Shown: positions 1 through 36,514 of the stretch, piece by piece
Layout: every line of letters starts with the position of its first letter
Numbering within the stretch: the stretch's first letter is position 1
Assembly (NCBI GenBank): GCA_021731495.1
Contig: JAKFXG010000023.1
Coordinates: 1-36,514 of the forward strand
From: Candidatus Parcubacteria bacterium
GTDB lineage: Bacteria; Patescibacteriota; Minisyncoccia; Phycocordibacterales; Phycocordibacteraceae
Direction of reading: 5' to 3'
Length of the DNA: 36,514 nucleotides
Made by a program: the position numbers and the translations under genes
The notes under the pieces: model-generated
The model's database searches: none
Told to the model about the DNA's origin: nothing
Seen by the model: only the letters and a program-made list of their open reading frames with translations

Positions 1-51
1 ACCTTTAGGGGCAACATTGACGAAGTGTATACGTACGTATATACTCTACAT

Positions 52-303
52 ATGAACACTACAACAATTCAAAAGTGGGGAAACAGTTATGCTGTGCGTC
101 TCCCAAAGGCCGCTATGCACAAGCTGAATCTACAGACGGGTCACTCTGTAGAAATTCGCGAAGAGGCCAATGGCCAAACGCTTTCCATTATTCCCATGCG
201 GCAACGCACCGTTTCTCTCACGGAGATGGTGGCTCGTATTACGAAAAAGAATCAGCATAGTGTCGTTGACTGGGGCGAAGCGATTGGGAAAGAGGCATGG
301 TAG
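52..303 (+). CDS. mazE: MazE/AbrB-type antitoxin
   Basis: MNTTTIQKWGNSYAVRLPK is typical of the MazE SpoVT/AbrB-fold N-terminus. Start taken at ATG 52 rather than GTG 25. Confidence 0.9.
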   Translation: MNTTTIQKWGNSYAVRLPKAAMHKLNLQTGHSVEIREEANGQTLSIIPMRQRTVSLTEMVARITKKNQHSVVDWGEAIGKEAW

Positions 304-641
304 CGAAACGCGCATACGTTCCTGACCGAGGCGATGTTGTGTGGCTTGATTTCAATCCTGTTCGCGGACACGAACAAGGAGGAAGGCGTCCGGCGCTCGT
401 TATCTCTCCGGGGAAATACAACGCGAAGTCAGGACTTGTACTCGCATGTCCGATTACTTCTCAGGTGAAAGGGTATCCGTTCGAGGTCGGATTTAAAACA
501 AAAGTCGTGCAGGGCGTAATACTCACCGACCAGATTCGATCGATAGATTGGAAACAACGCCGTGCAGAGAAGGTCGGTGTCGTTTCCGAGTCGGCGATAA
601 CAGAAGTACAGGAACACGTAAGAAAGCTTGTTCTAGAATGA
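297..641 (+). CDS. mazF: MazF-family endoribonuclease toxin
   Basis: PDRGDVVWLDFNPVRGHEQGGRRPALVIS...PITSQVKGYPFEV is a PemK/MazF signature; overlaps mazE. Confidence 0.93.
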   Translation: MVAKRAYVPDRGDVVWLDFNPVRGHEQGGRRPALVISPGKYNAKSGLVLACPITSQVKGYPFEVGFKTKVVQGVILTDQIRSIDWKQRRAEKVGVVSESAITEVQEHVRKLVLE

Positions 642-805
642 GGTATACCAACGAGCATGAAAGCATCATCCAACTTCAAATCTCGGAGAGCGATGGCGGC
701 TACGTCGCGGAGGGTGTGAGCGTGCCTATCGTGACACAAGGGGATACGCTTGATGAGCTTATCGCGAATATCCGTGAGGTAGTCGGGTTGTACGTAGAAG
801 GGTAG
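638..805 (+). CDS. HicB-like (UPF0150-type) small protein, 55 aa
   Basis: QLQISESDGGYVAEGVSVPIVTQGDTLDELIANIREVVGLYVEG matches the HicB partial RNase H-like fold pattern. ATGA overlap with the mazF stop. The ORF-track start at 548 is an upstream extension. Confidence 0.75.
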   Translation: MRYTNEHESIIQLQISESDGGYVAEGVSVPIVTQGDTLDELIANIREVVGLYVEG

Positions 806-831
806 GTAGAGCGGCGTGATACGATACGCCT

Positions 832-2400
832 ATGCTTTGGGCCGACCGCATAGCCAGTGAGATACGAGACACCTGCAAGCCCCGTGACGGGGCGACATTT
901 CTCATTCGCGACGAAAAGACGCTCTCGGGACGCGTACACGTGGGCTCCATGCGTGGCGTGGCCATCCATGGCCTCGTGAGCGAAGTCCTTACGGAATATG
1001 GAGTTGCAAATGAATTTCGTTACGAGCTCAATGATTTCGATGATTTTGATACGGTACCTGGATATCTAGACCAAGAAAAATTTAGGGAACATCTCGGGAA
1101 GCCGCTCTATGCCGTCCCGAGTCCCGAGGCGGGATTCAAGAATTTTGCAGAGTACTTCGGTGCAGAATTTACTGATGTACACAAAAGGGCTGGCTTCATA
1201 CCGACGTATTACCGTGCAACTGAGTTGTATCGCTCGGGGAAGATGGATCCACTTATCCGTACTGCGCTTGAAAAGGCGGCCGAGGTGCGGCGTATATATA
1301 AGGAAGTATCGGGTTCTACAAAGGCCAATGGGTGGCTCCCAGTCACGGTGGTATGCGAGAAATGCGGAAAGCTTAGAACAACGCGCACCTCAGATTTTGA
1401 TGGAGATACCGTCGCATATGTTTGCGATCAAAATCCTGATGACACCATGTCCTGCGGGCACACAGGCCGCGCTGCTCCCTGGAAAGGGAATGCAAAACTC
1501 CACTGGAAAGTTGATTGGGCGGCAAAGTGGGTCGCACAAGGAGTCGACATTGAAGGCGGGGGCAAGGACCACTCGACCAAGGGCGGTTCGCGCGACGTGG
1601 CGAACCACATCTGCCGCGAGATATTCGGCCAAGAACCGCCGTTCGACATCCCCTATGAGTTTTTCCTCGTGGGTGGAAAGAAAATGTCCTCCTCCAAGGG
1701 CCGCGGCAGTTCTGCAAAGGATATGTGCGACCTCTTTCCGCCTGAAGTGTTCCGCCTCGCTCTCATTGGGAAAGACATCCGTGAGCAGATAGACGTCGAT
1801 CCGCAAGGTGAGTCCGTGCCGCGTCTGTATGACTGGTATGACGAACTGGCGGAGGGTGTGCGCGAAGGGAAGTCCGATGATTACTCGCGGCTCTTTGCGC
1901 TCTGCGAGCTTCCCGAAAATCGCGCGGCACTCACGGCTCCATGGCAAATGCGATTCCGCGAAGTGGCGTTCATCGTGCAAATGGCGCATCTCTCGGTCAC
2001 GGAAGAAGCTGCGCGCGTGAAAGGAAGCGCTTTGACCGAGGACGAGGAGCGCGCGCTCACTGAGCGCGCGCAATATGCAAAGTTCTGGCTCACCATGTAT
2101 GCGCCTGAAGAATTTAAATATGAGCTTCAACAAGAGATGCCGGACGTCGAGCTTACGGATGTTCAAAAGAAGGCGCTCGCTACGCTCGCGGAGTTTCTCC
2201 AGGCGGCAAAACGCACGGGCGAAGAACTGCACTTGCGTCTGCACGAACTGAAGACCGAAATTCCTATTCAACCGAAAGAACTTTTCCAAGCTATCTACCG
2301 GGTGTTCCTGAATCGCGACTCCGGCCCTAAAGCCGGGTGGTTCCTCGCGGGCCTCCCGCAGGATATGGTCATCGCGCGTCTCAAGGAAGCGGTCGCGTAA
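832..2400 (+). CDS. lysS: Lysyl-tRNA synthetase, class I
   Basis: HVGSMRG (HIGH-like) and KKMSSSKG (KMSKS) motifs; CxxC zinc-like region; class I LysK architecture. Confidence 0.93.
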   Translation: MLWADRIASEIRDTCKPRDGATFLIRDEKTLSGRVHVGSMRGVAIHGLVSEVLTEYGVANEFRYELNDFDDFDTVPGYLDQEKFREHLGKPLYAVPSPEAGFKNFAEYFGAEFTDVHKRAGFIPTYYRATELYRSGKMDPLIRTALEKAAEVRRIYKEVSGSTKANGWLPVTVVCEKCGKLRTTRTSDFDGDTVAYVCDQNPDDTMSCGHTGRAAPWKGNAKLHWKVDWAAKWVAQGVDIEGGGKDHSTKGGSRDVANHICREIFGQEPPFDIPYEFFLVGGKKMSSSKGRGSSAKDMCDLFPPEVFRLALIGKDIREQIDVDPQGESVPRLYDWYDELAEGVREGKSDDYSRLFALCELPENRAALTAPWQMRFREVAFIVQMAHLSVTEEAARVKGSALTEDEERALTERAQYAKFWLTMYAPEEFKYELQQEMPDVELTDVQKKALATLAEFLQAAKRTGEELHLRLHELKTEIPIQPKELFQAIYRVFLNRDSGPKAGWFLAGLPQDMVIARLKEAVA

Positions 2401-2414
2401 TCAAATATTGGCTT

Positions 2415-2446
2415 AAAACCGGCGTGGCACAGCCCGCGCCGGTTTT
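2415..2446 (+). terminator. Intrinsic terminator after lysS
   Basis: AAAACCGGCG ... CGCCGGTTTT perfect 10-bp stem followed by a T-rich tract. Confidence 0.8.
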
Positions 2447-2452
2447 ATTTAT

Positions 2453-2540
2453 AAAGTGGGGATAACCATACTAGGTAAGTGGGGGAAAGTGGAGTAAGCT
2501 TCACTACTAGTGGGATGAAGTGGGGAAACGGGAGTGGTGG
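2453..2540 (+). promoter_or_regulatory. MraZ-box-like direct repeats upstream of mraZ
   Basis: Repeated (A)AGTGGGG/AGTGGA/AGTGGGA units; GTGG[GA] at 2456, 2479, 2489, 2510 and 2520, several about 10 or 21 bp apart. Confidence 0.7.
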
Positions 2541-2573
2541 CCTATTTCCTCAATAATCTTGCTATATTTCATC

Positions 2574-3002
2574 ATGTTCATCGGCGAATACCTGCACACT
2601 CTCGATCCCAAGAATCGAATTTCACTTCCAGCAAAGTTTCGGAAGGATCTCGGCCGCTCTGTCGTCATGACGCGCGGCCTTGATCATTGCCTCTTCGTGT
2701 ATCCGAAGAAGGCATGGGCAAAGGAAGCCGAGAGCCGTGCAGTACATGCTGGAGGAACAGCCGCAGCTCGCGGGCTTGCACGTCTTTTTCTTTCGGGGGC
2801 AATGGAGGCAGATGTTGATGCCGCCGGACGGGTGCTCGTACCGGATCATCTAAAGAGCTTCGCTGGTCTTGGAAGCAAGACCGTCATTGCGGGTGTCGCG
2901 AACCGTATTGAAATATGGGATGCAGACGCGTGGAAGAAGTACACGGCCGACATCGAGCGCGATGCCGACGCTTTCGCTGAAAAGATAGGCGACAACAATT
3001 GA
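2574..3002 (+). CDS. mraZ: Transcriptional regulator MraZ
   Basis: MFIGEYLHTLDPKNRISLPAKFR is the MraZ N-terminus. ORF-track start 2520 lies inside the operator repeats; ATG 2574 preferred. Confidence 0.95.
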   Translation: MFIGEYLHTLDPKNRISLPAKFRKDLGRSVVMTRGLDHCLFVYPKKAWAKEAESRAVHAGGTAAARGLARLFLSGAMEADVDAAGRVLVPDHLKSFAGLGSKTVIAGVANRIEIWDADAWKKYTADIERDADAFAEKIGDNN

Positions 3003-3003
3003 T

Positions 3004-3957
3004 ATGGAATCTCGCCACGACAGCGTTCTGATGGATGAGGTGCTGAAGGCGCTCGATGTGCAGGCACACGACACGGTCGTGGATGCGACTCTCGGCGGGG
3101 CAGGGCACTTTGCTGCGCTTCTCGCGGCGCTTGGCGAGGGCGGCACAATCGTCGGCATTGATGCCGACCCTGCGGCGGTCGAGCGCGGCCGCGAAGCGTA
3201 CGCGGAAGACCGTCGGACAGAACGTCCGGTCGCGCACCTCGTGAACGATAATTTCCGCAACCTTGAGCGCATCCTTGAACGGCTCCACACCGCTCCCGTC
3301 AATAAGGTACTGTTCGACCTCGGCTGGAGCGGGTACCAGATCAGTGCGCCGCGCGGGTTCTCGTTTCAGAATGAAGAGCCGCTTCTTATGACATATGGCG
3401 AGGGGGGCGAAACAGCGGCCGATATCATCAATAGCGCTTCCGAGGAGGACCTTGCCAATCTCATCTTCACCTATGGCGAAGAAAGTTTCTCGCGGGGCAT
3501 CGCGCGCTCGATTGTCGCGGCCCGTTCGAAAGGGCGGATCCTCACGACTGGTGCGCTTGTGGCGGCCGTTCTCGCTGGTACGCCGCGTTGGTATCACGAC
3601 CGGAAAATACATCCCGCGACGAAAACATTCCAGGCGCTCCGTATTGCCGTCAATGACGAGATCGGCGCGCTCCGTGAAGGGCTCACCGCGGCATTGCACG
3701 TACTCGCGCCAGGCGGGCGGCTGGCGGTTATATCGTTCCACAGTATCGAGGACCGCATTGTGAAAAATATGTTGCGTGACGCGGCCCAGGGTGGCTTGGG
3801 GACGATGAATCCGAAGAAATCGATCACACCGACGCGCGCGGAGGTGCATGCAAATCGGCGCGCGCGGAGTGCAAAGTTGCGCGTGTTCGAGCGGGCCGCC
3901 ACTCATTCTCAGACAAATATTACCAATCCAAATAATGCCGCACTTTCCTATGCGTAA
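3004..3957 (+). CDS. rsmH: 16S rRNA (cytosine-1402-N4)-methyltransferase
   Basis: HDSVLMDEVLKAL...VDATLGGAGH...FDLGWSGYQI; HPATKTFQALRIAVNDEI; RsmH motifs; follows mraZ. Confidence 0.97.
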   Translation: MESRHDSVLMDEVLKALDVQAHDTVVDATLGGAGHFAALLAALGEGGTIVGIDADPAAVERGREAYAEDRRTERPVAHLVNDNFRNLERILERLHTAPVNKVLFDLGWSGYQISAPRGFSFQNEEPLLMTYGEGGETAADIINSASEEDLANLIFTYGEESFSRGIARSIVAARSKGRILTTGALVAAVLAGTPRWYHDRKIHPATKTFQALRIAVNDEIGALREGLTAALHVLAPGGRLAVISFHSIEDRIVKNMLRDAAQGGLGTMNPKKSITPTRAEVHANRRARSAKLRVFERAATHSQTNITNPNNAALSYA

Positions 3958-4243
3958 TGTTCTCTCATTTCCGTCCTTTTCAATGGTATCGCTGTGTACC
4001 GGCATTGTTGCGATCCTTCTGGTCGCGTATATCGGCCTCATCGCCACCGTCATGAGTTATGCGACCCTCACCATAGAATTCTCGCAATCAGTCAGAAATG
4101 ACGAAGCGGCGGTCGCAGTGCTCGAATCGACGTACCTCGCGAATGTGGCGCAGCTTACAAATACGGACTACGCTGCCGCGGGCTATGCGAAACCTCTTGT
4201 CGAGACGTTTGTCCGCGCGCAAAGCGCGACGGCATTACGCTAA
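3950..4243 (+). CDS. FtsL-like small membrane protein
   Basis: Single N-terminal TM segment (VSLCTGIVAILLVAYIGLIATVMSYA); position between rsmH and PBP. Start at 3935 or 3950. Confidence 0.6.
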   Translation: MRNVLSFPSFSMVSLCTGIVAILLVAYIGLIATVMSYATLTIEFSQSVRNDEAAVAVLESTYLANVAQLTNTDYAAAGYAKPLVETFVRAQSATALR

Positions 4244-4251
4244 CATCGGGT

Positions 4252-5991
4252 ATGCGTGCACAGTTTCGCTCGCGCATCCGTCTCGTCCTCTTCGTGGTTG
4301 CGTGTGTTGCGCTGTTCATACTCGTGCGGCTCTATTTTGTGCAGATCGTGCATGGAGAGGACTATGCGCAAAAAGCAGATCGGCAATTCGCATCAAGCGC
4401 AAGCGGGCTTTTCGATCGCGGTTCTATCTACTTCACTCGTAAGGACGGCACGCTCATCTCTGCGGCGACGATTGCCACCGGCTTTTTGGTGGCCATAAAC
4501 CCTCAAACACTTGCCGATCCTGAAGCCGCATACGCTGCGGTGGCGTCCGTTGCTTCCTCAACGCCCTCCTTGCGGGACACATTTCTCGCCGCGGCCGCAA
4601 AGAAGAGTCAGGCGCATATTGAAATCATGCACCGCCTTTCAGACGAAGCCGGACAAGCGCTCTCCGCAAAAGACATGCCCGGCGTGCAGGTGCTGCGAGA
4701 ACGTTGGCGGTATTATCCGGGAGCGACGCTTGCCGCTCAGGCGATAGGTATCGTCTCATACGGTTCCGGCGATGAACTCGTCGGTCAAACCGGCCTCGAG
4801 AGAGTCTATGAAGGGTCGCTTTCCCGCTCGGGAGATTCGCTGTACAAAAACTTCTTCGCAGAACTTTTTTCTAATGTCGGGAATCTGCTCGTGGATGCGA
4901 AGGATGCGCGCGAGGGCAGCGTCGTCACGACAATCGAACCGGAAGTTCAGACGCGACTTGAGAACGGTCTTGCAAAACTGAATAAACGCTATTCGAGCAA
5001 ACACTCGGGCGGCATCATCATGGACCCTTCCACGGGAGCGATCGTGGCGCTCGCGACATATCCATCCTACGACGGGAATGATCTGCGGAACGTCAATCCC
5101 TTGCTCCTCGGCAATCCTCTCGTAGAACACGTCTACGAGTTCGGCTCCATCGTGAAGCCAATTACCATGACTTCGGGGCTTGATGCGGGAGTCATTACAC
5201 CGGAGACAACGTACAATGATACCGGCTGCATTACCGTAAACACGGCGCGCATCTGCAATTGGGACTTAAAAGCTCGTGGTGTCGTACCCATGAAGCAGAT
5301 TATCGTCCAATCGCTAAATATCGGCTCTGCGTGGATTGCGACCGAGCTCGGACAAGAGAAGTTTCGCGACTACTTTACCAGGCTTTTCGGGCAAAAGACC
5401 GGCATCGACCTGCCAAACGAGGGCCGCGCGCTTCTCGGCAATCTCTCAAAGCCTCAACAGATCGGGTACGATACCGCAGCCTATGGACAAGGCATCGCGG
5501 TAACGCCGATACAGATGATCCGTGCCCTCGGTGCGATAGCCAATGGCGGTCGCATGGTACAGCCACATCTTGCGAGTGCGGTGCGCCTCAATTCCGGCAT
5601 CGAACGGAAACTCGACTGGGATCAGGAAACGCCGGTCTTTTCAGCCGCCGCTGCACGCGCAACGACGGAGATGATGACGGCGGTCGTCGATGAAAAGCTT
5701 GAGGGCGGCAAGGCAAAGATTCCCACCATGTCGGTTGCGGCAAAGACCGGCACCGCGCAAATCCCCGACGGAAGGGGCGGCTACCACACCGACCGCTTTT
5801 TCCATTCGTTTGTCGGCTTTTTCCCTTCGTATAACCCGCGCTTCATCATCCTGCTCTACACGAACGATCCGCAAGGTGTTGAGTATGCGTCGGAGACCCT
5901 TGACGCGACGTTCCTTGACCTCGTGCATTTTCTCATTGAGTATTATGCGGTGCCGCCCGACCGTGGCTTCGCCACCACGACCTCATCATGA
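4252..5991 (+). CDS. ftsI: Penicillin-binding protein 2 / FtsI-type transpeptidase
   Basis: N-terminal TM; SIVKPITM (SxxK), AKTGTAQIPDGRGGYHTDRFFHSFVGFFP (KTG); dcw position. Confidence 0.9.
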   Translation: MRAQFRSRIRLVLFVVACVALFILVRLYFVQIVHGEDYAQKADRQFASSASGLFDRGSIYFTRKDGTLISAATIATGFLVAINPQTLADPEAAYAAVASVASSTPSLRDTFLAAAAKKSQAHIEIMHRLSDEAGQALSAKDMPGVQVLRERWRYYPGATLAAQAIGIVSYGSGDELVGQTGLERVYEGSLSRSGDSLYKNFFAELFSNVGNLLVDAKDAREGSVVTTIEPEVQTRLENGLAKLNKRYSSKHSGGIIMDPSTGAIVALATYPSYDGNDLRNVNPLLLGNPLVEHVYEFGSIVKPITMTSGLDAGVITPETTYNDTGCITVNTARICNWDLKARGVVPMKQIIVQSLNIGSAWIATELGQEKFRDYFTRLFGQKTGIDLPNEGRALLGNLSKPQQIGYDTAAYGQGIAVTPIQMIRALGAIANGGRMVQPHLASAVRLNSGIERKLDWDQETPVFSAAAARATTEMMTAVVDEKLEGGKAKIPTMSVAAKTGTAQIPDGRGGYHTDRFFHSFVGFFPSYNPRFIILLYTNDPQGVEYASETLDATFLDLVHFLIEYYAVPPDRGFATTTSS

Positions 5992-7262
5992 AAAACGCAC
6001 TCAAATCCTTCGTCGCATTTCTCCTCGCGCTCATCGCCCGAGCCGTCCTGCGGCGGTACCATCCCCATATTGTCATGGTGACCGGATCGGTAGGGAAGAC
6101 GTCGACGAAGGACGCAGTTGCGGCGGTGCTCACGACACGTTTCTTCGTACGTAAGAGCGAAAAGAGTTTCAACACTGAATTCGGGGTCCCCTTTACTGTT
6201 TTCGGCGCAGAGAATCCATGGAAGAATCCTTTGGCCTGGGTGTCCCTCTTTAAGAATGCCCTCGCTCTTCTCCTGTTGCCAAATCATTACCCAAATATGC
6301 TTGTGCTTGAGGTGGGAGCAGATCGTCCCGGAGACCTTGCACGTACATTGCGTACCGTGACACCAGATGTTGTCGTCGTGACCCGATTACCAGAAATACC
6401 GGTGCATGTCGAAGCGTATGCATCACCCGAAGCGGTGCGGGAAGAAGAATTTTCGCCGGCGTATGCGCTCAAAGCCTCTGCGCCGCTCATCATTCCGTCT
6501 GATGATCTGTATGCGCTTGATAACGCGATGCGGACGCCGGCTCGCGTCATCTCATACGGTGACACGGACGATGCTACTGTGCGTATACACGATATAGGGT
6601 TCTATGAGGTCGATGGCGCAGTTGCCGGCATGTGTGCGAAGGTGCATTCCGCGGGGGAAGAGGGGACCTGCATCGTAAAGGGATCGGTGGGGAAGGTCCA
6701 AGTTCTTCCCGTTGCCGCCGCGCTTGCGATCGCGTCCGCCTTTTCCATACCGCTTTCTGAAGCGCTTACGGCGCTTGAAAGTTACGAACCGCCGCCCGGA
6801 CGTGGGCGCCTTTTGGCGGGGGGGAATGGGTCCATCATCATTGACGATTCATATAATGCGTCGCCCGCGGCAGTGGAAGAAGCACTTGCGACATTGAAGG
6901 CATTTCCTCACGCGAAGCGCCGCATCGCCGTTCTCGGCGATATGCTTGAACTCGGCCGCTACTCCGTGATGGAGCACGAACGGATCGGCGCGCTTGCGAG
7001 TGAATCGGCTGACATCGTCGTTTCCGTCGGCATTCGCGCCCGTGCTTTTGCCGTAGTGCCGGCTGACCCAAAGGTCATACCATTTGATAATGCTCGCGCA
7101 GCAGCTTCCGGACTGAAGGATTTTGTCCAAGAGGGCGACGTCATTCTCGTGAAGGGCTCCCAGTCGATTCGCACCGAACGTATCGTTCGGGCGCTTCTCG
7201 CAAATCCTGCGGATGCCCCGCGGCTTGTTCGCCAGGAGGAAGGATGGGAGCAGAAGGGGTGA
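5988..7262 (+). CDS. murF: UDP-N-acetylmuramoyl-tripeptide--D-alanyl-D-alanine ligase-like
   Basis: VTGSVGKTSTKDAVAAVL P-loop; DDSYNASPAAVEEAL; VLGDMLELG; ATGA overlap with the PBP gene. Confidence 0.9.
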   Translation: MKNALKSFVAFLLALIARAVLRRYHPHIVMVTGSVGKTSTKDAVAAVLTTRFFVRKSEKSFNTEFGVPFTVFGAENPWKNPLAWVSLFKNALALLLLPNHYPNMLVLEVGADRPGDLARTLRTVTPDVVVVTRLPEIPVHVEAYASPEAVREEEFSPAYALKASAPLIIPSDDLYALDNAMRTPARVISYGDTDDATVRIHDIGFYEVDGAVAGMCAKVHSAGEEGTCIVKGSVGKVQVLPVAAALAIASAFSIPLSEALTALESYEPPPGRGRLLAGGNGSIIIDDSYNASPAAVEEALATLKAFPHAKRRIAVLGDMLELGRYSVMEHERIGALASESADIVVSVGIRARAFAVVPADPKVIPFDNARAAASGLKDFVQEGDVILVKGSQSIRTERIVRALLANPADAPRLVRQEEGWEQKG

Positions 7263-7362
7263 CCCTACCGGGACAGAATTGTATCAATGGCGGGAGTTTG
7301 GATGGGCTTTGCAAAAAGAGATAGAGGTGGCATAGTGCGGGCAGAGTTCCTCAAACTGGAGT

Positions 7363-7977
7363 ATGGCCATGTTCCTGATCCTTCCCAAGATGCACCCCGT
7401 TCTGGACGAGTATCGCAAGCTCCCAATGTTCTTCCTCGCTGGGCCAATCCTGGGTGGTGGCGATTGGCACACGCGGATGTCGGAACTGCTGATGAAGCGG
7501 CTCGACGGTCTCATCGTAGTGAATCCCAGCCGCTATCAGCACTCGCACCCGCACTGCAAATACCGCGAGTACCTCGAAACGGAGACCAAGTACACCAGAC
7601 GGCAGATGCCCGAAATTCAGTTCGAGCGTCAGACTGATTGGGAACGGTACTATCTCGAGCAAGCCGCGGACAAATGGCAGACCGGCTGTATCATCTTCTG
7701 GCTTGCGGAACAAAAAGAGCCGCGGCCGGACGGCATGCCGTATGCCATGGACACTCGTGGCGAGATCGGCGAATGGCGCGGCCACATGATGCGTGATCAT
7801 AATCTGCGCGTCGCCATGGGTGCAGAGAAGAACTTCCCGGGCTTGAGTCAAATCAAGCGCAACTTCGAACTAGCTCTCCCGGGATTCATCATCTATGACA
7901 CAATGGAGGAGGTGGTGGAGAAAGCGGCATTCTTCGCGCATCCAGCCCTTTCCTTTGCCGAGCGCGTTCGAGCGTAA
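7363..7977 (+). CDS. Nucleoside 2-deoxyribosyltransferase-like protein
   Basis: FFLAGPILGGGDWHTRM... and TRGEIGEWRGHM resemble the nucleoside deoxyribosyltransferase fold and catalytic Glu region. Confidence 0.55.
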   Translation: MAMFLILPKMHPVLDEYRKLPMFFLAGPILGGGDWHTRMSELLMKRLDGLIVVNPSRYQHSHPHCKYREYLETETKYTRRQMPEIQFERQTDWERYYLEQAADKWQTGCIIFWLAEQKEPRPDGMPYAMDTRGEIGEWRGHMMRDHNLRVAMGAEKNFPGLSQIKRNFELALPGFIIYDTMEEVVEKAAFFAHPALSFAERVRA

Positions 7978-8254
7978 ACCTCGCGATCTCAAGGCGCGAC
8001 CCCTTCCCGGGCCGTGCCTTCTTCTTTTGGTTTGAAGTTGCCTGAAATCATGACCTCACGAGGACCACGATTACGCTTATCGAAGCTTACAGCTTCAGCA
8101 CACCTCATTCAGCAGAATGACTCTTGGAGTACGCTTTATGTTTTTCTGAGTGGTCACAAGTTACTAAGTAGTTTGCTCCACGTATTAGCAAACTACGTAA
8201 GTACTCGTCGACCTCGCCTCGCCTTTTCTCTGCTGAGAAAATATGGCTCCGGCC

Positions 8255-8305
8255 TCACAAATTGACCGCAGGCAAAGCAGTTTGCCTGCTTTACTCAATT
8301 TGTGA
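8255..8305. repeat. Nested hairpin abutting the tRNA-Glu 3' end
   Basis: TCACAAATTGA / TCAATTTGTGA (11 bp) enclosing GCAGGCAAA gcag TTTGCCTGC (9 bp). Confidence 0.85.
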
Positions 8306-8374
8306 CCCTACCGGGAATCGAACCCGGATTTAAAGCTTGAGAAGCTTCCGTCCTAACCGTTAGACGATAGGGCC
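8303..8374 (-). tRNA. tRNA-Glu (anticodon CTC)
   Basis: Reverse complement GGCCCTA TC GTCTAACGGTTAGGAC G GAAGC TTCTCAA GCTTT AAAT CCGGG TTCGATT CCCGG TAGGGTC A folds as a full cloverleaf. 3' CCA is not encoded. Confidence 0.95.
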
Positions 8375-8473
8375 AATATTTTTCGCACTGCTGGTTTTGG
8401 TTCGATTCAGAATCGGTCACGCATAATTTCTTGCTAGAAATTTGCGCGACCCCGCCTCGCGCTGTCGCGCTCC

Positions 8474-8558
8474 GGCCCTGAAACGCTACGAACTCTCGCG
8501 TTTCAGCCCGTCTTTAAGTCTTGGGAAGGCTCCGTCCTAACCGTTAGACGATAGGGCC
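8474..8558 (-). pseudogene. Truncated/chimeric tRNA-Glu copy (5' half kept, T-arm replaced by a long hairpin)
   Basis: 28-nt identity to the 5' part of the intact tRNA-Glu (8531-8558 vs 8347-8374), then TGAAACGC...GCGTTTCA hairpin and AGGGCC that can still pair with GGCCCT. Confidence 0.7.
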
Positions 8559-8622
8559 TTGTATGTTTTATAACAGAAAAAGAGAAGAGAGGAAAGCATA
8601 AAAACATAGATACCATAAATAA

Positions 8623-8649
8623 AAACGAGCGGATGGTATCCGCTCGTTT
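8623..8649 (-). terminator. Intrinsic terminator for the minus-strand gene at 8687-9265
   Basis: AAACGAGCGGAT ggt ATCCGCTCGTTT, 12-bp perfect stem. Confidence 0.8.
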
Positions 8650-8686
8650 CAAGTTTATTAGAGGGACACAGATGACATCCTTGCCC

Positions 8687-9265
8687 TCACACAAGATTTA
8701 GTTGTCGATGATCTTTTGCTACCCGCGTCCGACGCTTTTTCTGTTGGTATCTTGTCCCGGCAGGGGATGCCATCAGCGCCAGAATAGTTTTTCTCTCGAA
8801 ACTATAGTGCGGATTTGGGGGAACTGGTCGCGGCAAGTCTCGAACATATCGAGCCCACCGGTCGCCCAAAATGGAGCCGACTTCTTTTAGGACTTCCGTA
8901 CGTTTTTCATCCGGAACTCCAATTTCTTTTAAGGCGCGCCCCAGAGCTTCCGGATAGGTTTCTCCCGTCACGTCTTTGAGAAAGCGGGTGAACGCAGCGA
9001 TTCTAAAGCTTTCAGCCGATCGTTGCCCAGAGGGCTCCTGCGCTAATTCTCGAGCTTGCCTCACTGCAACGTACGCGTATCGTAATGCGTCGTTGAAGTC
9101 GACCTGAGGTACCCACGGCGGCTCGCGGCTTTCGGAAGATATTGCCGTTTTACGGAGCTCAAACCCACTACTAGTGTTGTCAATGACCGAGAAAGTGAGA
9201 CTCACTTTCTCTTCGACGCAGATTGTAGCCTCCATGATGGAGGCATCGATGATTCGTAATCTCAT
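8687..9265 (-). CDS. Hypothetical protein, 192 aa
   Basis: Intact ORF followed by a terminator; no recognised family. Confidence 0.6.
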   Translation of the reverse strand: MRLRIIDASIMEATICVEEKVSLTFSVIDNTSSGFELRKTAISSESREPPWVPQVDFNDALRYAYVAVRQARELAQEPSGQRSAESFRIAAFTRFLKDVTGETYPEALGRALKEIGVPDEKRTEVLKEVGSILGDRWARYVRDLPRPVPPNPHYSFERKTILALMASPAGTRYQQKKRRTRVAKDHRQLNLV

Positions 9266-9364
9266 TTCACGCCTCCCTTAAGAACTCTAAAAATAGAATA
9301 TAACGTTTTACTTTGTGAGTCAAATTCCATTAGGGGATTATTTACCCCCGCTATCGCTAAAATC

Positions 9365-9571
9365 TTATGCGTCCGGATCCGGCGGGAGAACATCACCATC
9401 CTCAAATCTGAGCATGGAGGCTTCCTGTTGAAGGTGCTCAGTCACTTTCATTTCCTCATTCTTTTTATTGAGAGCCTTCATTTTTGCCCCCTTGCGACCC
9501 ATGTTGCTGAGTGCCTCAAAATTATCTTTCAACCGAGCTTCCTTTACTTGCCTAGGTTTCTCCATCGACAT
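9365..9571 (-). CDS. Small charged hypothetical protein, 68 aa
   Basis: Isolated intergenic ORF; Lys/Glu-rich MSMEKPRQVKEARLKDNFEALSNMGRKGAKMKALNKKNEEMKV. Confidence 0.5.
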   Translation of the reverse strand: MSMEKPRQVKEARLKDNFEALSNMGRKGAKMKALNKKNEEMKVTEHLQQEASMLRFEDGDVLPPDPDA

Positions 9572-9588
9572 ACCTCTGTTCGTCTTTA

Positions 9589-10044
9589 TTATGAAAGCAA
9601 GCTATCCACAACCGCCTTCACATCGCCTCCGTCGGCTTTGCCCTTGAGGTCTTTCATCAGCGCGCCGGTAAATTTACCGGCGTCCGCCTTAGAGGAAACA
9701 TTGAGCTCAGCCATTTTCGTCCTCGCGATAACTTCGATCTCTTCGCGGCTCATTTGGGAGGGGAGGAGTGATTCAATAATCGCAAGCTCGGCCTTTTCCG
9801 GCTCAGCAAGGTCGTTGCGAGACGCTTTCTCGAACTGTTCGATGGAGTCTTTGCGTTGATTCGCCGCGCGTTTTATGACCGTGAGGGCCTCTTCGTCGGT
9901 GAGGAATTCGTCGGGCTTTCGCTTCTTGGCGACGACTTCGTTCGTCATAAGCGTGATGAGCGAACGGAGTGTGCGGAGCCGCACTTCGTCGTGCGCGCGG
10001 AGCGCGTCAGGAATAGATTTCTTCAATGTTTCGTGGATAGCCAT
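9589..10044 (-). CDS. GatB/YqeY domain-containing protein
   Basis: ALRAHDEVRLRTLRSLITLMTNEVVAKKRK...ALTVIKRAANQRKDSIEQFEKASRNDLAEPEKAELAIIESLLP is a YqeY signature. Confidence 0.92.
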   Translation of the reverse strand: MAIHETLKKSIPDALRAHDEVRLRTLRSLITLMTNEVVAKKRKPDEFLTDEEALTVIKRAANQRKDSIEQFEKASRNDLAEPEKAELAIIESLLPSQMSREEIEVIARTKMAELNVSSKADAGKFTGALMKDLKGKADGGDVKAVVDSLLS

Positions 10045-10065
10045 ATAAGGGGTATTATATCAGAT

Positions 10066-11115
10066 ATGGATTTGTTCACCGTCGCCCTCATTGTACTCGC
10101 ACTCATCCTCGTACAGGGCGTTGGTCTCTATCTTATATTTCGCCGCCGCGAGACCCCGACTGAAGAGGGCAGTGGCATGGTACTTCTCCAACAGCAGATG
10201 CAGGAGCTTGCGCGCACACTCGACGCGCGTGTCTCGGAATCATCCCGTGCAATGCAGGAGAATTCGCACCGCCAATTTTCCGAAAGCGCGCGCCTCATAA
10301 AAGAAATCACCCAGGAAGTGACGTCGGTGAAGGAGATCGGCCGTCAGACGCAGGGCTTTGCCGAACAACTTCAGAACTTGCAGGACATCCTTAAGAATCC
10401 GAAGCAGCGCGGCATCCTCGGCGAGTATTACCTCGAAACCGTTTTGAAAAACGTGCTTCCGCCTGGTATGTATCAGATGCAGTATCCATTTAAAAATGGT
10501 GAAATAGTGGACGCGGCAGTATTTGTGAGCGACAAGATCGTCCCCATCGACTCGAAGTTTTCGCTCGATAACTACAACCGTCTTGTGCATGCGCCGGACG
10601 CGGAGCGTCCGGCGTTTGAAAAGGCTTTTGTAAATGACCTCAAGATGCGTATCACTGAGACGGCAAAATACATCCGCCCCGATGAGAACACGATGGATTT
10701 TGCTTTCATGTTCATCCCCTCCGAAGGTATTTATTATGATCTCCTCACGAATCAGGTCGGAGGGGGAGAGGATGAGAATCTCATTCAAAGGGCGGCAGGG
10801 AAGCATAAAGTCATTATCGTCTCCCCGACGTCATTCCTCGCCTACCTTCAGACCGTGATGCAAGGGCTCAAGGCACTCCAGATAGAGAAAAAGGCCGTGG
10901 AGATCCAACAGCGAGTAGGGGAGCTCGGGAAGCATGTGGCGGCCTATGAAGAGTTCTACCGCAAGCTTGGTATCTCGCTTGGAACCTCGGTGAGCCACTA
11001 TAACGCAGGTTACAAAGAGCTTGGCAAAATTGATAAGGACGTTTATCGCATAACAGGTGAGAGAATGGATATTGAACAACCCGAACTCCTCGAAAGACCA
11101 GGAATCGGGGAATAA
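10066..11115 (+). CDS. rmuC: DNA recombination protein RmuC family
   Basis: N-terminal TM, coiled coil, then KQRGILGEYYLETVLKNVLPPGMYQMQYPFKNGEIVDAAVFVSDKIVPIDSKFSLDNY. ATG 10066 preferred over ORF-track 9856. Confidence 0.9.
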   Translation: MDLFTVALIVLALILVQGVGLYLIFRRRETPTEEGSGMVLLQQQMQELARTLDARVSESSRAMQENSHRQFSESARLIKEITQEVTSVKEIGRQTQGFAEQLQNLQDILKNPKQRGILGEYYLETVLKNVLPPGMYQMQYPFKNGEIVDAAVFVSDKIVPIDSKFSLDNYNRLVHAPDAERPAFEKAFVNDLKMRITETAKYIRPDENTMDFAFMFIPSEGIYYDLLTNQVGGGEDENLIQRAAGKHKVIIVSPTSFLAYLQTVMQGLKALQIEKKAVEIQQRVGELGKHVAAYEEFYRKLGISLGTSVSHYNAGYKELGKIDKDVYRITGERMDIEQPELLERPGIGE

Positions 11116-11121
11116 AGTAGT

Positions 11122-11150
11122 TGCATTTTGCGATTCGATGTGCTACACTA
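11122..11150 (+). promoter_or_regulatory. Sigma70-type promoter for the 11.2-kb ncRNA candidate
   Basis: TTGCAT - 17 nt - TACACT with extended -10 (TGC). Confidence 0.65.
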
Positions 11151-11156
11151 TATGTA

Positions 11157-11385
11157 GTTTTTTGAAAGTTTGGGGTCCGACTGAGCGAAGGCAGCCTAGA
11201 TTCGTAGCTGACTAAACCCGTACTAATTCGGGAAAATAAATTAGTAGTCACGCTCGGTATGATTTCTCGCCCAAAGATCGCGCATCGTTTTTGATGAGAA
11301 CCAATTGATTACGATGGATTCCGTGACGCAATAAGCGACTGCTCAGCCGTCACCGTTGATTCAGTTTGGCCCCAAACTTTTCGGA
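11157..11385 (+). ncRNA. Candidate structured RNA upstream of rplU
   Basis: AAAGTTTGGGG (11165-11175) pairs perfectly with CCCCAAACTTT (11370-11380); internal CTGAGC/GCTCAG, possible H-type pseudoknot at 11217-11246; own promoter; no plausible ORF. Confidence 0.65.
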
Positions 11386-11388
11386 AGC

Positions 11389-11417
11389 TTGTCTTTTATA
11401 CAGAAGAGTGCTAGATT
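11389..11417 (+). promoter_or_regulatory. rplU promoter, near-leaderless
   Basis: TTGTCT - 17 nt - TAGATT (extended TGC), 9 nt before ATG 11427. Confidence 0.6.
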
Positions 11418-11426
11418 GGGGAAACT

Positions 11427-11744
11427 ATGGAAGTGGCCGTAATCAAGACCGGTGGGAAGCAATACGTCGTCTCTAAAGGCGACACTATCGCTATAGAGAA
11501 GCTCCCAGGGGATTTGAAAAAGGGTGACACAGTTGTCTTTGGCGAGGTGCTCCTCGTGGACAACGGCTCGGACACGACCATCGGCGCACCTGTCATTAAG
11601 GGTGCGGAGGTCAAGGGCACTGTTGTTCTCGCCGGATTGGATAAGAAAATTGAAGTGGTGAAGTACAAGCCGAAGAGCCGCTACTACAAGCGCGTCGGGC
11701 ATCGTCAGCCACTTCTTAAGGTTAAAATCGACTCGATTTCTTAA
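11427..11744 (+). CDS. rplU: 50S ribosomal protein L21
   Basis: MEVAVIKTGGKQYVVSKGDTIAIEKLPGD...KYKPKSRYYKRVGHRQPLLKVKI. Confidence 0.97.
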   Translation: MEVAVIKTGGKQYVVSKGDTIAIEKLPGDLKKGDTVVFGEVLLVDNGSDTTIGAPVIKGAEVKGTVVLAGLDKKIEVVKYKPKSRYYKRVGHRQPLLKVKIDSIS

Positions 11745-11866
11745 GCCAGTCCAAAAACTCAGTCTGCAGCGTTGCGGGGCCCAAGCTTGTTTTTCCGTCG
11801 TACCTCAAGGTACGCCTACAAAACTCGCTTTCCCGCGTCTCGCATACCGAGCTTTTGAAGCTGGCT
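11744..11866. repeat. Long nested imperfect inverted repeat downstream of rplU
   Basis: AGCCAG-tc-CAAAA-a-CTC / GAG-c-TTTTG-aag-CTGGCT outer; AAGC-tt-GTTTT / AAAAC-tc-GCTT middle; CGTACC tcaa GGTACG apical. Confidence 0.7.
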
Positions 11867-11905
11867 CTAATTCGTTTTAGTAACTATTCACTCACAATAA
11901 AATAT

Positions 11906-13231
11906 ATGCAAGTAGGGCGATGGCATCATCAATCAACAGGCGGGAGCTCGCACGATAGTGGGCGTCCCTCAGCACCTTCACGAGGGCGCTCGTATTCGTC
12001 ACGTCCGCCACAGCGTGGCGGGACAAGTCGTTTCCCATCTCGCGGCGGCTACGGAAGTGGCAGTTTTGGAAATCGCGGGCGGGCACCAGCACGTCGCGGC
12101 GGCTTCGGCTCATTCGGCGAGACAGAAGCCGAGATTTCGAAGTTCATGAACAAGACGGTCGTCACAACCGAGGAACCGGTATTTGTCCCAGAACATAAGT
12201 TCGCTGATTTCGATATCAATGCGTACCTCAAGAAAAATATTGAAGCGCGCGGCTACGACCTTCCGACGCCGATTCAGGATAAAGCCATTCCGCACGCACT
12301 CCTCGGACAGGACGTCGTCGGCCTCGCGGCAACCGGAACCGGAAAGACGGCGGCCTTTCTCATTCCGCTCATCGACAAGGTGATGAAGCAGAAGGGCGAG
12401 CATGTGCTCATCATGGCACCAACGCGAGAACTCGCGGTGCAGATCGAAAAGGAGCTTGCAGGCTTCGCAAGGGGTCTTGGGTTCCGTGGCATGGTCGCCG
12501 TGGGTGGTGCGAACATCGGCCCGCAGATCTCTCAGCTTCGACATGACCCGGCATTCGTCATTGGTACTCCCGGACGTCTGAAGGACTTGATGGAGCGTAA
12601 AGCGCTCAACCTCTCCGGCTTTGGCACGGTGGTTCTCGACGAGGCGGATCGCATGCTCGACATGGGCTTTATCGACGATATGCGCATGATCCTCAGCAAG
12701 ATGCGCAAAGAGCGCCACACGCTTTTCTTCTCGGCGACTATGTCCAAAGAGATCGAACGGCTTATCGGCGATTTTCTCTCGAGTCCGGTCATCATCTCGG
12801 TCAAGACGCGCGACACGCCTTCAAGCATCGATCAGGACGTCGTTCGCATCCCGCGCGGAAAGGACAAGTTCGAAGTCCTCGCCGAAATGCTCAAGGACCG
12901 CGACTTCAGCCGCGTACTCGTATTCGGCCGTACCAAACACGGGGTTGAGAAGCTTGCGAAGGCTCTCTCGCGTCTCCACATCTATGCGGAGAGCATTCAC
13001 GGCAATAAGACGCATGGCGCTCGCATCCGCGCCCTTGAGGCATTCAAGGCAGGGAAGGTGACTGTACTTGTGGCAACCGATGTTGCGGCGCGCGGCCTCG
13101 ACATCCCAGCCGTCTCGCACGTCATCAACTACGACCTCCCGTCGACGTATGAGGACTATGTGCACCGCATCGGCCGCACTGGCCGTGCAGCTCACAAAGG
13201 CAAGGCCCTCACGTTCGTCCCGGAGCGTTAA
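11906..13231 (+). CDS. DEAD-box ATP-dependent RNA helicase with N-terminal RG-rich tail
   Basis: AATGTGKTAAFLIPLI, PTRELAVQ, VLDEADRMLDMGF, FSATM, HRIGRTGRA motifs. Confidence 0.95.
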   Translation: MQVGRWHHQSTGGSSHDSGRPSAPSRGRSYSSRPPQRGGTSRFPSRGGYGSGSFGNRGRAPARRGGFGSFGETEAEISKFMNKTVVTTEEPVFVPEHKFADFDINAYLKKNIEARGYDLPTPIQDKAIPHALLGQDVVGLAATGTGKTAAFLIPLIDKVMKQKGEHVLIMAPTRELAVQIEKELAGFARGLGFRGMVAVGGANIGPQISQLRHDPAFVIGTPGRLKDLMERKALNLSGFGTVVLDEADRMLDMGFIDDMRMILSKMRKERHTLFFSATMSKEIERLIGDFLSSPVIISVKTRDTPSSIDQDVVRIPRGKDKFEVLAEMLKDRDFSRVLVFGRTKHGVEKLAKALSRLHIYAESIHGNKTHGARIRALEAFKAGKVTVLVATDVAARGLDIPAVSHVINYDLPSTYEDYVHRIGRTGRAAHKGKALTFVPER

Positions 13232-13243
13232 TCAAATTTTACA

Positions 13244-13283
13244 AAAAAGCAAAAGCGCCCCAGATGGGGCGCTTTTGCTTTTT
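13244..13283. terminator. Bidirectional intrinsic terminator
   Basis: AAAAAGCAAAAGCGCCCC agat GGGGCGCTTTTGCTTTTT. Confidence 0.9.
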
Positions 13284-13296
13284 ATATCTATAAAGG

Positions 13297-13324
13297 AAAG
13301 CCTCACCGGTGAGGGTGAGGCTTT
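13297..13324 (-). terminator. Second stem-loop terminator
   Basis: AAAGCCTCACC ggtgag GGTGAGGCTTT. Confidence 0.7.
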
Positions 13325-13340
13325 GTGTCGGATGGACGGT

Positions 13341-13760
13341 CTATGCGGCTGCTCTTGGCCATATTTTGTCGGGAACGAGGATGTCTCCCCCGAATGGTGG
13401 GGAAAAAGTTCCAGCGAGGTATCCCGTCTCATCTCTTAAACGAAGGGACACACGATCACCAACGGAAATCGACTCGGTGTAGAAAACAACTCGCTCCCAC
13501 CCATTATACCGCTCCAGGAGAACGCATGTGATTTGGCAGCCCAACGGCCCAAGAGCATGATCATTTCGCTCCACACAGACCCACGAGGGACCTTCGATGT
13601 AGTGCTGCGCCAATCGTTTCTTGGTGGCCTCTGCCGCTTCGGCAGCTATCGTCTCAGCGACTGAGCGAGCAGGGAAGTGTCCGCCGATGACGAAGGCCAC
13701 TACCATAATTGTCGCGCTGGCCAGGCTGTACAAGATAGATATCGATGTGCCGTCCATCAT
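13341..13760 (-). CDS. Hypothetical membrane-anchored protein, about 139 aa
   Basis: N-terminal TM (ILYSLASATIMVVAFVIGG); followed by a terminator. Confidence 0.55.
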   Translation of the reverse strand: MMDGTSISILYSLASATIMVVAFVIGGHFPARSVAETIAAEAAEATKKRLAQHYIEGPSWVCVERNDHALGPLGCQITCVLLERYNGWERVVFYTESISVGDRVSLRLRDETGYLAGTFSPPFGGDILVPDKIWPRAAA

Positions 13761-13852
13761 TTTGTCCCCATCTTAATTTGATTTGAGGCAGGATTGCCAA
13801 GACTTGTCTGAAGCGCAGTATGGCATTTAGTAGAAATATTGTCCAGTGCCTA

Positions 13853-13881
13853 TTGACAAGTAACACTGATGCGCGTATAAT
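13853..13881 (+). promoter_or_regulatory. Near-perfect consensus sigma70 promoter
   Basis: TTGACA - 17 nt - TATAAT. Confidence 0.9.
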
Positions 13882-13949
13882 GCAAGCAGGGTCTGGTTCT
13901 ATCCAGTAATGCCGTACTCCGGGCGCAATCAGGAGTAGCGGGGTTCAAA

Positions 13950-14333
13950 ATGTCGAGCTTCTTGGACACAATTCTTCTCGCGGTCTTCGACCACATGAAC
14001 GTGCACAGGGAGTGCAACGTCTGGTACGTCGCTTCCTGGGGGATGATCATTCTCAGTGGAGGCGTCGGAGGATTTTTCTGGGGCACCGCATCCCCCTTGA
14101 TGCGCTCCACAATGATTGTCGCGGGCACTGCGTCTGTATTGTTCGGCATTCTTGCGGGGTACGGAATGATCCGCTTCACCCCAGGCGAGCTCAGCCAGCT
14201 CCACGCCGTGGCAGGAGCATTTGTCCTTTACGTGATAGTCGGTGGGCTGTTTATGTTCTCCGTGATGTTCGCGCACCACTACAGGGTTCACCGGGAGAAC
14301 ACCAAAATCATCCGGAGGAAACTTGGGTTTTAG
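13950..14333 (+). CDS. Hypothetical multi-pass membrane protein, 127 aa
   Basis: Three hydrophobic segments; strong upstream promoter and downstream terminator. Confidence 0.75.
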   Translation: MSSFLDTILLAVFDHMNVHRECNVWYVASWGMIILSGGVGGFFWGTASPLMRSTMIVAGTASVLFGILAGYGMIRFTPGELSQLHAVAGAFVLYVIVGGLFMFSVMFAHHYRVHRENTKIIRRKLGF

Positions 14334-14350
14334 TGGAAGATTGACGGGGA

Positions 14351-14376
14351 AAGGGCCGCACATCAGTGTGGCCCTT
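14351..14376. terminator. Intrinsic terminator between the convergent 13950 gene and recR
   Basis: AAGGGCCGCAC atca GTGTGGCCCTT then TTT. Confidence 0.85.
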
Positions 14377-14383
14377 TTTATAT

Positions 14384-14986
14384 CTATGTCTCTCGACGAT
14401 TGGTAAGGGCGGCGCGGAGCGTCTCTGCGTCGGAGTATTCGAGTTCGCTCCCGGTCGCGAGGCCGCGCCCGAGCACGGATAGTGTTATGTGATCGCGATA
14501 CGGCGCCAGGAGTTCGCGCACATGGTCGGCAGTGTGCTCGCCCTCGCTTGTCGCTGAGAGCGCGAGCACTACTTCTTTCAAGTTATTTTTTAAACGCTTT
14601 TCAATCATTCTCAGCAATTCTTTCTCGTGAATGGCGCCTTTGCCCGTGAGTGTGAGCACCCCACCGAGGACGAAGTAGCGGCCGCGATAGGTTCCGGCGC
14701 GTTCAATGGCGGCTAGGTCCTGATCTTTTTCGACGAGCATAAGCTGGGTGTCATCACGTTTCGTATCAGAACAGTAATTACACGCAAGTGTGGTACTGCC
14801 ATTGTAGAAACGCAAGCATTCAGGGCACTGCCGTACATCTTTCCCGAGAGATGCAATAAGTTCAGCGAGCTTTGAGCGTTCGTGTGCGGGAGCGGCAAGG
14901 AGGTAAAAAACAAAACGTTTTCCCTGCCTGGGGCCGATACCGGGAAGTCTCGCAAGCGCTTGTGCTAGTTCGTCGATCTTGTCCAT
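14384..14986 (-). CDS. recR: Recombination protein RecR
   Basis: MDKIDELAQALARLPGIGPRQGKRFVFYLL; CPECLRFYNGSTTLACNYC zinc finger; Toprim region. Confidence 0.96.
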   Translation of the reverse strand: MDKIDELAQALARLPGIGPRQGKRFVFYLLAAPAHERSKLAELIASLGKDVRQCPECLRFYNGSTTLACNYCSDTKRDDTQLMLVEKDQDLAAIERAGTYRGRYFVLGGVLTLTGKGAIHEKELLRMIEKRLKNNLKEVVLALSATSEGEHTADHVRELLAPYRDHITLSVLGRGLATGSELEYSDAETLRAALTNRRET

Positions 14987-15003
14987 ACTTATGCGGACGA
15001 CGC

Positions 15004-15129
15004 GATTTTGAGGTACACGTCGCTTACCCAGCGGGTAAGCGCGCTCACTCTCGGCTCGCAAATTTCTGCGCAGCTGCCCAACAGCGCAGAAATTACCGTG
15101 CTGCTTCGCCTCCGAGGGCCCTCAAAATC
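15004..15129. repeat. Multi-branched inverted-repeat element between dnaB and recR
   Basis: Outer GATTTTGAGG/CCTCAAAATC (10 bp); inner CGCTTACCC agc GGGTAAGCG (9 bp) and AATTTCTGCGC/GCGCAGAAATT (11 bp). Confidence 0.85.
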
Positions 15130-15145
15130 CCGTGTCCGCTCCATT

Positions 15146-16501
15146 TTAGAATTCAGCAGCAAGTTCGCCATAGCCCGACGTGTCGACTGGTTGGAAAGTG
15201 GCCCGCTTCTCGTCGAAATAGAGTTCGGTTCGTCCTGTCGGGCCGTTGCGGTGTTTCTCAATGAGAATTTCAGCAATGCCCGGCCGGTCGCTCTCGGGAT
15301 TGCGCTTGTCTTCGCGATGAATAAACATCACGACGTCGGCGTCCTGCTCAATGGAGCCCGAATCACGAAGGTCGGAGAGGCGAGGCTTGCCGCCGCGCTG
15401 TTCGACTGCCCGCGAGAGCTGCGAGAGTGCGATGACGGGCACTTCAAGTTCTCGCGCAAGCGATTTCAGAGAGCGCGAAATTTCAGTCACTTGTTGAACC
15501 ATCGAATCGGAGGCTTTTGTCGTCGTGGGAGCCATGAGCTGGAGGTAGTCGACAACGATGAGTCCAATGCCGCGTTCGCGCTTCAATCTGCGGGCGACCG
15601 CACGCATCGCAAGAATGTTATTACCCGGCTTGTCGTCGATATAAATAGGGGCTTTTGAGAGCGTTTCGAGCGCATCTCGGATGCGGTTGAAATCCTCCTC
15701 CTCTTTCACTTGGCCGGTGCGCAGTTTCCAGGAATTGACAAAGGATTCCGCCGCGAGCATGCGATCAATAAGCTGTTCGGAACTCATCTCAAGCGAGAAA
15801 ATGCCGACGGGAACGTTGTGGCGCACGGCGGCGTTCCGGGCAATGTCGAGCGCGAGCGACGTCTTACCCATCGAAGGACGTGCCGCGAGTATGACGAGGT
15901 CGGAAGGATGGAAGCCTGAGAGGAGGCTGTCGAGAGCGGGGAAACCCGAGGGCACGCCGCGAATTCCACTCTCTTTTTTAGAGAGTGCCTCAATGCGATC
16001 CCACGCTTCATGCACTTTGTCGCCGATGGCCGTAAATTTGTGTGCGGCTGAAGCATTGCCGATGGCGTAAATACTTTTCTCCGCTTCATCGAGAACTTCC
16101 ATTGTTTCGCGCGCGTCGTCAAAGGCGGATTCGGTGATGCCATAGGCGGCATCGATGAGGGATCGCATCAGGTACTTGCGCGAGACGAGTTCCGCGTAGT
16201 GAGAGAAGTTGCCGGGCGCCGGCGCCGCACCGGCAAGCTCTGCAAGATAACTGCGGCCACCGCTACGTTCAAGCAATCCCTGATTCTGGAGCCGTTCGGA
16301 AAGAGAAAGCTGATCGATTGGTTCGCCGCGATCGGCTAGCTCGCGCATTGCCCCGAAAATAAGGCGGTGTTTCTCTGCGTAGAAAGAATCCGGGTGTATG
16401 AGGTCCGAGACATCGTGGATGGCGTCGGGTTTCAAAAGCAGAGCTCCGAGGAGCGCGCGCTCCGATTCAAGGGATTGGGGGGGAATACGGTCAGCGGCCA
16501 T
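15146..16501 (-). CDS. dnaB: Replicative DNA helicase
   Basis: PPQSLESERALLGALLL; ARPSMGKTSLALDIARNAA (Walker A); VDYLQLM; SQLSRAVEQR. Confidence 0.97.
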   Translation of the reverse strand: MAADRIPPQSLESERALLGALLLKPDAIHDVSDLIHPDSFYAEKHRLIFGAMRELADRGEPIDQLSLSERLQNQGLLERSGGRSYLAELAGAAPAPGNFSHYAELVSRKYLMRSLIDAAYGITESAFDDARETMEVLDEAEKSIYAIGNASAAHKFTAIGDKVHEAWDRIEALSKKESGIRGVPSGFPALDSLLSGFHPSDLVILAARPSMGKTSLALDIARNAAVRHNVPVGIFSLEMSSEQLIDRMLAAESFVNSWKLRTGQVKEEEDFNRIRDALETLSKAPIYIDDKPGNNILAMRAVARRLKRERGIGLIVVDYLQLMAPTTTKASDSMVQQVTEISRSLKSLARELEVPVIALSQLSRAVEQRGGKPRLSDLRDSGSIEQDADVVMFIHREDKRNPESDRPGIAEILIEKHRNGPTGRTELYFDEKRATFQPVDTSGYGELAAEF

Positions 16502-16514
16502 TGCCGCTATTGTA

Positions 16515-17975
16515 TCAAAGAGTCGCGCGAGTCACGACTGGGCCATCAGGCCCGTCATCCACACGATATCCACTGCGTTCAATGTCGCCGCGAATGCGGT
16601 CGGCCTCTTTGAAATCCTTGGAAACACGGGCTACTTCGCGCAGGGAGAGCATATCCTTGATATCTGTCGGTATATCCGCCTCTCGCAATGTGCCCGTTCC
16701 TGGCGGTGCGGTGAGCTTGAGACCGAGGTGCGCCTCGGCATCTTCGAGCAGTCCCCATTTCTCTTCAGGAGAATATTCTTCGCTCTTAATTGAATCCCAT
16801 AAGATACCAAGCGCTTGTGGCGTGGCGAGATCGTCGCGCATCACCGCAAGGAAACGGTCGCGCGCTTCGGAGGGCGCGCTGGTACGTTTCGACTCTTCCG
16901 CAATTTCTCGCGAAATGTTCCAGAGCCGGTTCAGTGCGCCGGAAGCGCCTGCGATCGCATCCCATGAGAAGGAGAGCGGTGTGCGGTAGTGCGCTTGGAG
17001 GAAAAAGTAGCGCAGCGAGAGCGGGTGGAATCCTTTCTCGATGACTTCCGAAAGGTATACGAAGTTCCCCAGCGATTTTGAGATTTTCTCACTGCCCATA
17101 GTGAGGAAGGCGTTATGCATCCAGTAATGCACGAAGGTACGGCCGCTGACCGCTTCAGACTGCGCGATCTCGTTATTATGATGAATTGCGATGTGATCTT
17201 CGCCGCCACTATGGATGTCTATTTCCTGCCCAAGGAGTGACCGGATCATCGCCGAGCATTCGATATGCCAGCCCGGATTGCCGCGGCCCCACGGACTGTC
17301 CCACTGCTGGAGGTCATTCGGCTTCGCATTGCGCCACAACACAAAGTCAGCGGGGTGGCGTTTGCCTTTGACCATTTCGACACGCTTGCCAGCCTCGAGT
17401 CGCACGCCGCTGAGCCCCCCCAGCTTTCCGTACCCGGAAAACTTCTGCGTATCAAAATAAAGACCGTCCGCAAGCAGGTACGCAAAACCTTTCTCTTCAA
17501 GTGTCTTGGCGAGCGCTATCTGCTCTTTGATGTATTCAGTCGCCCGCGGGAAGTGAATATCGGTCGTATCGATATTGAGATCATCGAGGTTTTCGATGAA
17601 AAGTTTCGTGTATCGAGTGGCGATCTCTTCAGGTGTGGTGTGCTCGCGTGCGGCGCCCACGGCCATTTTATCCTCGCCACGGTCGCCATCGCCAACCATA
17701 TGGCCGACATCCGTGATATTGATGACGCGCTGCACGCGATAACCGGCCGCGATAAGTGTTCGGGCGATGGTATCTGAAAATACATAGGAGCGCAGGTTGC
17801 CAATATGTGCAGGGCCATAGACTGTCGGCCCGCACGAGTAGAAAAGCACCAGTCCCGGTTTTTGGGGTACAAAAAGTTCTTTATTGCCCGAAAGAGTATT
17901 TACGAAAAACACCCGCGAAGGTCGAGTAATTGACTCGTCCTTTCGTTTGTCGAAGATGCGCGCAAGAAGACTCAT
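16515..17975 (-). CDS. cysS: Cysteinyl-tRNA synthetase
   Basis: FYSCGPTVYGPAHIGNLRSY; GWHIECSAM; KISKSLGN. Confidence 0.96.
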   Translation of the reverse strand: MSLLARIFDKRKDESITRPSRVFFVNTLSGNKELFVPQKPGLVLFYSCGPTVYGPAHIGNLRSYVFSDTIARTLIAAGYRVQRVINITDVGHMVGDGDRGEDKMAVGAAREHTTPEEIATRYTKLFIENLDDLNIDTTDIHFPRATEYIKEQIALAKTLEEKGFAYLLADGLYFDTQKFSGYGKLGGLSGVRLEAGKRVEMVKGKRHPADFVLWRNAKPNDLQQWDSPWGRGNPGWHIECSAMIRSLLGQEIDIHSGGEDHIAIHHNNEIAQSEAVSGRTFVHYWMHNAFLTMGSEKISKSLGNFVYLSEVIEKGFHPLSLRYFFLQAHYRTPLSFSWDAIAGASGALNRLWNISREIAEESKRTSAPSEARDRFLAVMRDDLATPQALGILWDSIKSEEYSPEEKWGLLEDAEAHLGLKLTAPPGTGTLREADIPTDIKDMLSLREVARVSKDFKEADRIRGDIERSGYRVDDGPDGPVVTRATL

Positions 17976-18003
17976 GTGATTCTTAATCATACTGTCGAGC
18001 GCG

Positions 18004-18927
18004 TTAGAAAAGCCAGCGTCTTTTGATGAAGAACGCAATCAAGACGAGCGCAACGCTGAGCATGATGCCGAGCACAATCCAGAAAGCGTTCGGTGAATCA
18101 ATGAACGGCATACCTTCCGTTCGCATGGTAAATGTCCAGCTTATGAGGCCGAGCGGCAGGAAAATAAAATTGACCGTTGTAAGCGTTTTCATAATCTCGT
18201 TCTGTCGTGTCTCGACGAGCGCGGAGTTTGTCTCACGCAGCTCGGTCGCAACCGCCCGGTGGGTCGAAACGAGCCGGGCGACCTGAGTGCGTTCCGCAAG
18301 GATACGTTGCGCGCGTTCGGCGAAAGAGATTCCGAAAGAACCGCGTTCCGCAAGCACCCTTAGAAAACGGTCCAGAGGTTCTTCCTGATTCGCCAGGGCG
18401 GCCTCTATATGGAGAAATTCCCGATTCACGCTTGAAATCGCCCGTACCGTCGTGTGCTCATGGCCATTGAACATGTCCTTTTCGATGTGTTCGAGACGAT
18501 TCGCAATATGGTTGGTGTTATCGCGTACCGAGGTATACAGGTGCGCAAAAAGGATCTCAAGCAGAACGTCGGTCGTAATGGAGTCTCGTCCGGCCATCAG
18601 TTCTTGAGCCTCAAGAAGTTTTTTTAAATGGTAGAGAGGTGCAATGACCTCATAACGCGTCGTTACGACAAAATGGTCTCCGACGATGAAATCAACTTCC
18701 TGATTTCCCATGTCGCCGTTTTCTTCCGCACCCTGGGTTGGGAAATGGAGGACAAGGAGCGTTGCTTCGGCGTCGGATGCGACGAGCGGAGTAGGGGTGG
18801 GAAAGATAAGCTCCTTCTCCAGCCGCTCGCTAATCGAAAATTCTCCCGCGATCTGCCGAATTTCTTCTTCACTCGGCTGTTCAAGATCAACCCATACACC
18901 ACCGCGGTATTTGTGCCGAAATATCAT
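18004..18927 (-). CDS. CorA-like Mg2+/Co2+ transporter family protein
   Basis: CorA fold pattern with two C-terminal TMs; TFTMRTEGMPF in place of the GMN signature. Confidence 0.8.
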   Translation of the reverse strand: MIFRHKYRGGVWVDLEQPSEEEIRQIAGEFSISERLEKELIFPTPTPLVASDAEATLLVLHFPTQGAEENGDMGNQEVDFIVGDHFVVTTRYEVIAPLYHLKKLLEAQELMAGRDSITTDVLLEILFAHLYTSVRDNTNHIANRLEHIEKDMFNGHEHTTVRAISSVNREFLHIEAALANQEEPLDRFLRVLAERGSFGISFAERAQRILAERTQVARLVSTHRAVATELRETNSALVETRQNEIMKTLTTVNFIFLPLGLISWTFTMRTEGMPFIDSPNAFWIVLGIMLSVALVLIAFFIKRRWLF

Positions 18928-18969
18928 TTGTCTAGGATACCACACGGACTACGTGCTACAATCTGTCAA

Positions 18970-20217
18970 ATGGAGTCCAGAGATTCACAGAGTCGCGGCG
19001 TAGCCTTGCGCGGGATTTCTTTCGCGTTGGTGGCCGTGTTCGCTTTTGCCGCCGGTCTCTCTATGGGCACCGGCGGTTCCGCCTCTGCGATCGTCACACG
19101 CATTCCGCTCTTCGGAGACGGCCTCGATGCCACACCTGACCAAACCGTGGATATGACCGCTTTCTGGAAGGCGTGGAACACGTTGTCCGCAAATTATGTC
19201 GTCACGCACGCTTCTTCCACACTCCCTTCGACCGAAGAACGGCTCCATGGGGCCATCAGCGGTCTAGCCGCCGCGTATGACGACCCCTACACCGTTTTCT
19301 TCCCGCCCGAGGAAGCAAAAATATTTGCCGATAGCATTTCAGGGAGCTTCGCGGGTGTCGGCATGGAGATCGACGTTAAAGAAGGCGTTCTGATGGTCGT
19401 CGCACCCCTTAAGGGCACCCCGGCGGAAGCGGCGGGCATCAAGGCTGGCGATCAAATCGCCGCTATCGACGGGAAATCGACGGATGGCCTCTCCGTCGAT
19501 AAGGCGGTGAGCAAGATCCGCGGTCCGATCGGTACGACTGTCAGCCTCACCATCATTCGAGGCGGTAAAGTGCTCGATATAAAAGTGGTTCGCGATACGA
19601 TTCAAGTGCCTGAGACCGAGGATGGTCTTGACGCGGCAAGCGGCGTCTACCACATTGCGCTCTACGAGTTTACCGCGAATTCAGGGGACCTTTTCCGAGA
19701 AGCGCTTCAAAGATTCAAAGCTTCAGGTTCGAGAAAGCTCGTCGTTGACCTGCGTTCGAATCCGGGCGGATACCTCGACTCGGCCATCGATATCGCAAGT
19801 CATTTCCTCCCCGTCGGCACGACGGTCGTAACTGAAGACTTCGGCGGAAAAGAGCCGAACAAAGTGCATACCAGTCTCGGGTACAATGACGTGCCTGCGG
19901 GGACAAAAATTGTGGTACTCATCGATGGAGGGTCCGCCTCGGCGTCTGAGATTTTTGCGGGCGCTCTGCAAGATGCCCGCGTGGCGACCTTGATCGGAAC
20001 GAAGTCATTTGGTAAAGGCTCGGTGCAAACGCTGATAGACCTCGACGGTGGCTCGCTGAAGATCACGGTTGCGCGCTGGGTCACGCCTGCCGGGCACTGG
20101 ATCATGGGCAATGGCGTGACCCCGGACATCATAGTGCCGTACACGTCGGCGGATGCCGCTGCGAAAAAAGATCCGCAGATGGCGCGTGCGGTCCAGTTTC
20201 TGACGACAGGGAAGTAA
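18970..20217 (+). CDS. C-terminal processing peptidase, S41 family
   Basis: TM, PDZ (GVGMEIDVKEGVLMVVAPLKGTPAEAAGIKAGDQI), GGSASASEIFAGALQD and GTKSFGKGSVQ catalytic motifs. ATG 18970 preferred over ORF-track 18628. Confidence 0.95.
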   Translation: MESRDSQSRGVALRGISFALVAVFAFAAGLSMGTGGSASAIVTRIPLFGDGLDATPDQTVDMTAFWKAWNTLSANYVVTHASSTLPSTEERLHGAISGLAAAYDDPYTVFFPPEEAKIFADSISGSFAGVGMEIDVKEGVLMVVAPLKGTPAEAAGIKAGDQIAAIDGKSTDGLSVDKAVSKIRGPIGTTVSLTIIRGGKVLDIKVVRDTIQVPETEDGLDAASGVYHIALYEFTANSGDLFREALQRFKASGSRKLVVDLRSNPGGYLDSAIDIASHFLPVGTTVVTEDFGGKEPNKVHTSLGYNDVPAGTKIVVLIDGGSASASEIFAGALQDARVATLIGTKSFGKGSVQTLIDLDGGSLKITVARWVTPAGHWIMGNGVTPDIIVPYTSADAAAKKDPQMARAVQFLTTGK

Positions 20218-20219
20218 CT

Positions 20220-20486
20220 ATGGCGCACGTTTCGCTCGAAGAATTGGCACAGCGCCTCGCTGAGGTCAGTGGGAAAGTCGAGGTCGGCGCTCGCTATGTG
20301 CACTATAAGGACCCCACAAAAGAATACGTCGTGAAGTCGCTCGCCATCCTCGAGGCGACCGAAGAAGTGGCTGTGGTTTACGAAGCTCAATATGATACGA
20401 GGATTTCATTCGTCCGACCTCTTTCGAGCTGGTGTGCCACGGTTGAGGTAGAAGGGAAGAGTGTCCCGCGATTCTCAAAGGCATGA
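20220..20486 (+). CDS. DUF1653-like protein
   Basis: GARYVHYKDPTKEYVVKSLAILEATEEVAVVYEAQYDTRISFVRPLSSW matches the DUF1653 pattern. Confidence 0.75.
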   Translation: MAHVSLEELAQRLAEVSGKVEVGARYVHYKDPTKEYVVKSLAILEATEEVAVVYEAQYDTRISFVRPLSSWCATVEVEGKSVPRFSKA

Positions 20487-20571
20487 ATAAGTACAAGACA
20501 AGGTGGAACCTTGTACATGAAAATAAATACGCGCCTTGCGGTCTGATTCTTTTTGCAGTAGGCTAGCGTTA

Positions 20572-20704
20572 CATGAATCCCGTTAGAGGTCTAAACAGCG
20601 AATATTTCTGCTATAGTTCCCCTGACGGGCGAGGAGTCAGTAATTTTATTCGCATCGATAATCGTACGGAAATCCCTAAGATTTCCTACCTCTAACGGGA
20701 TGAA
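20572..20704 (+). repeat. Inverted-repeat leader element E5 immediately upstream of rplI
   Basis: 14-bp perfect arms ATCCCGTTAGAGGT (20577-20590) / ACCTCTAACGGGAT (20688-20701); termini shared with the ftsW element. Confidence 0.9.
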
Positions 20705-21143
20705 AGTCATTTTAATGAAAGACGTAAAAGGGGTTGGCCGCGCATATGACGCCATCACCTTGGCGGACGGATACGCCCTCAATTTCCTCATTCCAAAGAA
20801 GCTCGCAATTGCCGCAACCCCAAGTGCGACGCAGCAAGCTGACTTGCGCCGCAAGCAGGCAACGGATCGTTCCGCGCTCGATTCTGTGCTTCTCGCGCAG
20901 AACATTGCCGCCCTCGCCGAAGCGCGCATCGTCATCAAATCCAAGGCGAACGAAAAAGGCCATCTCTATGACGCAGTCGGGAAGTCGGATATCAAGGAAG
21001 CCGCCAAGGAACAGGCTCGGATTGACTTGCCCGAAGACGCTATCAAGCTTGAAAAACCAATCAAAGAACTCGGGACGTTCGATATCCCCGTCGCCGCCGG
21101 CGAGGTGTTCGGGAAGTTTTCCATTACCATTGAGGCGGAATAA
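20700..21143 (+). CDS. rplI: 50S ribosomal protein L9
   Basis: MKVILMKDVKGVGRAYDAITLADGYALNFLIPKKLAIAAT. Confidence 0.96.
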   Translation: MKVILMKDVKGVGRAYDAITLADGYALNFLIPKKLAIAATPSATQQADLRRKQATDRSALDSVLLAQNIAALAEARIVIKSKANEKGHLYDAVGKSDIKEAAKEQARIDLPEDAIKLEKPIKELGTFDIPVAAGEVFGKFSITIEAE

Positions 21144-21170
21144 GAAACCCGTATCCGATACGGGTTTCTT
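21142..21170 (+). terminator. Intrinsic terminator after rplI
   Basis: AAGAAACCCGTAT ccg ATACGGGTTTCTT. Confidence 0.85.
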
Positions 21171-21190
21171 TCTACCGGCTGGTAGTAAAC

Positions 21191-21220
21191 AAAAAGAGGC
21201 GCGGGAAGGCGCCACTTTTT
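21191..21220 (-). terminator. Intrinsic terminator for rpmA
   Basis: AAAAAG-a-GGCGC ... GCGCC-a-CTTTTT. Confidence 0.7.
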
Positions 21221-21250
21221 TGTTTCCAGTTTGTTTCCAGAAGACTCGAT

Positions 21251-21523
21251 TTAGATAACGTCGGCGACTTTCTTGGAGATGGCTTGTCCGGTGAAGCTTA
21301 TCTTGCGGCGTGTACGAAAAGCGACCTTACCATTGGCTACCGAGAAAAGCGTATGATCGCGACCGACACGGACATTTTTACCTGCCTCGATCTGCGTACC
21401 GCGCTGGCGAACAATGACCATGCCCGGGCGAGCTAGTGCGCCATCAGCGAGCTTTACGCCGAGGTATTTCGGATTCGATGTATTAAGGTTTTTTGCTGAG
21501 CCGCCAGCTTTCGTTGATGCCAT
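21251..21523 (-). CDS. rpmA: 50S ribosomal protein L27
   Basis: MASTKAGGSAKNLNTSNPKYLGVKLADGALARPGMVIVRQRGTQIEAGKNVRVGRDHTLFS. Confidence 0.97.
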   Translation of the reverse strand: MASTKAGGSAKNLNTSNPKYLGVKLADGALARPGMVIVRQRGTQIEAGKNVRVGRDHTLFSVANGKVAFRTRRKISFTGQAISKKVADVI

Positions 21524-21635
21524 AGTGGTATAGTTTTACCTGATTACTATAGCAGAAGCGCGCGAAAAATGCAAAAGTTTCGGCAGCCGTCTATCCGGGC
21601 GGCAGGCATCAAGCATACCTCGGGACGTCCGTGTC

Positions 21636-21914
21636 GTGGCCATTCTCGTGCTCGCTTCCGTATTCAGTTTCGGACTCGGCTATCTTGCAGGACGGGATGC
21701 GGGACGGATTGGAGACAGCGTGATGTTTGAAGAGCCCCTTTCCACCACCGCGACGGAAGGACAGGTTCTCGCCTCGAAAAACGGAACAAAATATTACTTG
21801 CCGTGGTGTGCGGGTGCGGATCGCATTCCCGATGCCAACAAAGTCTGGTTTGCCTCCAGCGATGCCGCCGCAGAAGCCGGTTATACGCCGGCCGCAAATT
21901 GCGCTGGCCTCTAA
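21636..21914 (+). CDS. Small TM protein with Ada/'sunset'-like domain
   Basis: TM helix then NGTKYYLPWCAGADRIPDANKVWFASSDAAAEAGYTPAANCAGL. Start codon uncertain. Confidence 0.65.
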   Translation: MAILVLASVFSFGLGYLAGRDAGRIGDSVMFEEPLSTTATEGQVLASKNGTKYYLPWCAGADRIPDANKVWFASSDAAAEAGYTPAANCAGL

Positions 21915-21961
21915 TCTGTTACAATCAACCAAAGCGTAACGCACAATTTTTTAATGTAATC

Positions 21962-22735
21962 ATGAACGAGGATTTGAAAAGCGACGTGCCAATCATACAC
22001 GCGGTACCCGGTGAGCCGTCGATACATGAGACGGCCGAGCGGTTGGCAAAAGTAGTCCACGAAGGTCAGCGCACTATGCCGCAGAAGCGTCCGCTTTTGG
22101 TCTGCAAGCCGAACAAAGTGGAGTCTTGGAGAGTCTTTAAGATCATGTCGGAGTTCATCGAGGGATTCGATATCATCCGTCGGCACGGCTTGGCGGTATC
22201 TTTTTTCGGTAGCGCCCGCGCCTCGCTCAGAGACGACGTCTATACGCATGCCGAGGAATTGGCTGGCCGGCTTGCAAAGAAAGGCTTTGCCGTGATTACG
22301 GGCGGGAGTTCCGGCATTATGCAGGCTGCAAATAAAGGGGCGTTTGAAGCCGGCGGCGCTTCAGTCGGGCTCAATATCAATTTGCCCGAATCCCAAAATT
22401 ACAACCCGTACCTCACCGAGAAGTTTGGTTTCGATCATTTCTTCGTGCGGAAAGTAATGCTGACGTATGCTTCCGAGGTCTATGTCTATTTCCCGGGCGG
22501 CTTCGGGACCCTCGATGAATTTTTTGAAATAGTCACGCTCGTGCAGACCAGGAAGATACGCAAAGTGCCCATCGTCCTTTTCGGGAAAAGCTACTGGGAA
22601 CCGCTCTTGGGCTTCATTGAAAAAACGCTCTATCAAGAGCGCGCGGCTATCAGTAAAGAGGATATGACTCTCTATACGCTCGTTGATTCAGTTGACGAGG
22701 CATACGACTACATCGTTGCGAATGTTTCTTGCTAG
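21962..22735 (+). CDS. LOG family (lysine decarboxylase-like / TIGR00730-type) protein
   Basis: GGSSGIMQAANKGAFEAGG; PGGFGTLDEFFEIVTLVQT. Confidence 0.93.
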   Translation: MNEDLKSDVPIIHAVPGEPSIHETAERLAKVVHEGQRTMPQKRPLLVCKPNKVESWRVFKIMSEFIEGFDIIRRHGLAVSFFGSARASLRDDVYTHAEELAGRLAKKGFAVITGGSSGIMQAANKGAFEAGGASVGLNINLPESQNYNPYLTEKFGFDHFFVRKVMLTYASEVYVYFPGGFGTLDEFFEIVTLVQTRKIRKVPIVLFGKSYWEPLLGFIEKTLYQERAAISKEDMTLYTLVDSVDEAYDYIVANVSC

Positions 22736-23017
22736 ATATCAGGAGTTCAATCAAAATTATCGATCCGAAGAAGGGAAGTAGCAGGGGAGTAGATACTCAA
22801 AAGTAACCACTCCCCCATGGTGTAGAAAAATCAGCCAAGGGAACTAGGTGAAGTATGTGCGTTAGTTTTTTGATATTTGAGTACGAGTAAAGTTTTGCTC
22901 GGCAAAATTTATCTAGATTCTTTTTTGGGGCAATACGATGGGGAATAAAGTTCTTCAAATTTTTTATCGGGCCTTCCACCCTCGGGGGGGACTCCTTATT
23001 AGAAGTACGCACATTAT

Positions 23018-23100
23018 ATCTTTTGCGAACAAGGCCCTGCCTTGGTCCGCAAAAGATTCGAAAGGTTGTGCCGCGTTAATTGCACACGCACAACCTTTCG
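23018..23100. repeat. Two tandem long hairpins
   Basis: ATCTTTTGCG-aa-CAAGGC cct GCCTTG-gtc-CGCAAAAGAT; CGAAAGGTTGTG / CACAACCTTTCG (12 bp). Confidence 0.85.
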
Positions 23101-23140
23101 TTCCACCCACGTTCTTATCCTAGAGGCTACTCATTATTAT

Positions 23141-23365
23141 TTATGTTGTGGGACGGATCCAGTACGTAGCCCATAACCAGGCTTGGATGAAGTATTGGTA
23201 AGCGTATTGCCAGCCCTGAACGAGAAGGTGGTAGAGATAACTAAAATTTTCTTGGCCGGTCGGGGAGTTGATGATGGCCTGGACTGAAATACCAAAAAAG
23301 GACAGTGCGAGGAGGAGCACGAACACCCAGAAGATGAGCCGAACCATAGTGGGCATATTATACAA
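23141..23365 (-). CDS. Small membrane protein
   Basis: MVRLIFWVFVLLLALSFFGISVQAIINSPTGQENFSYLYHLL; hydrophobic helix. Start uncertain. Confidence 0.55.
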   Translation of the reverse strand: MYNMPTMVRLIFWVFVLLLALSFFGISVQAIINSPTGQENFSYLYHLLVQGWQYAYQYFIQAWLWATYWIRPTT

Positions 23366-23469
23366 CAGAAAGGGGCCACTCCCCTATTATCTATCTCGGT
23401 ACGCCAAGAAATCGACAAAATAAATTATTTAATTTTCTGTTTTTATTTTAAGTGCGTTGCCCTACCCTT

Positions 23470-23507
23470 TTTTATGTTAGAGATACGATTTTATGTTAGA
23501 GATACGA
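23470..23507. repeat. 19-bp perfect tandem duplication spanning the M23 gene stop codon
   Basis: TTTTATGTTAGAGATACGA x2 at 23470-23488 and 23489-23507. Confidence 0.95.
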
Positions 23508-24758
23508 AAGCGGATTGAGGTAGGCATTTGGCGGCGCAACCGGGATGGTCACGACCGCTTTATTCCAACAGGTGTATTGTTTGAATGAAATGGCCTCAGC
23601 GATATAGACGCCAAAGTGGAGATGGGGTCCTGTCGCATAGCCAGTATCACCGGAAAACCCGATGACTTGACCGGCGTAGACCGTGGCCCCTTTTTGTACG
23701 CTGATGTCGGAGAGATGCGCGTACAGCGTCGCAAGGCCGTTCGGATGTTTAATGAGCACCCACTTCCCGTACTGGCAATTTTGTATCGCGCCGTAGTTAA
23801 TGGAGAGCACTGTTCCCGAAAGTGCCGCTCGGATCGGTGTTCCGATCATTGCGCGAAAATCTATACCATTATGCGTTCCAGAAACATAGAGGCGCCGCGA
23901 CGATGAGGTTTTGCCGAATTCTTGCGTGATGAACACACTGCTGACTGGCCACCGCAACACACCCCTACCCGCAGGGGGAACGCGACTCGGATCAAGCACA
24001 TACTGGAGTTGGGATTCAAGTTCGAACAGCGCCGCTTCAAAGGCCGCCTCCTCGGCTTTCTTAGTCGCCAGGATTTTCTGATAGGCAGTTTCCTGGTTCT
24101 TCGTGTCAGTTAAAAGTTTTTGTTGAGTTGTCTTCTGGATATCGACGGATTTTTTTTGCAACGTCAGATCGTTCTGCAGCGCAACGAGATTTGCCTTGGT
24201 TGCGGAGACCTCATCGCGGTTCGCAGCGAGTTCTGTGCGCACCGCACGCAAACTTCTAATGTCATCCGCAAGCGCGCGGTTGAATTGAGCCATTTCATCG
24301 GCTGCCTGCCACGCCTCGCTGAAGGAATCCGAAGAGATGAGTTTAGTGATCATCGGTGCGCGCTCATTTTCAGCGATGCTACGGAGTGCTTTAGCAATGG
24401 CGTCCTGGTTTATGGCGATGGAGGCTTCTTTATCGCCAATAGAGAGCGAGAGTTCTTTAATCTTCAGATTTGCCGAGGCGATCTTGTTTTGGGTAACTTT
24501 GATCTGCGTTGCAAGCTGCTTTTGCGAGATTGCGAGAGAACTGATGGCCGATTGGAGCGTACTCTTTTTTGAGCCGAGCACGTCAAGCTCTTTCTGGAAG
24601 GCGACAATCTCCGCCTTGAGCAATTCGACCTGGCGGTTATTTTCATTGATCTGCGCCTGGATATCCGACGCCGCGTCGGCGCGTACGGAATTCGGAGCCC
24701 CGAGAATAAGTCCCGCAAAACATATGAAAAGAAAGAACGGATACCCGATGCGCGTCAT
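23496..24758 (-). CDS. M23-family metallopeptidase with N-terminal coiled coil (EnvC/murein hydrolase activator type)
   Basis: Signal peptide, long coiled coil, GTHNGIDFRAMIGTPIRAALSGTVLS and GPHLHFGVY. Confidence 0.93.
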   Translation of the reverse strand: MTRIGYPFFLFICFAGLILGAPNSVRADAASDIQAQINENNRQVELLKAEIVAFQKELDVLGSKKSTLQSAISSLAISQKQLATQIKVTQNKIASANLKIKELSLSIGDKEASIAINQDAIAKALRSIAENERAPMITKLISSDSFSEAWQAADEMAQFNRALADDIRSLRAVRTELAANRDEVSATKANLVALQNDLTLQKKSVDIQKTTQQKLLTDTKNQETAYQKILATKKAEEAAFEAALFELESQLQYVLDPSRVPPAGRGVLRWPVSSVFITQEFGKTSSSRRLYVSGTHNGIDFRAMIGTPIRAALSGTVLSINYGAIQNCQYGKWVLIKHPNGLATLYAHLSDISVQKGATVYAGQVIGFSGDTGYATGPHLHFGVYIAEAISFKQYTCWNKAVVTIPVAPPNAYLNPLSYL

Positions 24759-26089
24759 TTTCTGAGTATAGCAATAGCTTTTCGTATGCGCGAAATTGTT
24801 TCGAAAGAGCCAAGGATCGAAATAAGCGTAAAAGGGTCGGGGGAGCGTTCCTGTCCTGAGAGGGCAAAACGCAGGGGCCAAAGAACTGCGCCACGACCCC
24901 CCTTCCCTTTCAACTCCTCAGCATCGGCAAACGGCATAAGAGCCTCTTTTACCATCTCAGGAGAAACGTCCTCAGGGAGGGCTTTTAGAGGCTCACAAAG
25001 GCTTTCCAGGGCCAATATAGTCATCCCAGGGCGCTCAGGAGGCTCTTTCGCAAGCAGGCGGACCCGGTCGACGGCGGGCTCCGTAAAGAGACAGGAAAGC
25101 TCGCCAGAAAGCATCTCGCGGGCCTCGGCAAACGTGCGCGCGCGTTCCCTCAAAAGCGGTACCGCTTTTCGAAGTCGTTCCTGATTATTTGCCACGAGAT
25201 CTCCACGGGTAATGAAGGCATCGTCCGAGAGCTTGCGCATCCAGCGTTGGTTTACCGAAAGAAGTTTTTCTCGATTCCAAACAGCTCCACTTTTCTGTAT
25301 GCCGTCGAGTGAAAAGACCTCGACAAGCTGAGAGAGGGAGAAGTCCTCCCGATCGTCACCAGGGTTCCAGCCAAGAAGCGCAAAAAAGTTTACAAGGGCC
25401 TCAGGTAGAATGCCCTCATCACGGTACTCCATGACGCTTGTTGCGCCGTGCCGTTTTGAGAGTTTCGCGCGCTTCTCGTCAAGAATGAGGGGTAGGTGCA
25501 CATATGCAGGGCGTTCAGCACCAAGTGCTTCCTGGATGAGGATTTGACGTGGTGTGTTTGAAATATGATCTTCACCCCGAATGATATGCGAGACTTCTGC
25601 ATCCATGTCGTCCACGACAACGGCAAAGTGATACAGCGCATCAGTCATAGATCGCGCGATCACAAAGTCACCAAGCTCGGCCGTATCAAACGTAATCTCA
25701 CCACGAACGAGGTCAGTGAAGACAACACTTGTCCCAGGATTGCGGAGTCGTACGACTTCAATTGATACGCTGGGGTCGTCCTTTTTTGGTTCGGTTGAGA
25801 CATACGCCTTCCCTTCCTGTACGACTTTCTCAAGTAATTCACGGTACCGATCAGTGCGCTCGCTTTGTCGTGAGAATGAGTCCCATGAAAGACCTAGCCA
25901 TGAGAGGTCGGCAATGATTTCGTCTTCAAACTCTTTTTTACTGCGTGTGCGATCTGTGTCCTCGCTACGAAATACAACTGATCCGCCATTGTGTCGTGCG
26001 AATAAATAGTTGAAGAGGGCTGTGCGTGCAGTACCGATGTGTAAATGACCAGTCGGGCTTGGCGGGATACGCGTAACGATTTTACTCAT
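24755..26089 (-). CDS. gltX: Glutamyl-tRNA synthetase
   Basis: RIPPSPTGHLHIGTARTALFNYLFA; KLSKRHGA. Confidence 0.97.
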   Translation of the reverse strand: MSKIVTRIPPSPTGHLHIGTARTALFNYLFARHNGGSVVFRSEDTDRTRSKKEFEDEIIADLSWLGLSWDSFSRQSERTDRYRELLEKVVQEGKAYVSTEPKKDDPSVSIEVVRLRNPGTSVVFTDLVRGEITFDTAELGDFVIARSMTDALYHFAVVVDDMDAEVSHIIRGEDHISNTPRQILIQEALGAERPAYVHLPLILDEKRAKLSKRHGATSVMEYRDEGILPEALVNFFALLGWNPGDDREDFSLSQLVEVFSLDGIQKSGAVWNREKLLSVNQRWMRKLSDDAFITRGDLVANNQERLRKAVPLLRERARTFAEAREMLSGELSCLFTEPAVDRVRLLAKEPPERPGMTILALESLCEPLKALPEDVSPEMVKEALMPFADAEELKGKGGRGAVLWPLRFALSGQERSPDPFTLISILGSFETISRIRKAIAILRK

Positions 26090-26095
26090 GAGTGT

Positions 26096-27238
26096 TTAGC
26101 GGGACTCGTGCGAAAGCGCGATAGCGAGAACCGCTTGCGCAAGTATGCGTGCGGCATCGGGGTCGGTAAAGCCGGCGGCTCCATCCGCCATTCGCTTTCC
26201 AAGCGCCGGGTCGTTCACGATGCGCTGTATTTCAGAAGCGAGAAGGTGCGGTGTCAGATTCTCCTCTTCAATGACAATGGCGGCTCCCGTACGGGCATAC
26301 GCATAGGCATTGCTGCGCTGGTCGTGACTTACCGATTCAGGAATAGGAATGATGATAGCGGGCTTCTTCCAAAGGCCGATTTCTGCTATGGAATTAGCTC
26401 CTGCGCGCGAGACGACGATGTTCGCCGCGCCCGCCGCTCTTTGGAGTGATATTTCAGAGAGGAAGTCGACGGGGTGATATCGAGAAGCATGAGAATCTTT
26501 CCCGAGAACCACTTGTGCAACCGCCTGCACGTCCTTGAAATTTGCCTGACCTGTTTGGTGAATGACGTTGGCAAATGCAACAAGGTTCTGTATGGCCGTA
26601 AGCACCGCTTCATTTATTTTCACTGCGCCCTGGGAACCGCCAAGGATAAGGACGGTCGGGATGTCCCTCTCAAGCCCTAGGTATTGACGTGCACCCTCAG
26701 CCTCTACTCGAGTGAGTGCTTTACGGATCGGAATACCCGTCCGAGCGATCTTATCTTGTGCGCGCTTCGGGAAAAACTTAGCGGCGCTTTCAAAAGAGAT
26801 GGCAATCTTCATTGCAAATTTTGCGGCCAGCAGATTTGCCCGTCCAGGCTTGGCATCTGACTCGTGGATCATGACGGGAATACCAAGCAGCCGCGCCGCC
26901 AGGATAGTCGGTACGCTCGCATAGCCACCCTTACTCATCACCACGTCCGGATACAGACGGAAGAGCGTAATAATAGCCGACAGCGTCCCCACAAACGTGA
27001 CGAACAAGTCAGTCACATTCCGAATAGAAGCGTAGCGGCGCATCTTCCCTGCCGGCGTATGGATATAAGAAATGCCATTTTCGAAGAGTGCCTTCTCATC
27101 AAATGGACGCGGGGCGAGGTAATACATCGCGGGTGCGACAAGGCGTTCCTCGCGGACCAGGTCATTAATGGCTTCGGCGATGGCGATGATCGGATAAAAG
27201 TGCCCGCCGCTCCCCCCGCCAGTAAATACAATGGTCAT
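26096..27238 (-). CDS. murG: UDP-N-acetylglucosamine--N-acetylmuramyl-(pentapeptide) pyrophosphoryl-undecaprenol GlcNAc transferase
   Basis: MTIVFTGGGSGGHFYPIIAIAEAI; LGGSQGAVKINEAV; VVSRAGANSIAEI. Confidence 0.96.
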   Translation of the reverse strand: MTIVFTGGGSGGHFYPIIAIAEAINDLVREERLVAPAMYYLAPRPFDEKALFENGISYIHTPAGKMRRYASIRNVTDLFVTFVGTLSAIITLFRLYPDVVMSKGGYASVPTILAARLLGIPVMIHESDAKPGRANLLAAKFAMKIAISFESAAKFFPKRAQDKIARTGIPIRKALTRVEAEGARQYLGLERDIPTVLILGGSQGAVKINEAVLTAIQNLVAFANVIHQTGQANFKDVQAVAQVVLGKDSHASRYHPVDFLSEISLQRAAGAANIVVSRAGANSIAEIGLWKKPAIIIPIPESVSHDQRSNAYAYARTGAAIVIEEENLTPHLLASEIQRIVNDPALGKRMADGAAGFTDPDAARILAQAVLAIALSHESR

Positions 27239-27373
27239 ATCGGAAAAGTATACACGATTTTTCGTTGATATTCTGGCAAGAAGTCCTTTACTGGCCTCGG
27301 CCAGAACGCCTCGTCTGCTTTGCAGCGGGGATGGCGACCCAGTAGGTCATTCTACTGAATGAGACGGACTGTT

Positions 27374-28471
27374 TTACGTCACACGGCGGGCGGCGACGTT
27401 AAGGATAAAACCGCACATGATGAGGGTGGCCATAAGCGCAGTGCCTCCGTGGGAGATAAATGGCAGGGGCAGGCCGGTAAGCGGGATGATGCCCAGCATC
27501 GCACTTATGTTGATGAATGTCTGCAAAATAATGATGAAGGAGAATCCGAGAGCAACGAGCCCGCCGAAGAGGTCGCGCGAGTTCCCTGCTATCACAATGC
27601 CGCGCGCCGCAAAGGCGACAAACAGCGCGAGAAGGATGGCGGCCCCGATAAATCCGGTTTCTTCAGCGAAGACCGCAAAGATGGAATCGCCGGCAGGTTC
27701 CGGCAAATAATTGAACTTTTCGACGCTTTGACCAAACCCTCTCCCTGCGAGTTCTCCGGAACCAATAGCGATCAAGGACTGCTGGATCTGATATCCACTG
27801 CTCAGAGAATTCTCCGAGGGGTTTATGAACGTCTTCACACGTTCAAGTACATAGGGCCGTGCAGCAATAACGATGGCAAACGCGAGGATGGCGCCGAGCG
27901 CGAGGATGCCGAAATCACGCCAGGGAGCTCCCGCAACGAAATACATCACAGTGCCCGTGACAAACATAAGAAATGCCGTGGAGGTGTTCGGTTGAGCAAG
28001 CAGGATGGCCGCAGGGATTATGAGGAAGATAAGGAAAGGAAACAGTCCTTTTTTCGTGCTTGCCAGTTCCCGGGCGCGCGGCGCGAGCCACCACGCGAGC
28101 GCCAGTACGAAACCGATCTTCAGGAATTCCGCCGGCTGTACGGTTGTGAATCCGATATCGATCCAGCGGGTCGCGCCGCCGGAGTGGAATCCGATTCCCG
28201 GCACGAAGACAAGTAGGGTGAAAAGGATGGTTAGAGCGTACAGAAATGGCGCGAAACGCTTTATCTGCGCAAGAGGGATGGTCCGCGCAACGAGAAGGGC
28301 CAGAAATCCGAGCCCGAGCCCGAGCCCCGCTTGAAGCAGAATGTCCTGCGATACCGAGCTGTTTTCCCGTGCAAGGAGTCCCAGCACCGCCGAAGAAAAG
28401 ATGGCGAGGCCAGCGAGAGCCAGCGAGATCACCAGCATAAAGAACATACGATCTCCCGAAACGAATTTCAT
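27374..28471 (-). CDS. ftsW: Lipid II polymerase/flippase-family FtsW
   Basis: SGYQIQQSLIAIGSGELAGRGFGQSVEKFNYLPEPAGDSIFAVFAEETG; LPLPFISHGGTAL. Start MKFVSGDRMFF. Confidence 0.95.
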   Translation of the reverse strand: MKFVSGDRMFFMLVISLALAGLAIFSSAVLGLLARENSSVSQDILLQAGLGLGLGFLALLVARTIPLAQIKRFAPFLYALTILFTLLVFVPGIGFHSGGATRWIDIGFTTVQPAEFLKIGFVLALAWWLAPRARELASTKKGLFPFLIFLIIPAAILLAQPNTSTAFLMFVTGTVMYFVAGAPWRDFGILALGAILAFAIVIAARPYVLERVKTFINPSENSLSSGYQIQQSLIAIGSGELAGRGFGQSVEKFNYLPEPAGDSIFAVFAEETGFIGAAILLALFVAFAARGIVIAGNSRDLFGGLVALGFSFIIILQTFINISAMLGIIPLTGLPLPFISHGGTALMATLIMCGFILNVAARRVT

Positions 28472-28587
28472 CCCGTTAGAAATAGTCCCGTTAGAGACCA
28501 CTTTGATTACGGCTACTAATATCGACCACTATATCGCTTTCTCGCGGAAAAGTCTCTAACGGGATGCGATTTCTAACGGGATTCATG
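28468..28587 (-). repeat. Nested inverted-repeat leader element E6 immediately upstream of ftsW
   Basis: Outer arms 28470-28483/28569-28582 (14 bp), inner arms 28487-28498/28552-28563 (12 bp); same termini as the rplI element. Confidence 0.9.
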
Positions 28588-28588
28588 C

Positions 28589-29665
28589 CTACTTGAGGAG
28601 GGCTACGGTCATGCCGACCGTGGCACACATGATAGAGATGATCCAGTACCGCATCGTCACTTTATACGCGGGCCAGCCGATAGCCTCGAAGTGGTGATGG
28701 AGCGGTGCGATGCGAAATATTTTTTTTCCGCGGAATTTCTTTGAAGCGACCTGGATGATGTTCGAGAGAACGGTAATCACAAGCGGAAAGGCGATGATGG
28801 GCAATGCGGCGATGCCGAAACCGTTTCCAGGCGTGTCGGTCATGAAGGCGATGACGGCAAGGGTCAACGTGAGGCCCATTGTTCCGGTTTCCGTCATCCA
28901 GAAGCGGGCGGGCGGGATATTAAACCAGAGGAATGCGAGTATCGCACCGGTGAGCGTCGCGGAAAAAGCTGCGAGGTTGATCTGATCTTGGAAATACGCG
29001 ATACCCGCATAGGCCATGAACGCGGTGCTAAAGACGCCGCCCGCAAGCCCATCGATGCCGTCAATGACGCCGCCGGCATAGAGTCCGATGGATATCAGTA
29101 TGAAAAGTGGGACAATGAGCGCGCCCACATAGAGCGTTCCGTCTCCCGGGACGCCGATGCTATCCACGCCAAGCTTCACGTAGAACCACCAGCCGATGAA
29201 GCCTGAAATAAGGGTGACGAAAAGAAGCCGTGTGCGAAGCCGTATTCCCCGTTCGCCTGAAGGATGGATATCGAGTATGTCATTCACAAAGCCGACCAAC
29301 GCGCCTGCCATGAGTGCAAAGAGCGGCACCCAGGTCTGACTGCGGCTGAAGAAATCAAGTTTCTGCGTAAGCGGTATCGGCACCAGTTGGGCGAGTACCC
29401 AAAGAGACATCGTTACAATAAGTACCGTCGCCCAGATAAGAATGCCGCCCATGCGTGGAGTCGACGTTTCAGTGCCGGTATGGATCGTGGTGCGGAGCTT
29501 CTCGAATTCAACGGCCGCTGTACCGTCAAGAGCGGTCTTTTTTGTCGTCTTTTTCCACACACGGTACTTATAGAGATAGTGTGTTAGAAGCGGTGCCAGT
29601 AAAATACCGACGGCAAAAGCGGCGATTGCAGGAATGAAGATCTTAAGGATGCCGCTTGCAATCAT
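28589..29665 (-). CDS. mraY: Phospho-N-acetylmuramoyl-pentapeptide-transferase
   Basis: TPRMGGILIW; DDILDIHPSGERGIRLR; GVIDGIDGLAGG; HHHFEAIGWPAYKVTMRYW. Confidence 0.96.
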   Translation of the reverse strand: MIASGILKIFIPAIAAFAVGILLAPLLTHYLYKYRVWKKTTKKTALDGTAAVEFEKLRTTIHTGTETSTPRMGGILIWATVLIVTMSLWVLAQLVPIPLTQKLDFFSRSQTWVPLFALMAGALVGFVNDILDIHPSGERGIRLRTRLLFVTLISGFIGWWFYVKLGVDSIGVPGDGTLYVGALIVPLFILISIGLYAGGVIDGIDGLAGGVFSTAFMAYAGIAYFQDQINLAAFSATLTGAILAFLWFNIPPARFWMTETGTMGLTLTLAVIAFMTDTPGNGFGIAALPIIAFPLVITVLSNIIQVASKKFRGKKIFRIAPLHHHFEAIGWPAYKVTMRYWIISIMCATVGMTVALLK

Positions 29666-30612
29666 AGAGAGGAAATGCCTGCGAAGTGCGCAAGCGTAGC
29701 CGCGACGAGCGCCGTGCCGTCGGTAAAGCGTGCGTTCTTTGACGAACCAAGGACCACGACGGCGATTGGGTGCTGGATGCCGCTATCGAACACCAGAACC
29801 AGGTTTCCCCCTGCAAGATCGGTAAAACCAGTTTTCGAGAATAACAGGTGCGGGATAGTGTCGATCATCGGGTCCGTATTCTTCACTTTGAAATGCGTGC
29901 CCCCTGCCGAGACGGCCTCGGCAAAACTCTGCGTCGTGGCCTCTGCGATCGTCGGTGACTCGGCAATGAGCGCACCCGCCAGTCGCGCGATGTCGCGCGC
30001 AGAACCGTATCCGCCAGAAATATTCGTGCTCATATCGAGGCCGCTTCCATTGACCGCATAGGTTTGAGAAAGGTTAAGGGCCGCCGCGGCGGCGGCAAGA
30101 GCCTCATTCTGCGAGCGATTCTGGCTGGCGGCGGTCGCCTCAATGATTGCTGCGGCGCCGTCATTCAGAGAGGCCGTCAACGTAAGGCGCGCGAGATCGG
30201 AAAGCGAGAATATCTGCCCGGCAGAGAACGTGCGCGGTCCTTCAAGACGGACAACGTCGGCCGGGATGGTGATTGGCGTATCCAGTGAGAGCTGAATAAG
30301 TGCGGCATAGACGGCCAGAATCTTCGTAAGCGAGGCAAGCGGAAGCTGTGCGTCGGCGTTTTTTTCGTACAGCGTCTCCCCGGTTGCGAGATCGTAGACG
30401 ATGGCCGCCTGAGCTTCGAGCGGAACTTGGGTAAAGGCGCTTGGCTCGGTTGAAGTCGCGACCGTAATGCTCGAACTTGGCGGCATTTTTTTTGGTGCAA
30501 GCGGTATGAAAAGGAACGCCGTGAGAAGGAGAGACACGACGACAAGCGTCATGCCAGTTTCGCGCAGGGAGCGCGTGCGCTGAGCGAGCTTCTGAAGGTC
30601 GGAGGAATCCAT
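29662..30612 (-). CDS. D-alanyl-D-alanine carboxypeptidase-like (S11) protein
   Basis: PLASLTKILAVYAAL (SxxK), SLND (SxN), FSKTGFTD (KTG); N-terminal TM. Confidence 0.88.
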   Translation of the reverse strand: MDSSDLQKLAQRTRSLRETGMTLVVVSLLLTAFLFIPLAPKKMPPSSSITVATSTEPSAFTQVPLEAQAAIVYDLATGETLYEKNADAQLPLASLTKILAVYAALIQLSLDTPITIPADVVRLEGPRTFSAGQIFSLSDLARLTLTASLNDGAAAIIEATAASQNRSQNEALAAAAAALNLSQTYAVNGSGLDMSTNISGGYGSARDIARLAGALIAESPTIAEATTQSFAEAVSAGGTHFKVKNTDPMIDTIPHLLFSKTGFTDLAGGNLVLVFDSGIQHPIAVVVLGSSKNARFTDGTALVAATLAHFAGISSL

Positions 30613-30615
30613 ACG

Positions 30616-31212
30616 TTACTCGGTAACTGCCGCATCCGCAGCCTCTTCCTTGATGATCGCTGCAGCTGCAGCGGTGAGTTCAGCTGCCCGCGGAAGATCT
30701 GCGGCGCGGGCGATACCCAGATGAGCCAGCGCTTCGGTCGTGAGCGCATAGCGTATGCGACGTTTATCACGTTCGTCTTCCCTTCCCTCGATGAGTCCGC
30801 GCATGAGGAGGGTGCGGAGCGACGCGGAAGAGTTGACCCCGCGCACCCAATCGATCTCCCCGCGCGTCGCCCCCCCGACGCTTCTGGTTGGAGCCCCGGC
30901 TCCTGACGTCGGGGCCGTCTGATAGGCGATGACGGCAAGCGTTTCGAGACTTGCCTTCCCCAGGTCTCGTGCGAGCTCGCTCTCGCGAAGTTTCTTTACG
31001 ATAGGAGCGGCTTCAGGAGCAGTACGCAATTCTACTTCAGTGTCGGTCTCGATAAGTGTAAGTCCGCTGCCTTTGAGTAACGTAACGAGTGCACCAAGCA
31101 CCATATTCAGTTCATCATCTTTGATGTCCAGAAGGGTCGCGAGATGCTTTTTCTCGAGGGGTTCACCGGAAGCGAAAAGGAGCGCGTGGGCTGCGGCTGG
31201 AGGCGTAAGCAT
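30616..31212 (-). CDS. scpB: Segregation and condensation protein B
   Basis: AHALLFASGEPLEKKHLATLLDI...ESELARDLGKASLETLAVIAYQTAP...RGEIDWVRGVNSSASLRTLLMRGLIEG. Confidence 0.93.
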   Translation of the reverse strand: MLTPPAAAHALLFASGEPLEKKHLATLLDIKDDELNMVLGALVTLLKGSGLTLIETDTEVELRTAPEAAPIVKKLRESELARDLGKASLETLAVIAYQTAPTSGAGAPTRSVGGATRGEIDWVRGVNSSASLRTLLMRGLIEGREDERDKRRIRYALTTEALAHLGIARAADLPRAAELTAAAAAIIKEEAADAAVTE

Positions 31213-31353
31213 TCTCCCTATTGTAATGGGAGCACTCCTCGAGAGCAACGTCTCATACCAACATCTATCCCCTCGAGAGTTAGCGCACTACAATATCCTT
31301 ATCCACATCCGGTCGGAAAAGATAAGAACATTGAGGTTAGAGTTTTGTGGATG

Positions 31354-31731
31354 CTAGTACAAAAAATCATGGTTGCGGCGGCGGAAAGCAAGCCATCCGG
31401 AGATGTTGGTAAACGCATAGAGTGCAAATGTTGCAGCCGCTATAACCCAAAGATCATGGCGGTGAAGTGGATAGGAAAGCAGGAGGAGCGAGGTGAGAAC
31501 ACATGCCGCAACGGACAAAACAATGTCAAACAGGATATTGGGAAAGTTCTCACGTATGCCGATGAGTTTTTCACCCATTTCCCAGAGCGTTGCGAGAGCC
31601 ACGGTGAGCGTTAATGCGATAAGGAATGATACTCCCACGAGAGACGGTAGCATCCCCATAAGGGCTCCAAAAAGGAAATGCGGAATGGACCAAAGATCAA
31701 GCCCTTGTTTCCGCCACCAGTTCCTACCCAT
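31354..31731 (-). CDS. Hypothetical integral membrane protein, about 125 aa
   Basis: Three to four hydrophobic helices; overlaps the 3' end of scpA. Confidence 0.65.
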   Translation of the reverse strand: MGRNWWRKQGLDLWSIPHFLFGALMGMLPSLVGVSFLIALTLTVALATLWEMGEKLIGIRENFPNILFDIVLSVAACVLTSLLLLSYPLHRHDLWVIAAATFALYAFTNISGWLAFRRRNHDFLY

Positions 31732-32467
31732 AGTGCGGGATTGCGGCAGGGGCAGTATGGCTGATGCGAATATCGCCATGCGGTCCGTATTGTTCAGCGG
31801 CAACAGCTCCCTGCTTTACCAGTTCGAGGAGCGCAAGGAAAGAAACGATGACCTCAATCTTTTCTTTCGTGCTGCCCGCGAAATCTTTGAAGGAAAGCGT
31901 CATGGCGCTCTGTACCCGCTTCGCAAGCTGATCCATCATTTCTTCGATAGTGACGAGCGGCTTCACGCGTGCCTCAGGCAATTCCTCAACGGCCTCGCGT
32001 GCGGCGAGCACCCGTGCAAGTGCTTCGGCAAGCGCACTGGCGGAGAAATCGCGGGCCGGTGCGAAGACGACTTCGGGTGTGCGCTCCCCTGCCGGAAGCA
32101 TCATGGTCTTTCCGTACATGCGTGCAAGTTCGCGGGCCGCATCACGAACCTTTTCGTATGCCGCAAGACGGCGCTTCAGGTCTTCAACATCGGCATTCTC
32201 TTCTTCAGAGAGGGCGAGGTCGGGGATCAGGGATTTTGACTTGATGAGCAAAAGGGTCGCGGCGATCTGGATGAAATTCGCGGTTTCCTCGACCGGGAAC
32301 GTCTCCTGGGCGCGCACGTGCTGTATGAAATCCTCCGTGATATTTGCAAGGGCGAGATCGTTGACGAGGAGTTTCCTTGCCTCGATAAGGTCAAGCACGA
32401 GCTCGAACGGACCTTCATAGGAGTCGGTCTTTATTGAGAAAGCTGATTTTTGAGTTACGAAGTCCAT
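31724..32467 (-). CDS. scpA: Segregation and condensation protein A
   Basis: YEGPFELVLDLIEARKLLVNDLALANITEDFIQHV...TANFIQIAATLLLIKSKSLIPD. Confidence 0.94.
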   Translation of the reverse strand: MDFVTQKSAFSIKTDSYEGPFELVLDLIEARKLLVNDLALANITEDFIQHVRAQETFPVEETANFIQIAATLLLIKSKSLIPDLALSEEENADVEDLKRRLAAYEKVRDAARELARMYGKTMMLPAGERTPEVVFAPARDFSASALAEALARVLAAREAVEELPEARVKPLVTIEEMMDQLAKRVQSAMTLSFKDFAGSTKEKIEVIVSFLALLELVKQGAVAAEQYGPHGDIRISHTAPAAIPHYG

Positions 32468-33864
32468 TGTTCGATAAAGCGTAGGAGGAGTCGTACCGGT
32501 GCGCCCGCGGCTCCCGGGGATAGTTCATCACCCGAGGCGGAGGTCATCCGAGGAGCTATGTCGAGATGCGCCCACGGGCAGTCGAGCTCCTTCGCAAATT
32601 GCCAAAGGAACATGCCCCCGTCAATTGCACCGCCGTAACGGCTTGTGGAACCTCCTGGAACGTTCTTTATGTCGGCAAACTCTCCTTTTACACGATCTTC
32701 ATATTCGTCCCAAAGCGGCAATCGCCAAATGTAATCACCCGACACTTCCGCGTCGCGAGAAAGCGTTTCCGCAAGAGCATCATCGCGCGTTAGCAGTGCG
32801 CTCGCATGGAGCCCGAGCGCCGAGACTGCTGCACCCGTTAACGTTGCAATGTCCAGAACGACCGATGGTTTAAAACGTTTTGCATAGGTAAGTGCGTCCG
32901 CAAGAATGAGCCGACCCTCGGCATCGGTGTCGAGGACTTCAATAGTCTTCCCTGAAAGCGATTTCAAAATGTCACCAGGACGGTATGCTTGATTTCCGGG
33001 CATATTTTCAACGGAGGGAATAAGACCGACCACATTCCGTTTCAGTTTCAGTCGTGCGGCGAGTGCTACAGCGTGGATAACGGAAGCGGCGCCCGACATG
33101 TCCATATGCATTTCATAAATGCCGCTCGTCGGCTTTAGATTGAGTCCGCCGCTATCGAAGGTAACGCCCTTACCCGCCAGAACCATTGGGGCGCCCTTCC
33201 CTCCTTTGTATTCAAGGATCGTGAACGTTGGTGCTTCGGTCGAGCCTTTCGCGACGCCAAGGATTGCGCCCATGCCGAGTCGCGCCATTTCCTTCTTACC
33301 AAGCACGGTAACTTTGACCGGCAAGCCTTTCGTCGCGTCTTTTGCTGCTTGCGCGAGCGTGGTTGGCGTGATGTCGCCACCAGGCGTATTTGAAAGTATG
33401 CGGCAGGCATTCACTGCATCCCCGATTATGGCGCCCTGCGCAAATCCCTTTTGCATATCCTTTGGAGTATCACCGCATATCAGAACTTCCTCCACGTTGT
33501 CCCACCCGTTTTTTGGTTTAGTTTTAAACATCGTAAATTCAAAATCTGCCATGGTGAAGTTCTCGGCGATGCGTGAGCCGAGCTCGGGGAGCGTCATGGC
33601 ATCCATCTGCGGAAAGGGCGACTCACTCATCTGCACGGCGATGTTTCGGCACTTTTGTTTTTTCGCCTCACGAATAATCGTGCGGCAGATGAGCAGGAAC
33701 TTTCTACGCGTCACGTCTGTACGTGGGCCCGTGCCTATCTCAAGCCAGGTGACACCGGAATCTCTCACTTGCCGACGAGCACTCTTTGGTTCTTCCGTGA
33801 GGCGAATACGCACGTACTTTTTCGGTGCGTTTTCAATGCCTTCTTTTTTGAAAGTAAATTTCAT
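32455..33864 (-). CDS. M17 leucyl aminopeptidase family
   Basis: VLAGKGVTFDSGGLNLKP; NTDAEGRLILADAL-type motif (VLDTDAEGRLILADALTYA). Confidence 0.95.
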   Translation of the reverse strand: MKFTFKKEGIENAPKKYVRIRLTEEPKSARRQVRDSGVTWLEIGTGPRTDVTRRKFLLICRTIIREAKKQKCRNIAVQMSESPFPQMDAMTLPELGSRIAENFTMADFEFTMFKTKPKNGWDNVEEVLICGDTPKDMQKGFAQGAIIGDAVNACRILSNTPGGDITPTTLAQAAKDATKGLPVKVTVLGKKEMARLGMGAILGVAKGSTEAPTFTILEYKGGKGAPMVLAGKGVTFDSGGLNLKPTSGIYEMHMDMSGAASVIHAVALAARLKLKRNVVGLIPSVENMPGNQAYRPGDILKSLSGKTIEVLDTDAEGRLILADALTYAKRFKPSVVLDIATLTGAAVSALGLHASALLTRDDALAETLSRDAEVSGDYIWRLPLWDEYEDRVKGEFADIKNVPGGSTSRYGGAIDGGMFLWQFAKELDCPWAHLDIAPRMTSASGDELSPGAAGAPVRLLLRFIEQWTS

Positions 33865-33869
33865 TGCGA

Positions 33870-35195
33870 TTAATCGTTCTTGGTGGACTCCCCTGTTGAG
33901 AGAAGAATATCAATGCGATTGAGGTCGCGTGGAAAAGCGGAAGCTTCCTTTACGTTCGCGAGCCCGAGCATTTTTTGAGTGAGACGTTCAAGGCCGGTGG
34001 AGCATCCGCCGTGGGGTGGCATACCATACTTAAACGCCTGGAGGTAAAACGCGAATTTCTTTGGGTCCATGCCTCGTTCTTCAATGCGCCGTACCATGTC
34101 TTCATAGTTATGGATACGCTGTGCCCCGCTATTGATTTCAAGTCCGCGGAAGAGGAGGTCAAATCCGCGCGAGAGCGTCGCATCCTCAGACATTGTGTAG
34201 AAAGCACGAGAGCTGGTCGGATAGCGTGTGATGAATACGAAATCCGAGTCATGTTCTTTAAGCGCCCATTCGCATATGGCGCGCTCATGCTCCGGGGTCA
34301 TGTCGTCTTCGGGAGCAACGCCAAGTGTTGCATGCGCTTCCGCGAGGGTGAGTACGGGGAATTTCTTTCCGAGATGCGGTACTTCAGCGCCGAGACGTGC
34401 GAATTCGGGCGCGTGTTTCCGCCTCACTTCCTCGACGACATCGCGGATAACGGTTTCGAGCACCTGCATGACGTCAGACTCGTTGTTGATGAACCCCATC
34501 TCGAAGTCCATCTGAGTAAGTTCGGAGAGGTGCCGCGTCGTCGCGCTTTTCTCCGCGCGGAATATTTTCGCGACAGTAAAGACCCTCTCAAAGGCCCCGA
34601 CCATAATTTGTTTATAGAGCTGGGGCGACGTCGCAAGGTACGCGGTTTGGTCATAATAGTAGCCAACCTTAAAAACGGCCGCGCCGCCCTCGGCATCCCC
34701 TCCCACGAGCGCGGGAGCAACAAACTCAATCATCTCTTGCCTCTTGAGCGAGTTGCGATAGGCGTCAAGAATGGTCGCTTGTACGCTGAATATGTCGCGA
34801 TCGCGGGAGCTACGGAGAGTGAACGGACGATAATCAAATCGCGTGTCTATATTTAAATCCGTGTCTTTTTCAAAAGGAAGTTCGTGCGCGGCAGAAAGTA
34901 TTTCAATCATTTTTACTTCGAGTTCAATGTCACCATTTTGCTTTCCCGCCTGCACATTCTTCTCGGGACGCTTATTGACAACGCCTTCTGTCCGCACGAC
35001 AAATTCCTGGCGAGTTTCTTTTGCGGTGGCAAGCGCTTCGCTCCCTGGAAGCACAACTCCCTGGACCAGACCGCTTCGGTCGCGAAAATCGAAAAAGACC
35101 ATCTTCCCCTGATCGCGCCGCACGTCCACCCAGCCTGAAATGCTGACGGTTTCGCCAACCTTCTCCCCCAATTCCCCAATGAGTGTGCGTGACAT
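33870..35195 (-). CDS. aspS: Aspartyl-tRNA synthetase, archaeal-type / possibly non-discriminating
   Basis: ISGWVDVRRDQGKMVFFDFRDRSGLVQGV; TSPQLYKQ; GGCSTGLERLTQKMLGLANVKEASAFPRDLNR; no bacterial GAD insertion by length (about 441 aa). Confidence 0.9.
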   Translation of the reverse strand: MSRTLIGELGEKVGETVSISGWVDVRRDQGKMVFFDFRDRSGLVQGVVLPGSEALATAKETRQEFVVRTEGVVNKRPEKNVQAGKQNGDIELEVKMIEILSAAHELPFEKDTDLNIDTRFDYRPFTLRSSRDRDIFSVQATILDAYRNSLKRQEMIEFVAPALVGGDAEGGAAVFKVGYYYDQTAYLATSPQLYKQIMVGAFERVFTVAKIFRAEKSATTRHLSELTQMDFEMGFINNESDVMQVLETVIRDVVEEVRRKHAPEFARLGAEVPHLGKKFPVLTLAEAHATLGVAPEDDMTPEHERAICEWALKEHDSDFVFITRYPTSSRAFYTMSEDATLSRGFDLLFRGLEINSGAQRIHNYEDMVRRIEERGMDPKKFAFYLQAFKYGMPPHGGCSTGLERLTQKMLGLANVKEASAFPRDLNRIDILLSTGESTKND

Positions 35196-35202
35196 ATATA
35201 GA

Positions 35203-36426
35203 TTATGCCACAGTCGCGCCAATTATGTTCCTTCGAAAGTGAAGGAGAACAAGAAGTCCCGCGAGAACGAATACTGCCATGGCGAGAATGGCGATGCGGT
35301 ACGAAAAGCCACTTGCACCGCCGAGCACTATAATCATTCCCCAAACCAGCGGGCCGATAAAGGTGGCAAAGCGTTCGGCAAGAGTGTAAAAGGAAAAGCC
35401 GAATGCCATATCTTCCTTAGGGAGAAGCATACTTAGATATGCTCGGGATACGGCAAACAGCGAGCCGATCAAGAGCCCAACGGGAACAGTAAGAATGGCA
35501 AATAAAGTAAATGTCGGCGCAAGAGCAAGGAGCGGAAGTGCGATGAGCCAGCCGATTAGAATTATCTTAAGGGTTTTTAAAGCCCCCGCCCGGTCTGCAA
35601 TCCAGCCGAAGACAACACCCCCAATCGCCGACATCACCAGGATCCCTACAAGGAGAAGTGACTTCGTGGCGTCCGGTGTCGCAAAAACACGCTCCAAGAC
35701 GATCGCGTAATTATTGCTGATGGTAAGGAGCGCATCATTGAAAAGGAAGAACGCGATAAGCATTGGCGTGGCAACGGAAAAGGCAAAAAATCCGCGGGAT
35801 CTTTTGATATATGACTTAGCATCGCTCATGAGCTCAGAAAATTGTACTGCTCCCAAAGATATGCGGGATTCTTTATAAAAGATCATCATTGGCAGCGCGA
35901 GAATAAAAAATCCGATCAAGGCTGGGAATAGAGGACCGAGACGTGTTCCGGCAAGAGACAGGGTTGCTACGATCCCGATAACTTGCCCGGCAGCATTTGC
36001 AAATTGCCCGATACCCGACGCGCGCGCCCGATGGTTTTCATCGGCGATCTCGGCGAGCATTGGGTTGTAAAATACGAATGCAAGTTGATAGAAGTACTGG
36101 CCAATAAGAAAGAGTATCGCGACCGAAACTACGTTCTCGATACCGCCATAAGCGAGCCATACGGCCAGGCTGTATGCGACGAACGTCCCGATGGTAGCGA
36201 GGTTGAGAAAAAATTTCTTTCCGCCATTGCGGTCGGTCTGTGCCGCAAGCATTGGAGCGGAAAAAAGCAGCATGACCGTCGCGATGGCGAAGATTGCGTT
36301 GTACCAAAAATCAGAGAGTCCCCCATCAATCACTAGCCACTGCGCAAAATAGAGGAGAAAATTGACATAGATAATTGAGTTTGCGAAGTCGTAGAGAGAC
36401 CAGAGAAATAAGTTTTTCTTGTTCAC
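35203..36426 (-). CDS. MFS transporter, UMF1/Atg22-like
   Basis: FLWSLYDFANSIIYVNFLLYFAQW; about 12 TM; GTG start. Confidence 0.85.
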   Translation of the reverse strand: MNKKNLFLWSLYDFANSIIYVNFLLYFAQWLVIDGGLSDFWYNAIFAIATVMLLFSAPMLAAQTDRNGGKKFFLNLATIGTFVAYSLAVWLAYGGIENVVSVAILFLIGQYFYQLAFVFYNPMLAEIADENHRARASGIGQFANAAGQVIGIVATLSLAGTRLGPLFPALIGFFILALPMMIFYKESRISLGAVQFSELMSDAKSYIKRSRGFFAFSVATPMLIAFFLFNDALLTISNNYAIVLERVFATPDATKSLLLVGILVMSAIGGVVFGWIADRAGALKTLKIILIGWLIALPLLALAPTFTLFAILTVPVGLLIGSLFAVSRAYLSMLLPKEDMAFGFSFYTLAERFATFIGPLVWGMIIVLGGASGFSYRIAILAMAVFVLAGLLVLLHFRRNIIGATVA

Positions 36427-36514
36427 GGTTATATTTATACTACGCCGATCGCGTGGCGCACCCTCTCCATTTTTGATTCGCTTACTGCGCGTGCCTCGTG
36501 CCTCCCTCTTTCTA

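Follow-up and report, generated by a model that had tools for sequence, protein, structure and literature searches.

A probable species-specific gene for a structured non-coding RNA between rmuC and rplU in a Kaiserbacteria-like member of the Patescibacteria

Introduction

Does the non-coding stretch in front of a ribosomal protein gene encode an RNA of its own, or is it a leader of that gene, the remnant of a mobile element, or sequence without function? The question arises for the gap between rmuC and rplU in the DNA analysed here (the window, 36,514 nt), which forms contig C9 in a genome of 0.67 Mb. The closest relatives of its rplU come from MAGs, many of them labelled Candidatus Kaiserbacteria, Nomurabacteria or Parcubacteria, and the source of the window is a Kaiserbacteria-like member of the Patescibacteria. 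In the window, the gap measures 311 nt and is non-coding, with no reading frame longer than 27 aa. A structured segment of 232 nt, at 11157-11388, lies within it, and both of its ends pair with each other. A first-pass annotation had described an independently transcribed structured RNA at this place, and all the sequence strings that it quoted are found in the window where it placed them. The reading favoured here is that the segment is probably a species-specific gene for a structured non-coding RNA of ~232-241 nt, located in a site between rmuC and rplU that holds different cargo in different relatives. The setting is the following:

10066-11115, plus strand: rmuC, the left neighbour (Pfam PF02646, E 1e-51)
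11157-11397, plus strand: predicted RNA transcript, with a start at about 11155-11158 and an end in the TTGTCTTTT tract, as placed by its distance from the -10 box and by the flush fit of the closing helix
11427-11744, plus strand: rplU (L21), the right neighbour, nearly leaderless (Pfam PF00829, E 8e-32)

The promoter of the RNA

The segment is preceded by a candidate promoter of its own, in agreement with the first-pass annotation. As a sequence match, it consists of TTGCAT (11121-11126) and TACACT (11144-11149), separated by a 17-nt spacer with an extended TGC.

11121-11149, plus strand: RNA promoter, TTGCATTTTGCGATTCGATGTGCTACACT, score 14.2 on a matrix from the rplU promoters of relatives

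This matrix, with the consensus TTGTCTTTTAT..A.AAGAATGCTA.ATT, was trained only on 49 distinct rplU promoters of relatives and applied to both strands of the window. Within the 36.5 kb its highest score goes to the rplU promoter (39.8), followed by a site in front of rpmA (L27; 21251-21523, minus strand) at 15.4 and, in third place, by the RNA promoter, the last two being outside the training set. Sites scoring as well as the RNA promoter on the rplU-trained matrix were absent from 20 shuffles. Judged by sequence, the RNA promoter thus appears to be of the same kind as the rplU promoter of the genus and the rpmA promoter of the window. A generic sigma-70 scan reports nothing at the RNA promoter and misses rplU's own promoter too; the promoters of this genus deviate from the generic sigma-70 consensus. 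RNA polymerase would be expected to start at about 11157 from this strong promoter of the ribosomal-protein type.

The closing helix and the 3' end

The two ends of the segment form a long helix, in which 26 of 28 positions are paired (20 Watson-Crick and 6 G-U pairs), three of the outermost six pairs being G-U:

11157-11184, plus strand: 5' arm of the closing helix, G11157 to A11184
11361-11388, plus strand: 3' arm, T11361 to C11388, flush against the U-tract and in the same position as the terminator hairpins of relatives

The closing pair of strings that had been noticed initially, AAAGTTTGGGG (11165-11175) and CCCCAAACTTT (11370-11380), is present on both sides; the length of 11 bp given for it was too short, as the helix exceeds it. 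Among ungapped helices with a span of 120-260 on the plus strand of the window, the closing helix ranks at the top (score 50, versus 36 for the next), and when the whole window is shuffled 200 times with its dinucleotides kept, a score of at least 50 occurs anywhere in 2 of the shuffles. The helix extends from the predicted start site to TTGTCTTTT, against which it lies flush.

Immediately beyond this helix lies the promoter of rplU, TTGTCT-17-TAGATT, which had been described as separate and is indeed distinct from the RNA promoter:

11389-11417, plus strand: rplU promoter, conserved in relatives; TTGTCTTTT would double as the U-tract after the RNA

The rplU promoter is kept across relatives, and the message that starts from it has almost no leader. 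Where relatives carry cargo, there is usually a strong hairpin whose end lies no more than a few bases from TTGTCTTTT, the rplU -35 region, and a terminator hairpin abutting TTGTCTTTT, with an energy of ~-14 kcal/mol or lower, is present at 24 of 50 relatives' loci. The same tract is both rplU -35 region and terminator U-tract of the upstream gene in about half of the relatives (window 11389-11426; L052-L129). The window lacks a strong local hairpin at TTGTCTTTT, and a generic scan for terminators reports nothing there. With its 3' arm, the closing helix reaches exactly to TTGTCTTTT, which suggests that it takes the place of the usual terminator; a terminator with a loop as large as this one is unusual. 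Transcription would then stop in the TTGTCTTTT tract, which is also the rplU -35 region, while rplU keeps its own start.

The location of the segment directly upstream of rplU, and the overlap of its predicted 3' end with the rplU -35 region, are also consistent with a cis-acting element, either a leader or an attenuator, through which rplU would be controlled by read-through or by transcription into its promoter. Such a role is distinctly improbable, however, given that rplU has a conserved promoter of its own and an almost leaderless message. Moreover, the rplU genes of relatives lack the segment, being preceded by a gap of 39-43 nt or by unrelated cargo instead, indicating that rplU does not need it.

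The inner fold

Enclosed by the closing helix, an arm capped by a pseudoknot and two hairpins are predicted:

11204-11255, plus strand: pseudoknot-capped arm with a 10-pair helix and one unpaired base per side (pairing probabilities mostly 0.8-0.97)
11217-11244, plus strand: H-type pseudoknot CCCG-UA-CUAAUU-CGGG-AAAAUA-AAUUAG, from a pattern search, with a flush outer helix
11283-11316, plus strand: hairpin CAUCGU/ACGAUG with an inner 5-bp stem (pairing probability ~0.95)
11323-11353, plus strand: hairpin GUGACG/CGUCAC (pairing probability 0.78-0.96)

The H-type pseudoknot, recognised at the outset, is present with stems CCCG/CGGG and CUAAUU/AAUUAG and loops of 2, 0 and 6 nt, which are good lengths for such a structure. 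Pseudoknots of the same kind arise by chance ~1.6 times per 36-kb strand in shuffles, with ~0.01 expected in 232 nt, and none among the sites from 12 shuffles has a flush outer helix of at least 5 bp, as is found in the segment. Two other pairings that the first-pass annotation had listed do not appear in the predicted fold, where CTGAGC/GCTCAG is out-competed by GACTGA/TCAGTT, and GTCACG/CGTGAC loses to AGCTGACTA/TAGTCA-GCT (the pseudoknot arm) and to GTGACG/CGTCAC. The folding energy of the segment (z ~ -3.3 to -3.5, rank 17 of 662 window segments) is by itself only moderately unusual.

Two other places in the window fold strongly. A long inverted repeat of repeated CCCGTTAGA units (TCCCGTTAGAAATAGTCCCGTTAGAGAC ... 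GTCTCTAACGGGATGCGATTTCTAACGGGA) at 28469-28584 has a folding z of ~ -5.9, and two strong tandem hairpins at 22991-23222 have the lowest folding z of the window (~ -10, minus strand).

The promoter of its own, the closing helix that runs from the start site to TTGTCTTTT and the inner structure together argue that the segment yields an independent transcript and not an rplU leader, a claim of the first-pass annotation that the promoter score and the closing helix make likely. This transcript would fold into a closed form, with its 5' and 3' ends paired and the pseudoknot-capped arm and two hairpins inside. Ends sealed in this manner may protect the RNA from decay. On the basis of this anatomy, the RNA would most likely act in trans, with a protein or other RNAs as its binding partners.

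Comparison with known RNA families

The first-pass annotation could not match the segment by eye to a known family, and this is borne out by a search of 4227 Rfam models over 10900-11700, which returns no match up to E 10; at the gathering score, likewise, nothing is reported on the segment, 6S RNA and riboswitch families included. Like tmRNA (RF00023), the segment has closed ends, with a 5' arm that includes GGGG, and a pseudoknot directly ahead of UAGUC, but it differs from tmRNA in the lack of a model match up to E 10 and of a tRNA-like domain. ARAGORN finds only a tRNA-Glu in the window, and the segment is without a tRNA-like end. RNase P RNA (RF00010) is also multi-branched with paired ends, but the segment is too short for it and does not match the model. 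That the segment is neither of these RNAs is consistent with the presence of the true genes on another contig (tmRNA at C3:23272-23679, RNase P RNA at C3:40129-40479).

Bacterial SRP RNA (RF00169, RF01854) resembles the segment in its long terminal helix, but the segment has no match to either model and is missing from congeners. This absence from congeners argues against SRP RNA or any other housekeeping role. Neither RF00169 nor RF01854 detects an SRP RNA in this genome, so the SRP RNA role has no visible occupant at another locus. The same models have no match in any of 12 genomes (small type) or 39 genomes (large type), comprising this genome and relatives, and the SRP RNA of these bacteria may have diverged strongly.

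Lineage-specific bacterial small RNAs offer a closer parallel in that they have their own promoter, are short and non-coding, and are limited to one lineage. The segment differs from them in its size, which exceeds that of most, and in its sealed ends.

Homologues and the origin of the segment

Homology of 11150-11400 in related genomes, a line of support that the first-pass annotation had pointed to, is detected neither by BLAST in the genus and phylum nor by covariance models in the genus and order. With BLAST, the segment matches only itself among 99 relatives; in 93 genomes of the genus (92 congeners and its own) it matches itself, the other matches at E<=1 being short and scattered, and among 380 genomes of the phylum it has no homologue. 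Five weak phylum matches (E 0.002-0.01), most of which appear to be within protein genes and one beside a tRNA, were taken as chance. With a covariance model that covers the entire segment, only the segment itself is recovered from 93 genus and 397 order genomes; a match in L055 (E 2.5e-4) falls on a perfect hairpin that is unrelated to it. In the genus, a model of the pseudoknot arm recovers the window itself and one match at chance level (E 0.98). These models were built from the single sequence of the window, and a strongly diverged relative could therefore have been missed. BLAST of phage and plasmid collections yields nothing resembling the segment. In viral contigs, the exact pseudoknot pattern has no match, and six single matches to the exact 20-nt end pattern, one per contig, were taken as chance.

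These results bear on the idea that the segment is what is left of a small, MITE-like inverted-repeat mobile element, with the RNA structure as a by-product. Its 20-nt ends, AAAGTTTGGGGTCCGACTGA and TCAGTTTGGCCCCAAACTTT, can be viewed as terminal inverted repeats, being identical as DNA at 17 of 20 positions; the size, 216 bp, is in keeping with such elements, and the locus is an insertion-prone gap. The end sequence, even with up to 3 mismatches allowed, occurs nowhere else in the genome, which weakens this origin; the element is single-copy, lacks matches in relatives and in phage or plasmid records, and shows no visible target duplication in the sequence of the locus. In addition, 6 of the 8 differences from an inverted repeat across the 28-nt ends still form G-U pairs in the RNA. 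A MITE-like remnant is, consequently, unlikely, and an RNA gene remains the preferred explanation.

The gap between rmuC and rplU is 39-43 nt long in several close relatives and reaches >2.8 kb in others, where it contains assorted small reading frames that are mostly unrelated to one another. Because both its size and its content vary among relatives, the gap appears to be a site where cargo comes and goes, with the RNA as the cargo of its own species. Variable gaps are seen in L054, L055, L058-L066, L068, L070, L071, L077, L087 and others. A cargo family of ~110 aa is present in L055, L064, L068 and L077, the L064 member being without a Pfam match. In L061, the 217 nt in front of rplU at 3001 contain strong hairpins and no long reading frame; this gap has no detected similarity to the RNA of the window and no Rfam match.

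Since small protein genes are the usual content of this gap in relatives, the segment could be decayed cargo, a former small gene, or a chance fold of random non-coding sequence, in either case without function. The modest folding z-score and the lack of homologues are compatible with this explanation. It is nevertheless quite unlikely, as the strong promoter is intact, the best long-range helix of the window sits between the start site and the U-tract, and a six-frame translation of the segment gives no convincing match to the cargo at relatives' loci. Apart from the rplU promoter, the lowest E in the six-frame comparison (0.009) belongs to a place 400 nt downstream of rplU, which is not cargo.

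Implications

A broader proposal is that the RNA gene is the first representative of an undescribed class of Patescibacteria RNAs with sealed ends and a pseudoknot, which function in trans and move between species as cargo. This is doubtful, and support for a new RNA class does not go further than the single example. No relevant paper on non-coding RNA in Patescibacteria was found among the open-access literature. Discovery pipelines for structured RNAs in bacteria depend on comparative sequence analysis (PMC6429828, PMC8632094, PMC8040213). Such pipelines would probably have difficulty in detecting an RNA confined to one species.

If the RNA gene is real, a genome of ~0.67 Mb has room for an independent gene for a structured RNA, which would mean that lineage-specific RNA genes are carried despite strong genome reduction. 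The hosts, as Patescibacteria, are streamlined and mostly uncultivated bacteria, and the cargo site between rmuC and rplU would provide a defined place to look for further RNA genes.

Follow-up and report, generated by a model that had tools for sequence, protein, structure and literature searches.

Several described systems resemble parts of what we report here. Free-standing GIY-YIG homing genes, such as Seg and Mob of phage T4, consist of a small nuclease as the sole gene, placed in sites that are otherwise empty. MITEs and other non-autonomous derivatives of insertion sequences are short and multicopy, with inverted-repeat ends and a target duplication. Rickettsia palindromic elements stay translatable inside genes, REP/RAYT systems pair small palindromic repeats with an autonomous nuclease, and Magnusiomyces byps are mobile hairpins with repeated sites in coding context, whose take-off and landing sites are brought together by the hairpin. 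The nearest work on CPR bacteria concerns LAGLIDADG introns that sit in rRNA genes (PMC11270868); these resemble our case in a homing-endonuclease-driven spread within the same radiation, and differ in the nuclease family, in their rRNA targets and in being group-I-like introns.

The locus studied here is a palindrome on the start codon of ftsW in a 36,514-nt stretch of Candidatus Parcubacteria DNA (the window), which also holds a second copy at rplI. It is very probably a non-autonomous copy of a palindrome-ended mobile family that inserts on protein start codons in a homing-type manner and is tolerated through translational coupling. No description of such a start-codon element was found among the titles and abstracts of the open-licence PMC literature, although absence there is no proof. 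The features concerned are listed below.

20559 to 20564, plus strand: putative -10 box TAGGCT, 8 nt before the left ATG, from reading of the sequence
20573 to 20577, plus strand: left target duplication of the rplI element, ATGAA
20573 to 20695, plus strand: rplI uORF, 40 codons, with its TAA 4 nt before the rplI ATG
20578 to 20699, plus strand: rplI element, 122 nt, GGT class (GGT/ACC arm; conserved AATCGTACGGAAATC-loop-GATTTCCTACC)
20700 to 21143, plus strand: rplI coding sequence, whose first 5 nt are the right duplication
27374 to 28471, minus strand: ftsW coding sequence, 365 aa, beginning on the right duplication; start position kept in relatives
28467 to 28471, minus strand: right target duplication of the ftsW element, ATGAA, the ftsW start
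28472 to 28581, minus strand: ftsW element, 110 nt, with outer AAAT-type arms TCCCGTTAGAAAT / ATTTCTAACGGG(A); empty sites in relatives
28486 to 28564, minus strand: inner 79-nt GAC-type palindrome TCCCGTTAGAGAC...GTCTCTAACGGGA, without an ATGNN duplication of its own
28491 to 28586, minus strand: uORF MNPVRNRIPLETFPRESDIVVDISSRNQSGL and stop, the stop 19 nt upstream of the ftsW ATG
28582 to 28586, minus strand: left target duplication ATGAA, the uORF start codon, matching the first 5 nt of ftsW
28589 to 29665, minus strand: mraY, the operon gene upstream of ftsW, named from ORF reading and conserved synteny

A sequence-only reading of this DNA had reported the palindrome at ftsW, two concentric inverted repeats within it and a uORF beginning MNPVR (28586-28491). 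All are present as claimed: the element ends directly on the ATGAA of ftsW in the layout ATGAA-TCCCGTTAGA...TCTAACGGG-ATGAA (hyphens mark junctions), the two repeats are there, and the uORF frame stays open across copies of the family. On the minus strand, the mraY-ftsW junction reads ...CTCAAGTAGGC-ATGAA-TCCCGTTAGAAATCGCATCCCGTTAGAGAC...GTCTCTAACGGGACTATTTCTAACGGG-ATGAAATTC, with TAGGC directly before the left ATGAA. The copy reported at rplI (20573-20704), with junction ATGAA-TCCCGTTAGAGGT...ACCTCTAACGGG-ATGAAAGTC, has the same ends, but the outermost 5 nt (ATGAA) of these shared termini are target duplication and not element. The motif CCCGTTAGA and its complement have 6 exact occurrences in the window, all inside these two elements, and TCCCGTTAGA occurs 15 times in the 665-kb genome (98.7% complete; the window is its contig C9), with 0 occurrences of the reversed control. 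The interiors, described earlier as unrelated, do differ, since each of the two copies is of another sub-class; copies in other species share the GGT-class interior of the rplI one. Another small palindrome, GTACAAGACAAGGTGGAACCTTGTAC, lies at 20494-20528 of the window, just 5' of the rplI element.

The term "nested" is right as a description of the ftsW copy, in which a GAC-type palindrome lies inside AAAT-type outer arms. The inner palindrome has the same arm type as a stand-alone copy (L172) and nearly the same length. The earlier proposal of one element inserted into another has partial support: the two arm sets are in place, but the inner set has no target duplication, its flanks being CGCA and CTAT. 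The nesting may have come about by an insertion in which the outer interior was lost, or by copies recombining with each other.

Of 59 same-genus genomes, 15 hold the right end TCTAACGGGATG, with 88 occurrences in total and 0 for the reversed control. In 72 of these copies, the 5 nt before the left arm duplicate the first 4-5 nt of the downstream gene, with ATGAA in 40, ATGCG in 13, ATGGA in 11, ATGAG in 4, ATGAT in 3 and ATGGG in 1; three of the 72 agree at 4 of 5 positions. Since NN follows the host gene, the ATGNN flanks are a target duplication. It is readable as 5 nt with 9-bp arms or, equally, as a 4-nt TGNN with 10-bp perfect arms, and the terminal inverted repeats TCCCGTTAGA / TCTAACGGGA are lengthened by a class-specific 3-4 bp. 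Counting genome-wide confirmed that the position next to an ATG is the rule: gene starts hold 86 of the 88 right ends, the exceptions being the inner end of the nested copy and an isolated chance 12-mer, and none of the 72 duplicated copies in the 59 genomes lies on a non-start ATG. Besides these two exceptions, the 16 right ends outside the 72 include five nuclease-encoding copies and a degenerate copy (L015), all duplicated, one whose duplication is 4 nt (L203), four gene-start copies lacking the left duplication (L135, L136, L180, L201) and three apparent deletion scars between lemA and htpX. At these last (L131, L194, L202), the junction reads TTCTAACGGG-ATGAATCTC and the lemA stop appears to be the TAA of the element.

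About 43 types of gene lie downstream, for example pgk, ftsI, murC/D, def, proS, rpmJ, ppa and recO; many of the genes hit are core genes. Pfam supports those that were sampled: in some the match begins at the N-terminus (RecO_N 1-66, L36 1-38), and others are seen as PGK, FtsI, MurC/D/F, pyrophosphatase and prolyl-tRNA synthetase-type. The seven sites in the genome of the window are all gene starts, namely proS, def, rplI, ftsW, an HD-domain gene, a T2SSE ATPase gene and murB, some of these names coming from ORF reading. Orientation in the AAAT class is 33 forward against 1 reversed. A search with the left end only gave more start-codon copies and, besides singletons, a few other pairs that form short hairpins, one of 30 nt in the same genome (C2:44038-44067) and two of 62 nt inside ORFs. 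Short CCCGTTAGA hairpins that leave the frame of an ORF open were seen at 1452-1513 of L249 and 1513-1574 of L250 and, in the genome of the window, at C2:3477-3518 (L047) and C2:14122-14166 (L048), in the manner of Rickettsia palindromic elements.

This distribution could arise without any targeting of starts. Insertion might occur at any ATGNN, with copies elsewhere killing genes or being deleted, and with start-codon copies trapped in important genes because their imprecise deletion is lethal; such an account competes with ours for the targeting step only. ATGNN is indeed the sole motif shared by the targets of the 72 copies, with no strong upstream consensus, start-codon copies outlast speciation, as G002, G004, G008 and G014 have near-identical ones at the same gene, and the lemA-htpX junction looks like a deletion scar. 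On the other hand, non-coding ATGs in the window number 144 and genes 33, so the exclusivity is not a by-product of ATG frequency. Neutral ATGs thus outnumber starts by about 4:1, yet they carry 0 of the 72 duplicated copies, and neutral-site copies are absent even in genomes with 15-18 copies. Selective survival is weakened by this zero, and we hold it to be a real possibility that falls somewhat short of even.

With FtsW and RplI as queries, 30 same-genus loci were retrieved for each gene. No element of the family is present at 26 of the ftsW loci and 29 of the rplI loci, and the ATGAA-type start is intact in most; the empty sites looked for in related genomes therefore exist and are clean at most loci, as in AAATGACC-ATGAAAACC of G019 and AAATGAT-ATGAAGCTC of G022 for ftsW. 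The ftsW start carries a family element in G000 (the genome of the window), G002, G004 and G008, and the rplI start in G000 only. The sub-class at ftsW differs by species, being AAAT in G002 and GGT in G004 and G008, and it also varies between sister species at a solute-binding-protein gene, recO, def and a gene beginning MKSIGE. The G008 copy at ftsW shares 84% identity with a G014 copy located at a different gene, but only 75% with the ftsW copy of G004, so the two ftsW copies are probably separate insertions. At def and at the MKSIGE gene, some species have a short copy where others have one with the nuclease. Similar copies at other sites are common to G002, G004, G008 and G014, and therefore insertions also persist. 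The earlier suggestion of a mobile palindromic element is thus strongly backed by the empty sites, by target duplications that vary with the host gene, by different sub-classes at one start codon in sister species and by full-length relatives encoding a GIY-YIG nuclease. The G017 ftsW start carries a palindrome of yet another type (L093).

The same data bear on the other possibility raised from the sequence, a conserved regulatory leader (structured RNA and uORF) of ftsW and rplI. RNA folding gave long hairpins with z values of -6.3 and -5.0 against shuffles for the ftsW and rplI elements, the uORF is kept open, and arm pairs co-vary both inside the AAAT class and from one class to the next (AAT/ATT, GGT/ACC, GAC/GTC, GAT/ATC, GCC/GGC, GTT/AAC). 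Nevertheless, a leader linking the two genes found no support, as most orthologous loci are empty, different classes occur at one gene and the downstream gene types are unrelated; a single protein that recognises the two ends would likewise lead one to expect matched arms. A riboswitch or similar leader was rejected on the empty orthologous loci and on the Rfam search, in which no family scored above its gathering score. The AAAT-class stem co-varies beyond the arms (columns 18-113, GC 17 and AU 13; columns 21-110, GC 17 and AU 11), but a second register fits about as well as the first and this covariation may come from two lineages or from repeated protein-binding boxes, so no specific RNA fold is claimed. 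We consider the leader highly improbable for the family, while single copies may have been domesticated as leaders.

How an insertion on a start codon could be tolerated is suggested by the reading frame. Among copies with a length of 2 mod 3, the frame of the left ATG is open to the terminal TAA in 33 of 42, compared with 11.6 +/- 2.7 in dinucleotide shuffles of the interiors only, the fixed ends holding TGA/TAG in other frames; for the non-redundant set, the values are 27 of 34 and 9.6 +/- 2.4. The best shuffle left 19 of the 42 open (16 in the 34 non-redundant). Stops per codon amount to 0.010 in the left-ATG frame and about 0.07 in the others. Copies with a length of 0 mod 3 have early stops and none of 11 is open; among in-frame copies, 12 of 19 are open against 9.4 in shuffles, which is no excess. 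Translational transparency is therefore not universal. In open-frame short copies, the terminal TAA stands 4 nt before the host-gene ATG; the right arm with the duplicated start, TCTAACGGGATGA, gives this TAA, a TGA overlapping ATGA, or an S-N-G-M read-through. From the open frame, ribosomes would probably translate through the element and restart, and at the level of sequence it indicates selection for translation through the element and re-initiation in the length 2 mod 3 copies. Of the 72 left ATGs, 3 have a Shine-Dalgarno-like motif, and of the 72 second ATGs none has one, a scarcity that fits translational coupling. At ftsW, the uORF is ended by the TAA of the inner palindrome 19 nt before the gene, so coupling there may be weaker.

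Removal or skipping of the element in the RNA, by splicing or by hopping as in the byps, would make such an open frame needless. The hairpin does bring identical ATGNN sites together, but the frame runs without a stop to a TAA 4 nt before the gene ATG, which, unlike the byps, suggests translation through the element. Moreover, 12 loci gave no Rfam match to a group I or II intron core up to E = 1. We give this explanation very little weight.

A TANNNT box lies 3-17 nt upstream of 35 of the 72 invaded starts, compared with 13 in shuffles, and given these boxes and the near lack of Shine-Dalgarno motifs, the genus appears to be rich in leaderless genes. Most empty rplI sites have a -10-like, TAGGCT-type box 7-8 nt 5' of the ATG, a distance at which rplI looks leaderless in most relatives. 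G000 keeps this distance to the left ATG of the element, which points to the left ATG as the old rplI start; rplI would now start on the second ATG copy.

Five of the right ends have no left arm within 220 nt because the element there is about 280 nt long; it encodes MNPVRD...YVYVIRSLSSDYWYTGVTNDLRKRF...RFLSLTG and a stop, a GIY-YIG domain protein. Eleven full-length copies were found in a search of 93 genomes, with arms the same as or near-identical to those of the short copies; four of the 11 have a variant arm, TACCGTTAGA, or TGCCGTTAGA in G069. The protein has about 94 aa and matches PF01541 at E 1.5e-16, its putative catalytic Y, Y, R, H and E are invariant, and its closest solved structures are the UPF0213 proteins 1zg2 and 1ywl. 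The nuclease ORF usually starts on the left ATG of the duplication, so its residue 2 is set by the host gene (MN; MI at folD), and its stop TGA overlaps the host ATG inside ATGA. In the 93-genome search, the genome of the window had no nuclease copy with these arms, so that the short copies there either need a partner from outside this genome or are remnants. Short copies as a whole, the two in the window among them, have the look of non-autonomous derivatives.

Relatives with the same arms are found at gene starts in Sungbacteria (PHP-domain gene), Saccharibacteria (rfbB-like) and UBA918 (transketolase-like), with the matched arm changes GAC/GTC, GCC/GGC and GTT/AAC. The family also extends to Kaiserbacteria, Nomurabacteria and other genera of the phylum. 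A phylum-wide search with alignment A4, in which the N-terminus of the Sungbacteria row was altered to MMPVR, in the first residues only, because its natural frame starts on an internal ATG, gave more relatives, for example at tsaD-like and rfbA-like starts.

These full-length copies separate the family from ordinary MITEs moved by a conventional DDE transposase, with the GIY-YIG gene as a passenger. Inverted repeats, a short target duplication (72 copies) and non-autonomous copies are all MITE features. However, GIY-YIG is the only protein found between the same arms, in 11 copies of the genus and across the phylum, its ORF fills most full-length copies exactly, and other arm families in the genus also carry GIY-YIG only; no same-ended DDE partner was seen. 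The start-codon position and the translational pass-through are further differences, and we think a DDE-driven origin unlikely. Compared with the free-standing homing genes, the nuclease domain is intact, but there is no homing into one long (14-40 bp) conserved site, as the gene types have only ATG in common; palindromic ends, a target duplication, numerous dispersed sites in each genome, non-autonomous copies and start-codon insertion also distinguish the family. The start-codon element thus lacks one defining feature each of MITEs and of free-standing homing genes. Rickettsia-type insertion in frame inside coding sequences is seen only in the 62-nt relatives, while the main family sits on start codons with an ATGNN duplication and has a nuclease-encoding form. 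In contrast to REP/RAYT, where a Y1 HUH transposase acts without target duplication, no Y1 transposase was found, a GIY-YIG gene lies between the arms, the target is duplicated, and gene starts rather than gene ends are occupied.

Other GIY-YIG ORFs were also seen. In L263 and L265 (same genus) and L293 (same phylum), ends CCCCGTGAGATA..TATCTCACGGGG stand directly before GGAGGAAAGTCCGAAC, which we take to be a conserved RNase P RNA sequence; these elements apparently lie inside rnpB, and the palindrome could there lengthen one of the peripheral helices. L222 (C18:1816-2079 in the genome of the window), L224, L229, L223 and L226 hold GIY-YIG ORFs that end, judged by eye, at or inside apparent tRNA 5' ends. 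Elements with the unrelated arms CCCGGTATGAC, CGAGTAGTACAAC, ACCCGACACACTA and TCCYGTAGTRGAA occur at start codons too (L221, L262, L260, L304; L270, L273, L276, L227; L220). A second arm family, TTYACCCCGTTAGA..TCTAACGGGGTRAA, has its own GIY-YIG and is mostly intergenic and phylum-wide (L279, L281, L283, L287, L290); its CCCC-type copies in the genome of the window are at C13:4674, C13:10481 and C1:35488.

In the start-codon family, insertion leaves ATGNN on both sides, so that the host gene keeps its start codon. In most full-length copies the nuclease uses that start codon, and presumably the expression signals of the host gene. We propose that it cuts start codons in a staggered way and would move its own copies as well as non-autonomous ones in trans; the latter we infer, because the genome of the window has no full-length nuclease copy. 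I-TevI cuts with a 2-nt overhang, and a cutter of this kind does not obviously fit a 4-5-nt duplication. Tolerance would come from translationally transparent ends, which the frame counts show in part: ribosomes would initiate at the left ATG (M-x-P-V-R...), translate the element and then stop at the TAA 4 nt before the gene ATG or at the overlapping TGA and restart, or run on in frame; in the ftsW copy they would meet the earlier TAA of the inner palindrome, 19 nt upstream. That the element class actively recognises translation start codons as such is a tentative idea, on balance doubtful. With few Shine-Dalgarno motifs and about half of the starts looking leaderless, the DNA marks a start little beyond its ATG, and targeting may go through the ribosome at initiation, the nascent mRNA or the region where transcription starts, the nuclease being expressed from the very codon that it invades.

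If this reading is true, a mobile element can settle on the start codons of important genes and leave these genes intact, through a duplicated start codon and an end, TCTAACGGGATGA, that gives a stop before the ATG, an overlapping stop or an in-frame fusion. Unusual N-termini (MNPVR...) and wrongly called starts in the annotation of Patescibacteria would then have an explanation. The finding of start codons by a tiny nuclease would become a directly testable question, and the system could offer a tool for start-codon insertion. The family would belong to a wider set of GIY-YIG palindromic elements in the phylum, at start codons, at tRNA 5' ends and inside RNase P RNA.
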